A program made the position numbers and the translations under genes. The notes beneath the pieces are model-generated. The model saw only the letters and a program-made list of their open reading frames with translations, ran no database searches and was not told where the DNA came from. From Streptomyces sp. NBC_01465 (GTDB lineage: Bacteria > Actinomycetota > Actinomycetes > Streptomycetales > Streptomycetaceae), in the NCBI RefSeq assembly GCF_036227325.1, contig NZ_CP109467.1, positions 1,178,001 through 1,242,000 on the forward strand: 64,000 bases of DNA, read 5' to 3'. How positions within the stretch are numbered: the stretch's first letter is position 1; each line of letters begins with the position of its first letter. This document shows positions 1 to 64,000 of the stretch, piece by piece.

Positions 1-516
1 GACGTCACCGAGTCGCGCGAACATCTCGTTGCCGGACGCGCCCAGCACGATGCGGTGGAAGGCGATGTCGTGGACGAGGTACGCCTCCAGCTGCTGGCCG
101 CGCGAGGAGGCGACCATGCCGAGCGCCTGCTCGGTGAGGGCGGCGCACTGTTCGGCGGTGGCGTACCGGGCGGCGAGGCCCGCGGCGACCGGTTCGACGG
201 CCGAGCGCAGCACGGTCAGAGAGCGGAGCTGGCGGGGGCGGTCGGCGCCGGCCAGCCGCCAGCGGATGACCTGCGGGTCGTAGACGTTCCACTGCTCGGT
301 CGGCCGTACGGTCACGCCGACCCGTCGCCGGGACTCCACCAGGTGCATGGACTCCAGGACCCGGATCGCCTCGCGGATGACGGTGCGCGAGACCTCGAAG
401 CGCTGGGCGAGCTCGTCGGTGCGCAGCACGCTGCCCGGTGGGTACTCGCCCGCGGTGATCGCGGGGCCGAGATTTTCCAGCACATGGGCGTGCAGCCCCC
501 GGCCCTCAGTAGTCAT
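1..516 (-). CDS. gntR: FadR-subfamily GntR regulator of gluconate genes (3' end outside window)
   Basis: The reading frame starts at the ATG at 516-514 and stays open for all 172 codons to the window edge. Residues about 10-75 form a GntR winged helix (TDELAQRFEVSRTVIREAIRVLE is split by the family's usual recognition-helix signature SRTVIREAIR). The remainder begins the all-helical FCD effector domain, with the metal/ligand-type segment EAYLVHDIAFHR. It is divergent from gluconokinase and gluconate permease, the standard context for a gluconate-responsive repressor. It probably acts on the inverted repeat in the shared 138-bp intergenic region. Function is inferred from family and context; the C-terminal part is not visible. 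Confidence 0.85.
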   Translation of the reverse strand, partial: MTTEGRGLHAHVLENLGPAITAGEYPPGSVLRTDELAQRFEVSRTVIREAIRVLESMHLVESRRRVGVTVRPTEQWNVYDPQVIRWRLAGADRPRQLRSLTVLRSAVEPVAAGLAARYATAEQCAALTEQALGMVASSRGQQLEAYLVHDIAFHRIVLGASGNEMFARLGDV

Positions 517-547
517 GGGATCAGGGTACGGGGCGGCCCCCGTAGCC

Positions 548-586
548 AATACGTATGACTTTTAAGTCACAGACTCTTGAATACGT
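548..586. promoter_or_regulatory. Candidate GntR operator region between gntR and gntK
   Basis: An inverted repeat, TGACTT (556-561) and AAGTCA (564-569), is separated by two bases. It is flanked by a direct repeat AATACGT at 548-554 and 580-586, 32 bases apart or about three helical turns. The local base composition is AT-rich compared with everything around it, as expected for promoters. Assignment to the adjacent GntR protein is inference. Confidence 0.55.
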
Positions 587-654
587 CGTACCTAATGGGT
601 TTCAGTAGCCATGGCAACGGACCGATGTCGATGAAGACAGCGAGGCACCACCCC

Positions 655-1164
655 ATGAGCACCACCCGAGTCTTCGTCCTGATGGGCGTCGCGGGGACCG
701 GCAAGACCACGATCGGTCCCCTGCTCGCCGCAGGTCTGGGCGTTCCGTACGCCGAGGGCGACGATTTCCACCCGCCGGCGAACATCGCCAAGATGTCGGC
801 GGGGACCCCGCTCGACGACGAGGACCGCTGGCCCTGGCTCGATGCGATCGGCCAGTGGGCGCACGGCCGCGAAGGGCTCGGCGGGGTGGTCTCCAGCTCC
901 GCGCTCAAGCGCGTCTACCGCGACCGGCTCCGTGCCGAGGCCCCCGGTGTCGTCTTTCTCCACCTCACCGGCGACCGCGCGCTGATCGAGCAGCGGATGT
1001 CCGAGCGCAAGGGCCACTTCATGCCCACCGCGCTCCTCGACTCCCAGTTCGCCACCCTCCAGCCGCTGGGCGAGGACGAGGCGGGCGTGGCCGTCGACAT
1101 CTCCGGGACCCCCGAAGCCATCACCGAGCGGGCCGTCGCAGCACTGCGGCGGTACGAGAAGTAG
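655..1164 (+). CDS. gntK: Gluconokinase
   Basis: Phosphorylates D-gluconate to 6-phosphogluconate with ATP, feeding the pentose phosphate pathway; cytosolic. The 169-residue product opens with strand-P-loop GVAGTGKTT (residues 11-19). It carries the family features GDDFHPPANIAKM and LDDEDRWPWL for sugar binding and SSSALKRVYRD for the lid region, and it has the usual compact length. An in-frame start at 577 would add 26 unrelated residues and overlap the operator, so the ATG at 655 with GAGG eight bases upstream is preferred. Eleven bases separate it from gntP, so the two are probably one transcript. Confidence 0.93.
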   Translation: MSTTRVFVLMGVAGTGKTTIGPLLAAGLGVPYAEGDDFHPPANIAKMSAGTPLDDEDRWPWLDAIGQWAHGREGLGGVVSSSALKRVYRDRLRAEAPGVVFLHLTGDRALIEQRMSERKGHFMPTALLDSQFATLQPLGEDEAGVAVDISGTPEAITERAVAALRRYEK

Positions 1165-1175
1165 AGGAATCCACC

Positions 1176-2582
1176 GTGTCCAGTCTCAGCGTCGAGACCC
1201 TGGCAGCGGACGCCGTCGAGCCCATCACCTCCGCGGGCAACGCCCAGCTGGGGTTCGCGGTCCTCGCGGGCATCGCCGTCATCGTCCTGCTCATCACGAA
1301 GTTCAAGCTCCACCCCTTCCTGTCGCTGACCATCGGATCCCTGGCGCTCGGCGCGATCGCGGGAGCCCCGCTCGACAAGGTGATCACCAGCTTCACCGCC
1401 GGGCTCGGCTCGACCGTGGCCGGCGTCGGTGTGCTGATCGCGCTCGGTGCGATCCTCGGCAAGCTGCTCGCCGATTCGGGCGGCGCCGACCAGATCGTCG
1501 ACACGATCCTGGCGAAGGCCGGGAAGTCCGGCGGAAAGATGATGCCGTGGGCGATGGTCCTCATCGCCTCGATCATCGGCCTGCCGCTCTTCTTCGAGAT
1601 CGGCATCGTCCTGCTGATCCCGGTGGTGCTGCTCGTCGCCAAGCGCGGCAATTACTCGCTGATGCGCATCGGCATCCCCGCGCTCGCCGGTCTCTCCGTG
1701 ATGCACGGCCTGATCCCCCCGCACCCGGGCCCGCTCGTCGCGATCGACGCGGTCGGCGCCAACCTCGGCATCACGCTGGCCCTCGGTGTGGTCGTGGCCA
1801 TCCCGACGGTGATCATCGCCGGTCCGGTGTTCTCCCGGTACGCCGCACGCTGGGTGGACATCAAGGCCCCCGAGGCCATGGTCCCGTCCCGCCCCTCCGA
1901 GGACCTGGAGAAGCGTCCGAGCTTCGGCGCCACGGTGGCCACCATCCTGCTGCCCGTCGTACTGATGCTGGCCAAGGCCCTGGTCGACGTCATCGTCGAC
2001 GACCCGACGCACATGATCCAGCGCGTCTTCGACGTCATCGGCTCCCCGCTGATCGCGCTGCTCGCCGCCGTCATCGTCGGCATGTTCACGCTGGGCCGCG
2101 CCGCGGGCTTCAGCAAGGGCAAGATGTCGACGACCGTCGAGAAGTCGCTCGGGCCGATCGCGGGCGTCCTGCTCATCGTCGGCGCCGGCGGTGGCTTCAA
2201 GCAGACGCTGATCGACTCGGGCGTCGGCCAGATGGTCATGGACATCTCCAAGGACTGGTCCATCCCCGCACTGCTGCTCGCCTGGATCATCGCCGTGATC
2301 ATCCGTCTCGCCACGGGTTCCGCGACGGTGGCGACCGTCTCCGCCGCGGGCCTGCTGGCTCCGCTCGCCGCCGACATGTCGACCTCGCACGTGGCGCTCC
2401 TCGTGCTCGCCATCGGTGCGGGGTCGCTCTTCTTCAGCCACGTCAACGACGCGGGTTTCTGGCTGGTGAAGGAGTACTTCGGGATGAACGTCGGCCAGAC
2501 GCTGAAGACCTGGTCGGTGATGGAGTCGATCATCTCGGTGGTCGCGATCGTCTTCGTCCTGCTGCTGTCGCTGGTCCTGTAG
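1176..2582 (+). CDS. gntP: Gluconate:H+ symporter (GntP family)
   Basis: A 468-residue inner-membrane permease with about 12-14 hydrophobic segments. It shows GntP signatures: GSTVAGVGVLIALGAILGKLLADSGGA near the first third, GLPLFFEIGIVLLIPV, and the re-entrant motif GLIPPHPGPLVAID. The GTG at 1176 follows GAGG in TAGAGGAAT. The ORF is open far upstream, but that part is out-of-frame translation of gntK. It imports gluconate for the kinase encoded just upstream, and the two share the regulator gntR. The 3' end runs into a perfect palindromic terminator. Confidence 0.94.
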   Translation: MSSLSVETLAADAVEPITSAGNAQLGFAVLAGIAVIVLLITKFKLHPFLSLTIGSLALGAIAGAPLDKVITSFTAGLGSTVAGVGVLIALGAILGKLLADSGGADQIVDTILAKAGKSGGKMMPWAMVLIASIIGLPLFFEIGIVLLIPVVLLVAKRGNYSLMRIGIPALAGLSVMHGLIPPHPGPLVAIDAVGANLGITLALGVVVAIPTVIIAGPVFSRYAARWVDIKAPEAMVPSRPSEDLEKRPSFGATVATILLPVVLMLAKALVDVIVDDPTHMIQRVFDVIGSPLIALLAAVIVGMFTLGRAAGFSKGKMSTTVEKSLGPIAGVLLIVGAGGGFKQTLIDSGVGQMVMDISKDWSIPALLLAWIIAVIIRLATGSATVATVSAAGLLAPLAADMSTSHVALLVLAIGAGSLFFSHVNDAGFWLVKEYFGMNVGQTLKTWSVMESIISVVAIVFVLLLSLVL

Positions 2583-2594
2583 CCGGCGTACGGC

Positions 2595-2640
2595 GAAAGC
2601 GCCCGCCTCCTCCGGAATTCCGGAGGAGGCGGGCGCTTTC
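2595..2640. terminator. 46-bp perfect palindrome, bidirectional terminator
   Basis: Two 23-base arms pair without mismatch or spacer. It lies between the convergent ends of gntP (stop 2582) and the S8 protease gene (stop 2650). GC-rich arms ending in CTTTCCTT / AAAG fit a bidirectional intrinsic terminator of Streptomyces type. Confidence 0.85.
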
Positions 2641-2649
2641 CTTGCTTCG

Positions 2650-5600
2650 TTACTTCACTCCGACCGCTCGGGTGATCTCCTGCAGGACGTTCCCGCCCTT
2701 GTTGTCGCTCGCCGACGCACGCAGCGAGATGTACGAGGCGCTGCGCGGCACGGTCAGACTCCCCTTCCAGGAAGCCCCCTTGCCGCTGAGCCCGACCTTC
2801 TGCCAGGTCGCGCCGTCGTCGTACGACACCTCCAGCTTGCCGCCGCCGAGCGTGCCGGTGCCGGCCGCGCCCTTCACGTACTCGGCGTAGATCCCGACCG
2901 GGATCCGCGAACCGGCCCGCACATTGCCCGCGAGGTCGGTGTCGACGTCGAAGCCGAGGTTGATCAGCGGCAGGAAGGTGTTCCGGTCGGCAGGGGTCTC
3001 CGCCGACTTGAAGGTCCACTCGGCGTGGCCCTTCGTCGACAGCTTCCACCGCTTCGCGTCGAGCGTCGTGTCGGTGGTGACCTTGTACGTGTGCTCCGCC
3101 GGGTCGGCGTCCCACGCATAGGCGCCGGAGCTCATCGCGTGATCGACCTGCACCCCGTCGACGTACACATCGGTGAACTGCGTCATCGAGTCGTCGCTCC
3201 ACACGTCGCCGAAGCCGGTGTGGTCAGGACCCGAGTCGCCCCAGCCTGGGGTGTTGAAACTCAGGTTGTTGCCCTGGCGCTGCTGTCCCCAGCCGAGCCC
3301 GGTGCCCAGCCACGGGTGCCAGACCGGCTTGAACCAGTTCACCTCCTGGTGCGAGCCGCCCTTGTACGTGATGAGGCCGCTGCGCTCCTCGATGGCGGAC
3401 GGGCCCGTGGTCACGGTCTCGTGCCAGGTCTGGCCCGCGCCGGTCGAGACGTAGTCGGTGCGCTCCACCGGGTAGGCGATCTTCTCCGCGAATCCGAGGC
3501 CGACGGGGAAGGTGCCGGTGATGGAGTAGCGGAACTCGCCGCCGTCCTGAGGCGCGACCGCGTGGAACTTGGTGTCCAGGACGGCGAGTTCGCGCTTCGA
3601 CGGCCTGTACGTGAGCGAGCCCGAGGGGACGGTGCCCCTGTGCTCGTCGGTCAGGTCGTACACCCACGGCGTGTACTGGGTGCCGGTCATCTCGATCCGC
3701 CGGCCCTGCTTGGCGTACGCGGCGAGCGTGGCACCCCCTGCGGCGTCGAGTGTGGCGATCTGCAGCGGCCGGTCGGTGTAGTCGTCGGTGCCGAACCAGG
3801 CGTTGAGGCGGCCCGGCTCGTTGTCGGTGACGAACAGCGCCTTGACGCCGGCGTCCTGGGCTGCCTGGGCGAGCTCGCCGGGCGTGAGTGCGTCGCTGCG
3901 GTGCACCAGCACCGCCTTGCCCCGCACGTTCTTGCCGGTGTAGTCGGCGGGCGCGCCGTTGCCCGCGTCGACGACGGAGAGCCTGCTGGTGCCCTCGATC
4001 AGAGTGCCGCCCGGCTGGACGAGCGCGCTGCCGACCCCGCCGACCTGCAGCGCGGGCTTGCCCAGACGCCACACCGTACGGAACTCGAAGGTCCCGTCGC
4101 TCACCTTGTGGGTGGGCGCCGCGAAGATGCTGTCGTACTTGACGGGGACCTGCGCGGCGTTCATGAAGTCGGCGCCGCCGGACTTCCGGCTGACCTCCAT
4201 GAGCAGCTGACGGTTCTCGGTGGTGCGCCCGACGTCGGCCTTCAGTTCCTTCAACTGGCGGCCGTCCAGCGTGATTTCACGGTCGCGGTCGAGCTTGATC
4301 TCCGGGTCGGAGAGATATCCGAGGCCCAGCGAGTCCTTGCCGTGGCTGCCGCGCACGTCGAGGAAGGAGTCGAGGTAGTACGAACCCGGCTGCAGGCGCA
4401 GCTCAAGGGTGCCGGAGTCGCCGACCACGGTGGTGTACGGGTCGTAGCCCGCGGCGAGCTTCTGGATCGCGAGGTAGGCGGGCGTCGGGGCGCCGTCCCG
4501 GTCCTTGACGTGGATGGTGAGCGTGTACCGCTCCTCCTCCTTGACCAGGCCGAACGTGGTGTGGGCGACGGTCTGCCCGCCGCTGCTCGCGAGGATCTGC
4601 CCGCTGAGGTTGCCGACGGCGGCCTTGGCGCCGTCACCGGTGACGGTGGTGGAGGCGGTGCCGTGCGCGGGGACGGTCAGCGTCCGGTCCGCGAGCGTGA
4701 GCACACCGTCGGGTGCGCCCTGCGCGGCGAGATTCAACTCCACTGCGGTCTCGGAGGAGTTGCTGTAGGTGAGGGTCCTGCTCACCGGCTGATTGCTGTC
4801 GTACGGCCACTTGTAGTAGCCGAGGTCGACGCTGCCGGTGGCGGTCACCTTGGCGCTGATCGCGTCGGGGACACTGACCCGGCCCGCGCCCAGCGTGTAG
4901 GCGGATGCGTCCAGTTGCTTGCTGGAGGACATCAGTGCGTCCTTCAGCTGGACGCCCGTCCAGTCCGGGTGCTCCTGGGCGAGCAGCGCCGCGACACCGG
5001 CGACGTGCGGCGTCGCCATCGACGTACCGCTCATGGTGGTGTACGAGCCGCTGCCGCTGACGAGCGAGGAGCGTGCGGCGAGGATGTCGACGCCGGGGGC
5101 GGAGACATCGGGCTTGAGGGCGTTGTCGCCCGTCCGCGGGCCCTGGCTGGTGAAGTAGGCGGCCTCGTCCGCGGAGTCGACCGCGCCCACGGTCAGGGCG
5201 GAGTCGGCGGCGCCGGGCGAGCCGATGGAGCCGGGAGCGCCGCTGTTGCCCGCCGCGATGACGAAGAGCGCGCCGGTCTCCTTGGAGAGGGTGTTGACGG
5301 CGGCGGCCATCGGGTCGGTGCCGTCGCTGCCCTCCTGCGAGCCGAGGCTCATGGAGATGACCTTGGCCTTGATGTCCTTGGCGGCCCACTCCATGCCGGC
5401 GATGATCTGGGACTCGCTGCCCTCGCCCTCGTTGCTGAGGACCTTGCCGACGGCGAGCGTGGCGTCGGGGGCGACGCCCTTCTCCGCGCCGTCGGACGCG
5501 GCGCCCGAGCCGCCGACCGTCGAAGTGACGTGCGTGCCGTGGCCGTTGGCGTCGGCGACCTGCTGGCCCTCGATGAAGGACTTGGACTCGGTGACCCGGG

Positions 5601-6324
5601 CGGCGAGGTCGGGGTGGGTGGCGTCGTACCCGGTGTCGAGGACGGCGACCTTCACGCCCTTGCCGGTGAGTCCGGCCTCCCACGCCTTGGGGGTGCCGAT
5701 CTGCGCGTTGCTCTCGGCCATGTCGGCCTTGACGCGCCCGTCGAGCCAGACCTTGCCGATGCCGTCGGCGAAGCCACTGCGCCCGGTGGTGGCGGCGTCC
5801 CAGAACGTACGCCCCTTGTCGGCGTCGACGGCCGCGCCGCCGATGCTGGGCAGCGCACGGGTGCGCTCGGCGCCCTTGGGCAGGGCGGCCGCGCTGCGGG
5901 CGCTCTTGGCGCCGTACGTCACGATGAGGGGCGTCGCGTCGGTCGTGCCGTCGGCGAGCCCCTCCTTTATCAGCTCGCTGACGTCGAAGAGCCGCGCGTC
6001 CAGGGTGCCGGCGGCGAGGTAGGGGCGTGCCTCGTCGGGGACGACGCTGATGTGCCCGTCCGACACCTGGGTGCGAACGGTGCCGGTCGCGCCCTTCGCC
6101 CGGTCCACGGAGACGGACTTCTTGCCGCCGCCGAGGTCGGTCACCGTCACCTTGTCGCCCGTCACCAGGGTCACGGTGTGGGCGGAGCGGGCGGCGGCCG
6201 TCGTGGCGGGCGCGGGAGCCGCCTCCGTACCGCTCTGGGCGTGCACCGTGCCGGAGGGGATCAGAACGAACGCGAGTCCGGCCGACAGCAGGGCCGCTCC
6301 ACGTCTCGCAGGTCCTCTGGTCAT
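2650..6324 (-). CDS. Secreted subtilisin-family (S8) serine protease with PA domain
   Basis: A 1224-residue exported protease. Residues 1-30 form a signal peptide (RR-positive N-region, hydrophobic core, VHA-Q cleavage site), followed by a propeptide to about residue 215. The catalytic set is visible: D230 in AVLDTGYD, H262 in NGHGTHV, oxyanion N360 in IAAGNSG and S435 in MSGTSMATPH. Downstream is a large multi-domain C-terminal half, including a protease-associated domain (about 830-940, DAGVKALFVTDNE) and beta-sandwich repeats. The ATG at 6324 is preferred because GGAAGAGAGG precedes it and the signal peptide follows at once; the longer frame adds 46 non-signal residues. It is probably a broad extracellular protease, substrate unknown. 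The gene is monocistronic, with a hairpin upstream (6431-6460) separating it from the PaaX gene. Confidence 0.92.
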   Translation of the reverse strand: MTRGPARRGAALLSAGLAFVLIPSGTVHAQSGTEAAPAPATTAAARSAHTVTLVTGDKVTVTDLGGGKKSVSVDRAKGATGTVRTQVSDGHISVVPDEARPYLAAGTLDARLFDVSELIKEGLADGTTDATPLIVTYGAKSARSAAALPKGAERTRALPSIGGAAVDADKGRTFWDAATTGRSGFADGIGKVWLDGRVKADMAESNAQIGTPKAWEAGLTGKGVKVAVLDTGYDATHPDLAARVTESKSFIEGQQVADANGHGTHVTSTVGGSGAASDGAEKGVAPDATLAVGKVLSNEGEGSESQIIAGMEWAAKDIKAKVISMSLGSQEGSDGTDPMAAAVNTLSKETGALFVIAAGNSGAPGSIGSPGAADSALTVGAVDSADEAAYFTSQGPRTGDNALKPDVSAPGVDILAARSSLVSGSGSYTTMSGTSMATPHVAGVAALLAQEHPDWTGVQLKDALMSSSKQLDASAYTLGAGRVSVPDAISAKVTATGSVDLGYYKWPYDSNQPVSRTLTYSNSSETAVELNLAAQGAPDGVLTLADRTLTVPAHGTASTTVTGDGAKAAVGNLSGQILASSGGQTVAHTTFGLVKEEERYTLTIHVKDRDGAPTPAYLAIQKLAAGYDPYTTVVGDSGTLELRLQPGSYYLDSFLDVRGSHGKDSLGLGYLSDPEIKLDRDREITLDGRQLKELKADVGRTTENRQLLMEVSRKSGGADFMNAAQVPVKYDSIFAAPTHKVSDGTFEFRTVWRLGKPALQVGGVGSALVQPGGTLIEGTSRLSVVDAGNGAPADYTGKNVRGKAVLVHRSDALTPGELAQAAQDAGVKALFVTDNEPGRLNAWFGTDDYTDRPLQIATLDAAGGATLAAYAKQGRRIEMTGTQYTPWVYDLTDEHRGTVPSGSLTYRPSKRELAVLDTKFHAVAPQDGGEFRYSITGTFPVGLGFAEKIAYPVERTDYVSTGAGQTWHETVTTGPSAIEERSGLITYKGGSHQEVNWFKPVWHPWLGTGLGWGQQRQGNNLSFNTPGWGDSGPDHTGFGDVWSDDSMTQFTDVYVDGVQVDHAMSSGAYAWDADPAEHTYKVTTDTTLDAKRWKLSTKGHAEWTFKSAETPADRNTFLPLINLGFDVDTDLAGNVRAGSRIPVGIYAEYVKGAAGTGTLGGGKLEVSYDDGATWQKVGLSGKGASWKGSLTVPRSASYISLRASASDNKGGNVLQEITRAVGVK

Positions 6325-6430
6325 CACTGCCTCTCTTCCTGGGCCTCGGGCCCGGGGGTGTTGCCCGAGTGCCAGGGAGAGTCTTGGCAGATTCGTGTTA
6401 CAGGGACATGGACAAAGGGGATCCGGGGCT

Positions 6431-6460
6431 GGCGGGAAGCGGGCGTGGCGTCTTCCCGCC
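6431..6460 (-). terminator. Hairpin downstream of the PaaX-family gene
   Basis: Nine-base perfect arms GGCGGGAAG (6431-6439) and CTTCCCGCC (6452-6460) enclose a 12-base loop. It sits just past the stop of the regulator ending at 6481 and before the protease promoter region. Confidence 0.55.
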
Positions 6461-6480
6461 ACGGCGAGGTCCGGCCGGGC

Positions 6481-7338
6481 TCAGTTTCCGCCCTGTCCCG
6501 GTGGGAGCGTCTGCAGGTACTGCGCGGCCATCGCACTCGCCGCCGCGTCGACCCGTGCGTGGGCCCGGCGGAAGACGCTCTCCGCGGGGCCTGCCGGCCA
6601 GTCGGCGGGCAGGTGCTGGACGGGGAGGTGCGGGTCGGTGCGTACGATCTGCAGCCATTCGGTCAACAGGAGCAGTTTTACGGTGAGTTCGTCGGGCTCC
6701 GGCTGGTCCGTACCGTCGGCGAGGCCCGTCCACCGGTCTCGGAAAGCCGTGTAGCCGGCGGCCGGTGCGGCCAGGTCCCAGGTGCTGTGGACCATGGTGT
6801 CGATGTCGGTGTCCGGATCGGCGGTCGACCTGAACACGGTGAGGTGCGGGCCGAATCGCGGGTCGCCCGTCACCGCACCGACGTCCACGTGCCCCGGGGC
6901 GATCCACAGTCCGCCGATCAGCGGACCGAAGCCCGACCAGGTCAACTGCGAGCGCAGATCGTGCCGTTCGCGCTGGTTGGACTCGGGCAGCGAGAAGGAG
7001 AGCAGGGTCCAGGTGCCGTCCCAGTCGTCGTTGACGGCACCCTGTTTCCACACCCGGTCCTCGCCGTCCCGCAGGATCGCGGTCGAGCGGTCGGTGAGCC
7101 CGAAGTACATCCGCCGGCCCTCGCGGCTTCGGCGCAGCAGACCGCGGTTGACCATACGGGTGAGGGTCGAGCGGGTCGCGTACTCGCCGACTCCCGCCCG
7201 GCCGAAGACCTCGATGATGCTGCCCGAGTACACGCAGACGTCACTGCCGAGGACGTAGTTGCCGAGGAAGGTGAGCATCAGCGACTGGGGGCGCGGCGCC
7301 TCGCCCTGCGATGCGCCGTCCGGAGTCTCCTGAGCCAT
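6481..7338 (-). CDS. PaaX-family transcriptional regulator
   Basis: A 285-residue DNA-binding protein with the PaaX layout. An N-terminal winged helix comes first (about 20-95, GEYATRSTLTRMVNRGLLRRSREGRR). It is followed by a central ferredoxin-like domain starting at DWDGTWTLLSFSLPESNQRERHDLR, the strongest family signature. The C-terminal domain contains LLLLTEWLQIVRTDPHLP. The ATG at 7338 has GGAGGG eight bases upstream. PaaX proteins usually respond to phenylacetyl-CoA or other aryl/acyl-CoA thioesters. No paa catabolic genes adjoin it here. Its neighbours on the same strand are an MFS exporter and a secreted hydrolase, so those are the likely targets. The true ligand cannot be read from sequence. 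Confidence 0.85.
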   Translation of the reverse strand: MAQETPDGASQGEAPRPQSLMLTFLGNYVLGSDVCVYSGSIIEVFGRAGVGEYATRSTLTRMVNRGLLRRSREGRRMYFGLTDRSTAILRDGEDRVWKQGAVNDDWDGTWTLLSFSLPESNQRERHDLRSQLTWSGFGPLIGGLWIAPGHVDVGAVTGDPRFGPHLTVFRSTADPDTDIDTMVHSTWDLAAPAAGYTAFRDRWTGLADGTDQPEPDELTVKLLLLTEWLQIVRTDPHLPVQHLPADWPAGPAESVFRRAHARVDAAASAMAAQYLQTLPPGQGGN

Positions 7339-7377
7339 GCCGGTCCCTCCGTCGCCGGGTGTCTGCCTGTCCGGCCC

Positions 7378-7412
7378 CCATGGTGCGTGACCTGTGGTCG
7401 CGCGCACCACGG
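7378..7412. promoter_or_regulatory. Inverted repeat between MFS gene and PaaX gene
   Basis: CCATGGTGCG (7378-7387) and CGCACCACGG (7403-7412) pair with a single mismatch around a 15-base loop. It lies in the 90-bp gap upstream of the PaaX-family start and downstream of the MFS stop. It could be either an autoregulatory operator or a terminator. Confidence 0.35.
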
Positions 7413-7428
7413 GGGGTGGGATGTTCGG

Positions 7429-9009
7429 TCAGTGGGCTTGTGCCACCTGTTCTGATTCCTCGGTCCGCTGTGCGCCGCGGAGTGCGAGGAGCACAAGGAG
7501 TGCGGCGGCCAGGGCTGCGGCACCGCAGACCGAGAAGCCGATCGCGTAACCGTGCCCGAGTGCGTCGAGTGCGAACGAACCGGCCGCTCCTGGCGGGGAG
7601 TTGGCCGGTACGGAATTGAGCGCGAGCGGCCCGCCCTCGGCCAGCACCTCTCCCGCGGCGGCCTTCGAGGCGGGGGCTAGGTTCGAGCCGGCGATGGCCC
7701 CGGTGAGCTGGGAAGCCGCCTGGCTCAGCGCGACCGCGCCGATCACCGCCGGGCCGAGGGTGAAGCCGAAGTCGCGGAGCAGGTTGGTGGATGCGGAGGC
7801 CATGCCCGCGAGGTGTACGGGCGCCGCGTTGACTGCGGTGGCGGTGATGGAGGAGACGGTCAGGGCGAATCCGATGCCCACCAGGCCCAGCGGAAGGATC
7901 AGCGAGGTCAGCGCACGGTCGTCGACGTCGAGGGTGGCGGCGAGGAAGTCTCCGGCGGAGATCAGCAGCAGGCCTGCGGTGAGGATCCAGCGGGGCGAGA
8001 CGCGGTCGAGGAGGCGGGAGGTGAGCGGGGTCAGGAAGGGGGTGATGCCGTTGAGGAGCAGGAAGGCGAAGGCGGTGCGCATCGGGCTCTGGTGCTGGAT
8101 GGGGCCGAGCCTGATGCTCGCCCCGTACGCCGTGCCCAGGAAGCTGAACATGCCGACGACCGCGACCGTCGAGGCGACGGCGAAGGAGCGGTTGCGGAAG
8201 AGGTCCAGGCGCAGCAGCGGCGAGCGGGCGCGGCGTTCGGCTGCGACGAACAGGACCAGGAAGGCGGCCGCGACGACGAAGGCGACCACGACGGGGGTCG
8301 ACGACCAGCCGTCCGTGGGGCCCTGAATGACGGCGTAGAGGAGCGCGAACAGGCCTACGCCGATGGTGATCTGGCCCCCGATGTCCAGGGAGCGGCCCTC
8401 GGGTGCGCTGGAGTCGGCGGCGAGCAGCAGGCTGAGCAGGGCGCTGAGTGCGGCGACGATGGCTACGACGACGAACGCCCAGCGCCAGGATCCGTACGTC
8501 CCGGTGATCCCGCCGAGGAGTGGGGCGAGGAAGCCGCCCGCGGAGAGGCTGGAGGCCCAGAGTGCGATGGCGCGGGCGCGCTGGGCATGGGTGCGCGTAC
8601 CGGCGGCGATCATCGCGAGGGAGGTGGGGAAGAGCGCTGCCGCGCCGAGTCCGGCGAGGGCCTGGCCGACCCAGAGCTGGTGGATGGAGCCGCTGGTGGC
8701 GGCGACCACCTCGCCTGCACCGAGCAGCACGGCGCCGCCGACGAGGAGCCTTTTGCGTCCGAAGAGGTCGCCCATGACGCCGAAGGACAGCTCGAGGACG
8801 GTGACCGGGAGGAGGAACGCGTCGGAGATCCAGGTGAGTTGGGAGCCGACGGGGTGGAGGTGTTCCTGGAAGAGGCCGTTGAGGGTGGCCGGGATCGCGA
8901 TGCCGATCTGGGCGAGGCAGACGGCGAGGCAGCCCGCGATCAGGGTGCCTAGGGCGAGTTTGGCCGGCGCGGCGGAGACGCCGGACGGTGATGCGGTCCG
9001 TATGGACAT
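7429..9009 (-). CDS. MFS exporter, DHA2 (14-TM drug:H+ antiporter) type
   Basis: A 526-residue membrane protein with about 14 hydrophobic helices. The MFS motif A region is FGVMGDLFGRKRLLVGG after helix 2. A proline/glycine-rich motif C-like stretch occurs at GGFLAPLLGGITGTYGSWRWAFVV, typical of antiporters. The ATG at 9009 is preceded by AGGGAC. It lies 37 bases downstream of the secreted hydrolase gene and upstream of the PaaX gene on the same strand, so a three-gene operon is plausible. The substrate is unknown; DHA2 members usually export drugs or amphipathic metabolites. Confidence 0.88.
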   Translation of the reverse strand: MSIRTASPSGVSAAPAKLALGTLIAGCLAVCLAQIGIAIPATLNGLFQEHLHPVGSQLTWISDAFLLPVTVLELSFGVMGDLFGRKRLLVGGAVLLGAGEVVAATSGSIHQLWVGQALAGLGAAALFPTSLAMIAAGTRTHAQRARAIALWASSLSAGGFLAPLLGGITGTYGSWRWAFVVVAIVAALSALLSLLLAADSSAPEGRSLDIGGQITIGVGLFALLYAVIQGPTDGWSSTPVVVAFVVAAAFLVLFVAAERRARSPLLRLDLFRNRSFAVASTVAVVGMFSFLGTAYGASIRLGPIQHQSPMRTAFAFLLLNGITPFLTPLTSRLLDRVSPRWILTAGLLLISAGDFLAATLDVDDRALTSLILPLGLVGIGFALTVSSITATAVNAAPVHLAGMASASTNLLRDFGFTLGPAVIGAVALSQAASQLTGAIAGSNLAPASKAAAGEVLAEGGPLALNSVPANSPPGAAGSFALDALGHGYAIGFSVCGAAALAAALLVLLALRGAQRTEESEQVAQAH

Positions 9010-9046
9010 GGCGGGTCCCTGGGTCGGTGGGGCTCGATGGGGTGGG

Positions 9047-10423
9047 TCAGTGGGAGTGGCGGGTTGCCGTACGGCCGACGGTCAGTGCGTCCGGCCGGTA
9101 CGGGAGGTACGCCGCCCCGTCGAGGTTCAGGGCGAGCGCCGACCGCTGGAGGGTGCCCGGTTCGGCGACGTTGCCCCAGTGACCAGCGGTGATACGGCGG
9201 TCGATGGCGTGTACGGCGGCGAGCGTCTCGGCGGTGGTGAAGGCGCAGTGGCCCTGCCGCTCGACGTACGCCTGGCGGAGCAGTCCCGCGTCGTCGGATG
9301 CCTCGACGCGGGCGGCGAAGGCGCTCTCCTGCTCGACGGGGACGAGGTTGTCGGCGGTGGTGTGCACATCGAGGAGGGGTACGGAGAGGCCCTGGCCTGC
9401 GGAGGAGGTGCGCTGTGCGGTGCGTACGGCGGCGGGGTCGGCGACCACGTCGGCGCTCGCGGTGAGGGCGGCGAGGTCGGTGCGCAGGCTGAGGCCGGCC
9501 GCTCGGTAGAGGGCGTGGACCTGGGGGGCGTGTGCGGAGCCGGCCAGGAGGGCCGCGTAACTGACGCCCTTGTTCCAGGAGTTGTTGCCGCCCGCCGACT
9601 GTTCGACCGCATAGCGGCCGCCCTCGATGAAGGAGAGCAGGCCCTGGGCGAGCCAGGCGTACTGCTGCTGCTCCTGCCCCTCGAAGTCGGTCGGGGCAGG
9701 GCGATCCTGTCCTGGCGCCCAGTCGGCGAGGTTGAGGTAGGCGGCGGCGAGGGCGATACGGGCGCGGCCCTGTGGGGTGGTCTGGGCCGCGGTGACCGCG
9801 GCGGTGAGGCGGTCGGCGATGGCGGCGGCTTCCTCCTGGGTGGCGAAGCCGGTGAGCTTCACCTGCTCGCCCGGGAGCAGGAGTCGGGCGAGCGTGTGCT
9901 CGGCGTCGAGCTGGTAGTTGTCGAGGTCGGTGCCGCCCGCGACCAGACCGCAGAGGCCGAGCGCGCCGTCGACTCTGCCTGCGCCGTCGCGGGCGATCTG
10001 GGCGTTGACCAGACCGCCCATCGACTGGCCGACGGCGATCGTGCGGCTCGGGCGGCCGACCGTACCGGCGAAGGCGTCGAGGGTGGCGAACTGGTCGCGT
10101 TCGGCGCTGTTCAGGGCCCACATGGAGCCGTTGGGGTCGTAGGAGGAGCCGCTCAGCGCGTATCCCTCGGCGAGGAGTGCGGTGCGGGCGGCGGCGCTGG
10201 GGGCGTCCTGGGCGACGGTGGGACCGAAGCCGTGGCTGAAGAGGAGCAGGGTGCCGTTCCAGTTGCCGGGGACGTCGGCGATCCAGGTGGCTCCGTCGGC
10301 GAGTGTGCCGGTGAAGTGCTGGTCTGCGGGGGCCTGTTCGGCGGCTGATGCGACGGGGGCGGTGACGGCGAGAGCAACTGTCGTGGCGATGGCGGCGAGG
10401 GTGCGCGAGAGGCGTGCGGGCAT
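9047..10423 (-). CDS. Secreted alpha/beta hydrolase
   Basis: A 458-residue exported enzyme. Residues 1-28 are a classical signal peptide ending ASA-AE. The catalytic triad can be placed at S134 in GQSMGG, the aspartate in LLDVHTTADNLVP and the histidine in RQGHCAF near the C terminus. An oxyanion-type HGFG follows strand 3 (FSHGFGP). The ATG at 10423 has GGAGCGA upstream. The fold is that of esterases/tannase-like or acyl hydrolases, and the substrate cannot be assigned. It heads a same-strand set with an MFS exporter and a PaaX regulator. It also lies next to the hydroxycinnamate cluster, so an ester-releasing role is possible but unsupported. Confidence 0.82.
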   Translation of the reverse strand: MPARLSRTLAAIATTVALAVTAPVASAAEQAPADQHFTGTLADGATWIADVPGNWNGTLLLFSHGFGPTVAQDAPSAAARTALLAEGYALSGSSYDPNGSMWALNSAERDQFATLDAFAGTVGRPSRTIAVGQSMGGLVNAQIARDGAGRVDGALGLCGLVAGGTDLDNYQLDAEHTLARLLLPGEQVKLTGFATQEEAAAIADRLTAAVTAAQTTPQGRARIALAAAYLNLADWAPGQDRPAPTDFEGQEQQQYAWLAQGLLSFIEGGRYAVEQSAGGNNSWNKGVSYAALLAGSAHAPQVHALYRAAGLSLRTDLAALTASADVVADPAAVRTAQRTSSAGQGLSVPLLDVHTTADNLVPVEQESAFAARVEASDDAGLLRQAYVERQGHCAFTTAETLAAVHAIDRRITAGHWGNVAEPGTLQRSALALNLDGAAYLPYRPDALTVGRTATRHSH

Positions 10424-10514
10424 GGCGGATCGCTCCGATCTGCGGGCCGGGTCAAGAGGCGGGGCCGAGAAGAGGGGCCAAGTGGCATGACATTGGCGTG
10501 TCTTGACGGCTCGG

Positions 10515-10544
10515 AATGTAGGGCGTTCTACTGACTGCCGTCAA
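10515..10544 (-). promoter_or_regulatory. Sigma-70-type promoter for the secreted hydrolase operon
   Basis: Reading the minus strand, TTGACG (10544-10539) and TACATT (10520-10515) are 18 bases apart, about 90 bases upstream of the hydrolase ATG. This is a good HrdB-like match in an otherwise AT-poor region. Confidence 0.5.
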
Positions 10545-10580
10545 CAGATTGCACAACATCGACTCCCGACCGGCCCGCTC

Positions 10581-11498
10581 TCACAGATCGAGGACGAGAC
10601 GGGGGCCCGCCGAGCGCGAGACGCAGATCATCATGGTCTCGCCGGACCGCCTCTCCGCCTCGTCGAGTACGGAGTCGCGGTGGTCGGGGACGCCTTCGAG
10701 TACGTCGGTCTCGCAGGTGCCGCAGGTGCCTTCCCCGCAGGAGTACAGGACCTCGACTCCCGCGCTCTGCAGGGTTTTCAGGACGGAGCGGCCCGGCTCG
10801 ACCGTGAGTGTCCGCCCGGTGCGGGCCAGTACGACGTCGAAGGCGGTGTCGGCGGACGTGTCCTCGGCGGGGGCGGTGAAGCGTTCGGTGCGGGCCGGTC
10901 CGTGTGCGGTGACCGCGTCGATCAGGGGGCCGGGACCGCAGCAGTAGACCTCGGCGTCCGGGGCGTCCAGGTACGCGGCGAGGTCGAGCAGGCCCGTCTC
11001 GTCCTGGGGTGCGATCCGGACCCGGTCCCCGTACCGGGAAAGCTCGTCGAGGAAGGCCATGGAGGTGCGGGTCCTGCCCCCGTACAGCAGGCTCCAGTCG
11101 GCCCCCGCTCGCTCCACCTGCGCCAGCATCGGCAGGATCGGGGTGATGCCGATGCCGCCCGCGACGAAGCGGTAGCGGGCGGCGGGGCGCAGCGCGAAGT
11201 GGTTGCGGGGGCCCCGGACTTGGAGGGGCGCGCCCTCCGTCAGCCGGTCGTGGACGTACGCCGACCCGCCGCGCCCCGTCGGCTCGCGCAGGACCGCGAT
11301 CCGCCAGCGGCGGCGGTCGGCCGGATCCCCGCAGAGCGAGTACTGGCGTACGAGGCCGGGGGCGAGCAGCAGCTCGATGTGTGCGCCGGGCTCCCAGGCG
11401 GGCAGCTCGTCGCCGTCGGGGCGGTGCAGGGTGAGGGCGAGGACGCCGTCGGCCGCTCGGGTGCTGCGGCCGACGGCGAGTTCCAGGAGGTCGCTCAT
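10581..11498 (-). CDS. vanB: Rieske oxygenase reductase component, vanillate O-demethylase VanB-like
   Basis: A 305-residue phthalate-dioxygenase-reductase type protein. The FMN-binding barrel contains RQYSL (51-55), followed by an NAD domain with GGIGITP (114-120) and YCCGPGPLI. The C-terminal plant-type [2Fe-2S] domain has Cys254, Cys259, Cys262 and Cys292. It passes electrons from NAD(P)H to the terminal oxygenase encoded 28 bases upstream. Domain order FMN-NAD-2Fe2S is the class IA layout of VanB. Vanillate as substrate is inferred from context: it is co-transcribed with a VanA-like oxygenase and opposite a hydroxycinnamate pathway whose ferulate product would be vanillate. Confidence 0.85.
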   Translation of the reverse strand: MSDLLELAVGRSTRAADGVLALTLHRPDGDELPAWEPGAHIELLLAPGLVRQYSLCGDPADRRRWRIAVLREPTGRGGSAYVHDRLTEGAPLQVRGPRNHFALRPAARYRFVAGGIGITPILPMLAQVERAGADWSLLYGGRTRTSMAFLDELSRYGDRVRIAPQDETGLLDLAAYLDAPDAEVYCCGPGPLIDAVTAHGPARTERFTAPAEDTSADTAFDVVLARTGRTLTVEPGRSVLKTLQSAGVEVLYSCGEGTCGTCETDVLEGVPDHRDSVLDEAERRSGETMMICVSRSAGPRLVLDL

Positions 11499-11526
11499 CG
11501 ATGTCCTTCGGGGTGGGCCGGCATGG

Positions 11527-12585
11527 TCACAGCGTCTCCGTGGGCTTCTCGCCCTCCTCGGCGAGGCGGGCGAGGATACGGCGGGCGGCCAGTCCCCCGG
11601 CGTCGATGTTGATGCTGAGCTCCTGGTAGCCGGGGGGCTCGGTCTCCAGGGTCTGCTGCAGGAGGTTGAGCGCGTCGACGTCCTGCATGACCACGGTGTG
11701 GTTGAAGTCCCGCAGGAACGTGGTCACTTCCTCGTCCTCGGTGGCGAAGTCCCGGGAGACCGCCCAGAAGTCGTACACCTTGCCCTCGGTGGAGGGGGTG
11801 ATGGCGTACGTGATCTCGGTGTGGAAGGCGCGGCTGTCGTCCTCGACCGGGGCGATGCGGCTGTGCAGCAGATACAGGCAGGGCGCGAAGTACTCGATCT
11901 CCTGTGTGCGGCTGATGCGCCCCTCGATGCCGGTGGAGCGGGCGTAGAACGGCGGGCAGGCGGCGTCGGCCATGTGGCGGCGGACGCGAACGATCCCGGC
12001 GCCCTCGTCGGTCTCGGTGGCGATGGGGGTCTCGGCGACCTCCGGGGTGCCGATGTAGCCGCCGTGCAGATAGGTCTCGTGGGAGAGGTCCAGCAGGTTG
12101 TCGACGAGCAGTCCGTAGTCGCAGTCGATGGGCTCCATGCCGCTGACCGTGACCATGCCGGGGCTGTCGAGGTGGCGGGCGCGCGGGACGGCCGCGGCGT
12201 CCGCGAGGGACGGTTCGCCGATCCAGACCCAGACCAGGGAGTCCTGTTCGACGACGGGGTAGGACGCGACGCGTGCGGTACGGGGGATGCGCTTCTGGCC
12301 GGGCACGAAGACGCAGGCGCCGGCGGTGTCGTAGGTGAACCCGTGGTAGCCGCAGACGACGGTGTCGCCGTCCAGGCGGCCTGCGGTGAGCGGGAAGCGG
12401 CGGTGGACGCACCGGTCGGCCAGGGCGACGACCGCGCCGCCGTCCTCGGTGCGGTAGAGGGCGAGGGCCTCGCCGAGGACGGTCCGGCCGAGGAGCTCGT
12501 GGCCGATCTCGTGGGCGTAGGCGGCGACGTACCACTGGTTGCGCGCGAAGGGGGTCATGGGGAAGAGATTCGTGACGCGGGCCAC
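11527..12585 (-). CDS. vanA: Rieske non-haem iron oxygenase, vanillate O-demethylase VanA-like
   Basis: A 352-residue terminal oxygenase. The Rieske centre ligands are Cys59/His61 and Cys78/His81 (CVHRRF, CGYHGF). The mononuclear iron site is in DNLLDLSHETYLHGG. The VanA/phthalate-oxygenase type C-terminal domain follows. It would demethylate vanillate to protocatechuate plus formaldehyde with the VanB-like partner. The GTG at 12585 is 21 bases from the upstream IclR stop. An ATG at 12558 (MTPFARNQWYVAAY) is an alternative and aligns with the usual family start. Substrate is inferred from context; related demethylases act on other methoxy-aromatics. Confidence 0.83.
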   Translation of the reverse strand: MARVTNLFPMTPFARNQWYVAAYAHEIGHELLGRTVLGEALALYRTEDGGAVVALADRCVHRRFPLTAGRLDGDTVVCGYHGFTYDTAGACVFVPGQKRIPRTARVASYPVVEQDSLVWVWIGEPSLADAAAVPRARHLDSPGMVTVSGMEPIDCDYGLLVDNLLDLSHETYLHGGYIGTPEVAETPIATETDEGAGIVRVRRHMADAACPPFYARSTGIEGRISRTQEIEYFAPCLYLLHSRIAPVEDDSRAFHTEITYAITPSTEGKVYDFWAVSRDFATEDEEVTTFLRDFNHTVVMQDVDALNLLQQTLETEPPGYQELSINIDAGGLAARRILARLAEEGEKPTETL

Positions 12586-12606
12586 ACCCCGGCAAGGGCA
12601 CTTCCG

Positions 12607-13368
12607 TCAGACGGAAGCCGGGCGCCAGCCCAGGGCGCGGGAGATGCCGCGGGCCGCGAGCCGAACAGCCGGGATCAGGGCGGGAGTTCGGGCGTCCTTC
12701 ACGGGGACGACCACGGAGACGGCCGCGGTCACCGCGCCCTGCAGCCCGCGGACGGGGGCAGCGACGGAGAGCGCGTCGTCGGTGATCTGACGGTCACTCA
12801 CCGCACAGCCCGTACGCCGGACTTCGGCCAGCATCAGGCGCAGCCTCGCCGGCGCGGTGACGGTGTACGGAGTGAACGCGGCCAGCGGCCCCGCACACAC
12901 CCGGTCCTGGATCTGCCGGTCGCAGTGCGCGAGCAGGGCGAGCCCGACCCCTGTGGCGTGCAGCGGCCAGCGGGCGCCGACCTCGGCCCGTACGCCGACT
13001 GCGGAGCGGCCCGAGATGCGCTCGATGTAGACGACGTCGAGGCCGTCGCGCACGGCGAGCTGCACGTTCTCGTGGGTGGCCTCGTAGAGGTCCTCGAGGA
13101 AGGGCATCGCGGCCCTGCGCAGGGAGAGCGAGCGCGGGGCGAGGGCCGCCACCTCCCAGAGGTGCAGCCCTATGGAGTACGCACCGGATTCGGCGCGCTC
13201 CAGCGCGCCCCAGCGGACGAGTTCGGCCACCAGGCGATGCGCGGTGGGCAGCGCGAGGCCGGCCCGGCGGGCCAGGTCGGTCAGGCCGAGCGCGGTGTGG
13301 TCGTGGTCGAAGGCGCCCAGGACGGAGAGGAGCCGGTCGGCCGCGGAGCGGGCGGCGGGTCCGGTCAT
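12607..13368 (-). CDS. IclR-family regulator
   Basis: A 253-residue protein. The N-terminal winged helix (about 8-65) has the helix-turn-helix LTDLARRAGLALPTAHRLVAELVRWGALER. The C-terminal IclR ligand domain carries HATGVGLALLA and the cysteine-containing GCAVSDRQITDDALSVAAPV. IclR proteins commonly control vanillate, protocatechuate and 4-hydroxybenzoate genes. This one sits between the MarR gene (29-bp gap) and vanA (21-bp gap), in a likely four-gene operon. It probably tunes the vanAB step, but its own operator was not identified. Confidence 0.88.
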   Translation of the reverse strand: MTGPAARSAADRLLSVLGAFDHDHTALGLTDLARRAGLALPTAHRLVAELVRWGALERAESGAYSIGLHLWEVAALAPRSLSLRRAAMPFLEDLYEATHENVQLAVRDGLDVVYIERISGRSAVGVRAEVGARWPLHATGVGLALLAHCDRQIQDRVCAGPLAAFTPYTVTAPARLRLMLAEVRRTGCAVSDRQITDDALSVAAPVRGLQGAVTAAVSVVVPVKDARTPALIPAVRLAARGISRALGWRPASV

Positions 13369-13397
13369 CGCGGAGTCATCGCCGTGTCATCGCGGGG

Positions 13398-13826
13398 TCA
13401 GGGCCGGCCGTCGGGCTCGGCGACGCGGAGCAACAGGCCGTGCAGGGCGGCCCGTTCGGCGGCGTCGAGCGGGCCGAGCAGTTCGTCGGTGACCTCGTCG
13501 CCCGAGGACTCCGTACTCCGCAAGAACTCCGCCCCGTCTTCGGTGAGGACCACGATCCTGCTGCGCCGGTCGCCGGGGGCGGGCCTGCGCTCGGCGAGGT
13601 CGAGGCGCTGGAGGTCGTCGACGAGGCTGACGATGGCGCTCGGGTCGTAGCCGAGGCGGTCGCTCAGCTCCCGCTGCAGCGCGCCTTCGACGCCTGCCAG
13701 GTAGCGCAGGACCGCGTAGTGCCGCAGCCGGAGTCCCGACCGGGCGAGGCGGGCGTTGAAGAGCTGTCCCGAGCGCTGGCCGAGGCGGTAGAGGAGATAT
13801 CCCGTGTCGGTGTGGAGACCGCGCAT
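13398..13826 (-). CDS. couR: MarR-family repressor, CouR-like
   Basis: Winged-helix MarR protein: dimer helix GYLLYRLGQRSGQLFNARLA, recognition helix region ALQRELSDRLGYDPSAIVSLVDDLQRLDL (split here for description), and wing DRRSRIVVLTEDG. From the ATG at 13826 it has 142 residues, but no Shine-Dalgarno precedes that ATG. A strong GAGGAG sits correctly before an in-frame ATC codon (13880-13878), which would give 160 residues. It is divergent from an SDR/amidohydrolase/CoA-ligase/MaoC operon, the arrangement of the p-coumaroyl-CoA-responsive repressor CouR in Rhodococcus. A matching inverted repeat lies at 13956-13970. The identity is inferred from order and family. Confidence 0.75.
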   Translation of the reverse strand: MRGLHTDTGYLLYRLGQRSGQLFNARLARSGLRLRHYAVLRYLAGVEGALQRELSDRLGYDPSAIVSLVDDLQRLDLAERRPAPGDRRSRIVVLTEDGAEFLRSTESSGDEVTDELLGPLDAAERAALHGLLLRVAEPDGRP

Positions 13827-13955
13827 CCAGGGCGGATCGGCCTGGTCCGCCTGCGGCTTCGTGGTGGGCTGGGTGGCGATGACGGGCTCCTCGGGCTGCT
13901 GACCGGCTGGGTGTCGAGGCTCCCAGCATGGATCAGATCCAGGCCGGAGACAACT

Positions 13956-13985
13956 ATTGACGTCGACAATGATTGCTCTTAGCTT
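13956..13985 (+). promoter_or_regulatory. MarR-type operator over the promoter of the couN-couM operon
   Basis: ATTGACGTCGACAAT (13956-13970) is a 15-base imperfect palindrome (six of seven pairs, two symmetric mismatches counted as positions 5/11 and the centre). It contains a -35 box TTGACG (13957-13962) spaced 17 bases from a -10 box TAGCTT (13980-13985). A repressor bound here would occlude RNA polymerase for the rightward operon and could also affect the leftward one. Confidence 0.65.
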
Positions 13986-14030
13986 CGATTTGCACCGCAC
14001 AGCAGCCCGCCGTTGAAGGGACATCTCGTC

Positions 14031-14969
14031 GTGCCCAGTTCCACCGATGCCACCGCCGCCATCGATCTGACCGGGAAAGTTGCCGTGGTCACCGGCAGCG
14101 GACGCGGCCTCGGACTCGCCTACGCCACCGCTCTCGCCCGGGCAGGGGCCGCCGTCGTGATCAACGACCTGGACGGCGACACCGCCGGGCAGGCCGCCAA
14201 GTCCCTGGTCGAGGCGGGCCACCGGGCCGTCGCTGAGCCGGGCGCGGTCGGCACCGCCGAGGTCGCGGACCGCCTGGTCGCCCGGGCCGTTTCCGAGTTC
14301 GGGCGGATCGACGTCATGGTCACCAACGCGGGCATCCTGCGCGACCGGGTGCTCTGGAAGATGACCGACGACGACTTCGATGCGGTGATCACCACCCACC
14401 TCAGGGGCACGTTCACCTGCGCCCGGGCGGCGGCCGTCGCGATGCGCGAGCAGGGCGGGGGCGGCAGCCTGGTCCTCGTCGGCTCCCCCGCCGGACAGCG
14501 CGGAAACTTCGGGCAGACCAACTACGCCGCGGCGAAGGCCGGAATCGCCGCCATGGCACGGACCTGGTCCATGGAGCTGGGCCGCGCGGGCATCACCGTC
14601 AATGCGATCGTGCCGGTCGCCGCGACCGCCATGACCGAGACCATTCCGGCCTTCGCGCCGTACGTGGAGGCCATGCGCCGCGGCGAGCCGCTGCCCGCGT
14701 TCCTGCGCGCCGGCGAGGGGTTCGGCACCGCCGAGGACTGTGCGGCGCTCGTCCCCTTCCTCGCCTCGGACGCCGCCAGGGACATCACCGGCCAGTGCAT
14801 CGGCATCGGCGGGGACCGGCTCACGCTCTGGTCGCACCCGCAGGAGACGGCAGCCGCGTACGCCGACGGGGGCTGGAGCCCGCAGACCATCGCCGACGCG
14901 TGGCACACCTCGGTCGGCGCGGCGCCGCAGAGCGTCGGCATCCCCGCGCCGCGCATCCCGGAGGCGTGA
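14031..14969 (+). CDS. couN: SDR-family 3-hydroxyacyl-CoA dehydrogenase, CouN-like
   Basis: A 312-residue NAD(P)-dependent short-chain dehydrogenase. The cofactor motif is GSGRGLG in VAVVTGSGRGLGLAYA, with D of NDLDG after strand 2, NAGI, and the catalytic Ser/Tyr/Lys in SPAGQRG...NYAAAKAG. It would oxidise the 3-hydroxy-3-arylpropionyl-CoA formed after hydration. The GTG at 14031 follows GAAGGG; a TTG at 14013 is an alternative. Four bases of overlap with the next frame's possible GTG suggest translational coupling. The length exceeds simple reductases because of a C-terminal extension of about 50 residues. Confidence 0.8.
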   Translation: MPSSTDATAAIDLTGKVAVVTGSGRGLGLAYATALARAGAAVVINDLDGDTAGQAAKSLVEAGHRAVAEPGAVGTAEVADRLVARAVSEFGRIDVMVTNAGILRDRVLWKMTDDDFDAVITTHLRGTFTCARAAAVAMREQGGGGSLVLVGSPAGQRGNFGQTNYAAAKAGIAAMARTWSMELGRAGITVNAIVPVAATAMTETIPAFAPYVEAMRRGEPLPAFLRAGEGFGTAEDCAALVPFLASDAARDITGQCIGIGGDRLTLWSHPQETAAAYADGGWSPQTIADAWHTSVGAAPQSVGIPAPRIPEA

Positions 14970-14971
14970 GC

Positions 14972-15853
14972 ATGGCCATGGACATCAGCGAGCTGGTCGC
15001 CATCGACGTACACACCCATGCCGAGGTCTCCTCGCGCGGGCATTCCTCCCTCTCCGGGGATCTGGAGCATGCGGCCGACACCTACTTCGGGGTCGGCGCG
15101 CAGCGCAGGCCGACGCTGGAGGAGATGGCGGCGTACTACCGCGAGCGGAAGATGGCCGCCGTCGTCTTCACCGTGGACGCCGAGTCCGCGACGGGCACCG
15201 AGCCGGTGCCCAACGAGGAGGTCGCCGAGGCCGCGGCCGCCCACCCCGACGTCCTGATCCCCTTCGCCTCCATCGACCCCTTCCGGGGGAAGGCCGGGGT
15301 GCGGCAGGCGCGCCGGCTGGTGGAGGAGTACGGGGTCAGGGGCTTCAAGTTCCACCCCAGCGTGCAGGGCTTCTTCCCCAACGACCGTATGGCGTACGGC
15401 CTTTACGAGGCCATCGAGGAACTGGGCGCCATCTCCCTCTTCCACACCGGCCAGACCGGCATCGGCGCGGGCGTCCCCGGCGGCGGGGGCATCCGGCTCA
15501 AGTACTCCAACCCGCTGCACGTCGACGACGTGGCCGCGGACTTCCCGACGATGAAGATCATCCTGGCGCATCCGTCCTTCCCCTGGCAGGACGAGGCCCT
15601 CGCGGTCGCCACCCACAAGCCCGGCGTCCACATCGACCTCTCCGGCTGGTCGCCGAAGTACTTCCCGCCGCAGCTGGTGCAGTACGCCAACACCCTGCTC
15701 AAGGACAAGGTCATGTTCGGCTCGGACTTCCCGCTGCTGACCCCGGACCGCTGGCTGGCCGACTTCGACAAGCTCCAGATCAAGGACGAGGTCCGGCCGA
15801 AGATCCTCAAGGAGAACGCCGCCCGGCTCCTCGGTCTCACCCCCTCCCAGTGA
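14972..15853 (+). CDS. couO: Amidohydrolase-2 family beta-ketoacyl-CoA hydrolase, CouO-like
   Basis: A 293-residue TIM-barrel metal hydrolase. The HxH motif is in IDVHTHAEV near the N terminus. Downstream are GFKFHPSVQGFFPND, the metal/active-site histidines in LFHTGQTG and ILAHPSFPW, and the terminal aspartate in MFGSDFPLL. In the actinobacterial hydroxycinnamate route this family hydrolyses 3-aryl-3-ketopropionyl-CoA to the aromatic acid. Three in-frame starts exist (GTG 14966, ATG 14972, ATG 14978); 14972 has GGAGG seven bases upstream. The role is inferred from its place between the dehydrogenase and the CoA ligase. Confidence 0.8.
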   Translation: MAMDISELVAIDVHTHAEVSSRGHSSLSGDLEHAADTYFGVGAQRRPTLEEMAAYYRERKMAAVVFTVDAESATGTEPVPNEEVAEAAAAHPDVLIPFASIDPFRGKAGVRQARRLVEEYGVRGFKFHPSVQGFFPNDRMAYGLYEAIEELGAISLFHTGQTGIGAGVPGGGGIRLKYSNPLHVDDVAADFPTMKIILAHPSFPWQDEALAVATHKPGVHIDLSGWSPKYFPPQLVQYANTLLKDKVMFGSDFPLLTPDRWLADFDKLQIKDEVRPKILKENAARLLGLTPSQ

Positions 15854-15865
15854 AGGGCTCCACCG

Positions 15866-17359
15866 ATGCGCAATGAGGGACTGGGGTCGTGGCCCGCACG
15901 CCGGGCCCGCAAGACCCCGCACCGCACCGCCCTGATCCACCACGGCAGTTCGGTCACGTACGCCGGCCTGTACGAGCGCACGACCCGCCTCGCCCACGCC
16001 CTGCGCGCCCAGGGCGTGCGGCGCGGCGACCGGGTGGCCCATCTCGGACCCAACCACCCGGCGTTCCTGGAGTCGCTGTTCGCCACCGGGATGCTGGGAG
16101 CGGTCTTCGTGCCGCTGAACATCCGGCTCACCGCACCCGAACTCGCCTACCAGATAAGGGACTCGGGGGCGGCGACGCTGCTGCACTCCCCCGCGTACAC
16201 GGAGATCGCGAAGGATCTTCCCGTACGGAACCGGATCGTCACCTCCACCGCCGGCTACGAGGAACTGCTGGCCGCACAGGACCGGCAGCCCCTTGACGAG
16301 CAGGTGTCGCCCGACGATCTCTGCATCATCATGTACACCTCCGGCACCACGGGCCGCCCCAAGGGCGCGATGCTCACCCACGCCAATCTCACCTGGAACG
16401 CCGTCAACGTCCTGGTGGACCACGATCTGACGTCCGACGAACGGGCCCTGGTCTCGGCACCTCTCTTCCACACCGCCGGCCTCAACATGCTGGCCCTGCC
16501 CGTCCTGCTCAAGGGCGGCACCTGCGTCCTGACGGAGACCTTCGACCCCGGCGAGTCGCTCGGTCTCGTCGAGCGCCACCGGATCACCTTCATGTTCGGG
16601 GTGCCCGCCATGTACGCGCGGATCGCCGCGCACCCCGACTGGCCGGGCGCCGACCTCTCCTCGCTGCACCTGCTGACCTGCGGCGGCTCCCCCGTGCCCA
16701 CCCCGCTGATCGAGACGTACCAGAAGCGTGGGCTGACCTTCCTCCAGGGATACGGAATGACCGAGGCGTCCCCCGGAGTCCTCTTCCTCGACGCCGAGCA
16801 CGCGGTCAGCAAGGCGGGCTCGGCGGGTGTGCCGCACTTCTTCAGCGACACGCGCGTGGTGGGCCCCGATCTGCGGGACGCCGCGCCCGGCGAGAGCGGC
16901 GAAGTGCTGGTGCGCGGACCCCATGTCATGGGCGGCTACTGGGAGTTGCCCGAGGAGTCGGCTGCCGCTTTCAGCGACGGCTGGTTCCGTACGGGCGATG
17001 TGGCGCGCGTCGACGAAGACGGCTACGTCACCGTCGTCGACCGGCTCAAGGACATGATCATCTCCGGTGGCGAGAACATCTACCCCGCCGAGGTGGAGAG
17101 CGCCCTGCTCGCCCATCCCGCGGTCGCCGAGTGCGCCGTCATCGGCGTCCCCGATGACCGGTGGGGCGAGGTCGGCCGGGCCGTGATCGTCGCCGTCGAC
17201 GGCACCGCGCCCGATCCGGAGCAGGTGCTGGCCTCACTGGCGGGGCGGCTCGCCCCGTACAAGATCCCCAAGTCCCTGGTGGTCGCGGCGGAACTGCCGC
17301 GCACCGCCTCGGGCAAGCTCCGCAAGGACCGGCTGCGCACGCGCTACGGATCCCTCTGA
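15866..17359 (+). CDS. couL: AMP-forming CoA ligase, CouL-like p-hydroxycinnamoyl-CoA synthetase
   Basis: A 497-residue member of the adenylate-forming superfamily. It carries P-loop YTSGTTGRPKGAM, A5 GYGMTEASPG, A7/A8 hinge YVTVVDRLKDMIISGGENIYP and the catalytic lysine in PRTASGKLRKDRL. It would activate ferulate/p-coumarate as CoA thioesters, the entry step of the pathway and the source of the CoA ligand for the repressor. It starts 12 bases after the amidohydrolase stop and is followed after 31 bases by MaoC, within one operon. The substrate range cannot be fixed from sequence; medium-chain or other aryl acids are alternatives. Confidence 0.82.
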   Translation: MRNEGLGSWPARRARKTPHRTALIHHGSSVTYAGLYERTTRLAHALRAQGVRRGDRVAHLGPNHPAFLESLFATGMLGAVFVPLNIRLTAPELAYQIRDSGAATLLHSPAYTEIAKDLPVRNRIVTSTAGYEELLAAQDRQPLDEQVSPDDLCIIMYTSGTTGRPKGAMLTHANLTWNAVNVLVDHDLTSDERALVSAPLFHTAGLNMLALPVLLKGGTCVLTETFDPGESLGLVERHRITFMFGVPAMYARIAAHPDWPGADLSSLHLLTCGGSPVPTPLIETYQKRGLTFLQGYGMTEASPGVLFLDAEHAVSKAGSAGVPHFFSDTRVVGPDLRDAAPGESGEVLVRGPHVMGGYWELPEESAAAFSDGWFRTGDVARVDEDGYVTVVDRLKDMIISGGENIYPAEVESALLAHPAVAECAVIGVPDDRWGEVGRAVIVAVDGTAPDPEQVLASLAGRLAPYKIPKSLVVAAELPRTASGKLRKDRLRTRYGSL

Positions 17360-17390
17360 CACCCCGACTCGTCTCATCCGGAGGAAACCC

Positions 17391-17846
17391 ATGTCCCTCA
17401 CCGTCAACGGCATCGAAGAACTCAAGAAGCTGTCCGGCAGCGAGCTCGGCACCAGCTCCTGGATCACCGTCACCCAGGAGCGGATCGACACCTTCGCCGA
17501 TGCGACCGACGACCACCAGTGGATCCACGTCGACGCCGAACGCGCCGCGACCGGTCCCTTCGGCGCCACGATCGCGCACGGCTATCTCACGCTGTCGCTC
17601 TTCATCCCGATGTTCACCGAGCTCCTGGATGTCCAGGGGGTCACCACCAAGGTCAACTACGGCCTCAACAAGGTGCGTTTCCCGGCCCCCGTCACGGTCG
17701 GCTCCCGGCTGCGCCTGACGGCGAAGCTGGCCGAGGTCACCGATGTTCCGGGCGGGGTGCAGATCACGGTCGCCGGGGCGGTCGAGATCGAGGGCGGGGC
17801 CAAGCCGGCCGCCGTACTGGAGAGCGTGTCGCGCTTCTACGTCTGA
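17391..17846 (+). CDS. couM: MaoC-type enoyl-CoA hydratase, CouM-like
   Basis: A 151-residue single hot-dog domain with the R-hydratase catalytic pattern Asp/His in FADATDDHQWIHVD and GPFGATIAHGYLTLSL. It would hydrate the cinnamoyl-CoA double bond before the SDR oxidation. GGAGGAAACCC precedes the ATG. A close paralogue, sharing most of these motifs and the terminal SRYYF/SRFYV, is encoded at 41868-42329 under a different TetR-type operator. It is the last gene of the operon, ending 19 bases from the convergent cytochrome gene. Confidence 0.85.
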   Translation: MSLTVNGIEELKKLSGSELGTSSWITVTQERIDTFADATDDHQWIHVDAERAATGPFGATIAHGYLTLSLFIPMFTELLDVQGVTTKVNYGLNKVRFPAPVTVGSRLRLTAKLAEVTDVPGGVQITVAGAVEIEGGAKPAAVLESVSRFYV

Positions 17847-17865
17847 CCGGCGGGAGGCCCGGGGG

Positions 17866-18510
17866 CTACTCGCCCTTCCACCGGGGGTGTTCGCGATCCG
17901 CCCAGGCCCGGCTCACCCGTCCCGTCCGCATCCCCCGCCGCGCCTCCGGGTCCGCCAGGGCCATGCCCACATGGCCCGCGATCACGATGCCCGCCGTCAG
18001 CGCCAGCCAGTCGTGGACGAACGTCGCGCTCGTACGCCACACCAGGGGGGTGAGGTGGGTGAACCACATCAGCAGGCCCGTGCCCAGCATCACCAGGGTC
18101 GCGCCCGCGATCCAGGACGCGTAGACCTTCTGGCCCGCGTTGAACTTGGCCGCCTCGCGGCGGGCGCCGTCGCGGCGCAGGACGGAGCGCAGCCAGTGCA
18201 TGTCGTACGGGGCGAAGCGGTTCAGGCGGCCGAGGTCGGCGCGGAGTGCGCGCGAGGCCAGACCGAGGAGGACGGGGACGGGGAGCAGCAGGCCCGACCA
18301 TTCGTGGATCGTGACCACCAGGTAGCGGCGGCCGACCAGTTCGGCGAGCTGCGGGATGTAGAGGCAGGCGGCCGTGGCGATGCACAGGAGCATCAGGCCC
18401 GCTGTTGTGCGGTGGACCCAGCGCACGGGCCGTGCGAAGCGGCGTACGTCGTCAGACAGTCGGGGCGTCGCCTCGTCCGTTGGACTTGCCGACCCAGGCA
18501 TCGGTGTCAT
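17866..18510 (-). CDS. Cytochrome b561-type membrane haem protein
   Basis: A 214-residue membrane protein with four or five hydrophobic helices and haem-ligand candidates in RWVHRTTAG, TIHEWSGLLLP and FVHDWLALTAG. It is of the type that supplies electrons to, or receives them from, a periplasmic molybdoenzyme. The ATG at 18510 has GGGAGGAA eight bases upstream. This places the first 59 bases inside the 3' end of the YedY-like gene, so translation is likely coupled. A longer start at 18543 lacks that ribosome site. Confidence 0.85.
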   Translation of the reverse strand: MTPMPGSASPTDEATPRLSDDVRRFARPVRWVHRTTAGLMLLCIATAACLYIPQLAELVGRRYLVVTIHEWSGLLLPVPVLLGLASRALRADLGRLNRFAPYDMHWLRSVLRRDGARREAAKFNAGQKVYASWIAGATLVMLGTGLLMWFTHLTPLVWRTSATFVHDWLALTAGIVIAGHVGMALADPEARRGMRTGRVSRAWADREHPRWKGE

Positions 18511-19189
18511 AGCCGCGTTCCTCCCAGTAGCCGCGCTGGACATCGGAGGTCACCGTGATGCCGGACAGCCATTTCGCCGATTTGTAGAAGTACATGGGTG
18601 CTACGTAGAGGCGGACCGGGCCGCCGTGGGAGTGGACCACCGGTTTGTCCTGCATGCGCAGGGCCACCAACACGTCGGGCCTGCGGGCCTGTTCGAGGGT
18701 CAGACTCTCGCTGTACGCACCGTCGAAGCAGGTGAAGCGGATGGCCCGGGCTCCTGGGCGCACCCCTGCCGCGTCCAGGAGCCGGGAGAGCTGAACGCCT
18801 TCGAAGGGCGTGCCAGGGACGCGCCAGCCGGTGACGCACTGGACGTCGCGGACCAGTCGGGTCTGGGGCAGGGCTTTCAGAGAGTCGAGGGTGTACGTGG
18901 CGGGGCGGTCGACCAGGCCGTTCACCGTGAGGCGGTAGGTGGTGGCCGTTTTGTGGGGGACGGAGCCGGTCACCGAGTAATAGCGGAAGCCGCCGCCGTT
19001 GGGCAGCAGTCCGGTGAGGCCCGTCGGATCCTTGCCCGAGGCGGTGGAGAGGAAGGACTCCAGGCCGTTCTGGAGGTACGGCGCCGCCACGACCCCGGCC
19101 GCGCCGAGTCCGAGCGTGGCGAGCAGCAGACGGCGGCCGATGGGCTTTCCCTCGGTCTCCGTCCGGTCGGTGGGCGGTTCATCGTTCAC
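18452..19189 (-). CDS. Tat-exported molybdopterin oxidoreductase of the sulfite-oxidase/YedY fold
   Basis: A 245-residue protein. Residues 15-37 form a twin-arginine-like signal (IGRRLLLATLGLGAAG). The molybdenum-coordinating cysteine is Cys118 in RDVQCVTGWRVPG, and YSESLTLEQA and GGPVRLYVAPMYFYKSAKW are typical of the fold. It acts outside the membrane with the cytochrome encoded in overlap, like MsrP with MsrQ, although the partner here is b561-like rather than MsrQ. The substrate could be methionine sulfoxide or another S/N-oxide. No molybdopterin biosynthesis genes lie nearby. Confidence 0.86.
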   Translation of the reverse strand: MNDEPPTDRTETEGKPIGRRLLLATLGLGAAGVVAAPYLQNGLESFLSTASGKDPTGLTGLLPNGGGFRYYSVTGSVPHKTATTYRLTVNGLVDRPATYTLDSLKALPQTRLVRDVQCVTGWRVPGTPFEGVQLSRLLDAAGVRPGARAIRFTCFDGAYSESLTLEQARRPDVLVALRMQDKPVVHSHGGPVRLYVAPMYFYKSAKWLSGITVTSDVQRGYWEERGYDTDAWVGKSNGRGDAPTV

Positions 19190-19199
19190 ACAGACGATT

Positions 19200-19242
19200 C
19201 GAGCACCCGTGGGCGCCCAAAGATAGGGTCCACGGGTGCTCG
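19200..19242. terminator. 13-bp perfect hairpin upstream of the YedY-like gene
   Basis: CGAGCACCCGTGG (19200-19212) pairs perfectly with CCACGGGTGCTCG (19230-19242) around a 17-base loop. It lies just after the amino-acid permease stop (19254) and 11 bases before the next gene's start. Its minus-strand loop contains TATCTT, which resembles a -10 box. Confidence 0.7.
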
Positions 19243-19253
19243 TCAGTGTTTCG

Positions 19254-20786
19254 TCACATCTCTTCGGCGGCCTTGTCCAGCTGGAAGGCTTCGTTGCCGA
19301 GTCCGATGCGGGCGTGGACCTCGGGCCTGGCCCTGCGCAGGACGAGTCCGTAGAGCAGGCCGCCGACCAGTGCGACGCCGACGATCGCCGGGAGGATCCA
19401 GCTCAGGGCTGATCCGGGGCCCGCGCCGACGAGGACGTCGAAGTCCTTGACCGTGTAGACGGCGATCACGATCAGTGCGACGCAGGACAGGGCGGCGGCG
19501 ATCAGTCGCCAGGCCTGGGCCGCGGCCGCTCCGCGCCGTACGAAGAAGGCGATCACGGCGATCGAGGCGCCCGCCATGAGCACGATGATGCCGAGCGCGC
19601 CGATGTTGCCCATCCAGGTGAAGAGGTGCAGGACGGGGACCGTGGGGTCGCCCGCCGGCTTGTCGTCGACGGCGGCGAAGGCGATCACGACGACCACCGA
19701 GATGACGGTCTGCAGGACGGATCCGGTGCCGGGGGCGCCGCTCGCGCTGGTCGTACGGCCGAAGGACGCGGGCAGCAGACCCTCGCGGCCCATGGCGAAG
19801 GCGTACCGGGCGACGACGTTGTGGAAGCTGAGCATCGCCGCGAACATGCCCGTCACGAACAGGACATGGAGGACGTCGGTGAAGGACTTGCCGAGGGTCG
19901 TCTCGCTGAGGGCGAAGAGGAGTCCGGGACCGAGCTTGCCCGACTGCTCGCCGATCGCGGACGGGCCCGCCGCCACGGTCATCGCCCAGGAGCTGAGGGC
20001 GAAGAACAGCGCGACGAAGCCGACGGCGAGGAACATCACGCGGCGGACGACGATCTGGGGGCGGCTGGTCTCCTCCGCGTACACCGGTGCCTGTTCGAAG
20101 CCGACGAAGGCGGCGATGCAGAAGCAGAGTGCGGTGCCGAGGCCCGCGCCGGTGAGGGTGTCGGGGTTGAAGGCGTGGAAGGAGATGCCCTCCTGGGCCG
20201 GGGAGGCGAAGGCGGAGAAGTCGAAGATGACGACCAGGGCGCACTCGATGAGGAGGAGCACGCCGAGGACCTTGGCGTTGAGGTCGATCTTCAGCCAGGC
20301 CAGTACGGCGACGACCGCGACGGCCGCCAACGCCGGTATCCACCAGGCGACTTCGGTGTGCGCGTACGTCTGGAGGAGGCCGGAGACCTCGAAGCCGAAC
20401 ATGCCGTAGATGCCGACCTGCATGGCGCTGTAGGCGATCAGGGCGACGAAGGAGGCGCCCGCCCCGGCGGTGGCGCCGAGGCCGCGGGCGATGTACGCGT
20501 AGAACGCGCCCGCGTTGTGGACGTGGCGGCTCATCTCCGCGTAGCCGACGCTGAAGAGGACCAGGACCACGCCGAGGATGACGTAGAGGAGCGGCTGGCC
20601 GACGATGCCCATCGGGCCGAAGATGGTGGGCATCACCCCGGCCACCACCATCAGCGGCGCGCTGGCGGCGAGGACGGAGAGGAGCAGCCCCGCGGTGCCC
20701 AGGCGGCCTGCGCGCAGGGCCTGTTCCTGTCCTTTGAACGTGCTGATCTCAGGGGTCTCGGTGGTGCTCGCACTGCCCGGCGCCAT
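19254..20786 (-). CDS. APC-superfamily amino-acid permease
   Basis: A 510-residue membrane transporter with 12 hydrophobic helices. The APC helix-1 motif is TAGLLLSVLAASAPLMVVAG, and GYAEMSRHVHNAGAFYAYIARGLG follows helix 2. Helix 6 has FVGFEQAPVYAEETSRP, the substrate-site hallmark of amino-acid/polyamine permeases. It is transcribed 26 bases downstream of a conserved TPR-like protein of unknown role, so the two may form an operon. The specific amino acid cannot be inferred. Confidence 0.9.
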   Translation of the reverse strand: MAPGSASTTETPEISTFKGQEQALRAGRLGTAGLLLSVLAASAPLMVVAGVMPTIFGPMGIVGQPLLYVILGVVLVLFSVGYAEMSRHVHNAGAFYAYIARGLGATAGAGASFVALIAYSAMQVGIYGMFGFEVSGLLQTYAHTEVAWWIPALAAVAVVAVLAWLKIDLNAKVLGVLLLIECALVVIFDFSAFASPAQEGISFHAFNPDTLTGAGLGTALCFCIAAFVGFEQAPVYAEETSRPQIVVRRVMFLAVGFVALFFALSSWAMTVAAGPSAIGEQSGKLGPGLLFALSETTLGKSFTDVLHVLFVTGMFAAMLSFHNVVARYAFAMGREGLLPASFGRTTSASGAPGTGSVLQTVISVVVVIAFAAVDDKPAGDPTVPVLHLFTWMGNIGALGIIVLMAGASIAVIAFFVRRGAAAAQAWRLIAAALSCVALIVIAVYTVKDFDVLVGAGPGSALSWILPAIVGVALVGGLLYGLVLRRARPEVHARIGLGNEAFQLDKAAEEM

Positions 20787-20812
20787 GGCGGGTCGGTCCC
20801 TTCGTGGATGGT

Positions 20813-21757
20813 TTACACGGAGCCGAGCGCTGCGTCGCGCGCGGCACGGAAGGCCTGGTAGGGGTCGCGGTCCGGGTAGGACCAGGGGGCGCGTGTGGCG
20901 TGTTCGCCGATGCGGTGGAAAAGGGCCGCGGCCTCGGCGGGGCGGCCCTCGCAGTACTTGGCGTGGGCGAGGAAGTTGAGGTCGACGCGGTTACGGGGGT
21001 GGTCCTCGCGCTCCCACTCCAGCCACCAGTCGAAGGCGGCCTTCATGACCTGGCGGGCGCGGCGTCCTGTCCAGTGGGCGGAGCGCGCGGGGTCGGACGG
21101 TTCGCTGCCGGCGGCGGCGAGGACCCGGTAGCGCTCGGCGTGGGCCACGACGGGCAGGACCGCCAGGGGCGAGTCGGCGGGGGCCTGTTCGGCGGCCCAG
21201 GCGGCGAAGTCGTACACCTCGTGGAGCGGGTCCCGGCCGGACTCCGGGTGACGCTCGGCGAGGCGGGCGGCCATCAGGTGGTGGGCGTGATGGTGGTCGG
21301 GGTGGCGGGCCCTGACCTCCTCGAAGAGGCGGGCGGTCTCGTCCTCGGTGGAGCGGGCGCGGGCGAGGATCAGCAGCGCGAGCCAGGGGGTCGGGTCGGC
21401 GGGGGCGAGGCGGGCGGCGGTGCGGCAGGCGTCGTGGGCGGCGGCTTCGGGGGCCTTGCCGCGCAGCGTACGGAAGACGGTGGCGCACGCCAGCAGCGTT
21501 GCCGCGTCGGGGCTTTCGGGTTCCGCGAGCTGCCAGTCGCGGGCCCAGGCGGCGGAGGCGGATCCTGCGGCGAGTACGACGAGACGGTGGCCGCGGCGGT
21601 CCCAGTCGTCGCCCGTACCGGCGAGGAGGGAGCGGACGCGGGTCCAGCGGCCCTGGGCCAACTGGGCGCGGGTGTCGATGAGTTCGGAGTCGCCGAGGGC
21701 CGGGTCGGTGTGCTGGACGCCCCGTCTTCGGGAACGACCGAGGGATGGCGGAGACAT
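20813..21757 (-). CDS. Conserved alpha-helical protein, TPR-like, function unknown
   Basis: A 314-residue, alanine- and arginine-rich soluble protein. Several segments resemble TPR helix pairs (ACRTAARLAPADPTPWLALLIL, ARLFEEVRARHPDHHHAHHLMAARL, AALFHRIGEHATRAPW). It shows no signal peptide, membrane segment or catalytic motif. It is the first gene of a pair with the amino-acid permease. The family is not recognised beyond the helical-repeat pattern. Confidence 0.7.
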   Translation of the reverse strand: MSPPSLGRSRRRGVQHTDPALGDSELIDTRAQLAQGRWTRVRSLLAGTGDDWDRRGHRLVVLAAGSASAAWARDWQLAEPESPDAATLLACATVFRTLRGKAPEAAAHDACRTAARLAPADPTPWLALLILARARSTEDETARLFEEVRARHPDHHHAHHLMAARLAERHPESGRDPLHEVYDFAAWAAEQAPADSPLAVLPVVAHAERYRVLAAAGSEPSDPARSAHWTGRRARQVMKAAFDWWLEWEREDHPRNRVDLNFLAHAKYCEGRPAEAAALFHRIGEHATRAPWSYPDRDPYQAFRAARDAALGSV

Positions 21758-21885
21758 CCGCGGGAGCCCTTCGCGGCTGCGGTCAGAGGATGATCGCGCA
21801 CATCACATCGGTCCGGGCAGGTCCACGTCAAGAGCGATCTGGAGTGGCGGACTCCTCAACTGCCTTTGTTCGATGAGGATTTACG

Positions 21886-21891
21886 TAGGCT
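21886..21891 (+). promoter_or_regulatory. Possible -10 box of a leaderless ASCH-gene transcript
   Basis: TAGGCT ends seven bases before the ATG at 21899, the spacing seen in leaderless Streptomyces transcripts. No Shine-Dalgarno precedes that ATG. No convincing -35 box is present. Confidence 0.3.
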
Positions 21892-21898
21892 TGGTGCC

Positions 21899-22321
21899 AT
21901 GCCGAACTCCGAACCGCTCAAACCGTTCCTGCTCGCCTTCCCCGGACCGCTGCGGGACCGGCTGGTCAATGCCGTGCTCAGCGGGGAGAAGGTCTCGACG
22001 ACCGGCCTGCTCGCGGAGTACGAGGCAGAGCGCGAGGAGCTGCCGCCGGTGGGCGAACGGTCGGCGCTGATCGACTCGGCGGGGATCGAGATCGCGGTGG
22101 TGGAAGTCACCGAGGTGCGGGTGCTGCGGCTGGGGGAGGTGGATCTGCAGCATGCGCGGGACGAGGGCGAGGGGCATGAGTCCGTGGCGGAGTGGCGGGC
22201 CGCTCATGAGCGGTTCTGGCACGGGGAGGACATGCGGGAGGCGTTGGGGGATCCGGCGTTCGTCGTGGACGACGAGACGCTGGTCGTCGCGGAGCGGTTC
22301 CGGGTCGTCGAACGGTTGTAG
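21899..22321 (+). CDS. ASCH-domain protein
   Basis: A 140-residue protein with the ASCH fold. GEKVSTTGLLAEYE and GERSALIDSAGIEIAVVEVTEVRVLRLGEVDLQHARDEGEGHES form the beta-barrel and the acidic/histidine patch (the second is quoted in pieces for orientation). ASCH proteins bind RNA or act as nucleotide/amide hydrolases; the role here is unknown. A TTG at 21866 would lengthen it by 11 residues, but the ATG at 21899 fits a leaderless promoter. It is monocistronic, ending in a shared hairpin terminator. Confidence 0.82.
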   Translation: MPNSEPLKPFLLAFPGPLRDRLVNAVLSGEKVSTTGLLAEYEAEREELPPVGERSALIDSAGIEIAVVEVTEVRVLRLGEVDLQHARDEGEGHESVAEWRAAHERFWHGEDMREALGDPAFVVDDETLVVAERFRVVERL

Positions 22322-22327
22322 CGGGTG

Positions 22328-22354
22328 GTGGGGTGGGCTGCGGGCCCACCCCAC
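22328..22354. terminator. Hairpin terminator between convergent genes
   Basis: Perfect 11-base arms GTGGGGTGGGC and GCCCACCCCAC enclose a five-base loop. It lies between the ASCH gene and the flavoprotein gene, which end at 22321 and 22364. Confidence 0.75.
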
Positions 22355-22363
22355 GCGTGGCGC

Positions 22364-24019
22364 CTAACCGACCGCCTTCGCCGCCGCCCTGCCCGCCGTA
22401 CGCCCCGAGAAGATGCAGCCTCCCAGGAACGTTCCCTCCAGGGACCGGTAGCCGTGCACCCCTCCCCCGCCGAAGCCCGCCGCCTCGCCCGCCGCGTAGA
22501 CGCCCGGCAGCGGTTCGCCGGTCTCCGTGAGGACCCGTGAGGAGAGGTCCGTCTCCAGGCCGCCCAGGGACTTGCGCGTCAGGATGTGCAGCTTCACCGC
22601 GATCAGCGGGCCCGCCTTGGGGTCCAGGATGCGGTGCGGCGACGCGGTGCGGATCAGCTTGTCGCCCAGGTAGTTGCGGGCCCCGCGGATCGACATCACC
22701 TGGAGGTCCTTGGTGAAGGGGTTCCTGATCTCCCGGTCGCGCGCCTCGATCTCGCGCCGCAGCTCCGCCTCGTCGATCAGCGGCTCCTTCGTCAGCGCGT
22801 TCATCCCGCGGACCAGCGACGCCAGGTCCTTCTCGACCACGAAGTCCGCGCCGTTGTCCATGAACGCCTTCACCGGAGCGGGTACGTCCGCGCGCGCCCT
22901 GCCGATGACGTCACGGATCGACTTGCCCGTCAGGTCGGGGTTCTGCTCGGAGCCCGAGAGCGCGAACTCCTTGCCGATGATCTTCTGGTCCAGTACGAAC
23001 CAGGTGTAGTCGTGGCCCGACCGCTGGATGTGTTCCAGCGTGCCGAGCGTGTCGAAGCCGGGGAAGAGCGGCACCGGAAGGCGCTTGCCGCGTGCGTCGA
23101 ACCAGAGCGAGGACGGGCCCGGCAGGATCCGGATGCCGTGCTTGGCCCAGATCGGGTTCCAGTTCTGGATGCCCTCGGTGTAGTGCCACATGCGGTCGCG
23201 GTTGATGTGGTGCGCGCCCGCCGCCTCCGTGATGCCGAGCATCAGGCCGTCCACGTGCGCGGGCACCCCGGAGAGCATGAACTCCGGCGGAGTGCCGAGG
23301 CGTTCGGGCCAGTTGGCGCGTACGAGGTCGTGGTTGCCGCCGATCCCGCCGGAGGTGACGATCACCGCCTGGGCCCGCAGCTCGAACTCCCCGGTGACCT
23401 CGCGCGTGCTCGCCGTGCCGCGCTCGGCGTCGCTCGCCTCCAGGATCTCGCCGGTGACCGTGTCGACCGCCCCGTCCGTACGGGAGAGACCCGTCACCCG
23501 GTGCCGGAACCGGAACTCCACCAGACCGCGCGCCACACCCTCGCGCACCCGCCGCTCGAAGGGCGCGACGACCCCGGGGCCCGTGCCCCAGGTGATGTGG
23601 AAGCGCGGTACGGAGTTGCCGTGGCCCGTGGCGTCGTACCCGCCGCGCTCCGCCCAGCCGACCACCGGGAAGAACCGCATGCCCTGGGCGTGCAGCCAGG
23701 CCCGCTTCTCGCCCGAGGCGAAGTTCACGTACGCCTCGGCCCACTTCCGCGGCCAGTGGTCCTCGTCGCGGTCGAAGCCGGCCGTGCCGAGCCAGTCCTG
23801 CATGGCCAGCGCACGGCTGTCCTTGATGCGGAAGCGGCGCTGCTCGGGCGAGTCGACGAAGAACAGGCCTCCGAACGACCAGTGCGCCTGTCCGCCGATC
23901 GACTGTTCGGGCTCCTGGTCGAGAAGGATGACCTTCTTCCCCGCATCGACCAGCTCGGCGGTCGCCACCAGGCCCGCGAGCCCGGCCCCGATCACGATGA
24001 CATCAGCGTCGTACGCCAT
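22364..24019 (-). CDS. FAD-dependent dehydrogenase, KstD/fumarate-reductase flavoprotein family
   Basis: A 551-residue flavoenzyme. The FAD dinucleotide motif is VIVIGAGLAGLVATAEL at residues 7-23 and the second FAD contact is LLDQEPE. Substrate-domain signatures are WHYTEGIQNWNP and the C-terminal GVYAAGEAAGFGGGGVHGYRSLEGTFLGGC. It resembles the actinobacterial dehydrogenases annotated near 3-ketosteroid-delta1-dehydrogenase, but the substrate cannot be fixed, and no steroid-degradation genes adjoin it. A palindromic site lies 27-38 bases upstream. It is monocistronic. Confidence 0.87.
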   Translation of the reverse strand: MAYDADVIVIGAGLAGLVATAELVDAGKKVILLDQEPEQSIGGQAHWSFGGLFFVDSPEQRRFRIKDSRALAMQDWLGTAGFDRDEDHWPRKWAEAYVNFASGEKRAWLHAQGMRFFPVVGWAERGGYDATGHGNSVPRFHITWGTGPGVVAPFERRVREGVARGLVEFRFRHRVTGLSRTDGAVDTVTGEILEASDAERGTASTREVTGEFELRAQAVIVTSGGIGGNHDLVRANWPERLGTPPEFMLSGVPAHVDGLMLGITEAAGAHHINRDRMWHYTEGIQNWNPIWAKHGIRILPGPSSLWFDARGKRLPVPLFPGFDTLGTLEHIQRSGHDYTWFVLDQKIIGKEFALSGSEQNPDLTGKSIRDVIGRARADVPAPVKAFMDNGADFVVEKDLASLVRGMNALTKEPLIDEAELRREIEARDREIRNPFTKDLQVMSIRGARNYLGDKLIRTASPHRILDPKAGPLIAVKLHILTRKSLGGLETDLSSRVLTETGEPLPGVYAAGEAAGFGGGGVHGYRSLEGTFLGGCIFSGRTAGRAAAKAVG

Positions 24020-24045
24020 GGGCCCATCCCTGCCAGGAGAAGTTA

Positions 24046-24057
24046 CTGTCCGGTCAG
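24046..24057. promoter_or_regulatory. Palindromic candidate operator upstream of the flavoprotein gene
   Basis: CTGTCCGGTCAG is a 12-base palindrome with one mismatched pair, 27 bases upstream of the start. It resembles short TetR-type operators. No dedicated regulator gene is adjacent. Confidence 0.3.
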
Positions 24058-24182
24058 ATCTTCTGCACGGACCGGGACCGAGTCAACCGTCACGTTCCGG
24101 GCACTCGGGAGGCGCAGCGGTGCCGAGGGGCGCTATCGTCGCCAAGTACCCGCCCCCTGACCGGTCTTGAGGTGGAAGACAC

Positions 24183-25070
24183 GTGTCGGTCCTGGTCCTC
24201 GCACTCGCCGTGAGCGCGGCCTGTTGCCTCGGCTTCGGCTTCGTACTGCAGCAGAACGCCGCGGCGCGCGCACCGCTCGGCGACTTCCTGTCGTGGCGAC
24301 TGCTCCTCGATCTCGTCCGTGTGCCGCGCTGGCTCGCCGGGATCGGTCTGATGGTCTGCGGCATGGTGCTCGGTGCGCTGGCGCTCGGCTGGGGCGAGGT
24401 GTCGCTGGTGGAGCCGCTGCTGGCCACCAATCTGCTCTTCGCGATGACGCTGAGCCGCTGGCAGACCGGGCAGCCGCTGGGCCGCCAGGGCTGGGGCGGG
24501 CTCGCGCTGCTCGCGGGCGGGGTGACGGCGTTCATCGTGGCGGGGCAGCCGCGCGGCAGCGTCGCGGTGGCCGGCCCGATGCGGCACTGGCTGATCATCG
24601 GGGTGGTGGCGGGCGTCGCGCTGCTGCTGACCGTGTACGCGAAGAGATCGCGGCTCAGCGCAGGGCCCGCGCTGCTCGCCCTCGCCGCGGGTCTGCTGTA
24701 CGGACTGCAGGACGCGCTGACCCGGATCAGCGGGCAGCGGCTCTCGCAGGGCGGGCTCTTCGACCTGGTGACGACGTGGCAGCCGTACGGAGTGGTGGTG
24801 CTCGGGGTGACCGGCCTGGTGCTGGTCCAGAGCGCGTTCGAGACGGCGCCCCTGCGGATGTCCCTGCCCGCCCTGACGGCGGCGCAGCCCCTGGCGGGCA
24901 TCGTCTGCGGCGTCGGCTTCCTCGGCGACCGGCTGCGCACCGACACGGGCGCGCTGGCCTGGGAGGCGGCGGGTCTGGCGGCGATCGTGGCCGGGATCGT
25001 GGCCCTGGGTCTGCATCCGGCGATGCCCGCGGGCGCGGTGGAGAAGCAGCGCGAGAAGATCGCGGCATGA
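24183..25070 (+). CDS. EamA/DMT-family transporter
   Basis: A 295-residue membrane protein with about nine or ten hydrophobic helices in two repeats. The N-terminal GFGFVLQQNAAARAP and the repeat AGPALLALAAGLLYGLQDALTRISG are typical of actinobacterial DMT transporters (related to NIPA/DUF803-type members). The start is the GTG at 24183, preceded by GAGGTGGAAG. Its ATGA stop overlaps the Nudix start, so the two are translationally coupled. The transported compound is unknown. Confidence 0.82.
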   Translation: MSVLVLALAVSAACCLGFGFVLQQNAAARAPLGDFLSWRLLLDLVRVPRWLAGIGLMVCGMVLGALALGWGEVSLVEPLLATNLLFAMTLSRWQTGQPLGRQGWGGLALLAGGVTAFIVAGQPRGSVAVAGPMRHWLIIGVVAGVALLLTVYAKRSRLSAGPALLALAAGLLYGLQDALTRISGQRLSQGGLFDLVTTWQPYGVVVLGVTGLVLVQSAFETAPLRMSLPALTAAQPLAGIVCGVGFLGDRLRTDTGALAWEAAGLAAIVAGIVALGLHPAMPAGAVEKQREKIAA

Positions 25071-25582
25071 ACCCTGTGAACCCCGCTGAGGAACTTCTCG
25101 ACGTCGTCGACGCATCCGACCGGGTGACCGGACAGCTGGCACGCGGCGAGGTCTACGCGAACAAGCTGCTCCACCGGTGCGTGTTCATCCTGGCGCGCGA
25201 CGCCGAGGGCCGGATCTTCGTCCACCGGCGCACCCCGGTGAAGCTGGTCTTCCCCTCCCTGTACGACATGTTCGTGGGCGGCGTCGTCGGCGCGGGCGAG
25301 TCCTACGACGCGGCCGCGCTGCGCGAGGCGGAGGAGGAGCTGGGCGTGCAGGGCCTCCCGCAGCCCCAGCCGCTCTTCAAGTTCCTGTACGAGGGCGACG
25401 ACGGCCAGGGCTGGTGGTCCTGGGTGTACGAGGTCCGCTGCGAACTGCCGGTGCGGCCGCAGGTCGAGGAGGTCGCCTGGCACGCGTTCCTCACCGAGGA
25501 GGAGCTGGAGCAGCGCCTCAAGGAGTGGGAGTGGGTGCCGGACGGGCGGGCCGCGTGGGGGCGGCTACTGTCGGAGGCGTGA
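25067..25582 (+). CDS. Nudix hydrolase
   Basis: A 171-residue protein of the isopentenyl-diphosphate-isomerase-like Nudix subgroup (N-terminal EELLDVVDASDRVTGQLARGEVYANKLLHRCVFI, quoted for orientation). The Nudix box starts at GGVVGAGES, runs through REAEEELG and contains all metal-binding glutamates. It overlaps the transporter upstream by four bases and the DUF202 gene downstream by four bases. The substrate is unknown; a nucleoside diphosphate-linked compound is the family expectation. Confidence 0.88.
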   Translation: MNPVNPAEELLDVVDASDRVTGQLARGEVYANKLLHRCVFILARDAEGRIFVHRRTPVKLVFPSLYDMFVGGVVGAGESYDAAALREAEEELGVQGLPQPQPLFKFLYEGDDGQGWWSWVYEVRCELPVRPQVEEVAWHAFLTEEELEQRLKEWEWVPDGRAAWGRLLSEA

Positions 25583-25974
25583 TCGACTTCGTACAGAGCC
25601 TGCGTCTCTGGTTCGCGCCGCAGCGGATCAGGGACGAGGGCGACACCCCGGACTACCGGTTCTCGCTCGCCAACGAGCGCACCTTCCTCGCCTGGATCCG
25701 GACCGCCCTGGCCCTGGTCGGCGGGGGTTTCGCCGTGGACCAGTTCCTGCCCGACCTGCGCTGGGCCGTCCGCGTGGGGCTGTCCCTGGCGCTGCTCGGC
25801 GCGGGTGCGCTGTGTGCGGTGCGCGCGGTCAATCACTGGGTGCGGTGCGAGCGCGCCATGCGGCGCGGCGAGGATCTGCCCGTGACCACCTTCCCGACCC
25901 TGCTCAGCCTGACGGTCGCGTTCGTCGCCGTGGCGATGGTCGTGGTCGTCGTGCTCGGCCTGGCCGGCACATGA
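25579..25974 (+). CDS. DUF202-family membrane protein
   Basis: A 131-residue protein with three hydrophobic helices and the DUF202 signature RFSLANERTFLAWIRTALALVGGGFA. It starts at a GTG overlapping the Nudix stop (GTGA), with GGAGG two to six bases upstream of the overlap. Function is unknown for the family; YidH-like proteins are small inner-membrane proteins. Confidence 0.85.
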   Translation: MIDFVQSLRLWFAPQRIRDEGDTPDYRFSLANERTFLAWIRTALALVGGGFAVDQFLPDLRWAVRVGLSLALLGAGALCAVRAVNHWVRCERAMRRGEDLPVTTFPTLLSLTVAFVAVAMVVVVVLGLAGT

Positions 25975-26276
25975 GCGAGCGGGACCCCGGCCTCCAGCCG
26001 GAGCGGACCCGGCTCGCCTGGCGGCGTACGACGCTGAGCTTCACCGTGGCGGCGGTCCTCGCGGGCCGGCAGGCCCTGCACGGGGGCTCGGACGCCGGTG
26101 TCGTGGCGGCCGCGCTGGGTCTGCTGCTGTGGGTGGCGTTCCTGCGGGTCGCGCACCGGCGGATGGTCGACGTCGGGGAGTCGCCCCGGCCTGCGGTGAT
26201 GTCGCCGCGCGCCGCGCTCACCGCCGCCGCGTGCACGGTCGCGCTGGCCGTGATCGGCGTGGCAGCGCTCCATTGA
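25971..26276 (+). CDS. Second DUF202-family membrane protein
   Basis: A 101-residue paralogue with the shortened signature PERTRLAWRRTTLSFTVAAVLAGRQAL and three hydrophobic segments. It overlaps the first DUF202 gene by ATGA. Adjacent YidH/YidG-type pairs suggest a heteromeric membrane complex. Function unknown. Confidence 0.83.
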   Translation: MSERDPGLQPERTRLAWRRTTLSFTVAAVLAGRQALHGGSDAGVVAAALGLLLWVAFLRVAHRRMVDVGESPRPAVMSPRAALTAAACTVALAVIGVAALH

Positions 26277-26301
26277 GCACGGACGCCCGCAAAGTAGGAT
26301 T

Positions 26302-26496
26302 ATGTCAGATTTCATCCTCTTGCTGTTCGGCGTCGTCGGCGCATCACTGATGATCCAGGCCGTCTGGGACCTGAAGTGCTGCCGGCAGACCGGAAGTGCC
26401 CCGGCCGACGAGGTGCCCGCGGTCGCGATGGCGCTGGGCGGCGCGTTTCTCGCGCTGGCCGGCCTGGTCGTCGCGTTCCTGGTCTCCCCGGTCTGA
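26302..26496 (+). CDS. Small two-helix membrane protein, function unknown
   Basis: A 64-residue protein with hydrophobic helices at about 4-20 and 40-61, joined by a short loop with a CC pair (KCCRQTG). It lies 25 bases after the DUF202 pair and probably belongs to the same operon. Its stop codon (26494-26496) abuts the stop of the convergent oxidoreductase (26497-26499) with no spacer. The family is not recognised. Confidence 0.65.
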   Translation: MSDFILLLFGVVGASLMIQAVWDLKCCRQTGSAPADEVPAVAMALGGAFLALAGLVVAFLVSPV

Positions 26497-27432
26497 TCAG
26501 GGCGTCTCCCAGTCGACGGTGACGACGATCTTGCCGCGGGTGCGGCCCTCCGCGTTCAGCCGGTGCGCCTCGGCCGCCTGCTCCAGCGGGAACGTGCGGT
26601 CCACGTGCACCGTGACCACGCCCTCGTCGGCGAGCACGCCGAGCGTGTGCAGATCCGTCGCGTCGGGCCGTACGAACACATAGCGGCCGCCGAGGCTCGT
26701 CACCTCGCCGTCCGCGACGGACGCCAGCCGGCCGCCGGGGCCCAGGACGTCGGCGGAGACCTTCAGGGTCTCGCCGCCGATCGTGTCGAAGGCCGCGTCG
26801 ACGCCGTCGGGTGCCAGGGCGCGGATCCGGTCCGCGAGTCCTTCCCCGTACGTGACCGGCTCCGCGCCCAGCGAGCGCACATGGTCGTGGTTGTGCTCGC
26901 CGGCCGTGCCGATGACCCGGGCGCCGACGTTCTTCGCCAGCTGTACGGCGAGGGAGCCCACTCCGCCCGCCGCCGCGTTCACCAGGACCGTGTCCCCGGG
27001 GCCGATCTCCAGGGCGCGCAGCACCTGGTACGCGGTGAGCCCGGCCAGCGGCAGCCCCGCCGCCTCCTCGAAGCTGAGGCGCAGCGGTTTGCGGGCCAGG
27101 GTGCGGACGGGTGCGGCGACGTACTCGGCGAAGGTGCCCCGGGAGAGGAAGTCCTCGCGGACGTACCCCATGACCTCGTCGCCGACGGCGAACTCGGTGA
27201 CCGAGGCCCCGGGCTGGACGACCACGCCGGAGACGTCCCAGCCCGGGATCACGGGGAAGACCGCGTCGAGGATCCCGTCGAGGTAGCCCTCGCGGCACTT
27301 CCAGTCGACCGGGTTGACGGAGGCGGCGCGCACCTTCACCAGGACCTGGTCGGGACCGACCTTGGGGTCGGGACGCTCGCCGTACTCCAGGACGTCGGGC
27401 CCGCCGTAGTTGCTGTAGCTGATCGCCTTCAT
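26497..27432 (-). CDS. NADP-dependent MDR-family quinone oxidoreductase
   Basis: A 311-residue zinc-free medium-chain dehydrogenase/reductase. The GroES-like N-terminal barrel has DWKCREGY. The Rossmann domain has VLVNAAAGGVGSLAVQLAKNVGARVIGTAGE. The C-terminal AAEAHRLNAEGRTRGKIVVTVD is the quinone-oxidoreductase subfamily ending. The ATG at 27432 (MKAISYSNYGGPDVLEYGE) is the conserved family start; the upstream 12 residues are not. It follows the F420-type reductase gene after 28 bases. Acceptor substrates are probably quinones or enones. Confidence 0.87.
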   Translation of the reverse strand: MKAISYSNYGGPDVLEYGERPDPKVGPDQVLVKVRAASVNPVDWKCREGYLDGILDAVFPVIPGWDVSGVVVQPGASVTEFAVGDEVMGYVREDFLSRGTFAEYVAAPVRTLARKPLRLSFEEAAGLPLAGLTAYQVLRALEIGPGDTVLVNAAAGGVGSLAVQLAKNVGARVIGTAGEHNHDHVRSLGAEPVTYGEGLADRIRALAPDGVDAAFDTIGGETLKVSADVLGPGGRLASVADGEVTSLGGRYVFVRPDATDLHTLGVLADEGVVTVHVDRTFPLEQAAEAHRLNAEGRTRGKIVVTVDWETP

Positions 27433-27460
27433 ACAGACGAGCCTCTGACCTGCGTCGTCC

Positions 27461-28057
27461 TTATGCAACCGGGGCGGGCGGCAGCATGGTGCGGGGGTCC
27501 TTGCCGCTCTTCCACAGGCCTATCAGGAGCGCGGTCGTGGCCTCGAGGAGCTCGGCGCGCTCCAGGCCGCCGATGTCCAGGGGTTCGCAGCCGAGGTCGC
27601 GTACGAGCGTGCGGACCGTCGCCAGCGCCCCTTCGTCGTCGCCGCAGAGCGGGACCGCGAGGCCGGGCGGCGGCCGGCGCCAGATGTCGTCGGAGCAGTG
27701 GTTGAAGGCCTTGACCACGTGCGCGCCCGTCGCGTCGGCGAGGGCGCGGGCCGCGGCCGGGGCGGTCAGGGTGAGGGCGGGGCCGATCGCGTTGGTGCAG
27801 TCGATCAGGGTCCGTCCGCGCAGTTCGCCGGCGGTGAGCAGGATGTCCGGGACTGCTTCGTGGGGGACCGCCAGGAGGGTGGCGTCGCCGAAGGCGGCCG
27901 CCTCGGCGAGTGTGCCGGGGCGTGCGCCCGTTCTCGCCGCGGTCGCCGCCGTGCGGTCCGGCGAGCGGCCGCCGATCAGTACGTCGTGTCCGGCCCTCAC
28001 CCAGTGGGTCGCGAGGGCGTCCGCCATGTTTCCTGTGCCAAGGATTCCGATGCGCAT
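27461..28057 (-). CDS. NAD(P)/F420-binding reductase (NADPH-dependent F420 reductase-like)
   Basis: A 198-residue single Rossmann-domain protein: GILGTGNMADALATHWVRAGHDVLIGGRSPD at the N terminus and VVKAFNHCSDDIWRR in the catalytic half. It resembles the short NADPH:F420 oxidoreductase/pyrroline-carboxylate-reductase-like group. Divergent from an HxlR regulator and upstream of a quinone oxidoreductase, it is likely part of an electrophile- or redox-responsive set. F420 use is plausible but not shown. Confidence 0.8.
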   Translation of the reverse strand: MRIGILGTGNMADALATHWVRAGHDVLIGGRSPDRTAATAARTGARPGTLAEAAAFGDATLLAVPHEAVPDILLTAGELRGRTLIDCTNAIGPALTLTAPAAARALADATGAHVVKAFNHCSDDIWRRPPPGLAVPLCGDDEGALATVRTLVRDLGCEPLDIGGLERAELLEATTALLIGLWKSGKDPRTMLPPAPVA

Positions 28058-28084
28058 GTACGTAAGCTAGGCGGGGCCCCGGTT

Positions 28085-28094
28085 ACCGATCGGT
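28085..28094. promoter_or_regulatory. Candidate HxlR operator
   Basis: ACCGATCGGT is a perfect 10-base palindrome in the 66-bp region between the divergent reductase and HxlR genes, centred between the two starts. Confidence 0.45.
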
Positions 28095-28123
28095 GCCCAA
28101 TCCGCCTGCCGGGGAGGGGTGTT

Positions 28124-28468
28124 GTGGACCGGGTACTCGCGGACTGCCGGGCACGGCTCGGCTTCGACCTGATGGCCAACACCTGGAACGCGGTGGTCCT
28201 GTACGCCCTGTCCGGGGGCGGGCGCCGGCCGCGCGAGCTGCGGGCCGAGATCGGCGGGATCAGCAGCAAGGTACTGACCGAGACGCTCCGCAGGCTGGAG
28301 GGGTACGCCCTCGTGGAGCGGCGGGTGTTCGCCGAGTCGCCGCCCCGTGTCGAGTACACGCTGACCGCGCTCGGGCGGACCCTGCTGGAGCCGATCGAGG
28401 CGCTCGGCCGCTGGTCGGCGGAGCACGGGGACGCCTTCGCCGCCGCGCAGGGTTGGGACGAGGACTGA
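28124..28468 (+). CDS. HxlR-family winged-helix regulator
   Basis: A 114-residue regulator with the HxlR core RPRELRAEIGGISSKVLTETLRRLEGYALVERRVF and wing PRVEYTLTALGRTLLEPIEAL. The GTG at 28124 has GGGGAGG seven bases upstream. The usual N-terminal cysteine that senses electrophiles in some HxlR/QorR proteins is represented only by Cys7 in VLADCRARLG. It probably controls the divergent reductase and quinone oxidoreductase genes, as YodB/QorR-type regulators do. Confidence 0.84.
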   Translation: MDRVLADCRARLGFDLMANTWNAVVLYALSGGGRRPRELRAEIGGISSKVLTETLRRLEGYALVERRVFAESPPRVEYTLTALGRTLLEPIEALGRWSAEHGDAFAAAQGWDED

Positions 28469-28520
28469 GCAACTGGCAAGGTGTGCTCACCACTTGATCC
28501 ACTTCCCCCGGGGGACCCCG

Positions 28521-29432
28521 ATGACCGCCACGGCTCCGTACACCGTCGCACTCGCACCGCATGTCCACGCCTATGTCCAGCCGGACGGCGGCTGGTGTCT
28601 CAACAATGCCGGGATCGTCAGCGACGGGGTGTCGACGCTCCTCGTCGACACCACCGCCACGCTGCGGCGGGCCGAGGCCCTGCGCGAGGCGGTGACCGCG
28701 GTCGGGGCGCCGCTCCCGCGGACGGTCGTCAATACGCACCACCACGGGGACCACACCTACGGCAACAGCCTCTTCGCCCCGCACGCGACGGTCGTCGGCC
28801 ACGACTCCTGCCGCAGCGAAGTGCTGGCCGCCGGGCGCCAGCTCCATCTGGTGTGGCCGCAGACGGACTTCGGCGACATCAGCATCACGGCGCCCACGCT
28901 CACCTACAGCGAGCGCCTCACCGTCCATCTCGGGGAGACCGAGGTGCGGCTGATCCACCCCGGTGTGGCGCACACGGTCGGCGACACCGTGGTCCACCTC
29001 CCCGGGCAGGGCATCGTCTTCACCGGCGACCTGGTCTTCCGGGGCGGCACGCCCTTCCTGCCGATGGGTTCGCTCAGCGGGTCGCTGCGGGCGCTGGAGC
29101 TGCTGCGGTCGCTGGACGCGCAGACCGTGGTGCCGGGGCACGGCCCGGTCACCGATCCCTCCGCGTACGACGACACCGAGCGCTATCTGCTGTACGTCGC
29201 CGAACTGGCCGGGGCCACCCACGCCAAGGGCCTCACCCCCCTGGAGGCCGCGCGCGAGGCGGACCTCGGCGAGTTTCGTGCGCTGCGCGAGAGCGAGCGC
29301 CTGGTGGCCAATCTGCACCGCGCCTACGCGGAGCTGGACGGCCTGCCCGAGGGGTCCCCGCTGGATCCGGTGGCCGTTTTCGGGGACATGGCGGCGATGA
29401 ACGGCGGGGTTCCCGTGGCCTGTCACGCATAG
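28521..29432 (+). CDS. Metallo-beta-lactamase-fold hydrolase
   Basis: A 303-residue MBL-fold protein. The zinc motif HHHGDH is in NTHHHGDHTYGNSL, with further ligands in HPGVAHTVGD, the aspartate of FTGDLVF and the histidine of VVPGHGPV. The ATG at 28521 with GGGGGACC upstream is preferred to one at 28494. It probably acts on a thioester, lactone or ester; the substrate is unknown. It precedes the kinase/dehydrogenase pair on the same strand, but a 90-bp gap containing its own promoter and operator separates them. Confidence 0.85.
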   Translation: MTATAPYTVALAPHVHAYVQPDGGWCLNNAGIVSDGVSTLLVDTTATLRRAEALREAVTAVGAPLPRTVVNTHHHGDHTYGNSLFAPHATVVGHDSCRSEVLAAGRQLHLVWPQTDFGDISITAPTLTYSERLTVHLGETEVRLIHPGVAHTVGDTVVHLPGQGIVFTGDLVFRGGTPFLPMGSLSGSLRALELLRSLDAQTVVPGHGPVTDPSAYDDTERYLLYVAELAGATHAKGLTPLEAAREADLGEFRALRESERLVANLHRAYAELDGLPEGSPLDPVAVFGDMAAMNGGVPVACHA

Positions 29433-29450
29433 GTCCTGGCACCCCGGGGG

Positions 29451-29479
29451 TGGACTGCATACCGACTGGTCGGCATGAT
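29451..29479 (+). promoter_or_regulatory. Promoter and TetR-type operator of the APH/acyl-CoA dehydrogenase unit
   Basis: The near-palindrome ATACCGACTGGTCGGCAT (29459-29476; one mismatched pair plus a two-base centre) lies between TGGACT (29451-29456) and CATGAT (29474-29479), 17 bases apart. The 12 bases ATACCGACTGGT recur, on the opposite strand, at 34992-35003, ahead of the SDR/ligase/TetR unit. Confidence 0.65.
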
Positions 29480-29522
29480 GTGTGCGTACGCCACTCGTCA
29501 TCACCATCCGGAGGTGCCTCCC

Positions 29523-30545
29523 ATGAGCGCAGTCCACCCCCCAGGCATCGACCCGGAGGCACTCCGCGGCCATCTCGACCGCGCGCGCCCCGGTCTGGTG
29601 AGCGGACCGCTCAGCGCCCGGCTGATCGAGGGCGGCCGCTCGAACCTGACCTATGTCGTCACGGACGGCACCGGCCGGTGGGTCGTGCGCAGGCCGCCGC
29701 TCGGGCACGTACTGGCGACCGCTCATGACATGAAGCGCGAGTACCGGGTGATCAGCGCGCTCCACCCGACCGCCGTGCCGGTCCCCGAGCCGGTGCTGCT
29801 CTGCGAGGACGAGACGGTGATCGGATCGCCGTTCTACGTCATGGAGTTCGTCGAGGGAACGCCGTACCGCACGGCGCCCCAGCTCGCCCCGCTCGGTGCC
29901 GAGCGCACCCGCGCGGCGGTCCTCGGACTGGTCGACACGCTCGTCGATCTGCACGCCGTGGACCCCGAGGCGGTCGGGCTCGCCGACTTCGGCCGGCCCG
30001 AGGGCTTCCTCGACCGTCAACTGCGGCGCTGGGGCAAGCAGTTGGACGCCTCGCGCAACCGTGAACTCGCCGGCATCGACGAGCTGCACGCCGCACTCGG
30101 CCGTGCACTGCCCGACTCCCCCGCGCCGACCGTCGTCCACGGCGACTACCGCCTGGACAACGTGCTCCTCGGTGACGACGACCGCATCAAGGCCGTCCTC
30201 GACTGGGAGATGTCGACGCTGGGCGACCCGCTCACCGACCTCGGCCTGCTGGTGATGTACAGCTCCGACCTCGGCATCCCCGACGCTCCCGTCTCGACGA
30301 CGAGCGGCGCCGCCGGCCACCCCTCCCCCGCCGAGCTCGTCGCGCGGTACGCGGAGCGCTCCGGCCGGGACACCTCCGCGATCGCCTGGTACACGGCCTT
30401 CGCCTGGTTCAAGCTCGCCGTGATCCTCGAGGGCATCCACTACCGCTACACCCTCGGCCAGACCGTCGGCGCCGGCTTCGACCAGATCGGCGGGCTCGTG
30501 CCCGTCTTCATCGAGCACGGACTCACCACCCTCCAGGAAGGCTGA
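29523..30545 (+). CDS. APH-fold kinase, LvaA / ACAD10-11 kinase-domain type
   Basis: A 340-residue protein-kinase-like fold enzyme. Nucleotide-binding segment GGRSNLTYVVT, hinge MEFVEGTPY, catalytic loop VVHGDYRLDNVLL and metal-binding VLDWEMSTLGDPLTDLG are all present. This subgroup is not an antibiotic kinase. Homologues include LvaA of Pseudomonas and the N-terminal half of ACAD10/ACAD11, which phosphorylate the hydroxyl of 4-hydroxyacyl-CoA. The ATG at 29523 has GGAGG. The acyl-CoA dehydrogenase follows after nine bases, which mirrors the domain order of the animal fusion. Substrate is inference. Confidence 0.85.
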   Translation: MSAVHPPGIDPEALRGHLDRARPGLVSGPLSARLIEGGRSNLTYVVTDGTGRWVVRRPPLGHVLATAHDMKREYRVISALHPTAVPVPEPVLLCEDETVIGSPFYVMEFVEGTPYRTAPQLAPLGAERTRAAVLGLVDTLVDLHAVDPEAVGLADFGRPEGFLDRQLRRWGKQLDASRNRELAGIDELHAALGRALPDSPAPTVVHGDYRLDNVLLGDDDRIKAVLDWEMSTLGDPLTDLGLLVMYSSDLGIPDAPVSTTSGAAGHPSPAELVARYAERSGRDTSAIAWYTAFAWFKLAVILEGIHYRYTLGQTVGAGFDQIGGLVPVFIEHGLTTLQEG

Positions 30546-30554
30546 ACACCCGCC

Positions 30555-31769
30555 ATGGACTTCGCATACGACGCCAGGACCGAAGAGCTCCGCACCAGGC
30601 TGCTGGCCTTCATGGACGAGCACGTCTACCCGGCGGAAGCCGTCGCGCACGAGCAGCGCGCGCTGCTCGACTCACCGTGGGACACCCCGGCGGTGGTCGA
30701 GGAGCTCAAGGAGGAGGCGCGCCGGCAGGGGCTCTGGAATCTTTTCCTTCCGGATGCCGAGTACGGTGCCGGGCTGACCAACCTCCAGTACGCCCCGCTG
30801 GCCGAAATCACCGGCCGCTCCCCGCAGTTGGGCCCGACCGCGCTGAACTGCGCCGCCCCCGACACCGGGAACATGGAGCTTCTCTTCCAGTTCGCGAGCG
30901 AGCAGCAGAAGAAGCAGTGGCTGGAGCCGCTGCTCGCCGGGGAGATCCGCTCCGCGTTCGCGATGACCGAGCCGGAGGTCGCCTCGTCGGACGCGACGAA
31001 CATCGAGACGCGGATCGAGCGGGACGGCGACGAGTACGTCGTGACGGGCCGGAAGTGGTACATCTCCGGGGCGATGAACCCCGACTGCAAGATCTTCATC
31101 GTGATGGGCAAGACGGACCCGGACGGCTCCGACGTGCGGCGGCAGCAGTCGATGATCCTGGTCCCGCGCGACACACCGGGGGTCGAGGTCCGGCGGGCGA
31201 TGACCGTCTACGGGTACGAGGACCACTACCACGGCGGTCACGCGGAGGTCGTCTTCGACGGGGCGCGGGTGCCGGCGGCGAACCTGGTGGGCGAGGAGGG
31301 CGGCGGGTTCGCCATCGCGCAGGCGCGGCTGGGTCCGGGCCGGATCCACCACTGCATGCGGCTGATCGGGATGGCCGAGCGGGCCATCGAGCTGATGTGC
31401 CGGCGAGCGGTGTCCCGCGAGGCGTTCGGCAAGCCGCTGGCTTCGCAGGGCGTCGTACAGAACTGGATCGCGGACGCGCGGGTCACGGTGGAGCAGCTGC
31501 GGCTGCTGGTGCTGAAGACGGCGTGGCTGATGGACACGGTGGGGAACCGGGGGGCGCACACCGAGATCCAGGCCATCAAGATCGCTACGCCTCGGGCGGT
31601 CGTCGACATCATCGACAACGCGGTGCAGTTGCACGGGGCGGGCGGGGTCAGCCAGGACTTCCCGCTGGCGGAGCTCTGGGCGGGGGCGCGGACGCTGAAG
31701 CTTGCGGACGGGCCCGATGAGGTGCACCAGCGGTCGCTGGCGCGGCGGGAACTGAAGCGGTACGTGTAG
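30555..31769 (+). CDS. Acyl-CoA dehydrogenase, LvaC / ACAD11 dehydrogenase-domain type
   Basis: A 404-residue flavoprotein with the ACAD signatures AMTEPEVASSDATNIET, GRKWYISGAMNPDCKIFIVMG, the helix RIHHCMRLIGMAERAIELM, REAFGKPLASQGVVQNWIAD and the C-terminal VQLHGAGGVSQDFPLAELWAGARTLKLADGPDEVH (described in parts). The spacing to the kinase gene suggests translational coupling. In the ACAD10/11 and Lva systems the partner dehydrogenase eliminates phosphate from 4-phospho-acyl-CoA to give an enoyl-CoA. The gene ends at a repeat-containing terminator. Confidence 0.9.
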   Translation: MDFAYDARTEELRTRLLAFMDEHVYPAEAVAHEQRALLDSPWDTPAVVEELKEEARRQGLWNLFLPDAEYGAGLTNLQYAPLAEITGRSPQLGPTALNCAAPDTGNMELLFQFASEQQKKQWLEPLLAGEIRSAFAMTEPEVASSDATNIETRIERDGDEYVVTGRKWYISGAMNPDCKIFIVMGKTDPDGSDVRRQQSMILVPRDTPGVEVRRAMTVYGYEDHYHGGHAEVVFDGARVPAANLVGEEGGGFAIAQARLGPGRIHHCMRLIGMAERAIELMCRRAVSREAFGKPLASQGVVQNWIADARVTVEQLRLLVLKTAWLMDTVGNRGAHTEIQAIKIATPRAVVDIIDNAVQLHGAGGVSQDFPLAELWAGARTLKLADGPDEVHQRSLARRELKRYV

Positions 31770-31796
31770 CCGGGGCGGGTTGGCGCGGCCCCACAC

Positions 31797-31845
31797 GGGG
31801 GCTCCGCCCCCGGACCCCCGCTCCTCAATCGCCGGAGGGGCTTGA
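31797..31845 (+). repeat. 49-bp intergenic repeat, copy 1
   Basis: Identical over 49 bases and in the same orientation to 46075-46123. It contains a GGGGG/CCCCC hairpin and ends in CCGGAGGGGCTTGA. It lies directly after the acyl-CoA dehydrogenase gene. Elements of this kind recur at Streptomyces gene ends and probably act in termination or RNA stability. Confidence 0.8.
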
Positions 31846-31893
31846 TTTTGCTGCACTTGCATCGCAAGTACAGGCAAGATCAAGCCCCTCCGG
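31832..31893. terminator. Nested double-stem bidirectional terminator
   Basis: CCGGAGGGGCTTGAT (31832-31846) and ATCAAGCCCCTCCGG (31879-31893) are perfect 15-base arms. Inside them ACTTGC (31855-31860) and GCAAGT (31864-31869) form a second stem. The convergent acyl-CoA dehydrogenase and TetR genes end on either side. Confidence 0.8.
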
Positions 31894-31898
31894 GGCTG

Positions 31899-32495
31899 TT
31901 ACGGCCGCAGCGCCCTCAGCAGGAGGTCCGCCAGGTGGTCCGCCACCTCCACGTGCGTGAGCGGGCCACCCGGGCGGTACCACGTCGACAAGTGGTGGAT
32001 CGAGCCGAAGTGGTAGTCGACCACCAGGTCCGCCGGTGTCGCCGTCGAGAAGACGCCCTCCTTCTGGCCCTCCTCGATCAGCGCGCGGAAGCGCTCGTGG
32101 TAGCGGCGGCGCTCCCCCCGTACCTGCTTGTTCTTCTCCGGGCTCAGATGGTGCATCGAGCGGAAGAAGATCGACGCGTCGTCGAGGTTCTCGATGGTCG
32201 TCACGACCACGTCCGCCGCCGCGTCCCGCAGCCTCTTCTCCACCGGCGCGTCCGCGTCCGCGAAGGCGTCCAGGCGTTCCTGCTGGAGGCGCAGCACCCG
32301 GGCGTAGACCTCGTGGAGGAGGTCTTCCTTGGAGCCGAAGTAGTGGTAGAGCGCGCCCTTGGTGACCCCGGCCGCCTCCACGATCTCCTGGACCGAGGTG
32401 CGGTCGTAGCCCTGCTCGGCGAAGAGGCGGGTGGCGGCAGCCAGCAGCCTCTGGGGGACGGGGGTACCGTTCCCGTCGGTCGTCCTGGCTGCCAT
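31899..32495 (-). CDS. TetR-family regulator of the kinase/dehydrogenase/ligase regulon
   Basis: A 198-residue protein. The TetR helix-turn-helix is TSVQEIVEAAGVTKGALYHYFGSKEDLLHEVYARVL at about 30-66 (quoted for orientation). The C-terminal ligand domain contains the aromatic/histidine-rich FRSMHHLSPEKNKQ and GSIHHLSTWY, resembling acyl-CoA-responsive KstR2/FadR-like repressors. It is the third gene of the SDR-ligase-TetR unit, 30 bases after the ligase. Two copies of a shared operator core flank this block, so it probably represses both units and responds to a CoA thioester intermediate. Confidence 0.85.
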   Translation of the reverse strand: MAARTTDGNGTPVPQRLLAAATRLFAEQGYDRTSVQEIVEAAGVTKGALYHYFGSKEDLLHEVYARVLRLQQERLDAFADADAPVEKRLRDAAADVVVTTIENLDDASIFFRSMHHLSPEKNKQVRGERRRYHERFRALIEEGQKEGVFSTATPADLVVDYHFGSIHHLSTWYRPGGPLTHVEVADHLADLLLRALRP

Positions 32496-32525
32496 CAGGC
32501 CGCCACCCTTCTCTCTGTTCTCTGT

Positions 32526-34193
32526 TCAGTGGGGGGAACGCAGTTCCCGCCTGAGGATCTTCCCACTCGCCGTCTTCGGCAGCTCCGGCAGGATCTCCAC
32601 CTCGCGCGGGTACTTGTACGCGGCGAGGCGTTCCTTGCAGTACGCGGAGAGGTCCCCGGGCTCCAGTTCGGCACCCGGGCGCAGGCTGACGTACGCCTTC
32701 ACCGACTCTCCCCGGTACGCGTCCGGGATCCCCACGACCGCCGCCTCGCGCACCGCGGGGTGCGTGTAGATGACGTCCTCTACCTCGCGCGGCCAGACCT
32801 TGAAGCCCGACGCGTTGATCATGTCCTTCTTCCGGTCGACCACGTACAGCCAGCCGTCGGGGTCCATGAAGCCGATGTCGCCGGTCCTCAACTCCCCGTC
32901 GGGGAAGGCCGCTTCCGTCGCCTCGGGCAGACGCCAGTAGCCGGAGACCACCTGGGGGCCGCGTACCGCGATCTCGCCCTGTTCGCCGAAGGGGACGTCG
33001 TCGCCGTTCTCGTCGACGATACGGACGACCGTGTCGGGTCCGGGAACGCCCACGGAGAGCGTGCCGGAGACCGGGTCGACCGGGGCCTCGTGCTCCGGCG
33101 GGACCGCCGCGCAGGGCGCGGTGCACTCGGTGAGTCCGTACCCGTTGCGGATGTACGGGCCGAAGCCCGCCCGGAACTTCTCCACCAGGGCCGGCGGGAC
33201 CGGCGCCCCGCCCGAGGAGATCACCTGGAAGGAGGAGAAGTGGTCGGGGGTCGCGCCCGGGGTCGCGGCGAGCGCCATGAAGGCGGTCGAGGGGCCCACG
33301 GTGTAGGCGGGGCGGTGTTCGAGGAACGCGTCCAGTACGACGCCCGGGTGGAAGCGGTAGGCCAGCACCAGGGTGCCCGCGTTGGCGAGGGCGGTGGCCA
33401 GCTCGCAGACCATGCCGGTGATGTGGAAGAGCGGGGCCAGGGCGAAGTAGGCCGCACCCTCGGGTATGGGGTGGCCGGTGCGCTGGCGTTCGGCGTTGAT
33501 CATGATGTTGCCGTGGGCGTTCATGGCACCCTTGGGGGTGCCGCTCGTGCCGGACGTGTAGCTGATCAACGCCACGTCGGTGGCCGCCAGTTCGCGGTCG
33601 TCGGGTGCCGGGTGGCCCTGGCGGGCCACCGCCAGGAGGTCCGCCGCGTCGGCTGCCTGCTCCAGGCGGTCGAAGCCGAGGACGCGCTCGTCGTTGCGCG
33701 TCTGGAGGTCGCGTTCGCAGGCGGTGAGGGCCGTACGGACCGGGGAGTCGGCTGCCGTCTCGCGCAGGTAGGAATCCCAGGCGCGGTCCGAGCAGATCAG
33801 GGCCGAGACCTCGGCGTCGCGCAGGACATGGCCGACCTCGCCCGACTTGTACATCGGGTTGAGCGGCACCACGACCGCCCCGGCCTTCCAGGCGCCGAGC
33901 AGCGCGAGCACGAAGTGCGGGCTGTTCTGCAGCATGATCGCGACGCGGTCGCCCTGCCGGATCCCCTCGGCGGCGAGGTGGCCCGCGACCGAGTCGGAGA
34001 GGGCGTCGGTCTCGCGGTAGGTGAGGCGGCCGTCGAAGTAGGCGATCGCGGGGTGGTCCGGGGAGCCGGCCACGCTGTCGCGGAAGGCGTGCAGGACGGT
34101 GGGGCGGGGGTCGAGCGGGGCGCGCTGGGCCTCGCTGAGGCGGCCGAGCCAGGGCTTGGCCGCGTAGATCGACGCCGGTGCTGTGCTGGTCAC
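32526..34193 (-). CDS. AMP-forming acyl-CoA synthetase, LvaE-like position
   Basis: A 555-residue ligase. P-loop is SYTSGTSGTPKGAM, A5 is NGYGLTECTAPCA, hinge is WLYVVDRKKDMINASGFKVWPREVE and the catalytic Lys is in LPKTASGKILRRELR. The start is the GTG at 34193, which overlaps the SDR stop by four bases (GTGA); the longer frame to 34487 translates SDR sequence out of frame. It would make the CoA thioester that feeds the SDR, kinase and dehydrogenase. Acyl chain specificity is unknown. Confidence 0.88.
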   Translation of the reverse strand: MTSTAPASIYAAKPWLGRLSEAQRAPLDPRPTVLHAFRDSVAGSPDHPAIAYFDGRLTYRETDALSDSVAGHLAAEGIRQGDRVAIMLQNSPHFVLALLGAWKAGAVVVPLNPMYKSGEVGHVLRDAEVSALICSDRAWDSYLRETAADSPVRTALTACERDLQTRNDERVLGFDRLEQAADAADLLAVARQGHPAPDDRELAATDVALISYTSGTSGTPKGAMNAHGNIMINAERQRTGHPIPEGAAYFALAPLFHITGMVCELATALANAGTLVLAYRFHPGVVLDAFLEHRPAYTVGPSTAFMALAATPGATPDHFSSFQVISSGGAPVPPALVEKFRAGFGPYIRNGYGLTECTAPCAAVPPEHEAPVDPVSGTLSVGVPGPDTVVRIVDENGDDVPFGEQGEIAVRGPQVVSGYWRLPEATEAAFPDGELRTGDIGFMDPDGWLYVVDRKKDMINASGFKVWPREVEDVIYTHPAVREAAVVGIPDAYRGESVKAYVSLRPGAELEPGDLSAYCKERLAAYKYPREVEILPELPKTASGKILRRELRSPH

Positions 34194-34954
34194 TTGCCCG
34201 CCCCTTCCCACTTCTGCTGCAGGTGGTTCATATTGCCGATCCAGCGGTCGGGGTCGGCCGCCCGCGCCTGGTAGTAGCCCGCGACCTCGGGGTGCGGCAG
34301 GACCAGGAAGCGGTCCTCGGCGATCGCCGTGAAGAGCGCGTCGGCGACGTCCTCGGGCTCGATGGCGGTCGGTGTCAGGACGAGGTCGCCCGCCGAGCCG
34401 GACGCCGTGAGCATGTCGGTGCGGACACCCTGCGGACAGATCGCGTGGACCTTCAGACCCCGGTGGCGGTAGGTGAGCGCGAGCCACTCGGCGAAGGCGA
34501 GGGCTCCGTGCTTGGTGACGCTGTACGGCGCCGCGCCGATCATGGTCAGCAGCCCCGCGGCCGAGACGGTGGAGACGAAACGGCCCTCGCCGCGCTCCAG
34601 CCAGTCGGGAAGGAGCTCTCGGGCCGCCCGTACGTGGGCCATCACGTTCACGTCCCAGGCGGAGGCCCAGACGTCCTCGTCGGCGAAGGCGTCGCCGCCC
34701 GAGCCGAGGCCGGCGTTGGCGCAGTAGATGTCGATGGTCCCGCCGAGCGCCTCGCGCGCCTCGGCGACGATCCCGGAGGCGTCTCCGGGGAGCGCGATCG
34801 CTCCGATCGCCTCGGCCGACGCCTTGGTCTTGTCCGGGTCCAGATCGTTGACCACGACTCTGGCTCCCTCGGCGGCGAACCGGCGGGCCAGCGCGGCCCC
34901 GATCCCGCCGCCCGCTCCTGTGACCACGACGCCCGCGCCCTGGACCGTACTCAT
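34190..34954 (-). CDS. SDR-family oxidoreductase, LvaD-like position
   Basis: A 254-residue short-chain dehydrogenase: GAGGGIGAALA cofactor motif, NDLD after strand 2 (NAD-type acidic residue), CANAGLG, and catalytic SAAG...YSVTKHG. It would interconvert a keto/hydroxyacyl-CoA, matching the 4-ketoacyl-CoA reductase role of LvaD. The ATG at 34954 lies 37 bases downstream of the operator copy at 34992-35003. It is the first gene of SDR-ligase-TetR and is translationally coupled to the ligase. Confidence 0.87.
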   Translation of the reverse strand: MSTVQGAGVVVTGAGGGIGAALARRFAAEGARVVVNDLDPDKTKASAEAIGAIALPGDASGIVAEAREALGGTIDIYCANAGLGSGGDAFADEDVWASAWDVNVMAHVRAARELLPDWLERGEGRFVSTVSAAGLLTMIGAAPYSVTKHGALAFAEWLALTYRHRGLKVHAICPQGVRTDMLTASGSAGDLVLTPTAIEPEDVADALFTAIAEDRFLVLPHPEVAGYYQARAADPDRWIGNMNHLQQKWEGAGK

Positions 34955-34988
34955 CTGGACCTGCCTCTCCCTTGAGTGCACCAGCAGA

Positions 34989-35004
34989 CTAACCAGTCGG
35001 TATG
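34989..35004 (-). promoter_or_regulatory. Second copy of the TetR operator core
   Basis: On the minus strand 35003-34992 reads ATACCGACTGGT, identical over 12 bases to 29459-29470. The following half is degenerate (TAGT instead of CGGC). It lies in the 120-bp region between the SDR unit and the divergent NamZ-like gene and so could influence both. Confidence 0.6.
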
Positions 35005-35074
35005 TGTCATTGGAAGGGGTCAGGGGGCTAGCCTGCGTGGCCATGACAGTCGGAGCGATCACGGAGGTAGTCAA

Positions 35075-36316
35075 GTGAGCCTGTCCAGAAGGGGATTGCT
35101 GGCCGCGAGCGGCGCGGTCGGCGCCGCGGGTGTCGTGACATCCGGTGCGGGTACGGCCGCCGCGCACGGGCGGGTGCGGACCGGTTTCGACCGGCTGGCC
35201 GCCGACGGGTACCGGCTGCTGGCCGGGCAGAAGGTCGGCATCGTCACCAACCCGACCGGCACCACCCAGGACGTGCGCCACATCGTCGACGTCATGCACC
35301 CCGACCCCCGGGTGAACCTGACCGCGGTCTTCGGGCCCGAGCACGGGTTCCGGGGCACCGCGCAGGCGGGCGGGTCCGAGGGGCGCTACGACGACCCGGC
35401 GACGGGGCTGCCGGTCTACGACACGTACACCAAGAGCGGGCAGCCCCTCGCGGACATCTTCACCGCGTCCGGCGTGGACACCGTCGTGTTCGACATCCAG
35501 GACGCGGGCGCGCGCTTCTACACGTACATCTGGACGCTGTACGACTGCATGGAGGCGGCCGCGCTCGCCGGCAAGCGCTTCGTCGTCCTGGACCGGCCCA
35601 ACCCGGTGACCGGGCGGGCGGCGCTGGGGCCCGTCATGCACCCGGAGTTCGCGACGTTCGTCGGGCGCAAGCCCATCTCGCAGGCGCACGGCATGACGGT
35701 CACCGAGCTGGCACGCCTCTTCAACGGCGAGTATCTGGCGCAGCCGGTGGAGCTGGAGACCGTGGCCATGTCGGGGTGGCGGCGGCGCGACTTCTTCGAC
35801 GCGACTGGGCTGCCGTGGGTGCCGCCGAGCCCGAACATGCCGACGCCCGACACGGCGCTGGTCTACTCGGGCACCTGCCTCTTCGAGGGGACGAACCTCT
35901 CCGAAGGGCGCGGTACGACAAGGCCGTTCGAGCTCCTGGGCGCGGAAGGCATCGACGGGAAGTGGGCCGCGGCAGCGAACGCGCTCGGCCTGGACGGGGT
36001 GCGCTTCCGGGAGGCGTACTTCGCTCCGACCTTCTCCAAGTTCCAGGGCAAGACGGTCGGCGGGGTCCAGCTCCACGTCCAGGACCGGGAGTCGTTCGAC
36101 CCGGTGCGCACCGCGATCGGGCTGCTGGTGACCGCCCAGCAGGTCTGGGACGGATTCGCCTGGCGGTCCGACAACTGGATCGACAAACTGACGGGTTCCA
36201 CGCAGGTCCGCACCCTGATCGACGCGGGGGCCTCCACCGACGAGGTCGTCGCCGCCTGGCAGGGCGAACTGGCCGCGTTCCGGGCCGTACGGAAGCGGTA
36301 TCTGGCCTATCACTGA
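35075..36316 (+). CDS. Tat-exported DUF1343 protein, NamZ-like exo-N-acetylmuramidase (GH171)
   Basis: A 413-residue exported protein. Residues 2-32 form a Tat signal (SRRGLLAASGAVGAAG, AAA-HG). The GH171 domain begins VGIVTNPTG and carries AVFGPEHGFRG, VFDIQDAGARFYTY, VLDRPNP, and the C-terminal FSKFQGKTVGGVQLHV. Family members cleave terminal N-acetylmuramic acid from peptidoglycan fragments. The GTG at 35075 has GGAGG seven bases upstream. No MurNAc recycling genes (murQ/murP type) adjoin, so its role is cell-wall turnover or scavenging by inference. Confidence 0.87.
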   Translation: MSLSRRGLLAASGAVGAAGVVTSGAGTAAAHGRVRTGFDRLAADGYRLLAGQKVGIVTNPTGTTQDVRHIVDVMHPDPRVNLTAVFGPEHGFRGTAQAGGSEGRYDDPATGLPVYDTYTKSGQPLADIFTASGVDTVVFDIQDAGARFYTYIWTLYDCMEAAALAGKRFVVLDRPNPVTGRAALGPVMHPEFATFVGRKPISQAHGMTVTELARLFNGEYLAQPVELETVAMSGWRRRDFFDATGLPWVPPSPNMPTPDTALVYSGTCLFEGTNLSEGRGTTRPFELLGAEGIDGKWAAAANALGLDGVRFREAYFAPTFSKFQGKTVGGVQLHVQDRESFDPVRTAIGLLVTAQQVWDGFAWRSDNWIDKLTGSTQVRTLIDAGASTDEVVAAWQGELAAFRAVRKRYLAYH

Positions 36317-36343
36317 GCCGTATTCCGCAGGATGCTGCGGACT

Positions 36344-37618
36344 ATGACAGACACGGATGTGGAGCCGTACCGGGAGATCACGTTCGACAAGGACGGCGAC
36401 GTCGATCCCCGGGAGCGCGATCTGCTGGCCACGCTGGACGTCACGGACCTGGTGATGTTCGCGCACGGCTGGAACAGCAGCCGGCAGGGCGCCACCGCGC
36501 TCTACCGCCGGTTCTTCGCCCCGGTCCCCGGGCTGCTCGCGGGTGCCCCGGGGGTCCGGATCGGCTACGCGGGCATCATCTGGCCCTCCATGGTCTTCGC
36601 GGACGAGCCGATCCCGGACTTCAAGCACCAGTCGGCGGTGGCCGCGGGGCCGGGGCTCGACCCGGAGTCGCAGCGGTCGCTGATGCAGTTCTTCCCCGAC
36701 CGTGCCGACACGGTCGAGCGGCTGGCGCAGCTCCTCGACGAGCAGCCCGAGGACCGGGGCGCGTTCGACGAATTCGGGCTGCTGGTACGGCAGTTGGTGG
36801 ACGTACCGGTGCAGAGCCCGGACGCGCGCTTCGCCACCGACACGGACACGGACGACGGCCCCCAGAGCGATCCGGCCATGCTGTACGAGGACACCCTGAC
36901 CGTCTGCACGCTCTTCGCCGACGCGCTGGCCGAGACCGGGGCCGCCCCCGAGGAACTCTTCGGCGGCGGGCTCAAGCGGCTGTGGGGCGGGGCGAAGGAG
37001 CTGCTGCGGCAGGCCACGTACTACGCGATGAAGCGGCGCGCCGGGACCGTCGGTCAGCTGGGACTCGGACCGCTGCTCGGGCGTCTCGCCCGGGCCAGGC
37101 CGGGGATGCGGGTACATCTGGTCGGGCACAGCCAGGGGGCGCGGCTGGTCTCGTTCGGGCTGCGCGGGCTGCCCGCCGGGGTGGGGAACGTACGGTCGCT
37201 GACACTGCTCGAAGGGGCCTTCTCGCACTACGCGTTCGCCGCGAACGGGGTCCTCGCGGGGCTGCAGTCGCGGGTGGCCGGCCCTGTGGTCAGCTGCTAC
37301 TCGCACTTCGACACCGCGCTCGGAGTGATCTATCCGATCGCCTCGCGGCTGGCCGGCGACTCGTTGGGCGCCGTCGACGACGACCCGCGCTGGGGTGCGA
37401 TCGGCCACGACGGGATCCAGTCCGTGGACGGGACCGTCCGGCTCACCCTGCAGAACGCGCTGGGTCTCGGCGGACGCTTCCCGACCGCGGGGTGCGTGAA
37501 CATCGACGCGGCCTCGGTCGTACGCAACGGGGGCCCGCCCGGCGGCGCGCACACCGACATCTGCCACGAGGAGCTGGCGAAGGTGGTGCTGGCGGCGGGC
37601 CGGATCGGTGCTGTGTGA
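36344..37618 (+). CDS. Alpha/beta hydrolase-fold protein, substrate unknown
   Basis: A 424-residue soluble protein. It has an oxyanion-type FAHGWNSSR early, nucleophile elbow VHLVGHSQGARLVSF near the middle, and candidate acidic and histidine residues in SHFDTALGVIY and GGAHTDICHEEL. No signal peptide. The fold is lipase/esterase-like. The ATG at 36344 is preferred to 36332, which lacks a spaced ribosome site. It starts 27 bases after the NamZ-like gene. A 16-bp hairpin overlaps its stop codon. Confidence 0.78.
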   Translation: MTDTDVEPYREITFDKDGDVDPRERDLLATLDVTDLVMFAHGWNSSRQGATALYRRFFAPVPGLLAGAPGVRIGYAGIIWPSMVFADEPIPDFKHQSAVAAGPGLDPESQRSLMQFFPDRADTVERLAQLLDEQPEDRGAFDEFGLLVRQLVDVPVQSPDARFATDTDTDDGPQSDPAMLYEDTLTVCTLFADALAETGAAPEELFGGGLKRLWGGAKELLRQATYYAMKRRAGTVGQLGLGPLLGRLARARPGMRVHLVGHSQGARLVSFGLRGLPAGVGNVRSLTLLEGAFSHYAFAANGVLAGLQSRVAGPVVSCYSHFDTALGVIYPIASRLAGDSLGAVDDDPRWGAIGHDGIQSVDGTVRLTLQNALGLGGRFPTAGCVNIDAASVVRNGGPPGGAHTDICHEELAKVVLAAGRIGAV

Positions 37619-37632
37619 TCCGGCCCGCCGCC
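37591..37632. terminator. 16-bp perfect hairpin overlapping a stop codon
   Basis: GGCGGCGGGCCGGATC (37591-37606) pairs perfectly with GATCCGGCCCGCCGCC (37617-37632). The ten-base loop holds the first base of the TGA (37616-37618), so the left arm is coding. It separates convergent genes ending at 37618 and 37643. Confidence 0.85.
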
Positions 37633-37642
37633 GTCTCAACTC

Positions 37643-40423
37643 CTAGCGGTGGGAGGGGAATTCGACGACCTGCTGGTACGTCGGACGGTTCTGCCACTGC
37701 ATCGGCCAGAACTTCAGGCCGCCCAGCGGACGGTGGATGATCGCGTCCGAGCACCACTGGTCACCGGCGGAACAGCTGTCGTCCCCGGGGTACACCTGGG
37801 CCGGGGTCTTGGCCGCGGCCCGGGTGAGCGTGGTGAGCAGCGCGTCGCGGCAGGCGCTCAGGTCGCCGCCTCCGCAGAGGGAGGTGGGGAGCCAGCCCTT
37901 GACCGGCTTCCCGAGCACCGTACGGATGTCCTTGTCGACATAGCTCCACCAGCCGTACTGGAAGGCCGATCCGGCATGACCGCCCGTGGGGCCCTGGCTC
38001 GCGGAGGGTGCCTGGTCGACGGAGAGGTTGGCCGTGAGCTTCGTGTACAGGTCGTCGCCGAGCTGCGGCTTGAACTCCGACTCCACGAGCAGCGGCCACC
38101 ATGCGTCCATGATGCGGACCGCGTCCGGGTGCGTGTAGACGTGCGAACTCTGGGCGTTCTCCTTGCGCTGGGTTCCGTCGGCCGACCAGGACTCAAGCAG
38201 CTGGATCGCCTGGGCTGCGGCCGGGTCGGTGACCGGCTTGGAGCGCAGGACCTTCAGCAACTCGGGCAGGACGTCCTCGCCGCGCAGATCGGTGACGGCG
38301 GCCTGCGCCATCGCCCGGGTGAGCGAAGCGCGGGTGACGCCGCCCTGCTGCACGAGGGCCGCGACGCGGTCGCCCAGGAGGTCGACGCGGTGGACGGGGC
38401 CGTTGCCGAAACCGGCCGAAGTGAACTCCTTGGCCTGCTTGTTGTTCCACGAGACGTAGTAGTCCTGGCCGACGGACTGCGGGTGCTGGGCGGCCGGGGT
38501 GAGCTCCATGGTGTTGCGTACGGGGTCGAAGCCCTTCCACTCATACGCCTGCTCGGCCTTGACCGGGAAGGACGCGTCGACGCCGTCGGCGCGCACCGGG
38601 TTCATCCCGCTGTTGAAGTACGCCGCCTCGCGGGAGTCCGCGTAGAACCAGTTGAAGGCGTAGCCGATGTGGTCGGCGGCCTGCTGGAAGGTCTTGGCGT
38701 CCGTCACGTACGAGGGGTCGTTGAGCATCTGGAAGCCGACGATGGAGTCGGCCTCGTGGCGGTAGGTGGAGCGCAGCGAGGTGTACGCGACGGGCTTGCC
38801 GCCGACCGTGGCGCGGTGGGTGACGATGCCGTACTTCGTGCGCCAGACCTGCATCCGGTAGGAGCCCGCGGCCGTCGAGTCGGCGAGCGTGGGCTTCCAG
38901 GAGTTGGTGCGCTCCATCTTCTCCATGGGGGTGCAGACGCCCCGGTAGAGGTAGTGGGTGTCGTCCTGGCAGAGCTCGAGGGCGTAGGTGTCGGTGATGT
39001 CCTGGCCCGCCGAGGTGGCGGACCAGGCGTAGTCCTGGCCGCGGCCCAGCTGGATGTACATGCCGACGCCCGCGAAGGAGACGCCCCGGGCGCTGATGCC
39101 CGGGCCCTGGAGCTCCTGGAGCATCAGGAGCTGGGGCAGGAAGTACCCGGTCTGCGGGCCGAAGACGGCGATCGGGTTTCCGCTCGCGGTGTGCTGACCT
39201 GAGACGACGAGGGCATTCGACATGCCCTTCTTCTGGCTGAACAGGTCGGCGGGGAGCACCCCGTTGTCGTAGATGCCCTGGAGCGGCTTGAGCGCTTTCG
39301 GGGCCTTGACCGGGGTCTCGGCGGCCGTCTTGGCGCCGCCCGTGCGGTCGTAGACGAGGGGTTCGGACTTCACCGAACCGGGGTCGGGCATCGCCGCGCC
39401 GCGCGGGTTCGCCGGCTTGCCCGCGTACGGGAAGCTGGTGCCGTCGTGGACGGTGAGCGTGGCCTCCGGGTCGTTGCGCATCCGGAAGGACTCCCAGACC
39501 TTGGTGCCCTCCTCGACGCCGTACTTCTGCTGGGCGGCGAGCAGCGAGATCGCGGACTGGACCTCGCCGCCTCCGCCGCCGCCGAAGAGACCGCCGACGA
39601 CCGACGCGAGCGCGATCATGTCGGTGACCTTGAAGGGCTGGATCTCACCGGCGTTGGTGATCGCGTCGATCTTGCCGGTGAGGACGTACTCGCCGGGGAA
39701 GTAGCGGCCGTCCTTGGACTTCTGGCGGTAGGCGTTGATGCCGTCGACGTACGCCTGCGCGTCGGCCATGGCCTGCTTGCCGCGCTCGCCCTGGGTGGTG
39801 GCGATGTAGTCGACCTGGTCCTGGAGGTCCGCTTCCGTGTACGGGGCCTGCGGCCAGAACTCCTGCTCCAGGCCCTGGTTGGCCAGCGCGCCGCCCGCGA
39901 AGGAGGTGAGCTCGCCGCGGCCGATGTGGCGGAAGAGGTCCATGAGCCAGAGGCGGTCCTGGCCGGCCGCGTAGCCGGCGCCGAACTCGGTTCCGTAGCG
40001 GGTGGTGCCCTTGATGTGCGGGACGCCGGTCTTCTTGTCGCGGGTGATGGAGACGTCGTCGCGGGGCTTGGTGACGGACTCGACCTGGTCGGAGGGGACG
40101 CCGAAGGAGGCGTCGTTGAAGAAGTCGCTCAACTTCGCGTCGGTGAGGGAGCCGGCCCCGGCCGCGAGGGCGTCGTAGGGGCCCATCTGGTCGGCGCTGT
40201 GGGCGGGGCGGGTGCCGAGCGCGCGGTGGGCGAGGATCGCGGCGAGGGTGGCGTTGCCGTTCTCACCGGGCGGCAGGATGTCGTTGCACTGCCCCGCGCA
40301 GTAGTCGCCGGCGGGCGCCGGATCCGCCGCGGTCGCCTGCGGCAGGGGGGCGAGGAGTGCCGTACCGAGGGCAAACACCGTTGCCGCGACGGCAGTTCTG
40401 AGCTTTGCGGTGCGTGGTCGCAT
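37643..40423 (-). CDS. Secreted penicillin-acylase-family (S45) Ntn hydrolase
   Basis: A 926-residue exported amidase precursor. Residues 1-33 are a signal peptide (ATA-AD). The alpha subunit runs to about Gly400-Met401. The beta-subunit N-terminal nucleophile is Ser402 in KKGMSNALVVSG, exposed by autocleavage. The typical FGPQTGYFLPQLL and active-site Asn region (YYVSWNNKQAKE) follow. Four cysteine pairs suit an extracellular protein. Related Streptomyces enzymes deacylate lipopeptides, acyl-homoserine lactones or beta-lactams; substrate is unassigned. AAGGAG precedes the ATG. Monocistronic. Confidence 0.9.
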   Translation of the reverse strand: MRPRTAKLRTAVAATVFALGTALLAPLPQATAADPAPAGDYCAGQCNDILPPGENGNATLAAILAHRALGTRPAHSADQMGPYDALAAGAGSLTDAKLSDFFNDASFGVPSDQVESVTKPRDDVSITRDKKTGVPHIKGTTRYGTEFGAGYAAGQDRLWLMDLFRHIGRGELTSFAGGALANQGLEQEFWPQAPYTEADLQDQVDYIATTQGERGKQAMADAQAYVDGINAYRQKSKDGRYFPGEYVLTGKIDAITNAGEIQPFKVTDMIALASVVGGLFGGGGGGEVQSAISLLAAQQKYGVEEGTKVWESFRMRNDPEATLTVHDGTSFPYAGKPANPRGAAMPDPGSVKSEPLVYDRTGGAKTAAETPVKAPKALKPLQGIYDNGVLPADLFSQKKGMSNALVVSGQHTASGNPIAVFGPQTGYFLPQLLMLQELQGPGISARGVSFAGVGMYIQLGRGQDYAWSATSAGQDITDTYALELCQDDTHYLYRGVCTPMEKMERTNSWKPTLADSTAAGSYRMQVWRTKYGIVTHRATVGGKPVAYTSLRSTYRHEADSIVGFQMLNDPSYVTDAKTFQQAADHIGYAFNWFYADSREAAYFNSGMNPVRADGVDASFPVKAEQAYEWKGFDPVRNTMELTPAAQHPQSVGQDYYVSWNNKQAKEFTSAGFGNGPVHRVDLLGDRVAALVQQGGVTRASLTRAMAQAAVTDLRGEDVLPELLKVLRSKPVTDPAAAQAIQLLESWSADGTQRKENAQSSHVYTHPDAVRIMDAWWPLLVESEFKPQLGDDLYTKLTANLSVDQAPSASQGPTGGHAGSAFQYGWWSYVDKDIRTVLGKPVKGWLPTSLCGGGDLSACRDALLTTLTRAAAKTPAQVYPGDDSCSAGDQWCSDAIIHRPLGGLKFWPMQWQNRPTYQQVVEFPSHR

Positions 40424-40456
40424 GCGTGCTCCTTGTGAGGGCCGATGCGCCGGAGG

Positions 40457-40500
40457 TTACTGGCGAGGTGACCCGTCAGTAAGGTGAACATGCGTCACCT
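40457..40500. promoter_or_regulatory. Interleaved inverted repeats upstream of the acylase gene
   Basis: TTACTG (40457-40462) with CAGTAA (40477-40482), and AGGTGAC (40466-40472) with GTCACCT (40494-40500), lie 35-75 bases upstream of the acylase start. GTTCACC (minus strand, 40490-40484), a half-site also used by PhoP/AfsR-type regulators, occurs here once. This is the largest non-coding stretch of the window (40424-40633). Confidence 0.35.
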
Positions 40501-40633
40501 TTTCGTAATCGCCACACTCCCACCCGAAGAGCCCATCGGTGATGGCAGCCATCGGGAATTGGATGGAGCCAAAACGGGCAGCCGTACGTCTATCCCTCAA
40601 CGCCGAAGTACCAGCGACGGAGGTGGACGTGCG

Positions 40634-41254
40634 ATGGCCGGGTTCCGGAGTCTCGCGAGACAGGTGCGCGATCCGCGCAACGACCTTGCGCTGCGGAGGT
40701 ATTCGCTGCGCAAATGCCTGGAGAGGTTTGCCCCGTACGGGCACCGGGCGACCTGGGACCATCTGTGTTCCAGGCATCACATCGAACCCGAGGACCGGGA
40801 TCCCGATCCGGCGCGGCTGGTGGCCGCGCTCGACGAACTGGAAGAGGCGCGGGCCGTCTGGCTCGCCTACGAGGCGGAGTTCGCGGAGCGCCGCAGGCGC
40901 GAGAAGCACGACGGACTCCGGAGGCCCGGAACCTTCGACGACTGGCACCGGCGCACCTGGGGAGGGTGCGGGGTGGCGTGGTGCGCCGACCCCGCCGTGC
41001 ACCCTTCGGCCCCTCTGGCCGAGGTTCTGCGACGGCTGATTTCCGCCCTTCGGGCGGATCCGGGCGCGCGCTGCCCCGTCTGTGACGGGACTTCGGTGGT
41101 CTGGGTCCAGGACCTGGCCCACGAGCCGTGGTCGGGACCCGTCTGCACCGGCTGCGGAATTCTGGTGCCGCAGCCCGTCCTGACGACCGAGGCGCTCGTC
41201 CGCTCGAAGCGCCGCAGGGATGTACAGCGCAAGGAACTGGCGTCAGTGGCATGA
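40634..41254 (+). CDS. Hypothetical protein with C-terminal zinc ribbon
   Basis: A 206-residue basic protein. The N-terminal half is helical (SLARQVRDPRNDLALRRYSLRKCLERFAPYGHRATWDH is the conserved-looking opening, described only for orientation). The C-terminal part has CPVCDG and CTGCG, 32 residues apart, a zinc-ribbon pattern. The ATG at 40634 has GGAGG ten bases upstream. No enzymatic motif. The family is not recognised; nucleic-acid or protein binding is possible. Confidence 0.65.
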   Translation: MAGFRSLARQVRDPRNDLALRRYSLRKCLERFAPYGHRATWDHLCSRHHIEPEDRDPDPARLVAALDELEEARAVWLAYEAEFAERRRREKHDGLRRPGTFDDWHRRTWGGCGVAWCADPAVHPSAPLAEVLRRLISALRADPGARCPVCDGTSVVWVQDLAHEPWSGPVCTGCGILVPQPVLTTEALVRSKRRRDVQRKELASVA

Positions 41255-41270
41255 GCGCCTGGAGAAGAGC

Positions 41271-41293
41271 CCGCGCCGTGGGGGACGGCGCGG
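41271..41293. terminator. Hairpin between convergent zinc-ribbon and soxR genes
   Basis: Perfect nine-base arms CCGCGCCGT and ACGGCGCGG enclose five G residues. Confidence 0.7.
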
Positions 41294-41299
41294 CAGCCG

Positions 41300-41764
41300 C
41301 TACGACTTGAGGCGTTCCGGGGAGAGACGCGAGCCGGTGAGGCGCTCGCCGGTGACGTCGTCCGGGTTGGACAGGACACAGGTCTCCAGGGAGAGACAGC
41401 CGCAGCCGATGCAGTCGGTGAGATGGTCGCGGAGCCGGCCGAGGCGGTTGATCCGCTCGTCGAGTTCGGAGCGCCAGGCCTCGGAGAGGCGTGCCCAGTC
41501 CTCCTTGTTGGGGGTGCGCTCCTCGGGGAGTTGAGCGAGGGCGTCCCTGATCGTGGCCAGCGGGATGCCGACGCGCTGTGCGGCGCGGACGAAGGCGACG
41601 CGGCGCAGGGCGTCGCGGCTGTAGCGGCGCTGGTTGCCCGAGGTCCTGCGGCTGCTGATCAGGCCCTTGGCCTCGTAGAAGTGGAGGGCGGAGACGGCGG
41701 CGCCGCTGCGTGCGGACAGCTGGCCGACCGTGAGCTCGTGGATCTTCTCTGGAATCTGCGGCAC
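41300..41764 (-). CDS. soxR: SoxR, redox-sensing MerR-family regulator
   Basis: A 154-residue MerR protein. HTH is [27 protein letters not shown], followed by the dimerisation helix. The [2Fe-2S] cluster cysteines are Cys118, Cys121, Cys123 and Cys129 in [12 protein letters not shown]. Streptomyces SoxR responds to redox-active compounds such as pigments. The start is taken at the GTG 41764 because it matches the family N terminus; an ATG at 41806 adds 14 residues and would overlap the adjacent promoter. No SoxR box is recognised in the neighbouring intergenic regions, so its targets are probably elsewhere. Confidence 0.93.
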
Positions 41765-41787
41765 CCCTCGAACCCTACTGCCCGTCG

Positions 41788-41831
41788 TTGACAGAAACGG
41801 CTGCATCCAACGATGCTGAGCAAGCGCTTAG
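41788..41831 (+). promoter_or_regulatory. Promoter and TetR-type operator of the MaoC gene
   Basis: TTGACA (41788-41793) and GATGCT (41812-41817) are 18 bases apart. The operator CTGAGCAAGCGCTTAG (41816-41831), built around the palindrome AAGCGCTT, starts at the -10 box. It recurs exactly at 43014-43029, upstream of the neighbouring TetR gene. Confidence 0.7.
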
Positions 41832-41867
41832 ACATTGTGATGGATGCGGGAAGGCAGGGACTGGGAC

Positions 41868-42329
41868 ATGGCAGAGCCGAGGATCTTCACGTCGGCGGAG
41901 GAGCTGCGGGCCGGGGTCGGCGAGCAGCTGGGGCACAGCGACTGGCTGGAGATCGAGCAGAAGCGGATCGACCTGTTCGCGGAGGCCACCGGTGACCACC
42001 AGTGGATCCACGTGGACGCGGAGAAGGCCGCCGCGGGCCCGTTCGGGACGACGATCGCGCACGGCTATCTGACGCTGTCGCTGCTGCCCGCGCTCGTTCC
42101 GCAGGTCCTGCGGGTCGAGGGCATGAAGATGGGCATCAACTACGGCACCAACAAGGTCCGTTTCCCCTCCACCGTGCCGGTCGGCTCGCGGCTGCGCGCG
42201 ACGGCCGTGCTGACCGACGTCACGGAGGCGGGCGGCGGCGTGCAGGTGACGGCGGCGGTCACGATCGAGCGCGAGGGCGGCGACAAGCCGGTCTGCGTCG
42301 CCGAGTCGGTGTCGCGCTACTACTTCTGA
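41868..42329 (+). CDS. MaoC-type (R)-enoyl-CoA hydratase
   Basis: A 153-residue single hot-dog protein with FAEATGDHQWIHVD and GPFGTTIAHGYLTLSL, a close paralogue of the hydratase at 17391-17846. It hydrates 2-enoyl-CoA thioesters. It is alone on its transcript, convergent with a TetR gene. The two coding sequences overlap by ten bases at their 3' ends. The shared operator suggests direct repression by that TetR protein. Confidence 0.87.
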   Translation: MAEPRIFTSAEELRAGVGEQLGHSDWLEIEQKRIDLFAEATGDHQWIHVDAEKAAAGPFGTTIAHGYLTLSLLPALVPQVLRVEGMKMGINYGTNKVRFPSTVPVGSRLRATAVLTDVTEAGGGVQVTAAVTIEREGGDKPVCVAESVSRYYF

Positions 42330-42964
42330 GCGGCGTCCGGCCTGCGGGCCGAGACCATCCGCAGGACGAGGTCGGCATAGAACGCGCCGACCTCGTCGGG
42401 CGTTCTGCGGCCCTCGGTGTTGAACCAGCGGGCGACGTCGATGCAGAGCGAGAGCACGGCGAGGGTGGTGCCGGGGACGTAGGGGACGTCGAACTCCCCT
42501 GCTTCCACACCGTCGTTGATGATGCGGCGCACGGCAGCGTCGCTGCGGCGGCGCAGTTCGATGATCTCGGTGCGGTGCTCGGGGCCCAGTGCGTCGAGCT
42601 CGTACTGGACGACGCGGGCCGTCATGTGGTGGCCGGCGTGCCAGCGTACGAAGCTCCGTACGGCCGAGGCGAGCCGGTCGGCGGCGGTGCCTTCGGCGTC
42701 CGCGGCCGTCTCCAGGATCTCCAGGGCCTTCTCGTGGCCGATCCGGCTGATCCGGTGGAGCAGCTCTTCCTTGGTCTTGTAGTGGATGTAGAGCGCGGCG
42801 GGGCTCATGCCCGCGCGGCCCGCGATGTCACGGGTGGTGGTCGCGTGGTACCCGCGCTCGGCGAAGGCCTCGACGGCGGCGACGAGCAGCCTCCGGGCGG
42901 CCTCGGGGCCGACCTCCGCCCACGGCTTCTCCTCGCCGCCGACTGTCTCCTCCGCCGTGCCCAT
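42320..42964 (-). CDS. TetR-family regulator (likely acyl-CoA responsive) controlling maoC and itself
   Basis: A 214-residue protein with HTH TTTRDIAGRAGMSPAALYIHYKTKEELLHRI at about 40-72. The C-terminal domain carries VRSFVRWHAGHHMTARVVQYELDALGPEHRTEI (described for orientation), typical of the KstR-like/FadR subgroup. The ATG at 42964 has GGAAGGGG seven bases upstream. An exact copy of the maoC operator lies 50-65 bases upstream of the start, so autoregulation is likely. Confidence 0.86.
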   Translation of the reverse strand: MGTAEETVGGEEKPWAEVGPEAARRLLVAAVEAFAERGYHATTTRDIAGRAGMSPAALYIHYKTKEELLHRISRIGHEKALEILETAADAEGTAADRLASAVRSFVRWHAGHHMTARVVQYELDALGPEHRTEIIELRRRSDAAVRRIINDGVEAGEFDVPYVPGTTLAVLSLCIDVARWFNTEGRRTPDEVGAFYADLVLRMVSARRPDAAQK

Positions 42965-43013
42965 GCGCTCGCCCCTTCCGGCGTCTGTCCAGGAGGAACA
43001 CCATACCCCGCGA

Positions 43014-43029
43014 CTGAGCAAGCGCTTAG
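43014..43029. promoter_or_regulatory. TetR operator, autoregulatory copy
   Basis: CTGAGCAAGCGCTTAG, identical over 16 bases to 41816-41831 and centred on AAGCGCTT. It is placed upstream of the TetR gene starting at 42964. Confidence 0.7.
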
Positions 43030-43036
43030 GGGAGCT

Positions 43037-43324
43037 TTACAGCTTCTGGAAGGGGTCGTGCTCGGCGAGGAGCTTCTCCAGGCGGGCCTGGTCGACGCGG
43101 CTGACGATCTGGCCGGCTTCCTGGCGGTCCCTGACCACCTTGGCGAGGGTGAATGCGGAGGTGGTGAGGTAGAGGACCGCGATGGCCAGGAAGGCGCGCA
43201 CCCAGGAGCTGGCGTCCAGCTGGAAGATGCCGACGGCCGTGGCGCCCAGGGCGAGGGCGAAGGAGGCGACGGCCTGTCCGTAGTACGCCGTCGTGTTCTG
43301 CTGCTTGACCGGTGTCTCACTCAT
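43037..43324 (-). CDS. YiaA/YiaB-type two-helix membrane protein
   Basis: A 95-residue protein with two hydrophobic helices (YGQAVASFALALGATAVGIF and SSWVRAFLAIAVLYLTTSAFTLAKVVRD) and a charged C terminus, DQARLEKLLAEHDPFQKL. This is the YiaAB family pattern. Function unknown. The ATG at 43324 starts the conserved part. It is separated from the upstream acyl-CoA dehydrogenase gene by a strong hairpin. Confidence 0.82.
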   Translation of the reverse strand: MSETPVKQQNTTAYYGQAVASFALALGATAVGIFQLDASSWVRAFLAIAVLYLTTSAFTLAKVVRDRQEAGQIVSRVDQARLEKLLAEHDPFQKL

Positions 43325-43335
43325 GGGAGCAGCAT

Positions 43336-43367
43336 CGGGCGGATGTGGCCGGGGCCACATCCGCCCG
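43336..43367. terminator. 15-bp perfect hairpin after the acyl-CoA dehydrogenase gene
   Basis: CGGGCGGATGTGGCC and GGCCACATCCGCCCG pair without mismatch around a two-base centre. It lies between the dehydrogenase stop (43389) and the YiaA-like start (43324). Confidence 0.8.
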
Positions 43368-43388
43368 CGTACTCAGTTGCGTACTCAG

Positions 43389-44540
43389 TCAGAAGGCCGA
43401 AACTCCCGTCAGTGCGCGGCCGATGACCAGTTTCTGGATCTGGCTCGTGCCCTCGTAGAGCGTCATCACGCGGGCGTCGCGGAGCAGCTTGCCCGCCGGG
43501 TACTCGTCGATGAAGCCGTAGCCGCCGAAGACCTGCAGGGCGTTGTTGGCCGCCCGTACCGCCGCCTCCGAGGCGAAGAGCTTCGCCGTCGAGGCCTCGG
43601 TGACGAAGGGCTTGCCGCGGTCGATCAGGTCGGCGACGCGCCAGGTGAGGAGGCGGGCCGCGTCCACGTCCACCGCGATGTCCGTGAGCATCTCCTGGAC
43701 CAGCTGGTGGTGGGCGATCGTCTTTCCGAACTGCTCGCGCTCCGTGGCGTACGTGAGCGCGCAGTCCAGGGCCGCCTGGGCTATGCCCACACAGCCTGCG
43801 GCGACCGACATCCGGCCCTTGGCCAGGGCCGACATCGCGACCGAGAAGCCCTTGCCCTCGGGGGCCATCATCGCGGAGGCGGGGACCCGTACGTCCTCGA
43901 AGTTCAGCTCGGCGGTGGCCTGGCCGCGCAGGCCCAGCTTGCCGTGGATGGTGGTGCGGGTGAGGCCGGGGGCGCTGGTGGGGACCAGGAAGGCGGAGAC
44001 GCCCTTGTGGCCGGGGGCGTCGGTGGAGCGGGCGAAGAGGAGGACGACGTCGGCCCAGGTGCCGTTGGTGATGAACATCTTGGAGCCGTTGATGACGTAG
44101 TCGTCGCCGTCGCGGACCGCGCGGGTGGTGAGGTTGCCCGCGTCGGAGCCGGTGCCGGGCTCCGTGAGGCCGAAGCAGCCGATCAGTTCGCCGGAGGTGA
44201 GGCCGGGGAGGTAGTCGTTCTTCTGGGCCTCGGTGCCCCAGTGGGCGATCGTCTTGGCGACGAGGCCGAGGGAGACGGAGACGATGCCGCGGACCGAGGA
44301 GTCGCCGCGGCCGAGTTCTTCGGTGACGAGGCAGTAGGAGAGGTGGTCGCCGCCGGAGCCGCCGTACTCCTCGGGGATCGTCAGGCCCAGGAAGCCGAGG
44401 GCGCCGAGCTTCTTGACGATGGCACGGTCCACGTTCTCGGCGCGGTCCCACTCGATCACGTGGGGAGTGATCTCGCGGTCGACGAAGTCTTTCGCGAGCT
44501 GCCGGACTGCGGACTGCTCCTCGCTGAGCTCCAGGTTCAT
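43389..44540 (-). CDS. Acyl-CoA dehydrogenase
   Basis: A 383-residue canonical short-chain/branched-chain-type ACAD. It contains CFGLTEPGTGSDAGNL, GSKMFITNGTWAD, REQFGKTIAHHQLVQEMLTDIAVDVDAARL, QVFGGYGFIDEYP and the catalytic glutamate in MTLYEGTSQIQK. It oxidises acyl-CoA to 2-enoyl-CoA with electron transfer flavoprotein. GAGGTG precedes the ATG. It is divergent from a TetR gene, with a 17-base operator between them (44558-44574). Confidence 0.93.
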   Translation of the reverse strand: MNLELSEEQSAVRQLAKDFVDREITPHVIEWDRAENVDRAIVKKLGALGFLGLTIPEEYGGSGGDHLSYCLVTEELGRGDSSVRGIVSVSLGLVAKTIAHWGTEAQKNDYLPGLTSGELIGCFGLTEPGTGSDAGNLTTRAVRDGDDYVINGSKMFITNGTWADVVLLFARSTDAPGHKGVSAFLVPTSAPGLTRTTIHGKLGLRGQATAELNFEDVRVPASAMMAPEGKGFSVAMSALAKGRMSVAAGCVGIAQAALDCALTYATEREQFGKTIAHHQLVQEMLTDIAVDVDAARLLTWRVADLIDRGKPFVTEASTAKLFASEAAVRAANNALQVFGGYGFIDEYPAGKLLRDARVMTLYEGTSQIQKLVIGRALTGVSAF

Positions 44541-44557
44541 CCTCGGACACCTCTTTT

Positions 44558-44574
44558 AATTAGCACCGCTAGTT
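44558..44574. promoter_or_regulatory. TetR operator A between acyl-CoA dehydrogenase and TetR genes
   Basis: AATTAGCACCGCTAGTT is a 17-base palindrome matching at six of eight pairs. A second site of the same design, AACTAGCGCTGTTAGTT, lies at 48657-48673 upstream of the aldehyde dehydrogenase operon. The intergenic region is AT-rich and only 63 bases long. Confidence 0.68.
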
Positions 44575-44603
44575 TAATGGCTGCAGGGCCTACTATGTGC
44601 GCC

Positions 44604-45260
44604 ATGGCCCGCCCACGCAAGCCCCTGCTCAGCCGGGAGCGCATCGTCGAGACAGCAGGCGCTCTGGTCGACGCGGAGGGGCTCGACGCCGTCTCCACGC
44701 GTCGGCTCGCCGCCGAGCTGGGGGTCAGCGGACCCTCGCTCTACAACCACTTCCGCAACAAGGACGAGATCCTCGACGCGGTCGCCGACGCGCTGTCCGC
44801 GCGGATCGACCTGTCGATGTTCGAGGAGGGGGACGGGCGGGACTGGCGGGAGGCTCTGCACGACTGGGCTGTGTCGTATCGCGCTGTGCTCGCCGACCAT
44901 CCGCATGTGGTGCCGGTGCTCGCGCGGGGGCCCGGGCGGCGGCCCGCGGGGCTGCGGGTGGCCGACGCGGTGTTCGGGGCGATGGTGCGGGCCGGGTGGC
45001 CGCCCGCCCAGGCGACGTACATCGGTGCGCTGATGCGGTACTTCATCACCGGGTCCGCGCTGGGGTCCTTCGCGCGGGGGTTCGTCGACGACCGGGATGT
45101 TTACGACTCCGGCGACTATCCGCATCTGGGGCAGGCGCATCTGCTCGCCGACCGGCAGGAACAGGTCGACGAAGGGGCCTTCGAGACGGGGCTTCGGGCG
45201 TTGGTGGACGGGTTGGCTTTGCAGTTCGAGTTGGTTCGGTCGGCGCCGAAGGGTCGTTGA
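44604..45260 (+). CDS. TetR-family regulator of acyl-CoA/aldehyde dehydrogenase genes
   Basis: A 218-residue protein with HTH VSTRRLAAELGVSGPSLYNHFRNKDEILDAVADAL at about 30-64 and a TetR_C-like (AcrR/tetracycline-repressor type) ligand domain. An ATG at 44595 would add three residues (MCA). It is divergent from the acyl-CoA dehydrogenase, with operator A between them. It probably also controls the aldehyde/alcohol dehydrogenase operon through operator B. The inducer is unknown. Confidence 0.84.
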   Translation: MARPRKPLLSRERIVETAGALVDAEGLDAVSTRRLAAELGVSGPSLYNHFRNKDEILDAVADALSARIDLSMFEEGDGRDWREALHDWAVSYRAVLADHPHVVPVLARGPGRRPAGLRVADAVFGAMVRAGWPPAQATYIGALMRYFITGSALGSFARGFVDDRDVYDSGDYPHLGQAHLLADRQEQVDEGAFETGLRALVDGLALQFELVRSAPKGR

Positions 45261-45274
45261 CGGAGACTGGTCGT

Positions 45275-45967
45275 ATGGGTGCTCGAGAGCTTGCTTCGTT
45301 TGCTGCGCTTCTTGCCGATGAGACCCGGGCGGGGTTCTGTCTTGCACTGCTCGACGGACGTGCTTGGACCGCTGGTGAGCTGGCGCGGGCGGGCGGGGTG
45401 GCCGCGTCTACGGCGAGCGAGCATCTGGGGAAGCTCGTTGCCGGTGGGCTGCTGAGTGAGGCGCGGCAGGGGCGGCATCGGTATGTGCGGATCGCCGACG
45501 AGGGGGTTGCGCATCTGGTGGAGGAGCTGGCCGCTTACGCGGGAGGCGGTGACACGGCTCCGCGCGGGCTGCGGGCCGTCAACGCGGAGGCTGCGCTCGC
45601 TCGGGGGCGGACCTGTTACGACCATCTCGCGGGGCGGCTGGGGATCGCCATCACCGAGGCCATGGTGGGGCGCGGGCTGCTGGAGGTGGGCGCGGGCGTT
45701 GCGCTGAGCGGTCAAGGGGTGGAGTGGTTCGGGGAGTTGGGGATTCCGCTTGAGGTGCGGGGGCGGCGGCCGCTCGTACGGGTGTGCCTGGACTGGACCG
45801 AGCGGAAGCCGCATCTGGCGGGGGTTGCGGGGGCGGCTCTTTGTCGGCATGCGATGGAGGTGGGGTGGTGCGAGCGGGTGGGGCGGGGGCGGGCCGTTCG
45901 GGTTACTGGGGGCGGGGAGCGGGTGCTGGGGGCGGTGTTGGGGATCTCGGCCGAGTCGCTTCGGTGA
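45275..45967 (+). CDS. ArsR/HTH_20-type winged-helix regulator
   Basis: A 230-residue regulator. The N-terminal winged helix is WTAGELARAGGVAASTASEHLGKLVAGGLLSEARQGRHRYVRI (described for orientation). The 140-residue C-terminal domain contains RTCYDHLAGRLGIAITEAMV and VCLDWTERKPHLAGVAGAALC, seen in actinobacterial ArsR-like proteins. Typical ArsR metal cysteines are absent, so metal sensing is not expected. It follows the TetR gene after 14 bases on the same strand, possibly co-transcribed. Confidence 0.8.
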   Translation: MGARELASFAALLADETRAGFCLALLDGRAWTAGELARAGGVAASTASEHLGKLVAGGLLSEARQGRHRYVRIADEGVAHLVEELAAYAGGGDTAPRGLRAVNAEAALARGRTCYDHLAGRLGIAITEAMVGRGLLEVGAGVALSGQGVEWFGELGIPLEVRGRRPLVRVCLDWTERKPHLAGVAGAALCRHAMEVGWCERVGRGRAVRVTGGGERVLGAVLGISAESLR

Positions 45968-46074
45968 GGCGGCGTGGGGCGGGGCCGGGGTCGCCGCTGC
46001 GCGGAGCCAGTCCCCGACCCCGCCCCTTCCCGAAACTGGGGCGGAGCCCCAGACCCCCCTGGCCCCGCTCTTTC

Positions 46075-46123
46075 GGGGGCTCCGCCCCCGGACCCCCGCT
46101 CCTCAATCGCCGGAGGGGCTTGA
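46075..46123 (+). repeat. 49-bp intergenic repeat, copy 2
   Basis: Identical to 31797-31845. It sits three bases beyond the stop of the convergent alcohol dehydrogenase gene (46126). The preceding stretch (45968-46074) is GC-rich, with further short hairpins such as CTGGGGC/GCCCCAG. The 158-bp gap contains no gene. Confidence 0.8.
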
Positions 46124-46125
46124 AT

Positions 46126-47205
46126 TTAAAAGACCACCAGCGCCCGGCCTCCCTTGCCCGCGATCATGTTCTCGAACGCCGCCGGGATTCCGTCCAGCCC
46201 GATGTGCTCCGTCACCAGCGCACTCAGGTCGAAGCGGCCCGCCCGAACGTGTTCCGCGATGACCGGCAGGTCCGCCTCCGGGTTCGAGTTGCCGTACACG
46301 CAACCCACCAGCGTCCGGCCCCAGTGGAAGAGTTCCAGCGCGTTGAACGTGACCTGCTGGTCCTTGCCGCCGATGCCCACCACCGTCGTACGGCCGCCCC
46401 TGCGCGTCGACTCCCACGCCGTGCGGATCGTGACCGCCCGGCCCACGCACTCCACCGCCACGTCCACGCCCTGGCCGCCCGTGAGCTTGCGGATGTCCTT
46501 GGCGGTCGTCTCCGAGGCCAGGACGAACTCCGTGGCTCCCGCCGCCCTTGCGAGCTCCTCCTTCTCCGGGGAGACGTCCACCGCGATGATCGTCGACGCT
46601 CCGGCGATACGGGCCGACTGGAGCGTGGCCAGGCCCACTCCCCCGACGCCGTAGACCGCCACCGTCTCGCCCTCGCGGACCTTCGCGGAGTGGTGGATCG
46701 CCCCGTATCCCGTGAGGACCGCGCAGCCGAGCAGCGCCGCCTCCGTGAGCGGGATGCCCTCGGGTACGGGGATGACGCAGTTCGCGGCGACCACCGTCTC
46801 CTCGGCGAACGCCGCCACGTTCAGGCCGGGGTGGAGCTCCGTGCCGTCCGCCGTGCGGGCGTGGATGTTGGCCGCGCCCTTCAGCGCGTCGGTGCAGAGC
46901 CAGACTTCGCCGAGCGTGCAGGGGTGGCAACTGCCGCAGGACGGGGCCCAGTTGAGGATCACACCGTCGCCGGGGGTTACGTGTGTCACGCCTTCGCCCA
47001 CCGAGATCACCGTGCCCGCTCCCTCGTGGCCCAGGACCGCGGGGACCGGCACCTTCATGGTGCCGTTGGTGAGGGAGAGGTCGGAGTGGCAGACTCCGGC
47101 GGCTGCGAGGCGGATCCGTACCTGGCCGGGGCCGGGAGCGGGGAGTTCGATGTCGGCGATCTCCAGCGGGGAGTCGGCGGCGGGCAGGACGGCGGCGCGG
47201 ACCAT
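46126..47205 (-). CDS. Zinc-dependent alcohol dehydrogenase (class III/MDR type)
   Basis: A 359-residue MDR enzyme. Catalytic zinc ligands are Cys39 (GVCHSD) and His60 (GHEGAG), with a later cysteine at LLGCAVLTG. The structural zinc site is CGSCHPCTLGEVWLC, and the NAD motif is VYGVGGVGLATLQSA followed by AVDVSPEK. It oxidises an alcohol or formaldehyde-type adduct. It follows the aldehyde dehydrogenase by 17 bases with AGGAGA before the ATG, so alcohol and aldehyde oxidation are coupled in one operon. Confidence 0.92.
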   Translation of the reverse strand: MVRAAVLPAADSPLEIADIELPAPGPGQVRIRLAAAGVCHSDLSLTNGTMKVPVPAVLGHEGAGTVISVGEGVTHVTPGDGVILNWAPSCGSCHPCTLGEVWLCTDALKGAANIHARTADGTELHPGLNVAAFAEETVVAANCVIPVPEGIPLTEAALLGCAVLTGYGAIHHSAKVREGETVAVYGVGGVGLATLQSARIAGASTIIAVDVSPEKEELARAAGATEFVLASETTAKDIRKLTGGQGVDVAVECVGRAVTIRTAWESTRRGGRTTVVGIGGKDQQVTFNALELFHWGRTLVGCVYGNSNPEADLPVIAEHVRAGRFDLSALVTEHIGLDGIPAAFENMIAGKGGRALVVF

Positions 47206-47222
47206 GAAGGGTGTCTCCTGGC

Positions 47223-48617
<1,395 letters not shown>

Positions 48618-48656
48618 CGCACTCCTCCAGAAGCCTGCGGGTGTCGTCCACGCCCA

Positions 48657-48673
48657 AACTAGCGCTGTTAGTT
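48657..48673. promoter_or_regulatory. TetR operator B upstream of the aldehyde/alcohol dehydrogenase operon
   Basis: AACTAGCGCTGTTAGTT, a 17-base palindrome with six of eight pairs, shares the design of 44558-44574 (AAnTAGC-n3-GnTAGTT). It lies in the 158-bp region divergent to the SARP-type gene. Confidence 0.65.
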
Positions 48674-48775
48674 TTGCGACGCCAGGGCCCTCGGGACCGA
48701 CCTCATCACGCCGGTAACTCGTCAGTAACGGGCACTTCCTAGGGTCTGGTGGAAAAAGGTTAAAGTGACGCCCCT

Positions 48776-51700
48776 ATGGGCGCGGAAATAACGAACGGAA
48801 CCACCAACTCCGCCCCTCCACTGCTCCGCGTGTACCTTTTCGGCGGATTTCGCGTGGATCGCGATGCCGGTCCCCCGCTCGCCGAACGCTGGCCGCGGCC
48901 CAGCGCCCGCGCCCTGCTCAAACTGCTCGCCGTCTCCCCCGGCCACAGCCTCCACCGCGAGCAGGCCATGGACATCTGCTGGCCGGACGCGGACCCGCAG
49001 GCCGCCACCGGCTCGCTGCGGGTGGCCCTGCACGCCGCCCGCCGGGCCATCGAACCGGAGCTGGCTCCCCGCGCCGCCTCCTCGTACCTCCTGGGCGAGG
49101 GCGCGCTGCTGCGGCTGGAGCCGCAGACGGTGTGGATCGACGCCGACCATGCGGAGACCCTCGCCGAACGCGCCCTCGGCGACGGCGGGTCGGGCCCCCT
49201 GGCGGAGGCGCTCGCCGCGTTCACGGGCGAGCTGCTTCCCGAGGACCGGTACGCACCCTGGGCCGAGGCCCGGCGCGAGCGGCTCGGCTCCCTGCGCGAG
49301 CGCGTGACCCTCGGACTGGCCGAGGCACATCTGTCGGAGGGGTCGCCCGAGGAGGCCGCAGCCGCGGCCGAGCAGGTCCTGCTGACCAGCCCCGCCGAGG
49401 AGCAGGCACACCAGGTGCTCATCGAGGCGTACGTACGTCAGGGCCTGCGGCGCAAGGCCGTGCGCCAGTACCACCTGTGCCGCGAGGCGCTGGACGCCGA
49501 GCTCGGCGTACGGCCCGGATCCGAGACCGAGCGGCTGCACCAGTCCGCACTGTCGGCGGCGCCCGTCCTGCGTCCCTCCGCGCCCGTCCTCCCGGCCGCG
49601 ATACGCAACCCCGCGCCGACCCCGCTGCGCGGCCGCGACGACGTCCTGCGCGCCCTCCTGTCCCCCGACGCCCCGCCCGTCCAACTGCTCACCGGTGAGG
49701 CCGGCCTCGGCAAGACCCGGCTCGTCGGCGAGGCGGCCAGGATCGCGGCGGCCGAGGGGACCGCGGTGCTGTGGGGCGCCGGTCACGACGCCGAGGGGCA
49801 CACGCCGTACGGCGCCTTCGCCGAGGCCCTGGACGGCTGGCTGGCCGACCGGCCGACCGCCGAGCGGGCCGGGGCGGGCGCCGAGTACCCCGAACTCGCC
49901 TCACTGCTCCCCTCGCTGGGCCGGGTCCGCAGCCTGGCCGACCGCAGCCCCGAGGAGGAGCGCGACCGGCTCTTCCGCGCCACCGCCGGCCTCCTCGGCG
50001 AACTGGCCGACCAGCACCCGGTCCTGGTCGTTCTCGACGATCTGCACGCCGCCGACGCCGGCTCCTTCCAGCTGCTCAGCCATCTGGCCCGGCGCGCGGC
50101 CGACGCGGGCGCCCCCTGGCGCTTCGCCGTCACCTGCCGCGAGGAGGAGCTGGCGGAGACCGATCCGCGCAGGGCGGGCCTGGCCGCTCTCGTACGCCAG
50201 GGACTCGCACGGCGCATCGAGCTGACCCGGCTCGACCGGGACGCCTGCCTCACCGTGGCCGCGGACGTCGGCACCGCCACCGACCGGGTCTGGGAACTCT
50301 CCCTCGGCAACCCGCTGTTCGCCGTCGAACTCGCCCGCTCCCTCGGCGAGTCGACCGCCCCCGACACCGTGCGCCAGCTGGTGGCCGAGCGGCTCGGCCG
50401 GGTCGCCCCGGTGGCGCGGCGCATGGTCGAGGCCCTGTCGGCCTCCGGCGGCGAGGCCTCGCTCTCCGAGGTGCTCGACGTGGCCGAGCGCGGTCTGCGC
50501 ATGGCGGGCACGGAGGCCGCCGACGCGCTCGAAGAGGCGATCGCCGCGGCCCTGGTGGTCGAACGGCAGGTCGTCGTGGACGGCCGCCCCGTGGCCGGAC
50601 TCGCCTTCCGGCATCCGCTGGTACGGCTGACCTGTTACGAACAGCTCAGCACCGTACGCCGCCGACAGCTCCACTCCGCCTTCGCCGAGGCCGTGCTGCG
50701 CCACCGGCCCGACGCCGTGGACGCGCTCGCCTCGCACTTCGCCCGCGCCGACGACCCGCGCGCCGCCGAGTATCTGCGCCGGGCAGCCGAACGCGCCGCT
50801 GCCCTGTACGCCAACGACACCGCCGACCGCTACTACCGCGACCTGGTCGCCCGGCTCGACGTCGACGCCGCCCGCGCCCGGCTCGCGCACAGCCATGTGC
50901 TGCGCCGCATGGGCCACTTCGCCGAGGCCGCCGCGGCGCTGCGCGAGGCCCTCGCCGAGTTCGGGCGGCGCGGCGAGCGCGACGACGAGGTGCTGGCCGC
51001 GGGGCATCTCGCGGAGACCCTGGTCAAGGCCAGGACACCGCTGTTCGGCGCGGAGATCCTGCGCGCCTACCCGCCGGGTCCCGACACCGCCGCCGAGCCC
51101 GCCGCCACGCACCACACGGCACGGTCGGTGGTCTTCTTCGTACAGGGCCAGTACGAGGAGGGACACGCGGCGGCCGTGCAGGCCCTCGACGCCGCCCGGG
51201 GCATGACCGGCCTGTCCGGACAGGGCCTCGTAGCACGGGCGTTCGCGATGCAGGCCAGCAATCTGGGGCTGGCCGGGCGGTTCAACGAGGCGCGGGCCGC
51301 GGCCGACCGGGCGCTGGCCCCGGCCGAGGCGTACGGCGACCCGACGCTCCTCACCAGCGTACTGTCGATCCTGCGGGAGAACGCGCGCCGGGGCGGCAGG
51401 CTCCGTGAGGCCATCTCCACGGGACGGCGCGCCCTGGATCTCGCCGAGCGCTCCGGCGACCCCACGGCCACCGCCTTCGAACGGGCCAATCTCGCCGAAC
51501 TCCACCTGCTCATGGAGGAGTTCGACGAGGCGCTGACGCACGCCGAGGAGGCGGTACGCGGCGCGGAGTCGAACGGCGAGTGGTGTCTGGCCTACGCGCT
51601 CGCGGCCCTGGCCCGGGTCAGGATGCGTACCGGCGGCGAGTCCGAGGCCGCCGCGCTCCTGGAGCGCGCCGAGAAGGCCGCCACCGAACGCAACGACCGC

Positions 51701-52069
51701 CAGGCGCACCACGAGGCGCGCACCGCCCGCGTCGAACTGGCCCTGCGCGCACGGCAGCCCGAGGATGCGCTGCGGCTGCTCGGCGGTGTGGACCCGGCCG
51801 ATTCGCCACTGCTGGCCGCCTGGGCGCATGTGTCCGCGGGCCGTCACGAGCAGTCCGCGTCGCTCGCCGCCCCCGAGGCCGAGCGGGCCGCGCAGGCCGG
51901 GGAGCGGATCACGGAGATCGAGGTACGGGTGGTGCACGCACTGGCCCTGGCCCGGCTGGGGAGGCCCGCCGAGGCGGCCGAAGCCCTCGCCCTCGCCGAG
52001 GAACCGGCGCGCGACCTCCCCTATCCGGCGGGCCTGCGGCGCGTGGCCGAGGTCCGCGAACTGATGTGA
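48776..52069 (+). CDS. Large SARP-type regulator: winged helix-BTAD-AAA-TPR
   Basis: A 1097-residue protein. It has an OmpR-type winged helix (about 17-95, SARALLKLLAVSPGHSLHREQ), bacterial transcriptional activation domain (about 120-265), AAA ATPase with Walker A GEAGLGKTR (307-315) and Walker B VLVVLDDLH, then TPR-like helical repeats to the C terminus. The architecture is that of AfsR-like large SARPs, which activate secondary-metabolism or stress promoters. No biosynthetic cluster is adjacent, so it is an orphan or pleiotropic regulator. No Shine-Dalgarno close to the ATG is evident. It converges with the ABC ATPase gene, 17 bases apart. Confidence 0.9.
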   Translation: MGAEITNGTTNSAPPLLRVYLFGGFRVDRDAGPPLAERWPRPSARALLKLLAVSPGHSLHREQAMDICWPDADPQAATGSLRVALHAARRAIEPELAPRAASSYLLGEGALLRLEPQTVWIDADHAETLAERALGDGGSGPLAEALAAFTGELLPEDRYAPWAEARRERLGSLRERVTLGLAEAHLSEGSPEEAAAAAEQVLLTSPAEEQAHQVLIEAYVRQGLRRKAVRQYHLCREALDAELGVRPGSETERLHQSALSAAPVLRPSAPVLPAAIRNPAPTPLRGRDDVLRALLSPDAPPVQLLTGEAGLGKTRLVGEAARIAAAEGTAVLWGAGHDAEGHTPYGAFAEALDGWLADRPTAERAGAGAEYPELASLLPSLGRVRSLADRSPEEERDRLFRATAGLLGELADQHPVLVVLDDLHAADAGSFQLLSHLARRAADAGAPWRFAVTCREEELAETDPRRAGLAALVRQGLARRIELTRLDRDACLTVAADVGTATDRVWELSLGNPLFAVELARSLGESTAPDTVRQLVAERLGRVAPVARRMVEALSASGGEASLSEVLDVAERGLRMAGTEAADALEEAIAAALVVERQVVVDGRPVAGLAFRHPLVRLTCYEQLSTVRRRQLHSAFAEAVLRHRPDAVDALASHFARADDPRAAEYLRRAAERAAALYANDTADRYYRDLVARLDVDAARARLAHSHVLRRMGHFAEAAAALREALAEFGRRGERDDEVLAAGHLAETLVKARTPLFGAEILRAYPPGPDTAAEPAATHHTARSVVFFVQGQYEEGHAAAVQALDAARGMTGLSGQGLVARAFAMQASNLGLAGRFNEARAAADRALAPAEAYGDPTLLTSVLSILRENARRGGRLREAISTGRRALDLAERSGDPTATAFERANLAELHLLMEEFDEALTHAEEAVRGAESNGEWCLAYALAALARVRMRTGGESEAAALLERAEKAATERNDRQAHHEARTARVELALRARQPEDALRLLGGVDPADSPLLAAWAHVSAGRHEQSASLAAPEAERAAQAGERITEIEVRVVHALALARLGRPAEAAEALALAEEPARDLPYPAGLRRVAEVRELM

Positions 52070-52086
52070 CTGCTCAGCGCAGTTGC

Positions 52087-53415
52087 TCATATCTCGAAGC
52101 CGGGCAGTTCCTTCGGCGCGGGGCAGATCCTGCGCCCGTAGTGGTCGAAGACGAAGAGGTGCGCGAGGTCGACGAGGAGCGGCACCTGCCCGCCGTTGCG
52201 CAGCCGCACATCGGGTCCGGTGCGTACGACCAGATCGCCGGAGGAGAGCGCGGGCCGGTCGGGCGTCGCTCCCGGGGCCTCCGGTTCGTCGAGCACCACC
52301 ACGGGTCCCGAGATGTGCGTGCGCTCCCGCAGCCGCGACAGCACTCCGGCGCCCTGCAGCTGGCGGCGGCGCGGGGCGGGCTGGGGGCGCGGTGACTCCA
52401 GGTCGGGTACGAGGGCGGGCTGCGAGCCGGTGTTGAGGTGCACCAGCGCCTCGTGCCCCTGGAACTCCACGTGCTCGACGATGCCGCTGATCGCCACCTC
52501 GCCGGGGCGGGCCTGGCTCGGCGCCGCGATCCGTACCGCCTCCGAGCGCAGCCCCACGATGAGACGGCGGCCCTGCTGGATGCGGAGCAACTGGTGGTCG
52601 GAGCTGAGGGGTTCGGGCAGGGCCAGGCGCTGGCGGCCGAGGTCGATCGACATGCGGCCCTCCAGCGGGGCGTGCACGACGGCCTGCAGGAGGTTGATGC
52701 GCGGGGTGCCGATGAAGGCGGCGACGAAGACGTTCTCGGGCAGGCTGTAGGACTCGCGGGGGCGGCTGACCTGCTGGAGGATCCCGCCGCGCATCACTGC
52801 CACCCGGTCGCCGAGGGACATCGCCTCGGACTGGTCGTGGGTGACGTACACCGTGGTCACCCCCAACTCCCGGGTGAGCTGGGCTATTTCGGCCCGGAGG
52901 TGGTTGCGGAGCTTGGCGTCGAGGTTGGAGAGCGGCTCGTCCATCAGGAAGACGGAGGGGCGCCGCGAGATCGCCCGCCCCATCGCGACGCGCTGGCGCT
53001 CGCCGCCGGAGAGCTGGCCGGGGTAGCGGTCGAGCAGGTCGGCGATGCCGAGCAGCCGGGCGGTGGCCTCGACGCGGCGCGTGTGGTCCTCGCCGGGGGC
53101 CTCGAAGCGGAGCGGGAAACCGATGTTGTCGCGGCTGGTCATGCTCGGGTAGAGCGCGAAGTTCTGGAAGACCATCGCCATCCCGCGGCCGCCGGGCGGA
53201 AGGTGGTTGGCGTACTCGCCGTCCAGCCTCAACTCGCCCTCGGTGATCTCCTCGAGGCCGGCGATCATGCGCAGCACCGTCGATTTGCCGCAGCCCGATG
53301 GGCCGAGGAGGACCAGGAACTCGCCCGGTTCGACGGAGAGCGAGAGACGGTCGACGGCGGGGGTACCGCGTCCGTACCGTTTGGTGACGTTCTGCAAGGA
53401 GATGGCGCGCGACAT
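52087..53415 (-). CDS. Orphan ABC-transporter ATPase, MsiK/UgpC type
   Basis: A 442-residue sugar-importer ATPase. Walker A is GPSGCGKST (38-46), Q-loop FQNFALYPSMT, signature LSGGERQRVAMGRA, Walker B VFLMDEPLSNLD, H-loop YVTHDQ. Two C-terminal OB/TOBE regulatory domains end with VFDHYGRRI. No permease or binding-protein gene is near; Streptomyces uses such ATPases as a shared energiser of many sugar importers. It is somewhat longer than typical MsiK (about 378). The ATG at 53415 has GGTGGAA upstream; the 42-residue upward extension is not conserved. A TetR-type site lies 98 bases upstream. Confidence 0.87.
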   Translation of the reverse strand: MSRAISLQNVTKRYGRGTPAVDRLSLSVEPGEFLVLLGPSGCGKSTVLRMIAGLEEITEGELRLDGEYANHLPPGGRGMAMVFQNFALYPSMTSRDNIGFPLRFEAPGEDHTRRVEATARLLGIADLLDRYPGQLSGGERQRVAMGRAISRRPSVFLMDEPLSNLDAKLRNHLRAEIAQLTRELGVTTVYVTHDQSEAMSLGDRVAVMRGGILQQVSRPRESYSLPENVFVAAFIGTPRINLLQAVVHAPLEGRMSIDLGRQRLALPEPLSSDHQLLRIQQGRRLIVGLRSEAVRIAAPSQARPGEVAISGIVEHVEFQGHEALVHLNTGSQPALVPDLESPRPQPAPRRRQLQGAGVLSRLRERTHISGPVVVLDEPEAPGATPDRPALSSGDLVVRTGPDVRLRNGGQVPLLVDLAHLFVFDHYGRRICPAPKELPGFEI

Positions 53416-53487
53416 GAAATTCCACCCGTGGGAATGGAGCGAACGACTGCGGCCTGAAGTGGCGGCTGGGCGGCAAGTTAGCGTGTT

Positions 53488-53524
53488 ACCGGCCGGTCGG
53501 GAATGGCCTGAACCGACCAGTCGG
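53488..53524. promoter_or_regulatory. Two palindromic sites upstream of the ABC ATPase gene
   Basis: ACCGGCCGGT (53488-53497) is a perfect palindrome. CCGACCAGTCGG (53513-53524) equals the reverse complement of the core of the operator at 29462-29473. The sites lie 73-109 bases before the start. Confidence 0.5.
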
Positions 53525-53570
53525 AAGCGCATCGACACCACGCAGCGTCTGACGTTGCGTCAGTAATGCC

Positions 53571-54830
53571 TCAGTAACGGCTCTTTGTTACGTTCGCCGC
53601 ACTGCTCGGAGCCGTCCCGTTGGTGTTCATCCCCCGTGACGGGGGCGGCTCCGGGCAGTCCTGTGCGCGCTGCCGTCCGCCGCGCATCCCCAGTCCCGCC
53701 GCTGTCAGCAGCAGTCCCCCGAGCATCACGAACGGCGCCGCCGTCCCGGCGACTCCCGCGACGAGCCCGGCCGAGGCGGGGGCCGCCACCTGGCCCAGCC
53801 GGTTGCCGGTCAGCCGCAGGGCCAGGGCGGTGGAGCGGGCCTCGTCGGGGGCGGCCTGGACGACCGTCGTCATGGAGAGCGGCTGGCCGACGCCCAGGCA
53901 GAAGCCGAGCAGGGCCAGCATCACGCCAAGTGCCCATACGGGGACGGGAAGTGCGATGCCCGCGCAGAGCAGACCCGCGAGCAGACAGGTGCCGGTGACG
54001 AGGACCGTGCGCCCCAGGACGGCGAGCAGCGGCGTCATCACCAGTCGGCATGCGACGGTGGCTCCGGCCCGGACGCTCAGCAGCACTCCGACGGTGACGG
54101 GTGCGATCCCGCGGTGTTCGCCGACGACCGGGAGGTAGGCGGTGAGGATGTCGGTCGCGGAGAGCACGGCGAGGCTGATGAAGATCCCGGCGGGGACTCC
54201 GCGCGTACGGAGAATGCTCGTGACCGGGACCTTGGGCGCCTGGGCGGTACGGGTGGCGGGCGCGCGCCGGTGCTCGATCCGCCAGAGCGAGGTGAGGGAG
54301 ACGGCGGCGACGGCGGCGGAGACGAGGAGGGCGGTGGCGCTCGTACGCCCCAAGGCTCCGTCGTGTTCGGAGACGACGAGGCCGCAGGCGACGGGTCCGA
54401 TCAGCTGGCCGAGCGAGGCGCCGATGGTGAAGTGGCCGAAGTTGCGGTCCTGTTCGTCCGGTGCGGACTGGCGGGCCACGATCGACTGGGCGCCGATCAC
54501 GAAGCAGAGGTGGCCGAGGCCCATCACCCCGCTCCAGGCGGCCATCGCGGCCAGTGAGCCCGACGTACCGCTGAGGGCGCAGCCCGCCGCGATCAGCGCG
54601 ACGCCGACGGGCAGGAGCGGCGCGCACCGCCCGTGGTCCGTACGGCGCCCGAGGGGGACGGCGGCGAAGAGCGGGAGCAGCGCGTACACCCCCGTGATCA
54701 CACCGATCGCCCGCTCGTCCGCCCCGAGCGCGAGCGCCCGGTAGGAGACGGCGGGACGCGCCATCGACACCGCCCCCTGCGCGAAGCTGAAGGCGATGAC
54801 GAGGCGGAGCAACCAGGTGCGGGAGACCAT
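53571..54830 (-). CDS. MFS transporter (12-TM)
   Basis: A 419-residue membrane protein with 12 hydrophobic helices. The motif A-like stretch is PLGRRTDHGR after helix 2, and GLGHLCFVIGAQSIVAR and PLSMTTVVQAAPDEARSTALAL resemble small-solute/drug MFS proteins. Its ATG overlaps the TGA of the citrate transporter by one base (TGATG), so it is translationally coupled. The substrate is unknown; a role in efflux of the metabolite pool handled by the citrate transporter is possible. Confidence 0.85.
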   Translation of the reverse strand: MVSRTWLLRLVIAFSFAQGAVSMARPAVSYRALALGADERAIGVITGVYALLPLFAAVPLGRRTDHGRCAPLLPVGVALIAAGCALSGTSGSLAAMAAWSGVMGLGHLCFVIGAQSIVARQSAPDEQDRNFGHFTIGASLGQLIGPVACGLVVSEHDGALGRTSATALLVSAAVAAVSLTSLWRIEHRRAPATRTAQAPKVPVTSILRTRGVPAGIFISLAVLSATDILTAYLPVVGEHRGIAPVTVGVLLSVRAGATVACRLVMTPLLAVLGRTVLVTGTCLLAGLLCAGIALPVPVWALGVMLALLGFCLGVGQPLSMTTVVQAAPDEARSTALALRLTGNRLGQVAAPASAGLVAGVAGTAAPFVMLGGLLLTAAGLGMRGGRQRAQDCPEPPPSRGMNTNGTAPSSAANVTKSRY

Positions 54831-56215
54831 CAGATGATGCCGAAGAGGATTCCGGAGACGAGGACGAGGAGCGAGATCAGGACGGCCCACTTCACGGTGA
54901 AGCGGGTGTGGTCGCCGAACTCGACCTTGGCCATGCCGACCAGGACGTAGACGGCGGGGACCAGCGGGCTCGACATGTGGAGCGCCTGGCCGACGAGGGA
55001 GGCGCGGGCGATCTCCAGCGAGGAGACGCCGTGTGCGGCGCCGGCTTCGGCGAGGACGGGGACGACGCCGAAGTAGAAGCCGTCGTTGGACATGAAGTAG
55101 GTGAGCGGGATGGAGAGGATCCCGGTGACCAGGCCCATCTGGGAGCCCATGGAGTCGGGGATCGCGCCGACCAGCCAGTCCGCCATGTGCTTGACCATGC
55201 CGGTGCCGGTGAGGACGCCGGTGAAGACGGCTGCGGCGAAGACCATGCCCGCGACGTTGAGGACGTTCTCGGCGTGGGCGCCGAGGCGGGCCTTCTGGTC
55301 GGGCATGTGGGGGAAGTTGACGGTCAGCGCGAGGGCCGCGCCGAGCAGGAAGAGCACGGGGATCGGCAGCCACTCCATGATCATCGCGGTGAGCAGGGCG
55401 ACGGTGAGCGCGGCGTTGAACCAGTAGAGCTTGGGGCGCAGGGTCGCGCGGTTCGGGTCGAGGCCCTGGAAGCCCTCGTCGTCGTCACTGTCCTCGGTGG
55501 TCGTGCCGGCGCCGCCCGTGCCCGGCTTCGTAAGAGAGCCGCCGCCCGCGCCGACCAGCACCGTCTCGGGCTCCGCCACCAGCGCCTCGTCGAGGGTGAG
55601 CACGCCGAGGCGCTTGCGCTCGCGGCGGCCGAGGACGTACGCGAGGACGACGACGCCCAGCAGACCGACGGCGAGCGCCGGGATCATCGGCACGAAGATG
55701 TCGGAGGCGTCGACCTTGAGCGCGGTCGCCGCGCGGGCTGTCGGGCCGCCCCAGGGAAGGGTGTTCATCACGCCGTTGGCCATGGCGGCCACACCGGTCA
55801 TCACGACCAGGCTCATCTTCAGGCGCTTGTAGAGCGGGTACATCGCCGAGACGGTGATCATGAAGGTGGTGGAGCCGTCGCCGTCGAGGGAGACGATCGC
55901 CGCGAGGAGTGCGGTGCCGACGACGATGCGCAGCGGGTCCGCCTTGCAGAAGCGCAGGATCGCCCGGACGATCGGGTCGAAGAGGCCGACGTCGATCATC
56001 ACACCGAAGTAGACGATCGCGAACATCAGCATCGCCGCGGTGGGCGCGAGGCTGCCGACTCCCTCGATGACGTAGTCGCCGAGATGTGCTCCCTTTCCTA
56101 CGAAGACGCAGAAGAGGGCGGGGATCAGAACGAGCGCCGCGATCGGCGACATCTTCTTCAGCATGATCAGGACCAGGAAGGTCGCGATCATGGCGAAGCC
56201 GAGGATTGTCAGCAT
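54830..56215 (-). CDS. CitMHS-family metal-citrate:H+ symporter
   Basis: A 461-residue transporter with about 12 helices. It has N-terminal MLKKMSPIAALVLIPALF and the conserved SLDGDGSTTFMITVSAMYPLYKRL and GVMNTLPWGGPTARAATAL around the substrate site. A variable acidic loop lies in the middle (TTEDSDDDEGFQG), and MSNDGFYFGVVPVLAEAG is near the C-terminal half. The family imports citrate complexed with Mg2+ or other divalent metals. It is first in an operon with the MFS gene. A 21-base inverted repeat lies 75 bases upstream. Confidence 0.92.
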   Translation of the reverse strand: MLTILGFAMIATFLVLIMLKKMSPIAALVLIPALFCVFVGKGAHLGDYVIEGVGSLAPTAAMLMFAIVYFGVMIDVGLFDPIVRAILRFCKADPLRIVVGTALLAAIVSLDGDGSTTFMITVSAMYPLYKRLKMSLVVMTGVAAMANGVMNTLPWGGPTARAATALKVDASDIFVPMIPALAVGLLGVVVLAYVLGRRERKRLGVLTLDEALVAEPETVLVGAGGGSLTKPGTGGAGTTTEDSDDDEGFQGLDPNRATLRPKLYWFNAALTVALLTAMIMEWLPIPVLFLLGAALALTVNFPHMPDQKARLGAHAENVLNVAGMVFAAAVFTGVLTGTGMVKHMADWLVGAIPDSMGSQMGLVTGILSIPLTYFMSNDGFYFGVVPVLAEAGAAHGVSSLEIARASLVGQALHMSSPLVPAVYVLVGMAKVEFGDHTRFTVKWAVLISLLVLVSGILFGII

Positions 56216-56289
56216 GTGGATTACCTAACGTTCACCCTTGAACTCCACCGGGGGGTGGCGGTCCGGATGACGTTAGGGGGCGTCCAGAA

Positions 56290-56310
56290 GCGTTAACAAG
56301 ATGTTGACGC
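56290..56310. promoter_or_regulatory. Inverted repeat upstream of the citrate transporter gene
   Basis: GCGTTAACA (56290-56298) and TGTTGACGC (56302-56310) match at eight of nine positions around AGA. The site lies in the 132-bp gap upstream of the CitMHS start and downstream of the molybdoenzyme stop. It is a candidate operator for a citrate-responsive regulator; none is encoded nearby. Confidence 0.45.
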
Positions 56311-56347
56311 GTGAGCAATACGAGCAAAACACCAGGTCACAGGGGTG

Positions 56348-58516
56348 TCACGGCAGCGGGGCGACTTCGACGGGGAAACCGTTGAGCACGGAGGTCCCCG
56401 ACAGCGGGTCGAGCAGCGAGCCGTCGAGCAGCTGGTTGACGTTGACGCCGGGGCGTGCGGAGGCGACCGCTCCCCTGGTCCCCGGGCGGTCGTGGCCCCA
56501 GCCGTGCGGGAGGCTCACCACTCCGGTGCGTACGGCGTCGGTCACCTCCACCGGGACCTCCAGGGCTCCCCCTTCTCCCTCGATACGGGCGGGAGATCCG
56601 TCGGTGAGGCCCAGCCGGGCCGCGTCCTCGGGGTGGACCTGGAGGGTGCAGGTGTTGGAGCCGCCGTTGAGGGTGGAGACGTTGTGCATCCAGCTGTTGT
56701 TGGAGCGCAGATGGCGGCGGCCGACGAGGACCAGCGAGTCGGGGCGGCCGGCCAATGCGCCGTGCAGGCGCGGCAGATCGGCGGCGATCGGTGCGGGGAA
56801 GAGCTCGATGCGGCCGCTGCGGGTCTTGAGGATCTGCGGGATGCGCGGCTGCAGCGGGCCGAGGTCGATGCCGTGCGGGTGGGTGAGGACCTCGTCGAGG
56901 GTGAGGTCGTACGGGCCGAGGCGCAGCATCAGGTCGAGGCGGCGCTCGGGCCCGGTGCGGCCGGTGAGCTCCGCGGCCAGCTCCTTGGGCGCTCCGGCCT
57001 TGGAGAGCGTCTGCTCGATGACCATCGTGTCGACGGAGTCCGGGTCGGCGCCGTGCATCCCGCTCACCGCGAGGATCAGCCGGGCCAGGATCTCGCTCTC
57101 GTCCATGCGGCCGGGTTCGAGGGGGACGGCGGGGCGGGAGTAGCGGACCTGGTTGCGTACGGCGAAGGTGTTGAACGCGAAGTCGAAGTGGGCGCTCTGG
57201 GAGGGCGGCGGCGGGGGCAGGACGACATCCGCGTGGCGCGAGGTCTCATTCAGGTACGGGTCGACGCTGATCATGAGGTCGAGTCCGGCCAGGGCCTGGT
57301 CGAGGCGGTCGCCGTCGGGGGCGGAGAGGACCGGGTTGGCGGCGATGCAGATCAGCGCGCGGATCTGCCCCTCGCCGGGCATCTCGATCTCCTCGGCGAG
57401 GGCGGCGGTGGGGAGTTCGCCCTTGGCCTCGGGGTGGCCGCTGACCCTGCTCTTCCAGCGGCCGAGCGCGAAGCCGTGGCCGGGGGCGGCGGGGCGGGGC
57501 TTGCGGTCGGTGGCGGAGAGCGGGAAGAGGGCGCCGCCGGGGCGGTCGAGGTTGCCGGTGAGGACGTTCAGGACGTCGACGAGCCAGTTGGTGAGGGTGC
57601 CGTACTGGACGGTGGAGCTGCCGACGCGGCCGTAGACGGCGGCGGTGGGTGCGGCGGCCAGGTCGCGGGCGAGGGAGCGGATGTCGGCGGCGGTGAGGTC
57701 GCAGGCGGCGGCGACGGCTTCGGGGGTGAACTCCCGTACGGCGTCCCGGAGTTCCTCGACGCCCTCGACGTGTCCTTCGAGGGCGCCCAGGTCGGTGAGC
57801 TTCTCCTCGAAGAGGGTGTGGGCGATCGCGGCGAGCAGCAGGGCGTCGGTGCCGGGGCGGATCGCCAGGTGCCGGTCGGCGATCTTTGCCGTACGGGTGG
57901 AGCGCGGGTCGACGACCGTGAGGGTGCCGCCGCGCTTGCGCAGCGCCTTCAGCCGGCCGGGGAAGTCCCCTGCTGTGCAGAGACTGCCGTTGGAGTCGAG
58001 GGGGTTGGCGCCGAGCAGGAGGAGGTGGTCGGTACGGTCCAGGTCGGGGACGGGGATGGCGAGGGCGTCGCCGAAGAGGAGGCCGCTGGAGACGTGCTTG
58101 GGCATCTGGTCGAGGGTGCTTGCGGTGAAGAGGCTGCGGGTGCCGAGCGCCGCGAGGAGGACCGGCGGGTAGAGGGCGCCGGCCATGGTGTGGACGTTCG
58201 GGTTGCCGAGGACGACACCGACCGCGTTCGGTCCGTAACTCTCGATCAGCGGCCTGATCCGGGCGGCGATCAGGCCGAACGCCTCGTCCCAGCTTGCCTC
58301 CTGGAGCTCGCCGTCCCTGCGGACCAGCGGAGTGCGCAGCCGGTCGGGGTCGGAGTCGAGTTCGCCGAAGGAGGCGCCCTTGGGGCAGATGAATCCCTGG
58401 CTGAAGATGTCGTCGCGGTCGCCGCGGGCTCCGGTGACGCGGGTGCCCTCGATGGTGAGGGTGAGTCCGCAGGTGGCTTCGCACAGCGGGCAGATGCGCA
58501 GGGCGGTACGAGACAT
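56348..58516 (-). CDS. Molybdopterin oxidoreductase of the DMSO-reductase family
   Basis: A 722-residue enzyme. The N-terminal [4Fe-4S] ligands are Cys9, Cys12, Cys16 and Cys44 (CPLCEATCG, FICPKG). Molybdopterin-binding domains follow (VVLGNPNVHT, LLLGANPLDSNGS, VDPRSTRTA), then the C-terminal molydop-binding domain GRIELFPAP to SNNSWMHNVSTLNGG. No Tat signal is present, so it is cytosolic. The length is that of actinobacterial BisC/FdhF-like single-subunit enzymes. The substrate is unknown. GGGAGAG precedes the ATG, and a TetR-like site lies 45-60 bases upstream. Confidence 0.88.
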   Translation of the reverse strand: MSRTALRICPLCEATCGLTLTIEGTRVTGARGDRDDIFSQGFICPKGASFGELDSDPDRLRTPLVRRDGELQEASWDEAFGLIAARIRPLIESYGPNAVGVVLGNPNVHTMAGALYPPVLLAALGTRSLFTASTLDQMPKHVSSGLLFGDALAIPVPDLDRTDHLLLLGANPLDSNGSLCTAGDFPGRLKALRKRGGTLTVVDPRSTRTAKIADRHLAIRPGTDALLLAAIAHTLFEEKLTDLGALEGHVEGVEELRDAVREFTPEAVAAACDLTAADIRSLARDLAAAPTAAVYGRVGSSTVQYGTLTNWLVDVLNVLTGNLDRPGGALFPLSATDRKPRPAAPGHGFALGRWKSRVSGHPEAKGELPTAALAEEIEMPGEGQIRALICIAANPVLSAPDGDRLDQALAGLDLMISVDPYLNETSRHADVVLPPPPPSQSAHFDFAFNTFAVRNQVRYSRPAVPLEPGRMDESEILARLILAVSGMHGADPDSVDTMVIEQTLSKAGAPKELAAELTGRTGPERRLDLMLRLGPYDLTLDEVLTHPHGIDLGPLQPRIPQILKTRSGRIELFPAPIAADLPRLHGALAGRPDSLVLVGRRHLRSNNSWMHNVSTLNGGSNTCTLQVHPEDAARLGLTDGSPARIEGEGGALEVPVEVTDAVRTGVVSLPHGWGHDRPGTRGAVASARPGVNVNQLLDGSLLDPLSGTSVLNGFPVEVAPLP

Positions 58517-58560
58517 GAACTCTCCCGGGACGGCAGCGGTTCGCGCGGGCTTGGGTGAGC

Positions 58561-58574
58561 ATACCGACCGGTAC
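58561..58574. promoter_or_regulatory. TetR-like operator upstream of the molybdoenzyme gene
   Basis: ATACCGACCGGTAC contains TACCGACCGGTA, five of six pairs palindromic. It shares ATACCGAC-GGT with the operators at 29459 and 34992. It lies 45 bases from the molybdoenzyme ATG and just downstream of a TetR gene. Confidence 0.5.
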
Positions 58575-58589
58575 GCATGGCGGCGAGAG

Positions 58590-59204
58590 CTAGTCGAGAG
58601 TCTTTGCGAGATACGCGCGCAGGAGGATGCGCACCTCCGTCACCAAGGCCGGATCGCCCTCGGGGTCGGTACGGAAAGCGAGTTGGAGTACGGCGTCGGC
58701 GGCCTCGACCGCGACCAGGAACGTCCGGTGCAGCGCTTCGTCGGGAGTGCGGCCCAGATGCGCGCCGAGCAGCCCCGTGAGCCGGTCCGCGACCAGGGAG
58801 TTCCCTTCGTACGGGGTGGCCGGCGGGCCGAACTCGACCAGCGCGAAGCCGGGGACGGTCCGCTTCATGTCCAGGTACTCGTCCAGTACGGCGTCGATCA
58901 TCGCGTGCCAGTCGGCCGCGGGAAGCGTGGCCAGCCGGGCGGCGATCCGCTCCGCGTACATGTCCAGATTGCGGCGGGCCAGGGCGTCGGCCATGGCCCG
59001 CTTGTTGCCGAAGAAGCGGTAGACGGAGCCGATGGGCACCCCGGCGCGGGCCGCGACGGCGCGGGTCGAGAGGTGCTCGTACCCCGTCTCGTCGAGCAGT
59101 ACGGCGCAGGCCTCCAGTATCCGGTCGAGGCGCTCGGCACTGCGCTGCTGCACGGGGGCCCTGCGGAGGGTGTTCTCGTGATCTTCAGGCACGGTCCCCA
59201 TCAT
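58590..59204 (-). CDS. TetR-family regulator
   Basis: A protein of 204 residues from the ATG at 59204 (213 from the alternative ATG at 59231). HTH is STRAVAARAGVPIGSVYRFFGNKRAMADALARRNL at about 40-75 and the C-terminal domain is VPGFALVEFGPPATPYEG. It lies 73 bases upstream of the molybdoenzyme gene on the same strand and could regulate it through the site between the two genes. It is divergent from the ECF sigma gene (87-bp gap). Confidence 0.84.
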   Translation of the reverse strand: MMGTVPEDHENTLRRAPVQQRSAERLDRILEACAVLLDETGYEHLSTRAVAARAGVPIGSVYRFFGNKRAMADALARRNLDMYAERIAARLATLPAADWHAMIDAVLDEYLDMKRTVPGFALVEFGPPATPYEGNSLVADRLTGLLGAHLGRTPDEALHRTFLVAVEAADAVLQLAFRTDPEGDPALVTEVRILLRAYLAKTLD

Positions 59205-59291
59205 GCCCCGAGCCCGCGGCGCGGACGTCATGTCCTGACGACGGCTGGCGCGGGGGTGCGTCCGGGCGCTAGGAAGGCTGCACGAGGGGTG

Positions 59292-59873
59292 GTGCCGGTG
59301 GAGCCTCCGCACAGCAAGCCGCCGACCGACGAGCAACTCAGGCAACGCCTGGTGTACGGGGACGGGTCCGCGCTGTCCGACGCGTACGACGCCTACGGCC
59401 CGCTCGTCACCCGCGTCGCCCTGCGCGTCACCCGCTCCCCCTCGGCCGCCGAGGACATCGCGCAGGAGGTATTCACGCAGCTCTGGACGCGCCCGTACGC
59501 CTTCGACCCGGACCGCGGCTCGCTGCGGACCTGGCTGTCCATGCTGGCGCACCGGCGGGCGGTGGACTGGGTGCGGAGCGAGGAACGCCACCGCAAGGCC
59601 GCCCGCGCGCTGGCGGTCGTCCACACCGAGGAGGTGCAGGAGAATCCGGACGCGGAGCGCGCCCTCATGCTGCACTCCGCGCTCGCCGAACTCCCGCTGC
59701 CCCAGCGGCAGGTGGTCCACTTGTCGTATTTCGCGGGCCGGACGTACCGTCAAGCAGCGGCGGAACTCGGCATCCCCGAAGGCACCGCCAAGAGCAGGCT
59801 GCGGGCCGCCCTGCACCGACTGGCCACCATGCTGGCCGAGCCGCCCGACCCGGCGATCGAAGAGGGTGTGTGA
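59292..59873 (+). CDS. ECF-family RNA polymerase sigma factor
   Basis: A 193-residue group-4 sigma factor. Region 2 is ALSDAYDAYGPLVTRVALRVTRSPSAAEDIAQEVFTQLW, with the core-binding and -10 contacts in GSLRTWLSMLAHRRAVDWVR. Region 4 is PLPQRQVVHLSYFAGRTYRQAAAELGIPEGTAKSRLRAALHRL (both quoted in part for orientation). Region 3 is lacking. GTG codons at 59289, 59292 and 59298 are all possible starts, with GAGGGG upstream. TGATG joins it to the anti-sigma gene. It probably directs RNA polymerase to its own regulon, which may include the downstream genes. Confidence 0.92.
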   Translation: MPVEPPHSKPPTDEQLRQRLVYGDGSALSDAYDAYGPLVTRVALRVTRSPSAAEDIAQEVFTQLWTRPYAFDPDRGSLRTWLSMLAHRRAVDWVRSEERHRKAARALAVVHTEEVQENPDAERALMLHSALAELPLPQRQVVHLSYFAGRTYRQAAAELGIPEGTAKSRLRAALHRLATMLAEPPDPAIEEGV

Positions 59874-60919
59874 TGTCCGAGGGCCACGAAGCGGTACGCG
59901 ACCTGCTCGGCGCGTGGGCGTTGCGTGCGGGCGAACCGGGCGACGAGCGGCTGGTCCGGGACCACTTGGCGGGCTGCGCACCCTGTACGGCGGAGGCCGC
60001 CCGGCTGCGTACGGCGGTCGCCGTCCTCGACGGGCCGGACGACATCCGCACACCGGCGGGGGCGCGCGGCGCCGTGCTGGCGGCGGCGCTGGGACGGCGC
60101 GAGGCCGCACCCCGGGTGGCGGCGCACGCCGCGCCGTACGCCGCCGCGGTGGCCGGGCTCGACGCGCTGCTGCGGGAGGTGGGGGACTCCGGGGCCGATG
60201 GGGCCGATGGGGCCGATGGGCTGTGGGCGGCGCCGGTGGTGCACGACTGGGATGTGCACGCCACCGTCGCGCATCTGGTGGCCGCCGACGAGCCGCTCGC
60301 ACTGCGGCTCGCACCGGATCCCGGTGAGGCCCCGCCACCGTCGGACGCCCCCTGGCACGAGACCTGGGCCGCGCGTACGGCCGCCGTCATCGCCCGTGAA
60401 CACGCGCGCACCCCGGCGGCGACCTGGCGGACCTGGCGCGAGCAGACGCGCACGCTGCTGGCCTCGCCGTCCGCGTATAGCACCGAACTAGCCTGCACAG
60501 AGGTCGAGTTGATGGGACTGCGGCTGCCGGTCGCGGAGCATTTCCTCATCCGGGCGTTCGAGACATGGGTCCACACCGACGACATCGGCCGGGCGATCGG
60601 CCACTCCGTGCCACCGCCCGCCGGTGAGCATCTGCGGCGTCTCGTCGGGCTCGCCCTGCGCATCCTGCAGCGGGCGACGAACCCGGGCGCACCACCGGTC
60701 CTGCTGACCCTCCGAGGCCCGGGACCCGACGACATCCACCGGCAGCGGCTCGGGTCGGACACCGGTCCCGTCGTCGGCGAACTCGCCGTGGACACCGTCG
60801 ACTTCTGCCTGCTGATGGGCGGACGGTACGCACCCGGGGACATCCCCCAGAGCGTCACGGGCGACCGGTCCGCCACCCTGAACACACTGGAGAGGGCCGC
60901 TTCGCTCGCCTGGCTTTGA
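59873..60919 (+). CDS. Zinc-finger anti-sigma factor fused to an MDMPI-type domain
   Basis: A 348-residue protein. The ZAS motif H31-x3-C35-x2-C38 (HLAGCAPC) lies near the N terminus. From about residue 80 a mycothiol-dependent maleylpyruvate isomerase-type helical bundle follows (VVHDWDVHATVAHLVAADE, AEHFLIRAFETWVHTDDIGRA). ZAS proteins hold ECF sigma factors inactive until zinc or thiol status changes. The ATG overlaps the sigma stop by one base. A GAD tripeptide repeats three times around residues 107-115 from a nine-base DNA repeat. The MDMPI fusion could sense mycothiol or a ligand; this is inference. Confidence 0.82.
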   Translation: MSEGHEAVRDLLGAWALRAGEPGDERLVRDHLAGCAPCTAEAARLRTAVAVLDGPDDIRTPAGARGAVLAAALGRREAAPRVAAHAAPYAAAVAGLDALLREVGDSGADGADGADGLWAAPVVHDWDVHATVAHLVAADEPLALRLAPDPGEAPPPSDAPWHETWAARTAAVIAREHARTPAATWRTWREQTRTLLASPSAYSTELACTEVELMGLRLPVAEHFLIRAFETWVHTDDIGRAIGHSVPPPAGEHLRRLVGLALRILQRATNPGAPPVLLTLRGPGPDDIHRQRLGSDTGPVVGELAVDTVDFCLLMGGRYAPGDIPQSVTGDRSATLNTLERAASLAWL

Positions 60920-61048
60920 CCCCAACTCCCGTACCGTAAAGGCCTGTTGCCCGACTGTTACGCATCGTGCCCAATCCACGGCCCCCGCCGGACGCGAATG
61001 CCATCCGTCAGACAAGACCGAACTTGTCGAACGGAACGGACGGACGCG

Positions 61049-62602
61049 ATGACCGCAATCACCAGGACCGCGCGGGGACGCAGGTCCCTCGCCGCGCTCA
61101 CCTGTGGTGCGCTGGCCGCCGGGGGGCTCGCCGCCGCCGGCGTAAAGGCGCTCGAACCGGGGGCCGCGCAGGCTTCCAGCCACCGGGAGGCTCCGCTGAT
61201 CTCGGGGCAGCCCCAGTACGACAACACCGACGTGTACGCCTTCGTCAGCCCCGACCGGCCTGACACGACGACACTCGTCGCCAACTGGCTGCCCTTCGAG
61301 GAACCGGCGGGCGGGCCGAACTTCTACAAGTTCGCCCCGGACGCCCAGTACGACATCCACATCGACAACAACGGTGACGGACAAGGGGAGTTCGTCTACC
61401 GGTGGACCTTCAAGGACCACACCAAGAACGGCAACACCTTCCTCTACAACACGGGCGCGGTGAAGACCGTCGACGACCCGGACCTCAACTTCACCCAGAC
61501 CTACGACATCGACCTGCTCCGCCTCGACAACCAGCGGCTCGTCTCCGACACGAAGATCGCCAGGGACCTGCCCGTCGCCCCGTCCAACGTCGGCAAGGCG
61601 TCGATGCCCGACTACAAGTCGCTGCGCGACCAGGCGGTGAAGCGGCTCTCCGACGGCTCCACGGCCTTCGCGGGCCAGGCCGACGACCCCTTCTTCCTCG
61701 ATCTGCGGGTCTTCGACCTGCTGTACGGGGGCGATCTCTCCGAGGTCGGCAAGGACACCCTGAAGGGGTACAGCGTCCAGAGCGTCGCCCTGCAGATCCC
61801 CACGGCGAAGATCCGGCAGTCGGCGTCCCAGCCGACGATCGGCGTCTGGTCGACCACCCAGCGCAAGAACGCGCAGGGCGGCTGGACCCAGGTCTCGCGG
61901 CTCGGCAACCCGCTGGTCAACGAGGTCGTCGTACCGATGAAGGACAAGGACAGGTTCAACGCGTCCGCGCCCTGGAACGACGGGCAGTTCCTTCCGTACG
62001 TGACCAAGCCCGAGCTCCCGAAGCTCATCGAGGCCATCTACAAGATCAAGGCGCCCAAGGAGCCGCGCAACGACCTCGTCTCGGTCTATCTGACCGGGGT
62101 CAAGGGCCTCAACCAGCCTCCGGGGGTCCGGCCCGCCGAGGAACTGCGGCTGAACACCGCCATCAGGCCGACGGCCTCGCCCAAGCGGCTCGGGGTCCTC
62201 GACGGCGACAATGCGGGCTTTCCCAACGGGCGCCGGCTCACCGACGACGTCATCGACATCTCGCTGCAGGCCGTCGAGGGTGAACTCGTCGGCAACAAGA
62301 ACGACTTGGGCGATGCGGTGAACGCCAACGACCAGCAGTTCGGGAGCAGCTTCCCGTACCTCGCACTGCCTGCCTCCGGCTCGCAGGGTCCGCTCGCGAA
62401 GAAAGGCTCGGGCTCCTCTTCCGGCAACAGCACCGACAGCCGGATGTCGGGCTCGACCGCGCTCACCGGGTCCTCCGGCGGCGCGGGCGGCACCAACGAC
62501 ACCCTGCTGATCGCCTCGGCGGCCGGCGCGGGCGGCGGAGTGCTGCTGATAGGCCTCGGCCTGGCCTGGTGGCGCATGCGCCGCCGGAGCCTCCTCGGCT
62601 GA
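61049..62602 (+). CDS. Exported DUF4331 protein with C-terminal membrane anchor
   Basis: A 517-residue exported protein. Residues 1-40 have an RR-containing signal (ARGRRSLAALTCGALAAGGLAAAG). The DUF4331 domain starts ASSHREAPLISGQPQYDNTDVYAFVS and spans most of the length. A Ser/Gly-rich linker leads to the anchor helix LLIASAAGAGGGVLLIGLGLAWW and a basic tail, MRRRS. Function unknown. It follows the anti-sigma gene after 129 bases and precedes a TPR protein, an association seen in other Streptomyces. The ATG at 61049 is preferred because the signal follows it. Confidence 0.84.
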   Translation: MTAITRTARGRRSLAALTCGALAAGGLAAAGVKALEPGAAQASSHREAPLISGQPQYDNTDVYAFVSPDRPDTTTLVANWLPFEEPAGGPNFYKFAPDAQYDIHIDNNGDGQGEFVYRWTFKDHTKNGNTFLYNTGAVKTVDDPDLNFTQTYDIDLLRLDNQRLVSDTKIARDLPVAPSNVGKASMPDYKSLRDQAVKRLSDGSTAFAGQADDPFFLDLRVFDLLYGGDLSEVGKDTLKGYSVQSVALQIPTAKIRQSASQPTIGVWSTTQRKNAQGGWTQVSRLGNPLVNEVVVPMKDKDRFNASAPWNDGQFLPYVTKPELPKLIEAIYKIKAPKEPRNDLVSVYLTGVKGLNQPPGVRPAEELRLNTAIRPTASPKRLGVLDGDNAGFPNGRRLTDDVIDISLQAVEGELVGNKNDLGDAVNANDQQFGSSFPYLALPASGSQGPLAKKGSGSSSGNSTDSRMSGSTALTGSSGGAGGTNDTLLIASAAGAGGGVLLIGLGLAWWRMRRRSLLG

Positions 62603-62651
62603 GGCCCCGTGTCCGGTGCGGCTGCGCAGCATCCCCGGCGGCCGCGCCCCC

Positions 62652-62685
62652 GGTGGGGCGGGTCACCTCCCCTTCCCGCCCCACC
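62652..62685. terminator. Hairpin between the DUF4331 and TPR genes
   Basis: GGTGGGGCGGG (62652-62662) and CCCGCCCCACC (62675-62685) are perfect 11-base arms around a 12-base loop. It could be a terminator or a processing/attenuation element in a 124-bp gap. Confidence 0.55.
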
Positions 62686-62726
62686 GCGCACCGATCCGAT
62701 CCGCACCGTGCGAAAGGAACAGCAGG

Positions 62727-64000
62727 ATGTCCCTGTACGAGACCGACTCCGGGAGCCGTCGCTTCGTGTCACGCCGCGCGGTGGCCGTGGGCGGAGCCGC
62801 CGCGGCCGTCGCCGTCGCGATCAGCGCGGCCGGGATCGTCGCCGGAGGCGGTCCGGCCGCCCCGTCCGCGACCGGGGACTTCGCGCCCGGCACGGGAGTC
62901 GCGGCGCTCCAGGCCCACCTCAGGGCACAGCCCAGGGACGCCCCGGCCTGGGCCCGGCTCGGCGCCGCCTATGTGGAGCAGGCGCGGACCACCGGTGACC
63001 CGGGGCGCTACCCGCAGGCCCAACAGGCCCTCGCCCGCTCTCTTTCCGTACAGCCGCGGGGCAATGACGCGGCGCTCGCGGGACGTGCGGCCCTCGCCGC
63101 CGCGCGGCACGACTTCACGGGGGCGCTGCGCGACGCGCGGGCCGCCCTCGCCCTCAACCCCTACAGCCAGGGCGCTCTCGCCGTCCGCATCGACGCGCTC
63201 GTCGAACTCGGCCGCTACGGGGCCGCGTCGACCGCCGCCGAGGAGGCCGACCGCAGGCGGCCCGGCGTCCCGGTCTTCACCCGGCTCGCGTACGTCCACG
63301 AGCTGCGCGGTGACGTGGCGGGCGCGCGCCGGATCCTCACCCAGGCGCTCGGTACCGCCACCGCGCCCGGAGACCGTGCCTACGTGGCGACGGCGCTCGG
63401 TCAACTCGCCTGGTCCCAGGGCGAGTACGGGGCAGCCCTCGACCACTTCACCACCGCGCTGCGCGCCGACCCCCGCCATCTCCCGGCCCTGGAGTGGCGG
63501 GCCCGCACCGGCGGCTCCGTACCCGGGATGGAGGCCGTCGTCGCCCGCTACCCGCTCCCCGCCGAACTGGTCGCGCTCGGTGAGCTGTACGAGGCCGGGG
63601 GCCGCCCCGCCGACGCCCGCAGGCAGTACGCGCTGATCTCCACCTGGACGGCGCTGGCCCGTGCGGGCGGCGTCAACACCGACCTGGACACCGCGCTGGC
63701 CGAGGCCGAACACGGCAGCGCCGCCGAGGGGTTGCGGGCCGCCCGCGCCGAGTGGGCGCGCCGGCACACGGTGCACACGGCGGACGTGCTGGCCTGGGCG
63801 CTGTACCGGAGCGGCAGGGCCCGCGAGGCACTCCCGTACGCGGTGAAGGCCGCCGCCCCCGGCTACCGCAACGCCGCGTTCCTCTTCCACCGGGGCATGA
63901 TCGAGCGGGCCGCGGGCGAGCCACGCGCCGCCCGCCGCTCGCTGTCCACGGCACTGGCACTCAACTCCCGCTTCTCACCGACGGGTTCGCGGCAGGCGCG
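62727..64000 (+). CDS. Exported tetratricopeptide-repeat protein (3' end outside window)
   Basis: The frame is open from the ATG at 62727 (AAAGGA upstream) to the window edge, at least 424 residues. Residues 8-40 form a signal or anchor (RRFVSRRAVAVGGAAAAVAVAISAAGIVAGG). At least six TPR-like units follow, for example AWARLGAAYVEQARTTGDPGRYPQAQQALARSL and YVATALGQLAWSQGEYGAALDHFTTAL. It is likely a scaffold at the membrane surface, encoded with the DUF4331 protein. The C-terminal domain is not visible. Confidence 0.83.
   Translation, partial: MSLYETDSGSRRFVSRRAVAVGGAAAAVAVAISAAGIVAGGGPAAPSATGDFAPGTGVAALQAHLRAQPRDAPAWARLGAAYVEQARTTGDPGRYPQAQQALARSLSVQPRGNDAALAGRAALAAARHDFTGALRDARAALALNPYSQGALAVRIDALVELGRYGAASTAAEEADRRRPGVPVFTRLAYVHELRGDVAGARRILTQALGTATAPGDRAYVATALGQLAWSQGEYGAALDHFTTALRADPRHLPALEWRARTGGSVPGMEAVVARYPLPAELVALGELYEAGGRPADARRQYALISTWTALARAGGVNTDLDTALAEAEHGSAAEGLRAARAEWARRHTVHTADVLAWALYRSGRAREALPYAVKAAAPGYRNAAFLFHRGMIERAAGEPRAARRSLSTALALNSRFSPTGSRQA

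What the first reader, a model, noticed from the sequence alone, without database searches (positions are those of the whole stretch)
29451..35004. A Streptomyces counterpart of the Lva / ACAD10-ACAD11 gamma-hydroxy acid pathway, split over two co-regulated units
Sequence shows an APH-fold kinase (29523-30545) nine bases before an acyl-CoA dehydrogenase (30555-31769), the same order as the two halves of animal ACAD10/11. Opposite lie an SDR, an AMP-forming CoA ligase and a TetR gene (34954-31899). Known: in Pseudomonas the lva operon uses a ligase (LvaE), a 4-keto reductase (LvaD), a kinase (LvaA) and a dehydrogenase (LvaC) to turn levulinate into an enoyl-CoA by phosphorylation of the 4-hydroxyl and elimination. 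All four activities are present here under one apparent operator. No LvaB-like small activator is visible, which would be a real difference. Inference: this unit feeds levulinate or 4-hydroxy fatty acids into beta-oxidation.
Basis: partly seen in the sequence, partly recalled or inferred. Interest (0 to 1): 0.85.

Follow-up and report, generated by a model that had tools for sequence, protein, structure and literature searches.

The report
Streptomyces ACAD11-like hydroxy-acid degradation locus
Nearly all Streptomyces carry, as two neighbouring genes, bacterial versions of the two halves of the animal enzyme ACAD11, which very probably let them burn 4-hydroxy fatty acids; the set seems to be switched by its own repressor and is not the known bacterial levulinate (Lva) operon.

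Summary
In detail: kinase 29523-30545, dehydrogenase 30555-31769, and on the other strand SDR, CoA ligase and TetR, with one operator type before both units. Dehydrogenase and kinase belong to the ACAD10/11 branch (57% and 34.5% identity to mouse ACAD11), and the ACAD11 residues shown to matter for the phospho-substrate are kept (R258, H266, R269, D385). Against lva operons found in Pseudomonas, the pair falls outside the Lva branch (35.8% to LvaC, 22.9% to LvaA). LvaB (DUF6285) was found in 0 of 61 Streptomycetaceae genomes searched. The SDR is not LvaD: it is a separate subfamily with an NAD-type cofactor signature, whereas LvaD rows carry an NADP-type one. So a 4-keto-reductase step, and hence levulinate as substrate, is not supported; 4-hydroxyacyl-CoAs are. 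The dehydrogenase is in 189 of 199 Streptomyces genomes; the ligase is missing from 7 of 40 loci. The operator (ATACCGACYRGTCGG[C/T]AT) is close to the published PfmR consensus (11-12 of 13 positions) and recurs beside ACAD11-type genes in other Actinobacteria and Bacilli. New variant of a known kind; all function is inferred from sequence.

The parts
29459..29476 (+). Operator 1, ATACCGACTGGTCGGCAT, upstream of the kinase
   Evidence: 11 of 13 positions of the PfmR consensus quoted in PMC7022988
29523..30545 (+). APH-fold kinase, predicted 4-hydroxyacyl-CoA kinase (ACAD10/11 branch)
   Evidence: Pfam PF01636 202 bits; PDB 9o56 237 bits, 3dxp 184, mouse ACAD11 174; kinase tree
30555..31769 (+). 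ACAD11-type dehydrogenase, predicted to eliminate phosphate from 4-phosphoacyl-CoA
   Evidence: ACAD11 entries 456-472 bits, 4hr3 446, next ACAD 141.6; RLGPGRIHHCMR and DGPDEV kept; ACAD trees
31830..31895 (.). Long hairpin between the convergent ends of ACAD and TetR, likely two-way terminator; a repeated element of this genome
   Evidence: hairpin (z-score -7.0 for 31770-31898 as a whole); 29 exact copies of its 20-base core in the genome, this one included
31899..32495 (-). TetR-family repressor, similar over its full length to 3vpr and KstR2
   Evidence: PF17932 and PF00440; PDB 3vpr 89.7 bits over 13-196, KstR2 62.6 bits
32526..34193 (-). AMP-forming acyl-CoA ligase, optional (missing in 7 of 40 loci)
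   Evidence: PF00501 303 bits
34190..34954 (-). SDR with NAD-type signature (NDLD); conserved partner, role unsettled
   Evidence: PF00106; 38 of 40 loci; signature; single close copy in 7 of 9 genomes
34986..35003 (-). Operator 2, ATACCGACTGGTTAGTCT on the minus strand, upstream of the SDR; right half departs from the palindrome in the same way in 37 of 38 loci

Best explanation
[quoted passage not shown] Step 1 (inferred): a 4-hydroxy acid is made into its CoA thioester by the ligase, or by another ligase of the cell where this gene is missing. Step 2 (strongly inferred from branch and residues): the kinase phosphorylates the 4-hydroxyl with ATP. Step 3 (strongly inferred): the HCMR-type dehydrogenase, with FAD as a transient redox partner, removes the phosphate and yields a 2-enoyl-CoA. 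Step 4 (inferred, weak): the NAD-type SDR oxidises a hydroxyacyl-CoA, either the 3-hydroxyacyl-CoA downstream or the 4-hydroxy isomer that the kinase does not take. The TetR holds both promoters shut through one operator type until a pathway acyl-CoA releases it (operator sequence shown; binding and inducer inferred from PfmR and MbdR).
For: ACAD: 456-472 bits to ACAD11 against 141.6 to the next kind; 57.0% identity to mouse ACAD11. Mouse residues H597, R626, R631, H634, R637 and D753 correspond to H229, R258, R263, H266, R269 and D385, all kept; PMC12440821 section 7 reports that substitutions of R626, H634 and R637 were the most disruptive. RLGPGRIHHCMR plus DGPDEVH in 40 of 40 fetched Streptomyces loci. 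Kinase: D220 to D208, N225 to N213 and R176 to R165 kept. Trees: ACAD11-type against the rest 99/98, kinase split 100/100. PMC11342911 (passages): Burkholderia orthologues replaced each half of ACAD10; a Burkholderia arboris pair groups on the ACAD11 side of both trees. Operator in 39 of 40 and 37 of 38 upstream regions, and in 9 of 71 non-Streptomyces-type ACAD11 loci against at most 1 for 60 shuffled half-sites (half-site relaxed).
Against: No activity has been measured. ACAD11-type enzymes with the same motif stand without a kinase recognised next door in 15 of 16 Pseudomonas stretches read (only L238 has one), so the motif alone does not prove a kinase partner. The same kinase family also stands beside less similar ACADs (L035, L107). 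Inside the ACAD11 side of the kinase tree the window kinase is in no starred small group and not next to mouse. One substrate residue named in the paper, R86, does not fit the chain numbering; only the arginine before the alpha-C glutamate (R72 here) could be checked. The SDR's role is open.
Confidence: 0.8

Rival explanations
1. A levulinate pathway working like Lva: ligase makes levulinyl-CoA, the SDR reduces it to 4-hydroxyvaleryl-CoA, then kinase and dehydrogenase act.
For: Same four enzyme classes side by side under one operator type. In another ACAD11-branch locus (Pirellulales, L147) an SDR 49% identical to this one stands in one run with dehydrogenase, phosphatase and kinase. PMC6692424 says LvaD used NADH or NADPH, so cofactor type alone does not exclude a reductase.
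Against: SDR 27% over 198 aa to LvaD; all 16 SDRs of this type compared carry an acidic, NAD-type signature, while three LvaD-type rows carry AARR or TARR. No DUF485, symporter or sigma-54 regulator among the ten window proteins scanned (two had no Pfam match), as found in the Pseudomonas operon.
Confidence: 0.2
2. A narrower form of the best explanation: the pair acts on 4-hydroxyacyl-CoAs, but the SDR is the 3-hydroxyacyl-CoA dehydrogenase of the next beta-oxidation turn, so 4-keto acids are not substrates at all.
For: Best solved relative of the SDR is the (3R)-hydroxyacyl-CoA dehydrogenase 2et6 (108.6 bits, next 83.6); NAD-type signature in all 16 compared.
Against: SDR similarity is broad (506 PDB sequences matched); no hydratase among the five genes.
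Confidence: 0.45
3. Response to gamma-butyrolactone signals: the operator is an autoregulatory element and the locus clears hydroxy acids from opened butyrolactones.
For: Operator 1 fits 16 of 18 positions of the AvaR consensus printed in PMC5744401 (passages; my count). The best NCBIfam hit of the TetR is the ScbR model (72 bits). A Streptomyces plasmid has a pair of this kind beside an AfsA-related gene.
Against: ScbR model cut-off is 150 bits. The butyrolactone-receptor structures listed match only the N-terminal part, 3vpr and KstR2 the full length. The ScbR motif in PMC4595836 is different (passages).
Confidence: 0.05
4. An ordinary beta-oxidation dehydrogenase beside an unrelated antibiotic-type kinase.
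For: Only generic family names in Pfam, and no NCBIfam model over its cut-off for either protein.
Against: Bit-score gap to ordinary ACADs, catalytic Asp at the place of the usual Glu, HCMR motif, conserved pairing.
Confidence: 0.03

Closest known systems
ACAD10/ACAD11 of animals
   Same: Kinase then dehydrogenase in the same order; both on one side of the trees with the window pair; phosphate-binding R, H, R, catalytic Asp and kinase Asp/Asn kept.
   Different: Two separate genes here; TetR and operators; an SDR and often a ligase in the locus. ACAD10 has a HAD domain; no HAD among the five genes.
Burkholderia orthologues of LvaA/LvaC tested in PMC11342911
   Same: Separate bacterial proteins that replaced each half of ACAD10; as a stand-in, a B. 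arboris pair groups on the ACAD11 side (59.9% ACAD, 40.3% kinase to the window). The tested proteins themselves were not compared.
   Different: Relatives L122 and L117 carry a different SDR and a histidine phosphatase.
Lva operon of Pseudomonas
   Same: Same kinds of enzymes; LvaC also has H-C-M-R and Asp.
   Different: Different kinase and dehydrogenase branch, LvaB (DUF6285), different NADP-type SDR, sigma-54 regulator, DUF485 and symporter.
PfmR / MbdR-type TetR regulators
   Same: Operator 1 fits 11 of 13 positions of TACCGACCGNTNGGTN (PfmR; 12 of 13 in species with a CCGG centre) and all but one fixed position of ATAC-N10-GTAT (MbdR, induced by 3-methylbenzoyl-CoA).
   Different: Stands beside an ACAD11-type locus; inducer unknown.

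Membership tests
ACAD10/11-branch 4-phosphoacyl-CoA dehydrogenase | Catalytic Asp and phosphate-binding R626/H634/R637 (mouse numbering) | tested here: met
   D385, R258, H266, R269
ACAD10/11-branch 4-phosphoacyl-CoA dehydrogenase | Groups with ACAD11 apart from LvaC-type and ordinary ACADs | tested here: met
   25-row tree, 99/98, with a long-branch warning for L107 and the two ordinary rows; a first 40-row tree held one misread row
ACAD10/11-branch kinase | Catalytic Asp/Asn and the CoA-binding Arg R176 | tested here: met
   D208, N213, R165
ACAD10/11-branch kinase | CoA-binding Arg named R86 in PMC12440821 | tested here: inconclusive
   number does not fit the printed chain; Arg before the alpha-C Glu is kept
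ACAD10/11 proper | Kinase and dehydrogenase in one polypeptide | tested here: not met
   two ORFs, nine bases apart
ACAD10/11-type pathway | Phosphorylates 4-hydroxyacyl-CoA and eliminates the phosphate | not testable with these tools
   needs an enzyme assay
Lva operon | LvaA-branch kinase and LvaC-branch dehydrogenase | tested here: not met
   kinase split 100/100, ACAD split 99/98; lva operons recognised by gene order and Pfam, not by name
Lva operon | LvaB | tested here: not met
   DUF6285 in 0 of 1 own genome and 0 of 61 genomes of the family, own one included; that LvaB is DUF6285 follows from its place in the operon
Lva operon | LvaD orthologue | tested here: not met
   27% over 198 aa, different cofactor signature
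Lva operon | LvaE-type ligase | tested here: inconclusive
   33% to LvaE, 39% to the Tsukamurella ligase
PfmR/MbdR-type acyl-CoA-responsive TetR | Operator TACCGACCGNTNGGTN / ATAC-N10-GTAT | tested here: met
   11 of 13 fixed positions (PfmR) and 7 of 8 (MbdR) for site 1; site 2 is 11 of 13 (PfmR) but poorer for MbdR on its right half
PfmR/MbdR-type acyl-CoA-responsive TetR | Release by an acyl-CoA | not testable with these tools
   needs a binding assay
ScbR-type butyrolactone receptor | NCBIfam model cut-off of 150 bits | tested here: not met
   72 bits

The most novel reading that the evidence does not exclude
The ACAD10/11 route is an old bacterial catabolic module with its own PfmR-like repressor and operator, kept together from Bacilli to Streptomyces, which senses a hydroxy- or phosphoacyl-CoA directly; the NAD-type SDR is a dedicated stereochemical partner that oxidises the 4-hydroxy isomer the kinase rejects, with an NADP-type SDR (present beside it in some other Actinobacteria) doing the reverse.
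Probability: 0.15. Interest if true: 0.75.

Novelty: new variant of a known kind. Interest (0 to 1): 0.5.

Why it matters
It puts the newly found mammalian 4-hydroxy acid route into a near-universal locus of a tractable bacterial genus, as separate proteins, and separates two bacterial branches (ACAD11-type and Lva-type) that are easily lumped together. It also gives a regulator and operator with which the natural substrate could be found by asking what releases the repressor. A gene kept in 189 of 199 Streptomyces genomes implies a substrate met by nearly all of them; no paper seen in my searches names it.

Tried and rejected
Butyrolactone-receptor control: considered because the operator resembles autoregulatory elements; set aside because the listed receptors match only the N-terminal part of the TetR. 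Wider regulon in the own genome: no excess over control; one palindromic site near 1,530,700 lies beside other genes. Upstream metallo-beta-lactamase-fold gene as lactonase: HHHGDH motif, but only 11 of 40 loci show it within the fetched stretch, and none of the 60 solved relatives listed (of 82) is named a lactonase. Genes inserted between ACAD and TetR in some species: differing sizes and strands, not pursued. Pseudomonas ACAD11-type genes taken first as possible LvaC: they are not in the lva operons. First ACAD tree (40 rows) held a misread row (own_L030, branch length 10) and was rebuilt with 25 chosen rows; a kinase row read in a wrong frame (L143, three stops) was dropped. Two ligase scores of 15 did not return on a recheck and I take them for a slicing fault in loci where the ligase runs off the stretch. 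One SDR of this type (L155) was too long a frame for the signature list and was left out. The HCMR count over 80 loci (78 with Asp, 2 with Asp unread) is no independent evidence, since GPGRIHHC was a search pattern. Literature searches; several lists were capped (20 of 95, 12 of 1,658). None listed, by title or abstract start, a Streptomyces 4-hydroxyacyl-CoA kinase or levulinate locus. Rand 2017 is not held and is used only through PMC6692424 and the two ACAD papers.
Full report
Observation. The five genes stand as described, in a 9.14-Mb single-contig genome that I treat as Streptomyces (loci of the same layout carry Streptomyces titles). The two transcription units converge on a long hairpin at 31830-31895 (the stretch 31770-31898 folds with z-score -7.0). 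It is one of a repeated kind: its 20-base core has 29 exact copies in the genome, 0 for the reversed control.

Dehydrogenase. Against solved structures it scores 472, 470 and 456 bits with ACAD11 entries and 446 with 4hr3; the next ACAD scores 141.6. Of 29 ACAD matches in the own genome it is the only one of this type; the other 28 are at most 38% identical over the matched part. The active-site residues named for mouse ACAD11 are kept, with the chain numbering of the printed alignment shifted by one. PMC12440821 (abstract, section 7 and passages seen) describes those residues and the substitutions that damage them. In a 25-row tree 18 ACAD11-type rows, mouse included, are one side of a branch with 99/98 support, and 5 LvaC-type rows one side of another with 99/95; the program warns of long branches for one LvaC-type and the two ordinary rows.

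Kinase. Best solved relatives are 9o56 (237 bits), 3dxp (184) and mouse ACAD11 (174). The organism and function of 9o56 were not looked up. Catalytic D208 and N213 and the CoA-binding R165 are kept; the paper's R86 could not be placed. In a 23-row tree 5 LvaA-type rows separate from 18 others, mouse included, with 100/100. Within those 18, the window kinase is in no starred small group; mouse sits with proteobacterial kinases.

Lva comparison. No named lva operon could be reached. In Pseudomonas, DUF6285 was found in 8 of 149 genomes, and seven of those places were fetched. Pfam on L253, with two further genes read in L254, gives PrpR_N/sigma-54, APH, DUF6285, ACAD, SDR, AMP-binding, DUF485 and SSF, which fits the lvaR-A-B-C-D-E-F-G content told in PMC6692424 (passages). 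Against L253 the window kinase is 33% over 229 aa (22.9% over the tree alignment), the ACAD 37% (35.8%), the SDR 27% over 198 aa, the ligase 33%. DUF6285 has no match in the own genome nor in any of 61 genomes of the family, 17 genera, own one included.

SDR. Of the 71 loci not of Streptomyces type, 8 hold an SDR of this type within the fetched stretch (L137, L143, L146, L147, L149, L155, L159, L181); seven are actinobacterial and one planctomycete. In those 8 genomes plus the own one, searched at E up to 1e-35, 7 of 9 have a single match and 2 have two; by coordinates each of the 8 has a match, 48-67% identical, at its ACAD11 locus, and in L137's genome a slightly better one lies elsewhere. 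The genomes were chosen for having it, so this shows low copy number, not association by itself. All 16 SDRs of this type compared end the second strand with an acidic motif (NDLD, NDID, ADLD, TDLD, GDLD or ADVD); five SDRs of a second type, four of them from loci that also hold the first type, show TARK or TGRN; three LvaD-type rows (two from lva operons, one from the related L258) show TARR or AARR. That an acidic residue there means NAD(H) and a basic one NADP(H) is recalled general knowledge. Its nearest solved relative is a (3R)-hydroxyacyl-CoA dehydrogenase. I therefore do not assign it as a 4-keto reductase, though PMC6692424 says LvaD itself used either cofactor.

Conservation in Streptomyces. 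189 of 199 genomes have the ACAD at E up to 1e-100. Some weaker hits may be paralogues and were not fetched. Of 40 fetched loci all keep ACAD and TetR, 40 an APH match (one truncated), 33 the ligase and 38 the SDR; in the seven without ligase the matched parts of TetR and SDR are 103-219 bases apart. Active-site motifs of both enzymes are present in 40 of 40.

Operator and regulator. The site before the kinase scores 15-16 of 16 in 39 of 40 loci (9 in L078, the truncated one); the one before the SDR 13 of 16 in 37 of 38 and 11 in the last. Upstream regions of ACAD and TetR reached at most 12 and 11 there. The second site's right half (TTAGTCTG) departs from the palindrome in the same way in those 37, so the departure is itself conserved. 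PMC7022988 (passages) quotes TACCGACCGNTNGGTN for PfmR: site 1 and site 2 each fit 11 of 13 fixed positions, the form with a CCGG centre seen in other species 12. PMC4424350 (abstract and passages) gives ATAC-N10-GTAT for MbdR with 3-methylbenzoyl-CoA as inducer. That 3vpr, the TetR's best solved relative, is PfmR is recalled. Beyond Streptomyces the 18-base form, with the half-site relaxed to ATACCRACY after I had seen, occurs at 15 or more positions between -250 and +150 of called starts of ACAD, APH, SDR or TetR in 9 of 71 loci (Bacilli L144, L148, L185, L199; Nocardiopsis L145; Microbispora L150, L171; Nonomuraea L152; a gammaproteobacterial MAG L127), against a mean of 0.08 and a maximum of 1 for 60 shuffled half-sites.

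Against the reading. No function is measured. Pseudomonas ACADs of this type (58-62% to the window for the main copies) stand without a recognised kinase next door in 15 of 16 stretches read; a kinase elsewhere in those genomes was not looked for. The panel used to label genes sees only relatives of its members, so unlabelled genes are not evidence of absence.

A discrepancy. PMC11342911 (abstract, first part of the Discussion and passages seen) states 62% and 56% identity of LvaC with ACAD10 and ACAD11. The LvaC rows from the operons found here are 33-35% identical to mouse ACAD11, whereas a solitary Pseudomonas ACAD is 58%. KT2440 LvaC itself was not compared; I cannot explain the difference.

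Verdict. The kinase and dehydrogenase are the bacterial split form of ACAD10/11, in a locus of its own make-up and control. Works like Lva in its central two steps; not a member of Lva. Substrate class 4-hydroxyacyl-CoA likely, levulinate not supported.

Noticed in passing
31830-31895: Strong hairpin between convergent genes; its 20-base core occurs 29 times exactly in the genome, a repeated intergenic element.
   Followed up: partly
28494-29432: Metallo-beta-lactamase-fold hydrolase (HHHGDH) just upstream of operator 1, seen in the fetched stretch of 11 of 40 Streptomyces loci.
   Followed up: partly
L112 4853-13203: Streptomyces sp. NBC_00388 linear plasmid: APH and ACAD11-type pair beside KASIII, HAD and AfsA-related genes, perhaps a butyrolactone-type cluster.
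   Followed up: no
L033 5071-9167; L192 5338-8212: HAD-family gene upstream of APH-ACAD on the same strand, the domain order of animal ACAD10. L140, L145 and L154 have a HAD gene near the ACAD on the other strand.
   Followed up: no
L228-L237, L239-L243: ACAD11-type gene with the HCMR/Asp motif in Pseudomonas (77 of 79 genomes have an ACAD at E up to 1e-100) with no kinase recognised next to it in these stretches.
   Followed up: partly
L253, L035, L107: LvaC-type ACADs, 33-40% identical to the window ACAD, also keep R, H, M-R and Asp; the two branches may share one phospho-elimination chemistry.
   Followed up: partly
L078 5581-5991: One of 40 Streptomyces loci shows only the C-terminal part of the kinase (residues 204-340) and no operator before it; ACAD intact.
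   Followed up: no
L121 4702-4800: Two further operator-like palindromes close together near 1,530,700 of the genome, between other genes.
   Followed up: no
L120 6043-9778: Second APH-ACAD neighbourhood in the own genome, with a long APH-containing frame and an ordinary ACAD (25% identical).
   Followed up: partly
34976-36316: NamZ-type exo-N-acetylmuramidase gene next to operator 2 (its likely start is about 100 bases inside this frame), matched in 32 of 40 Streptomyces stretches.
   Followed up: no
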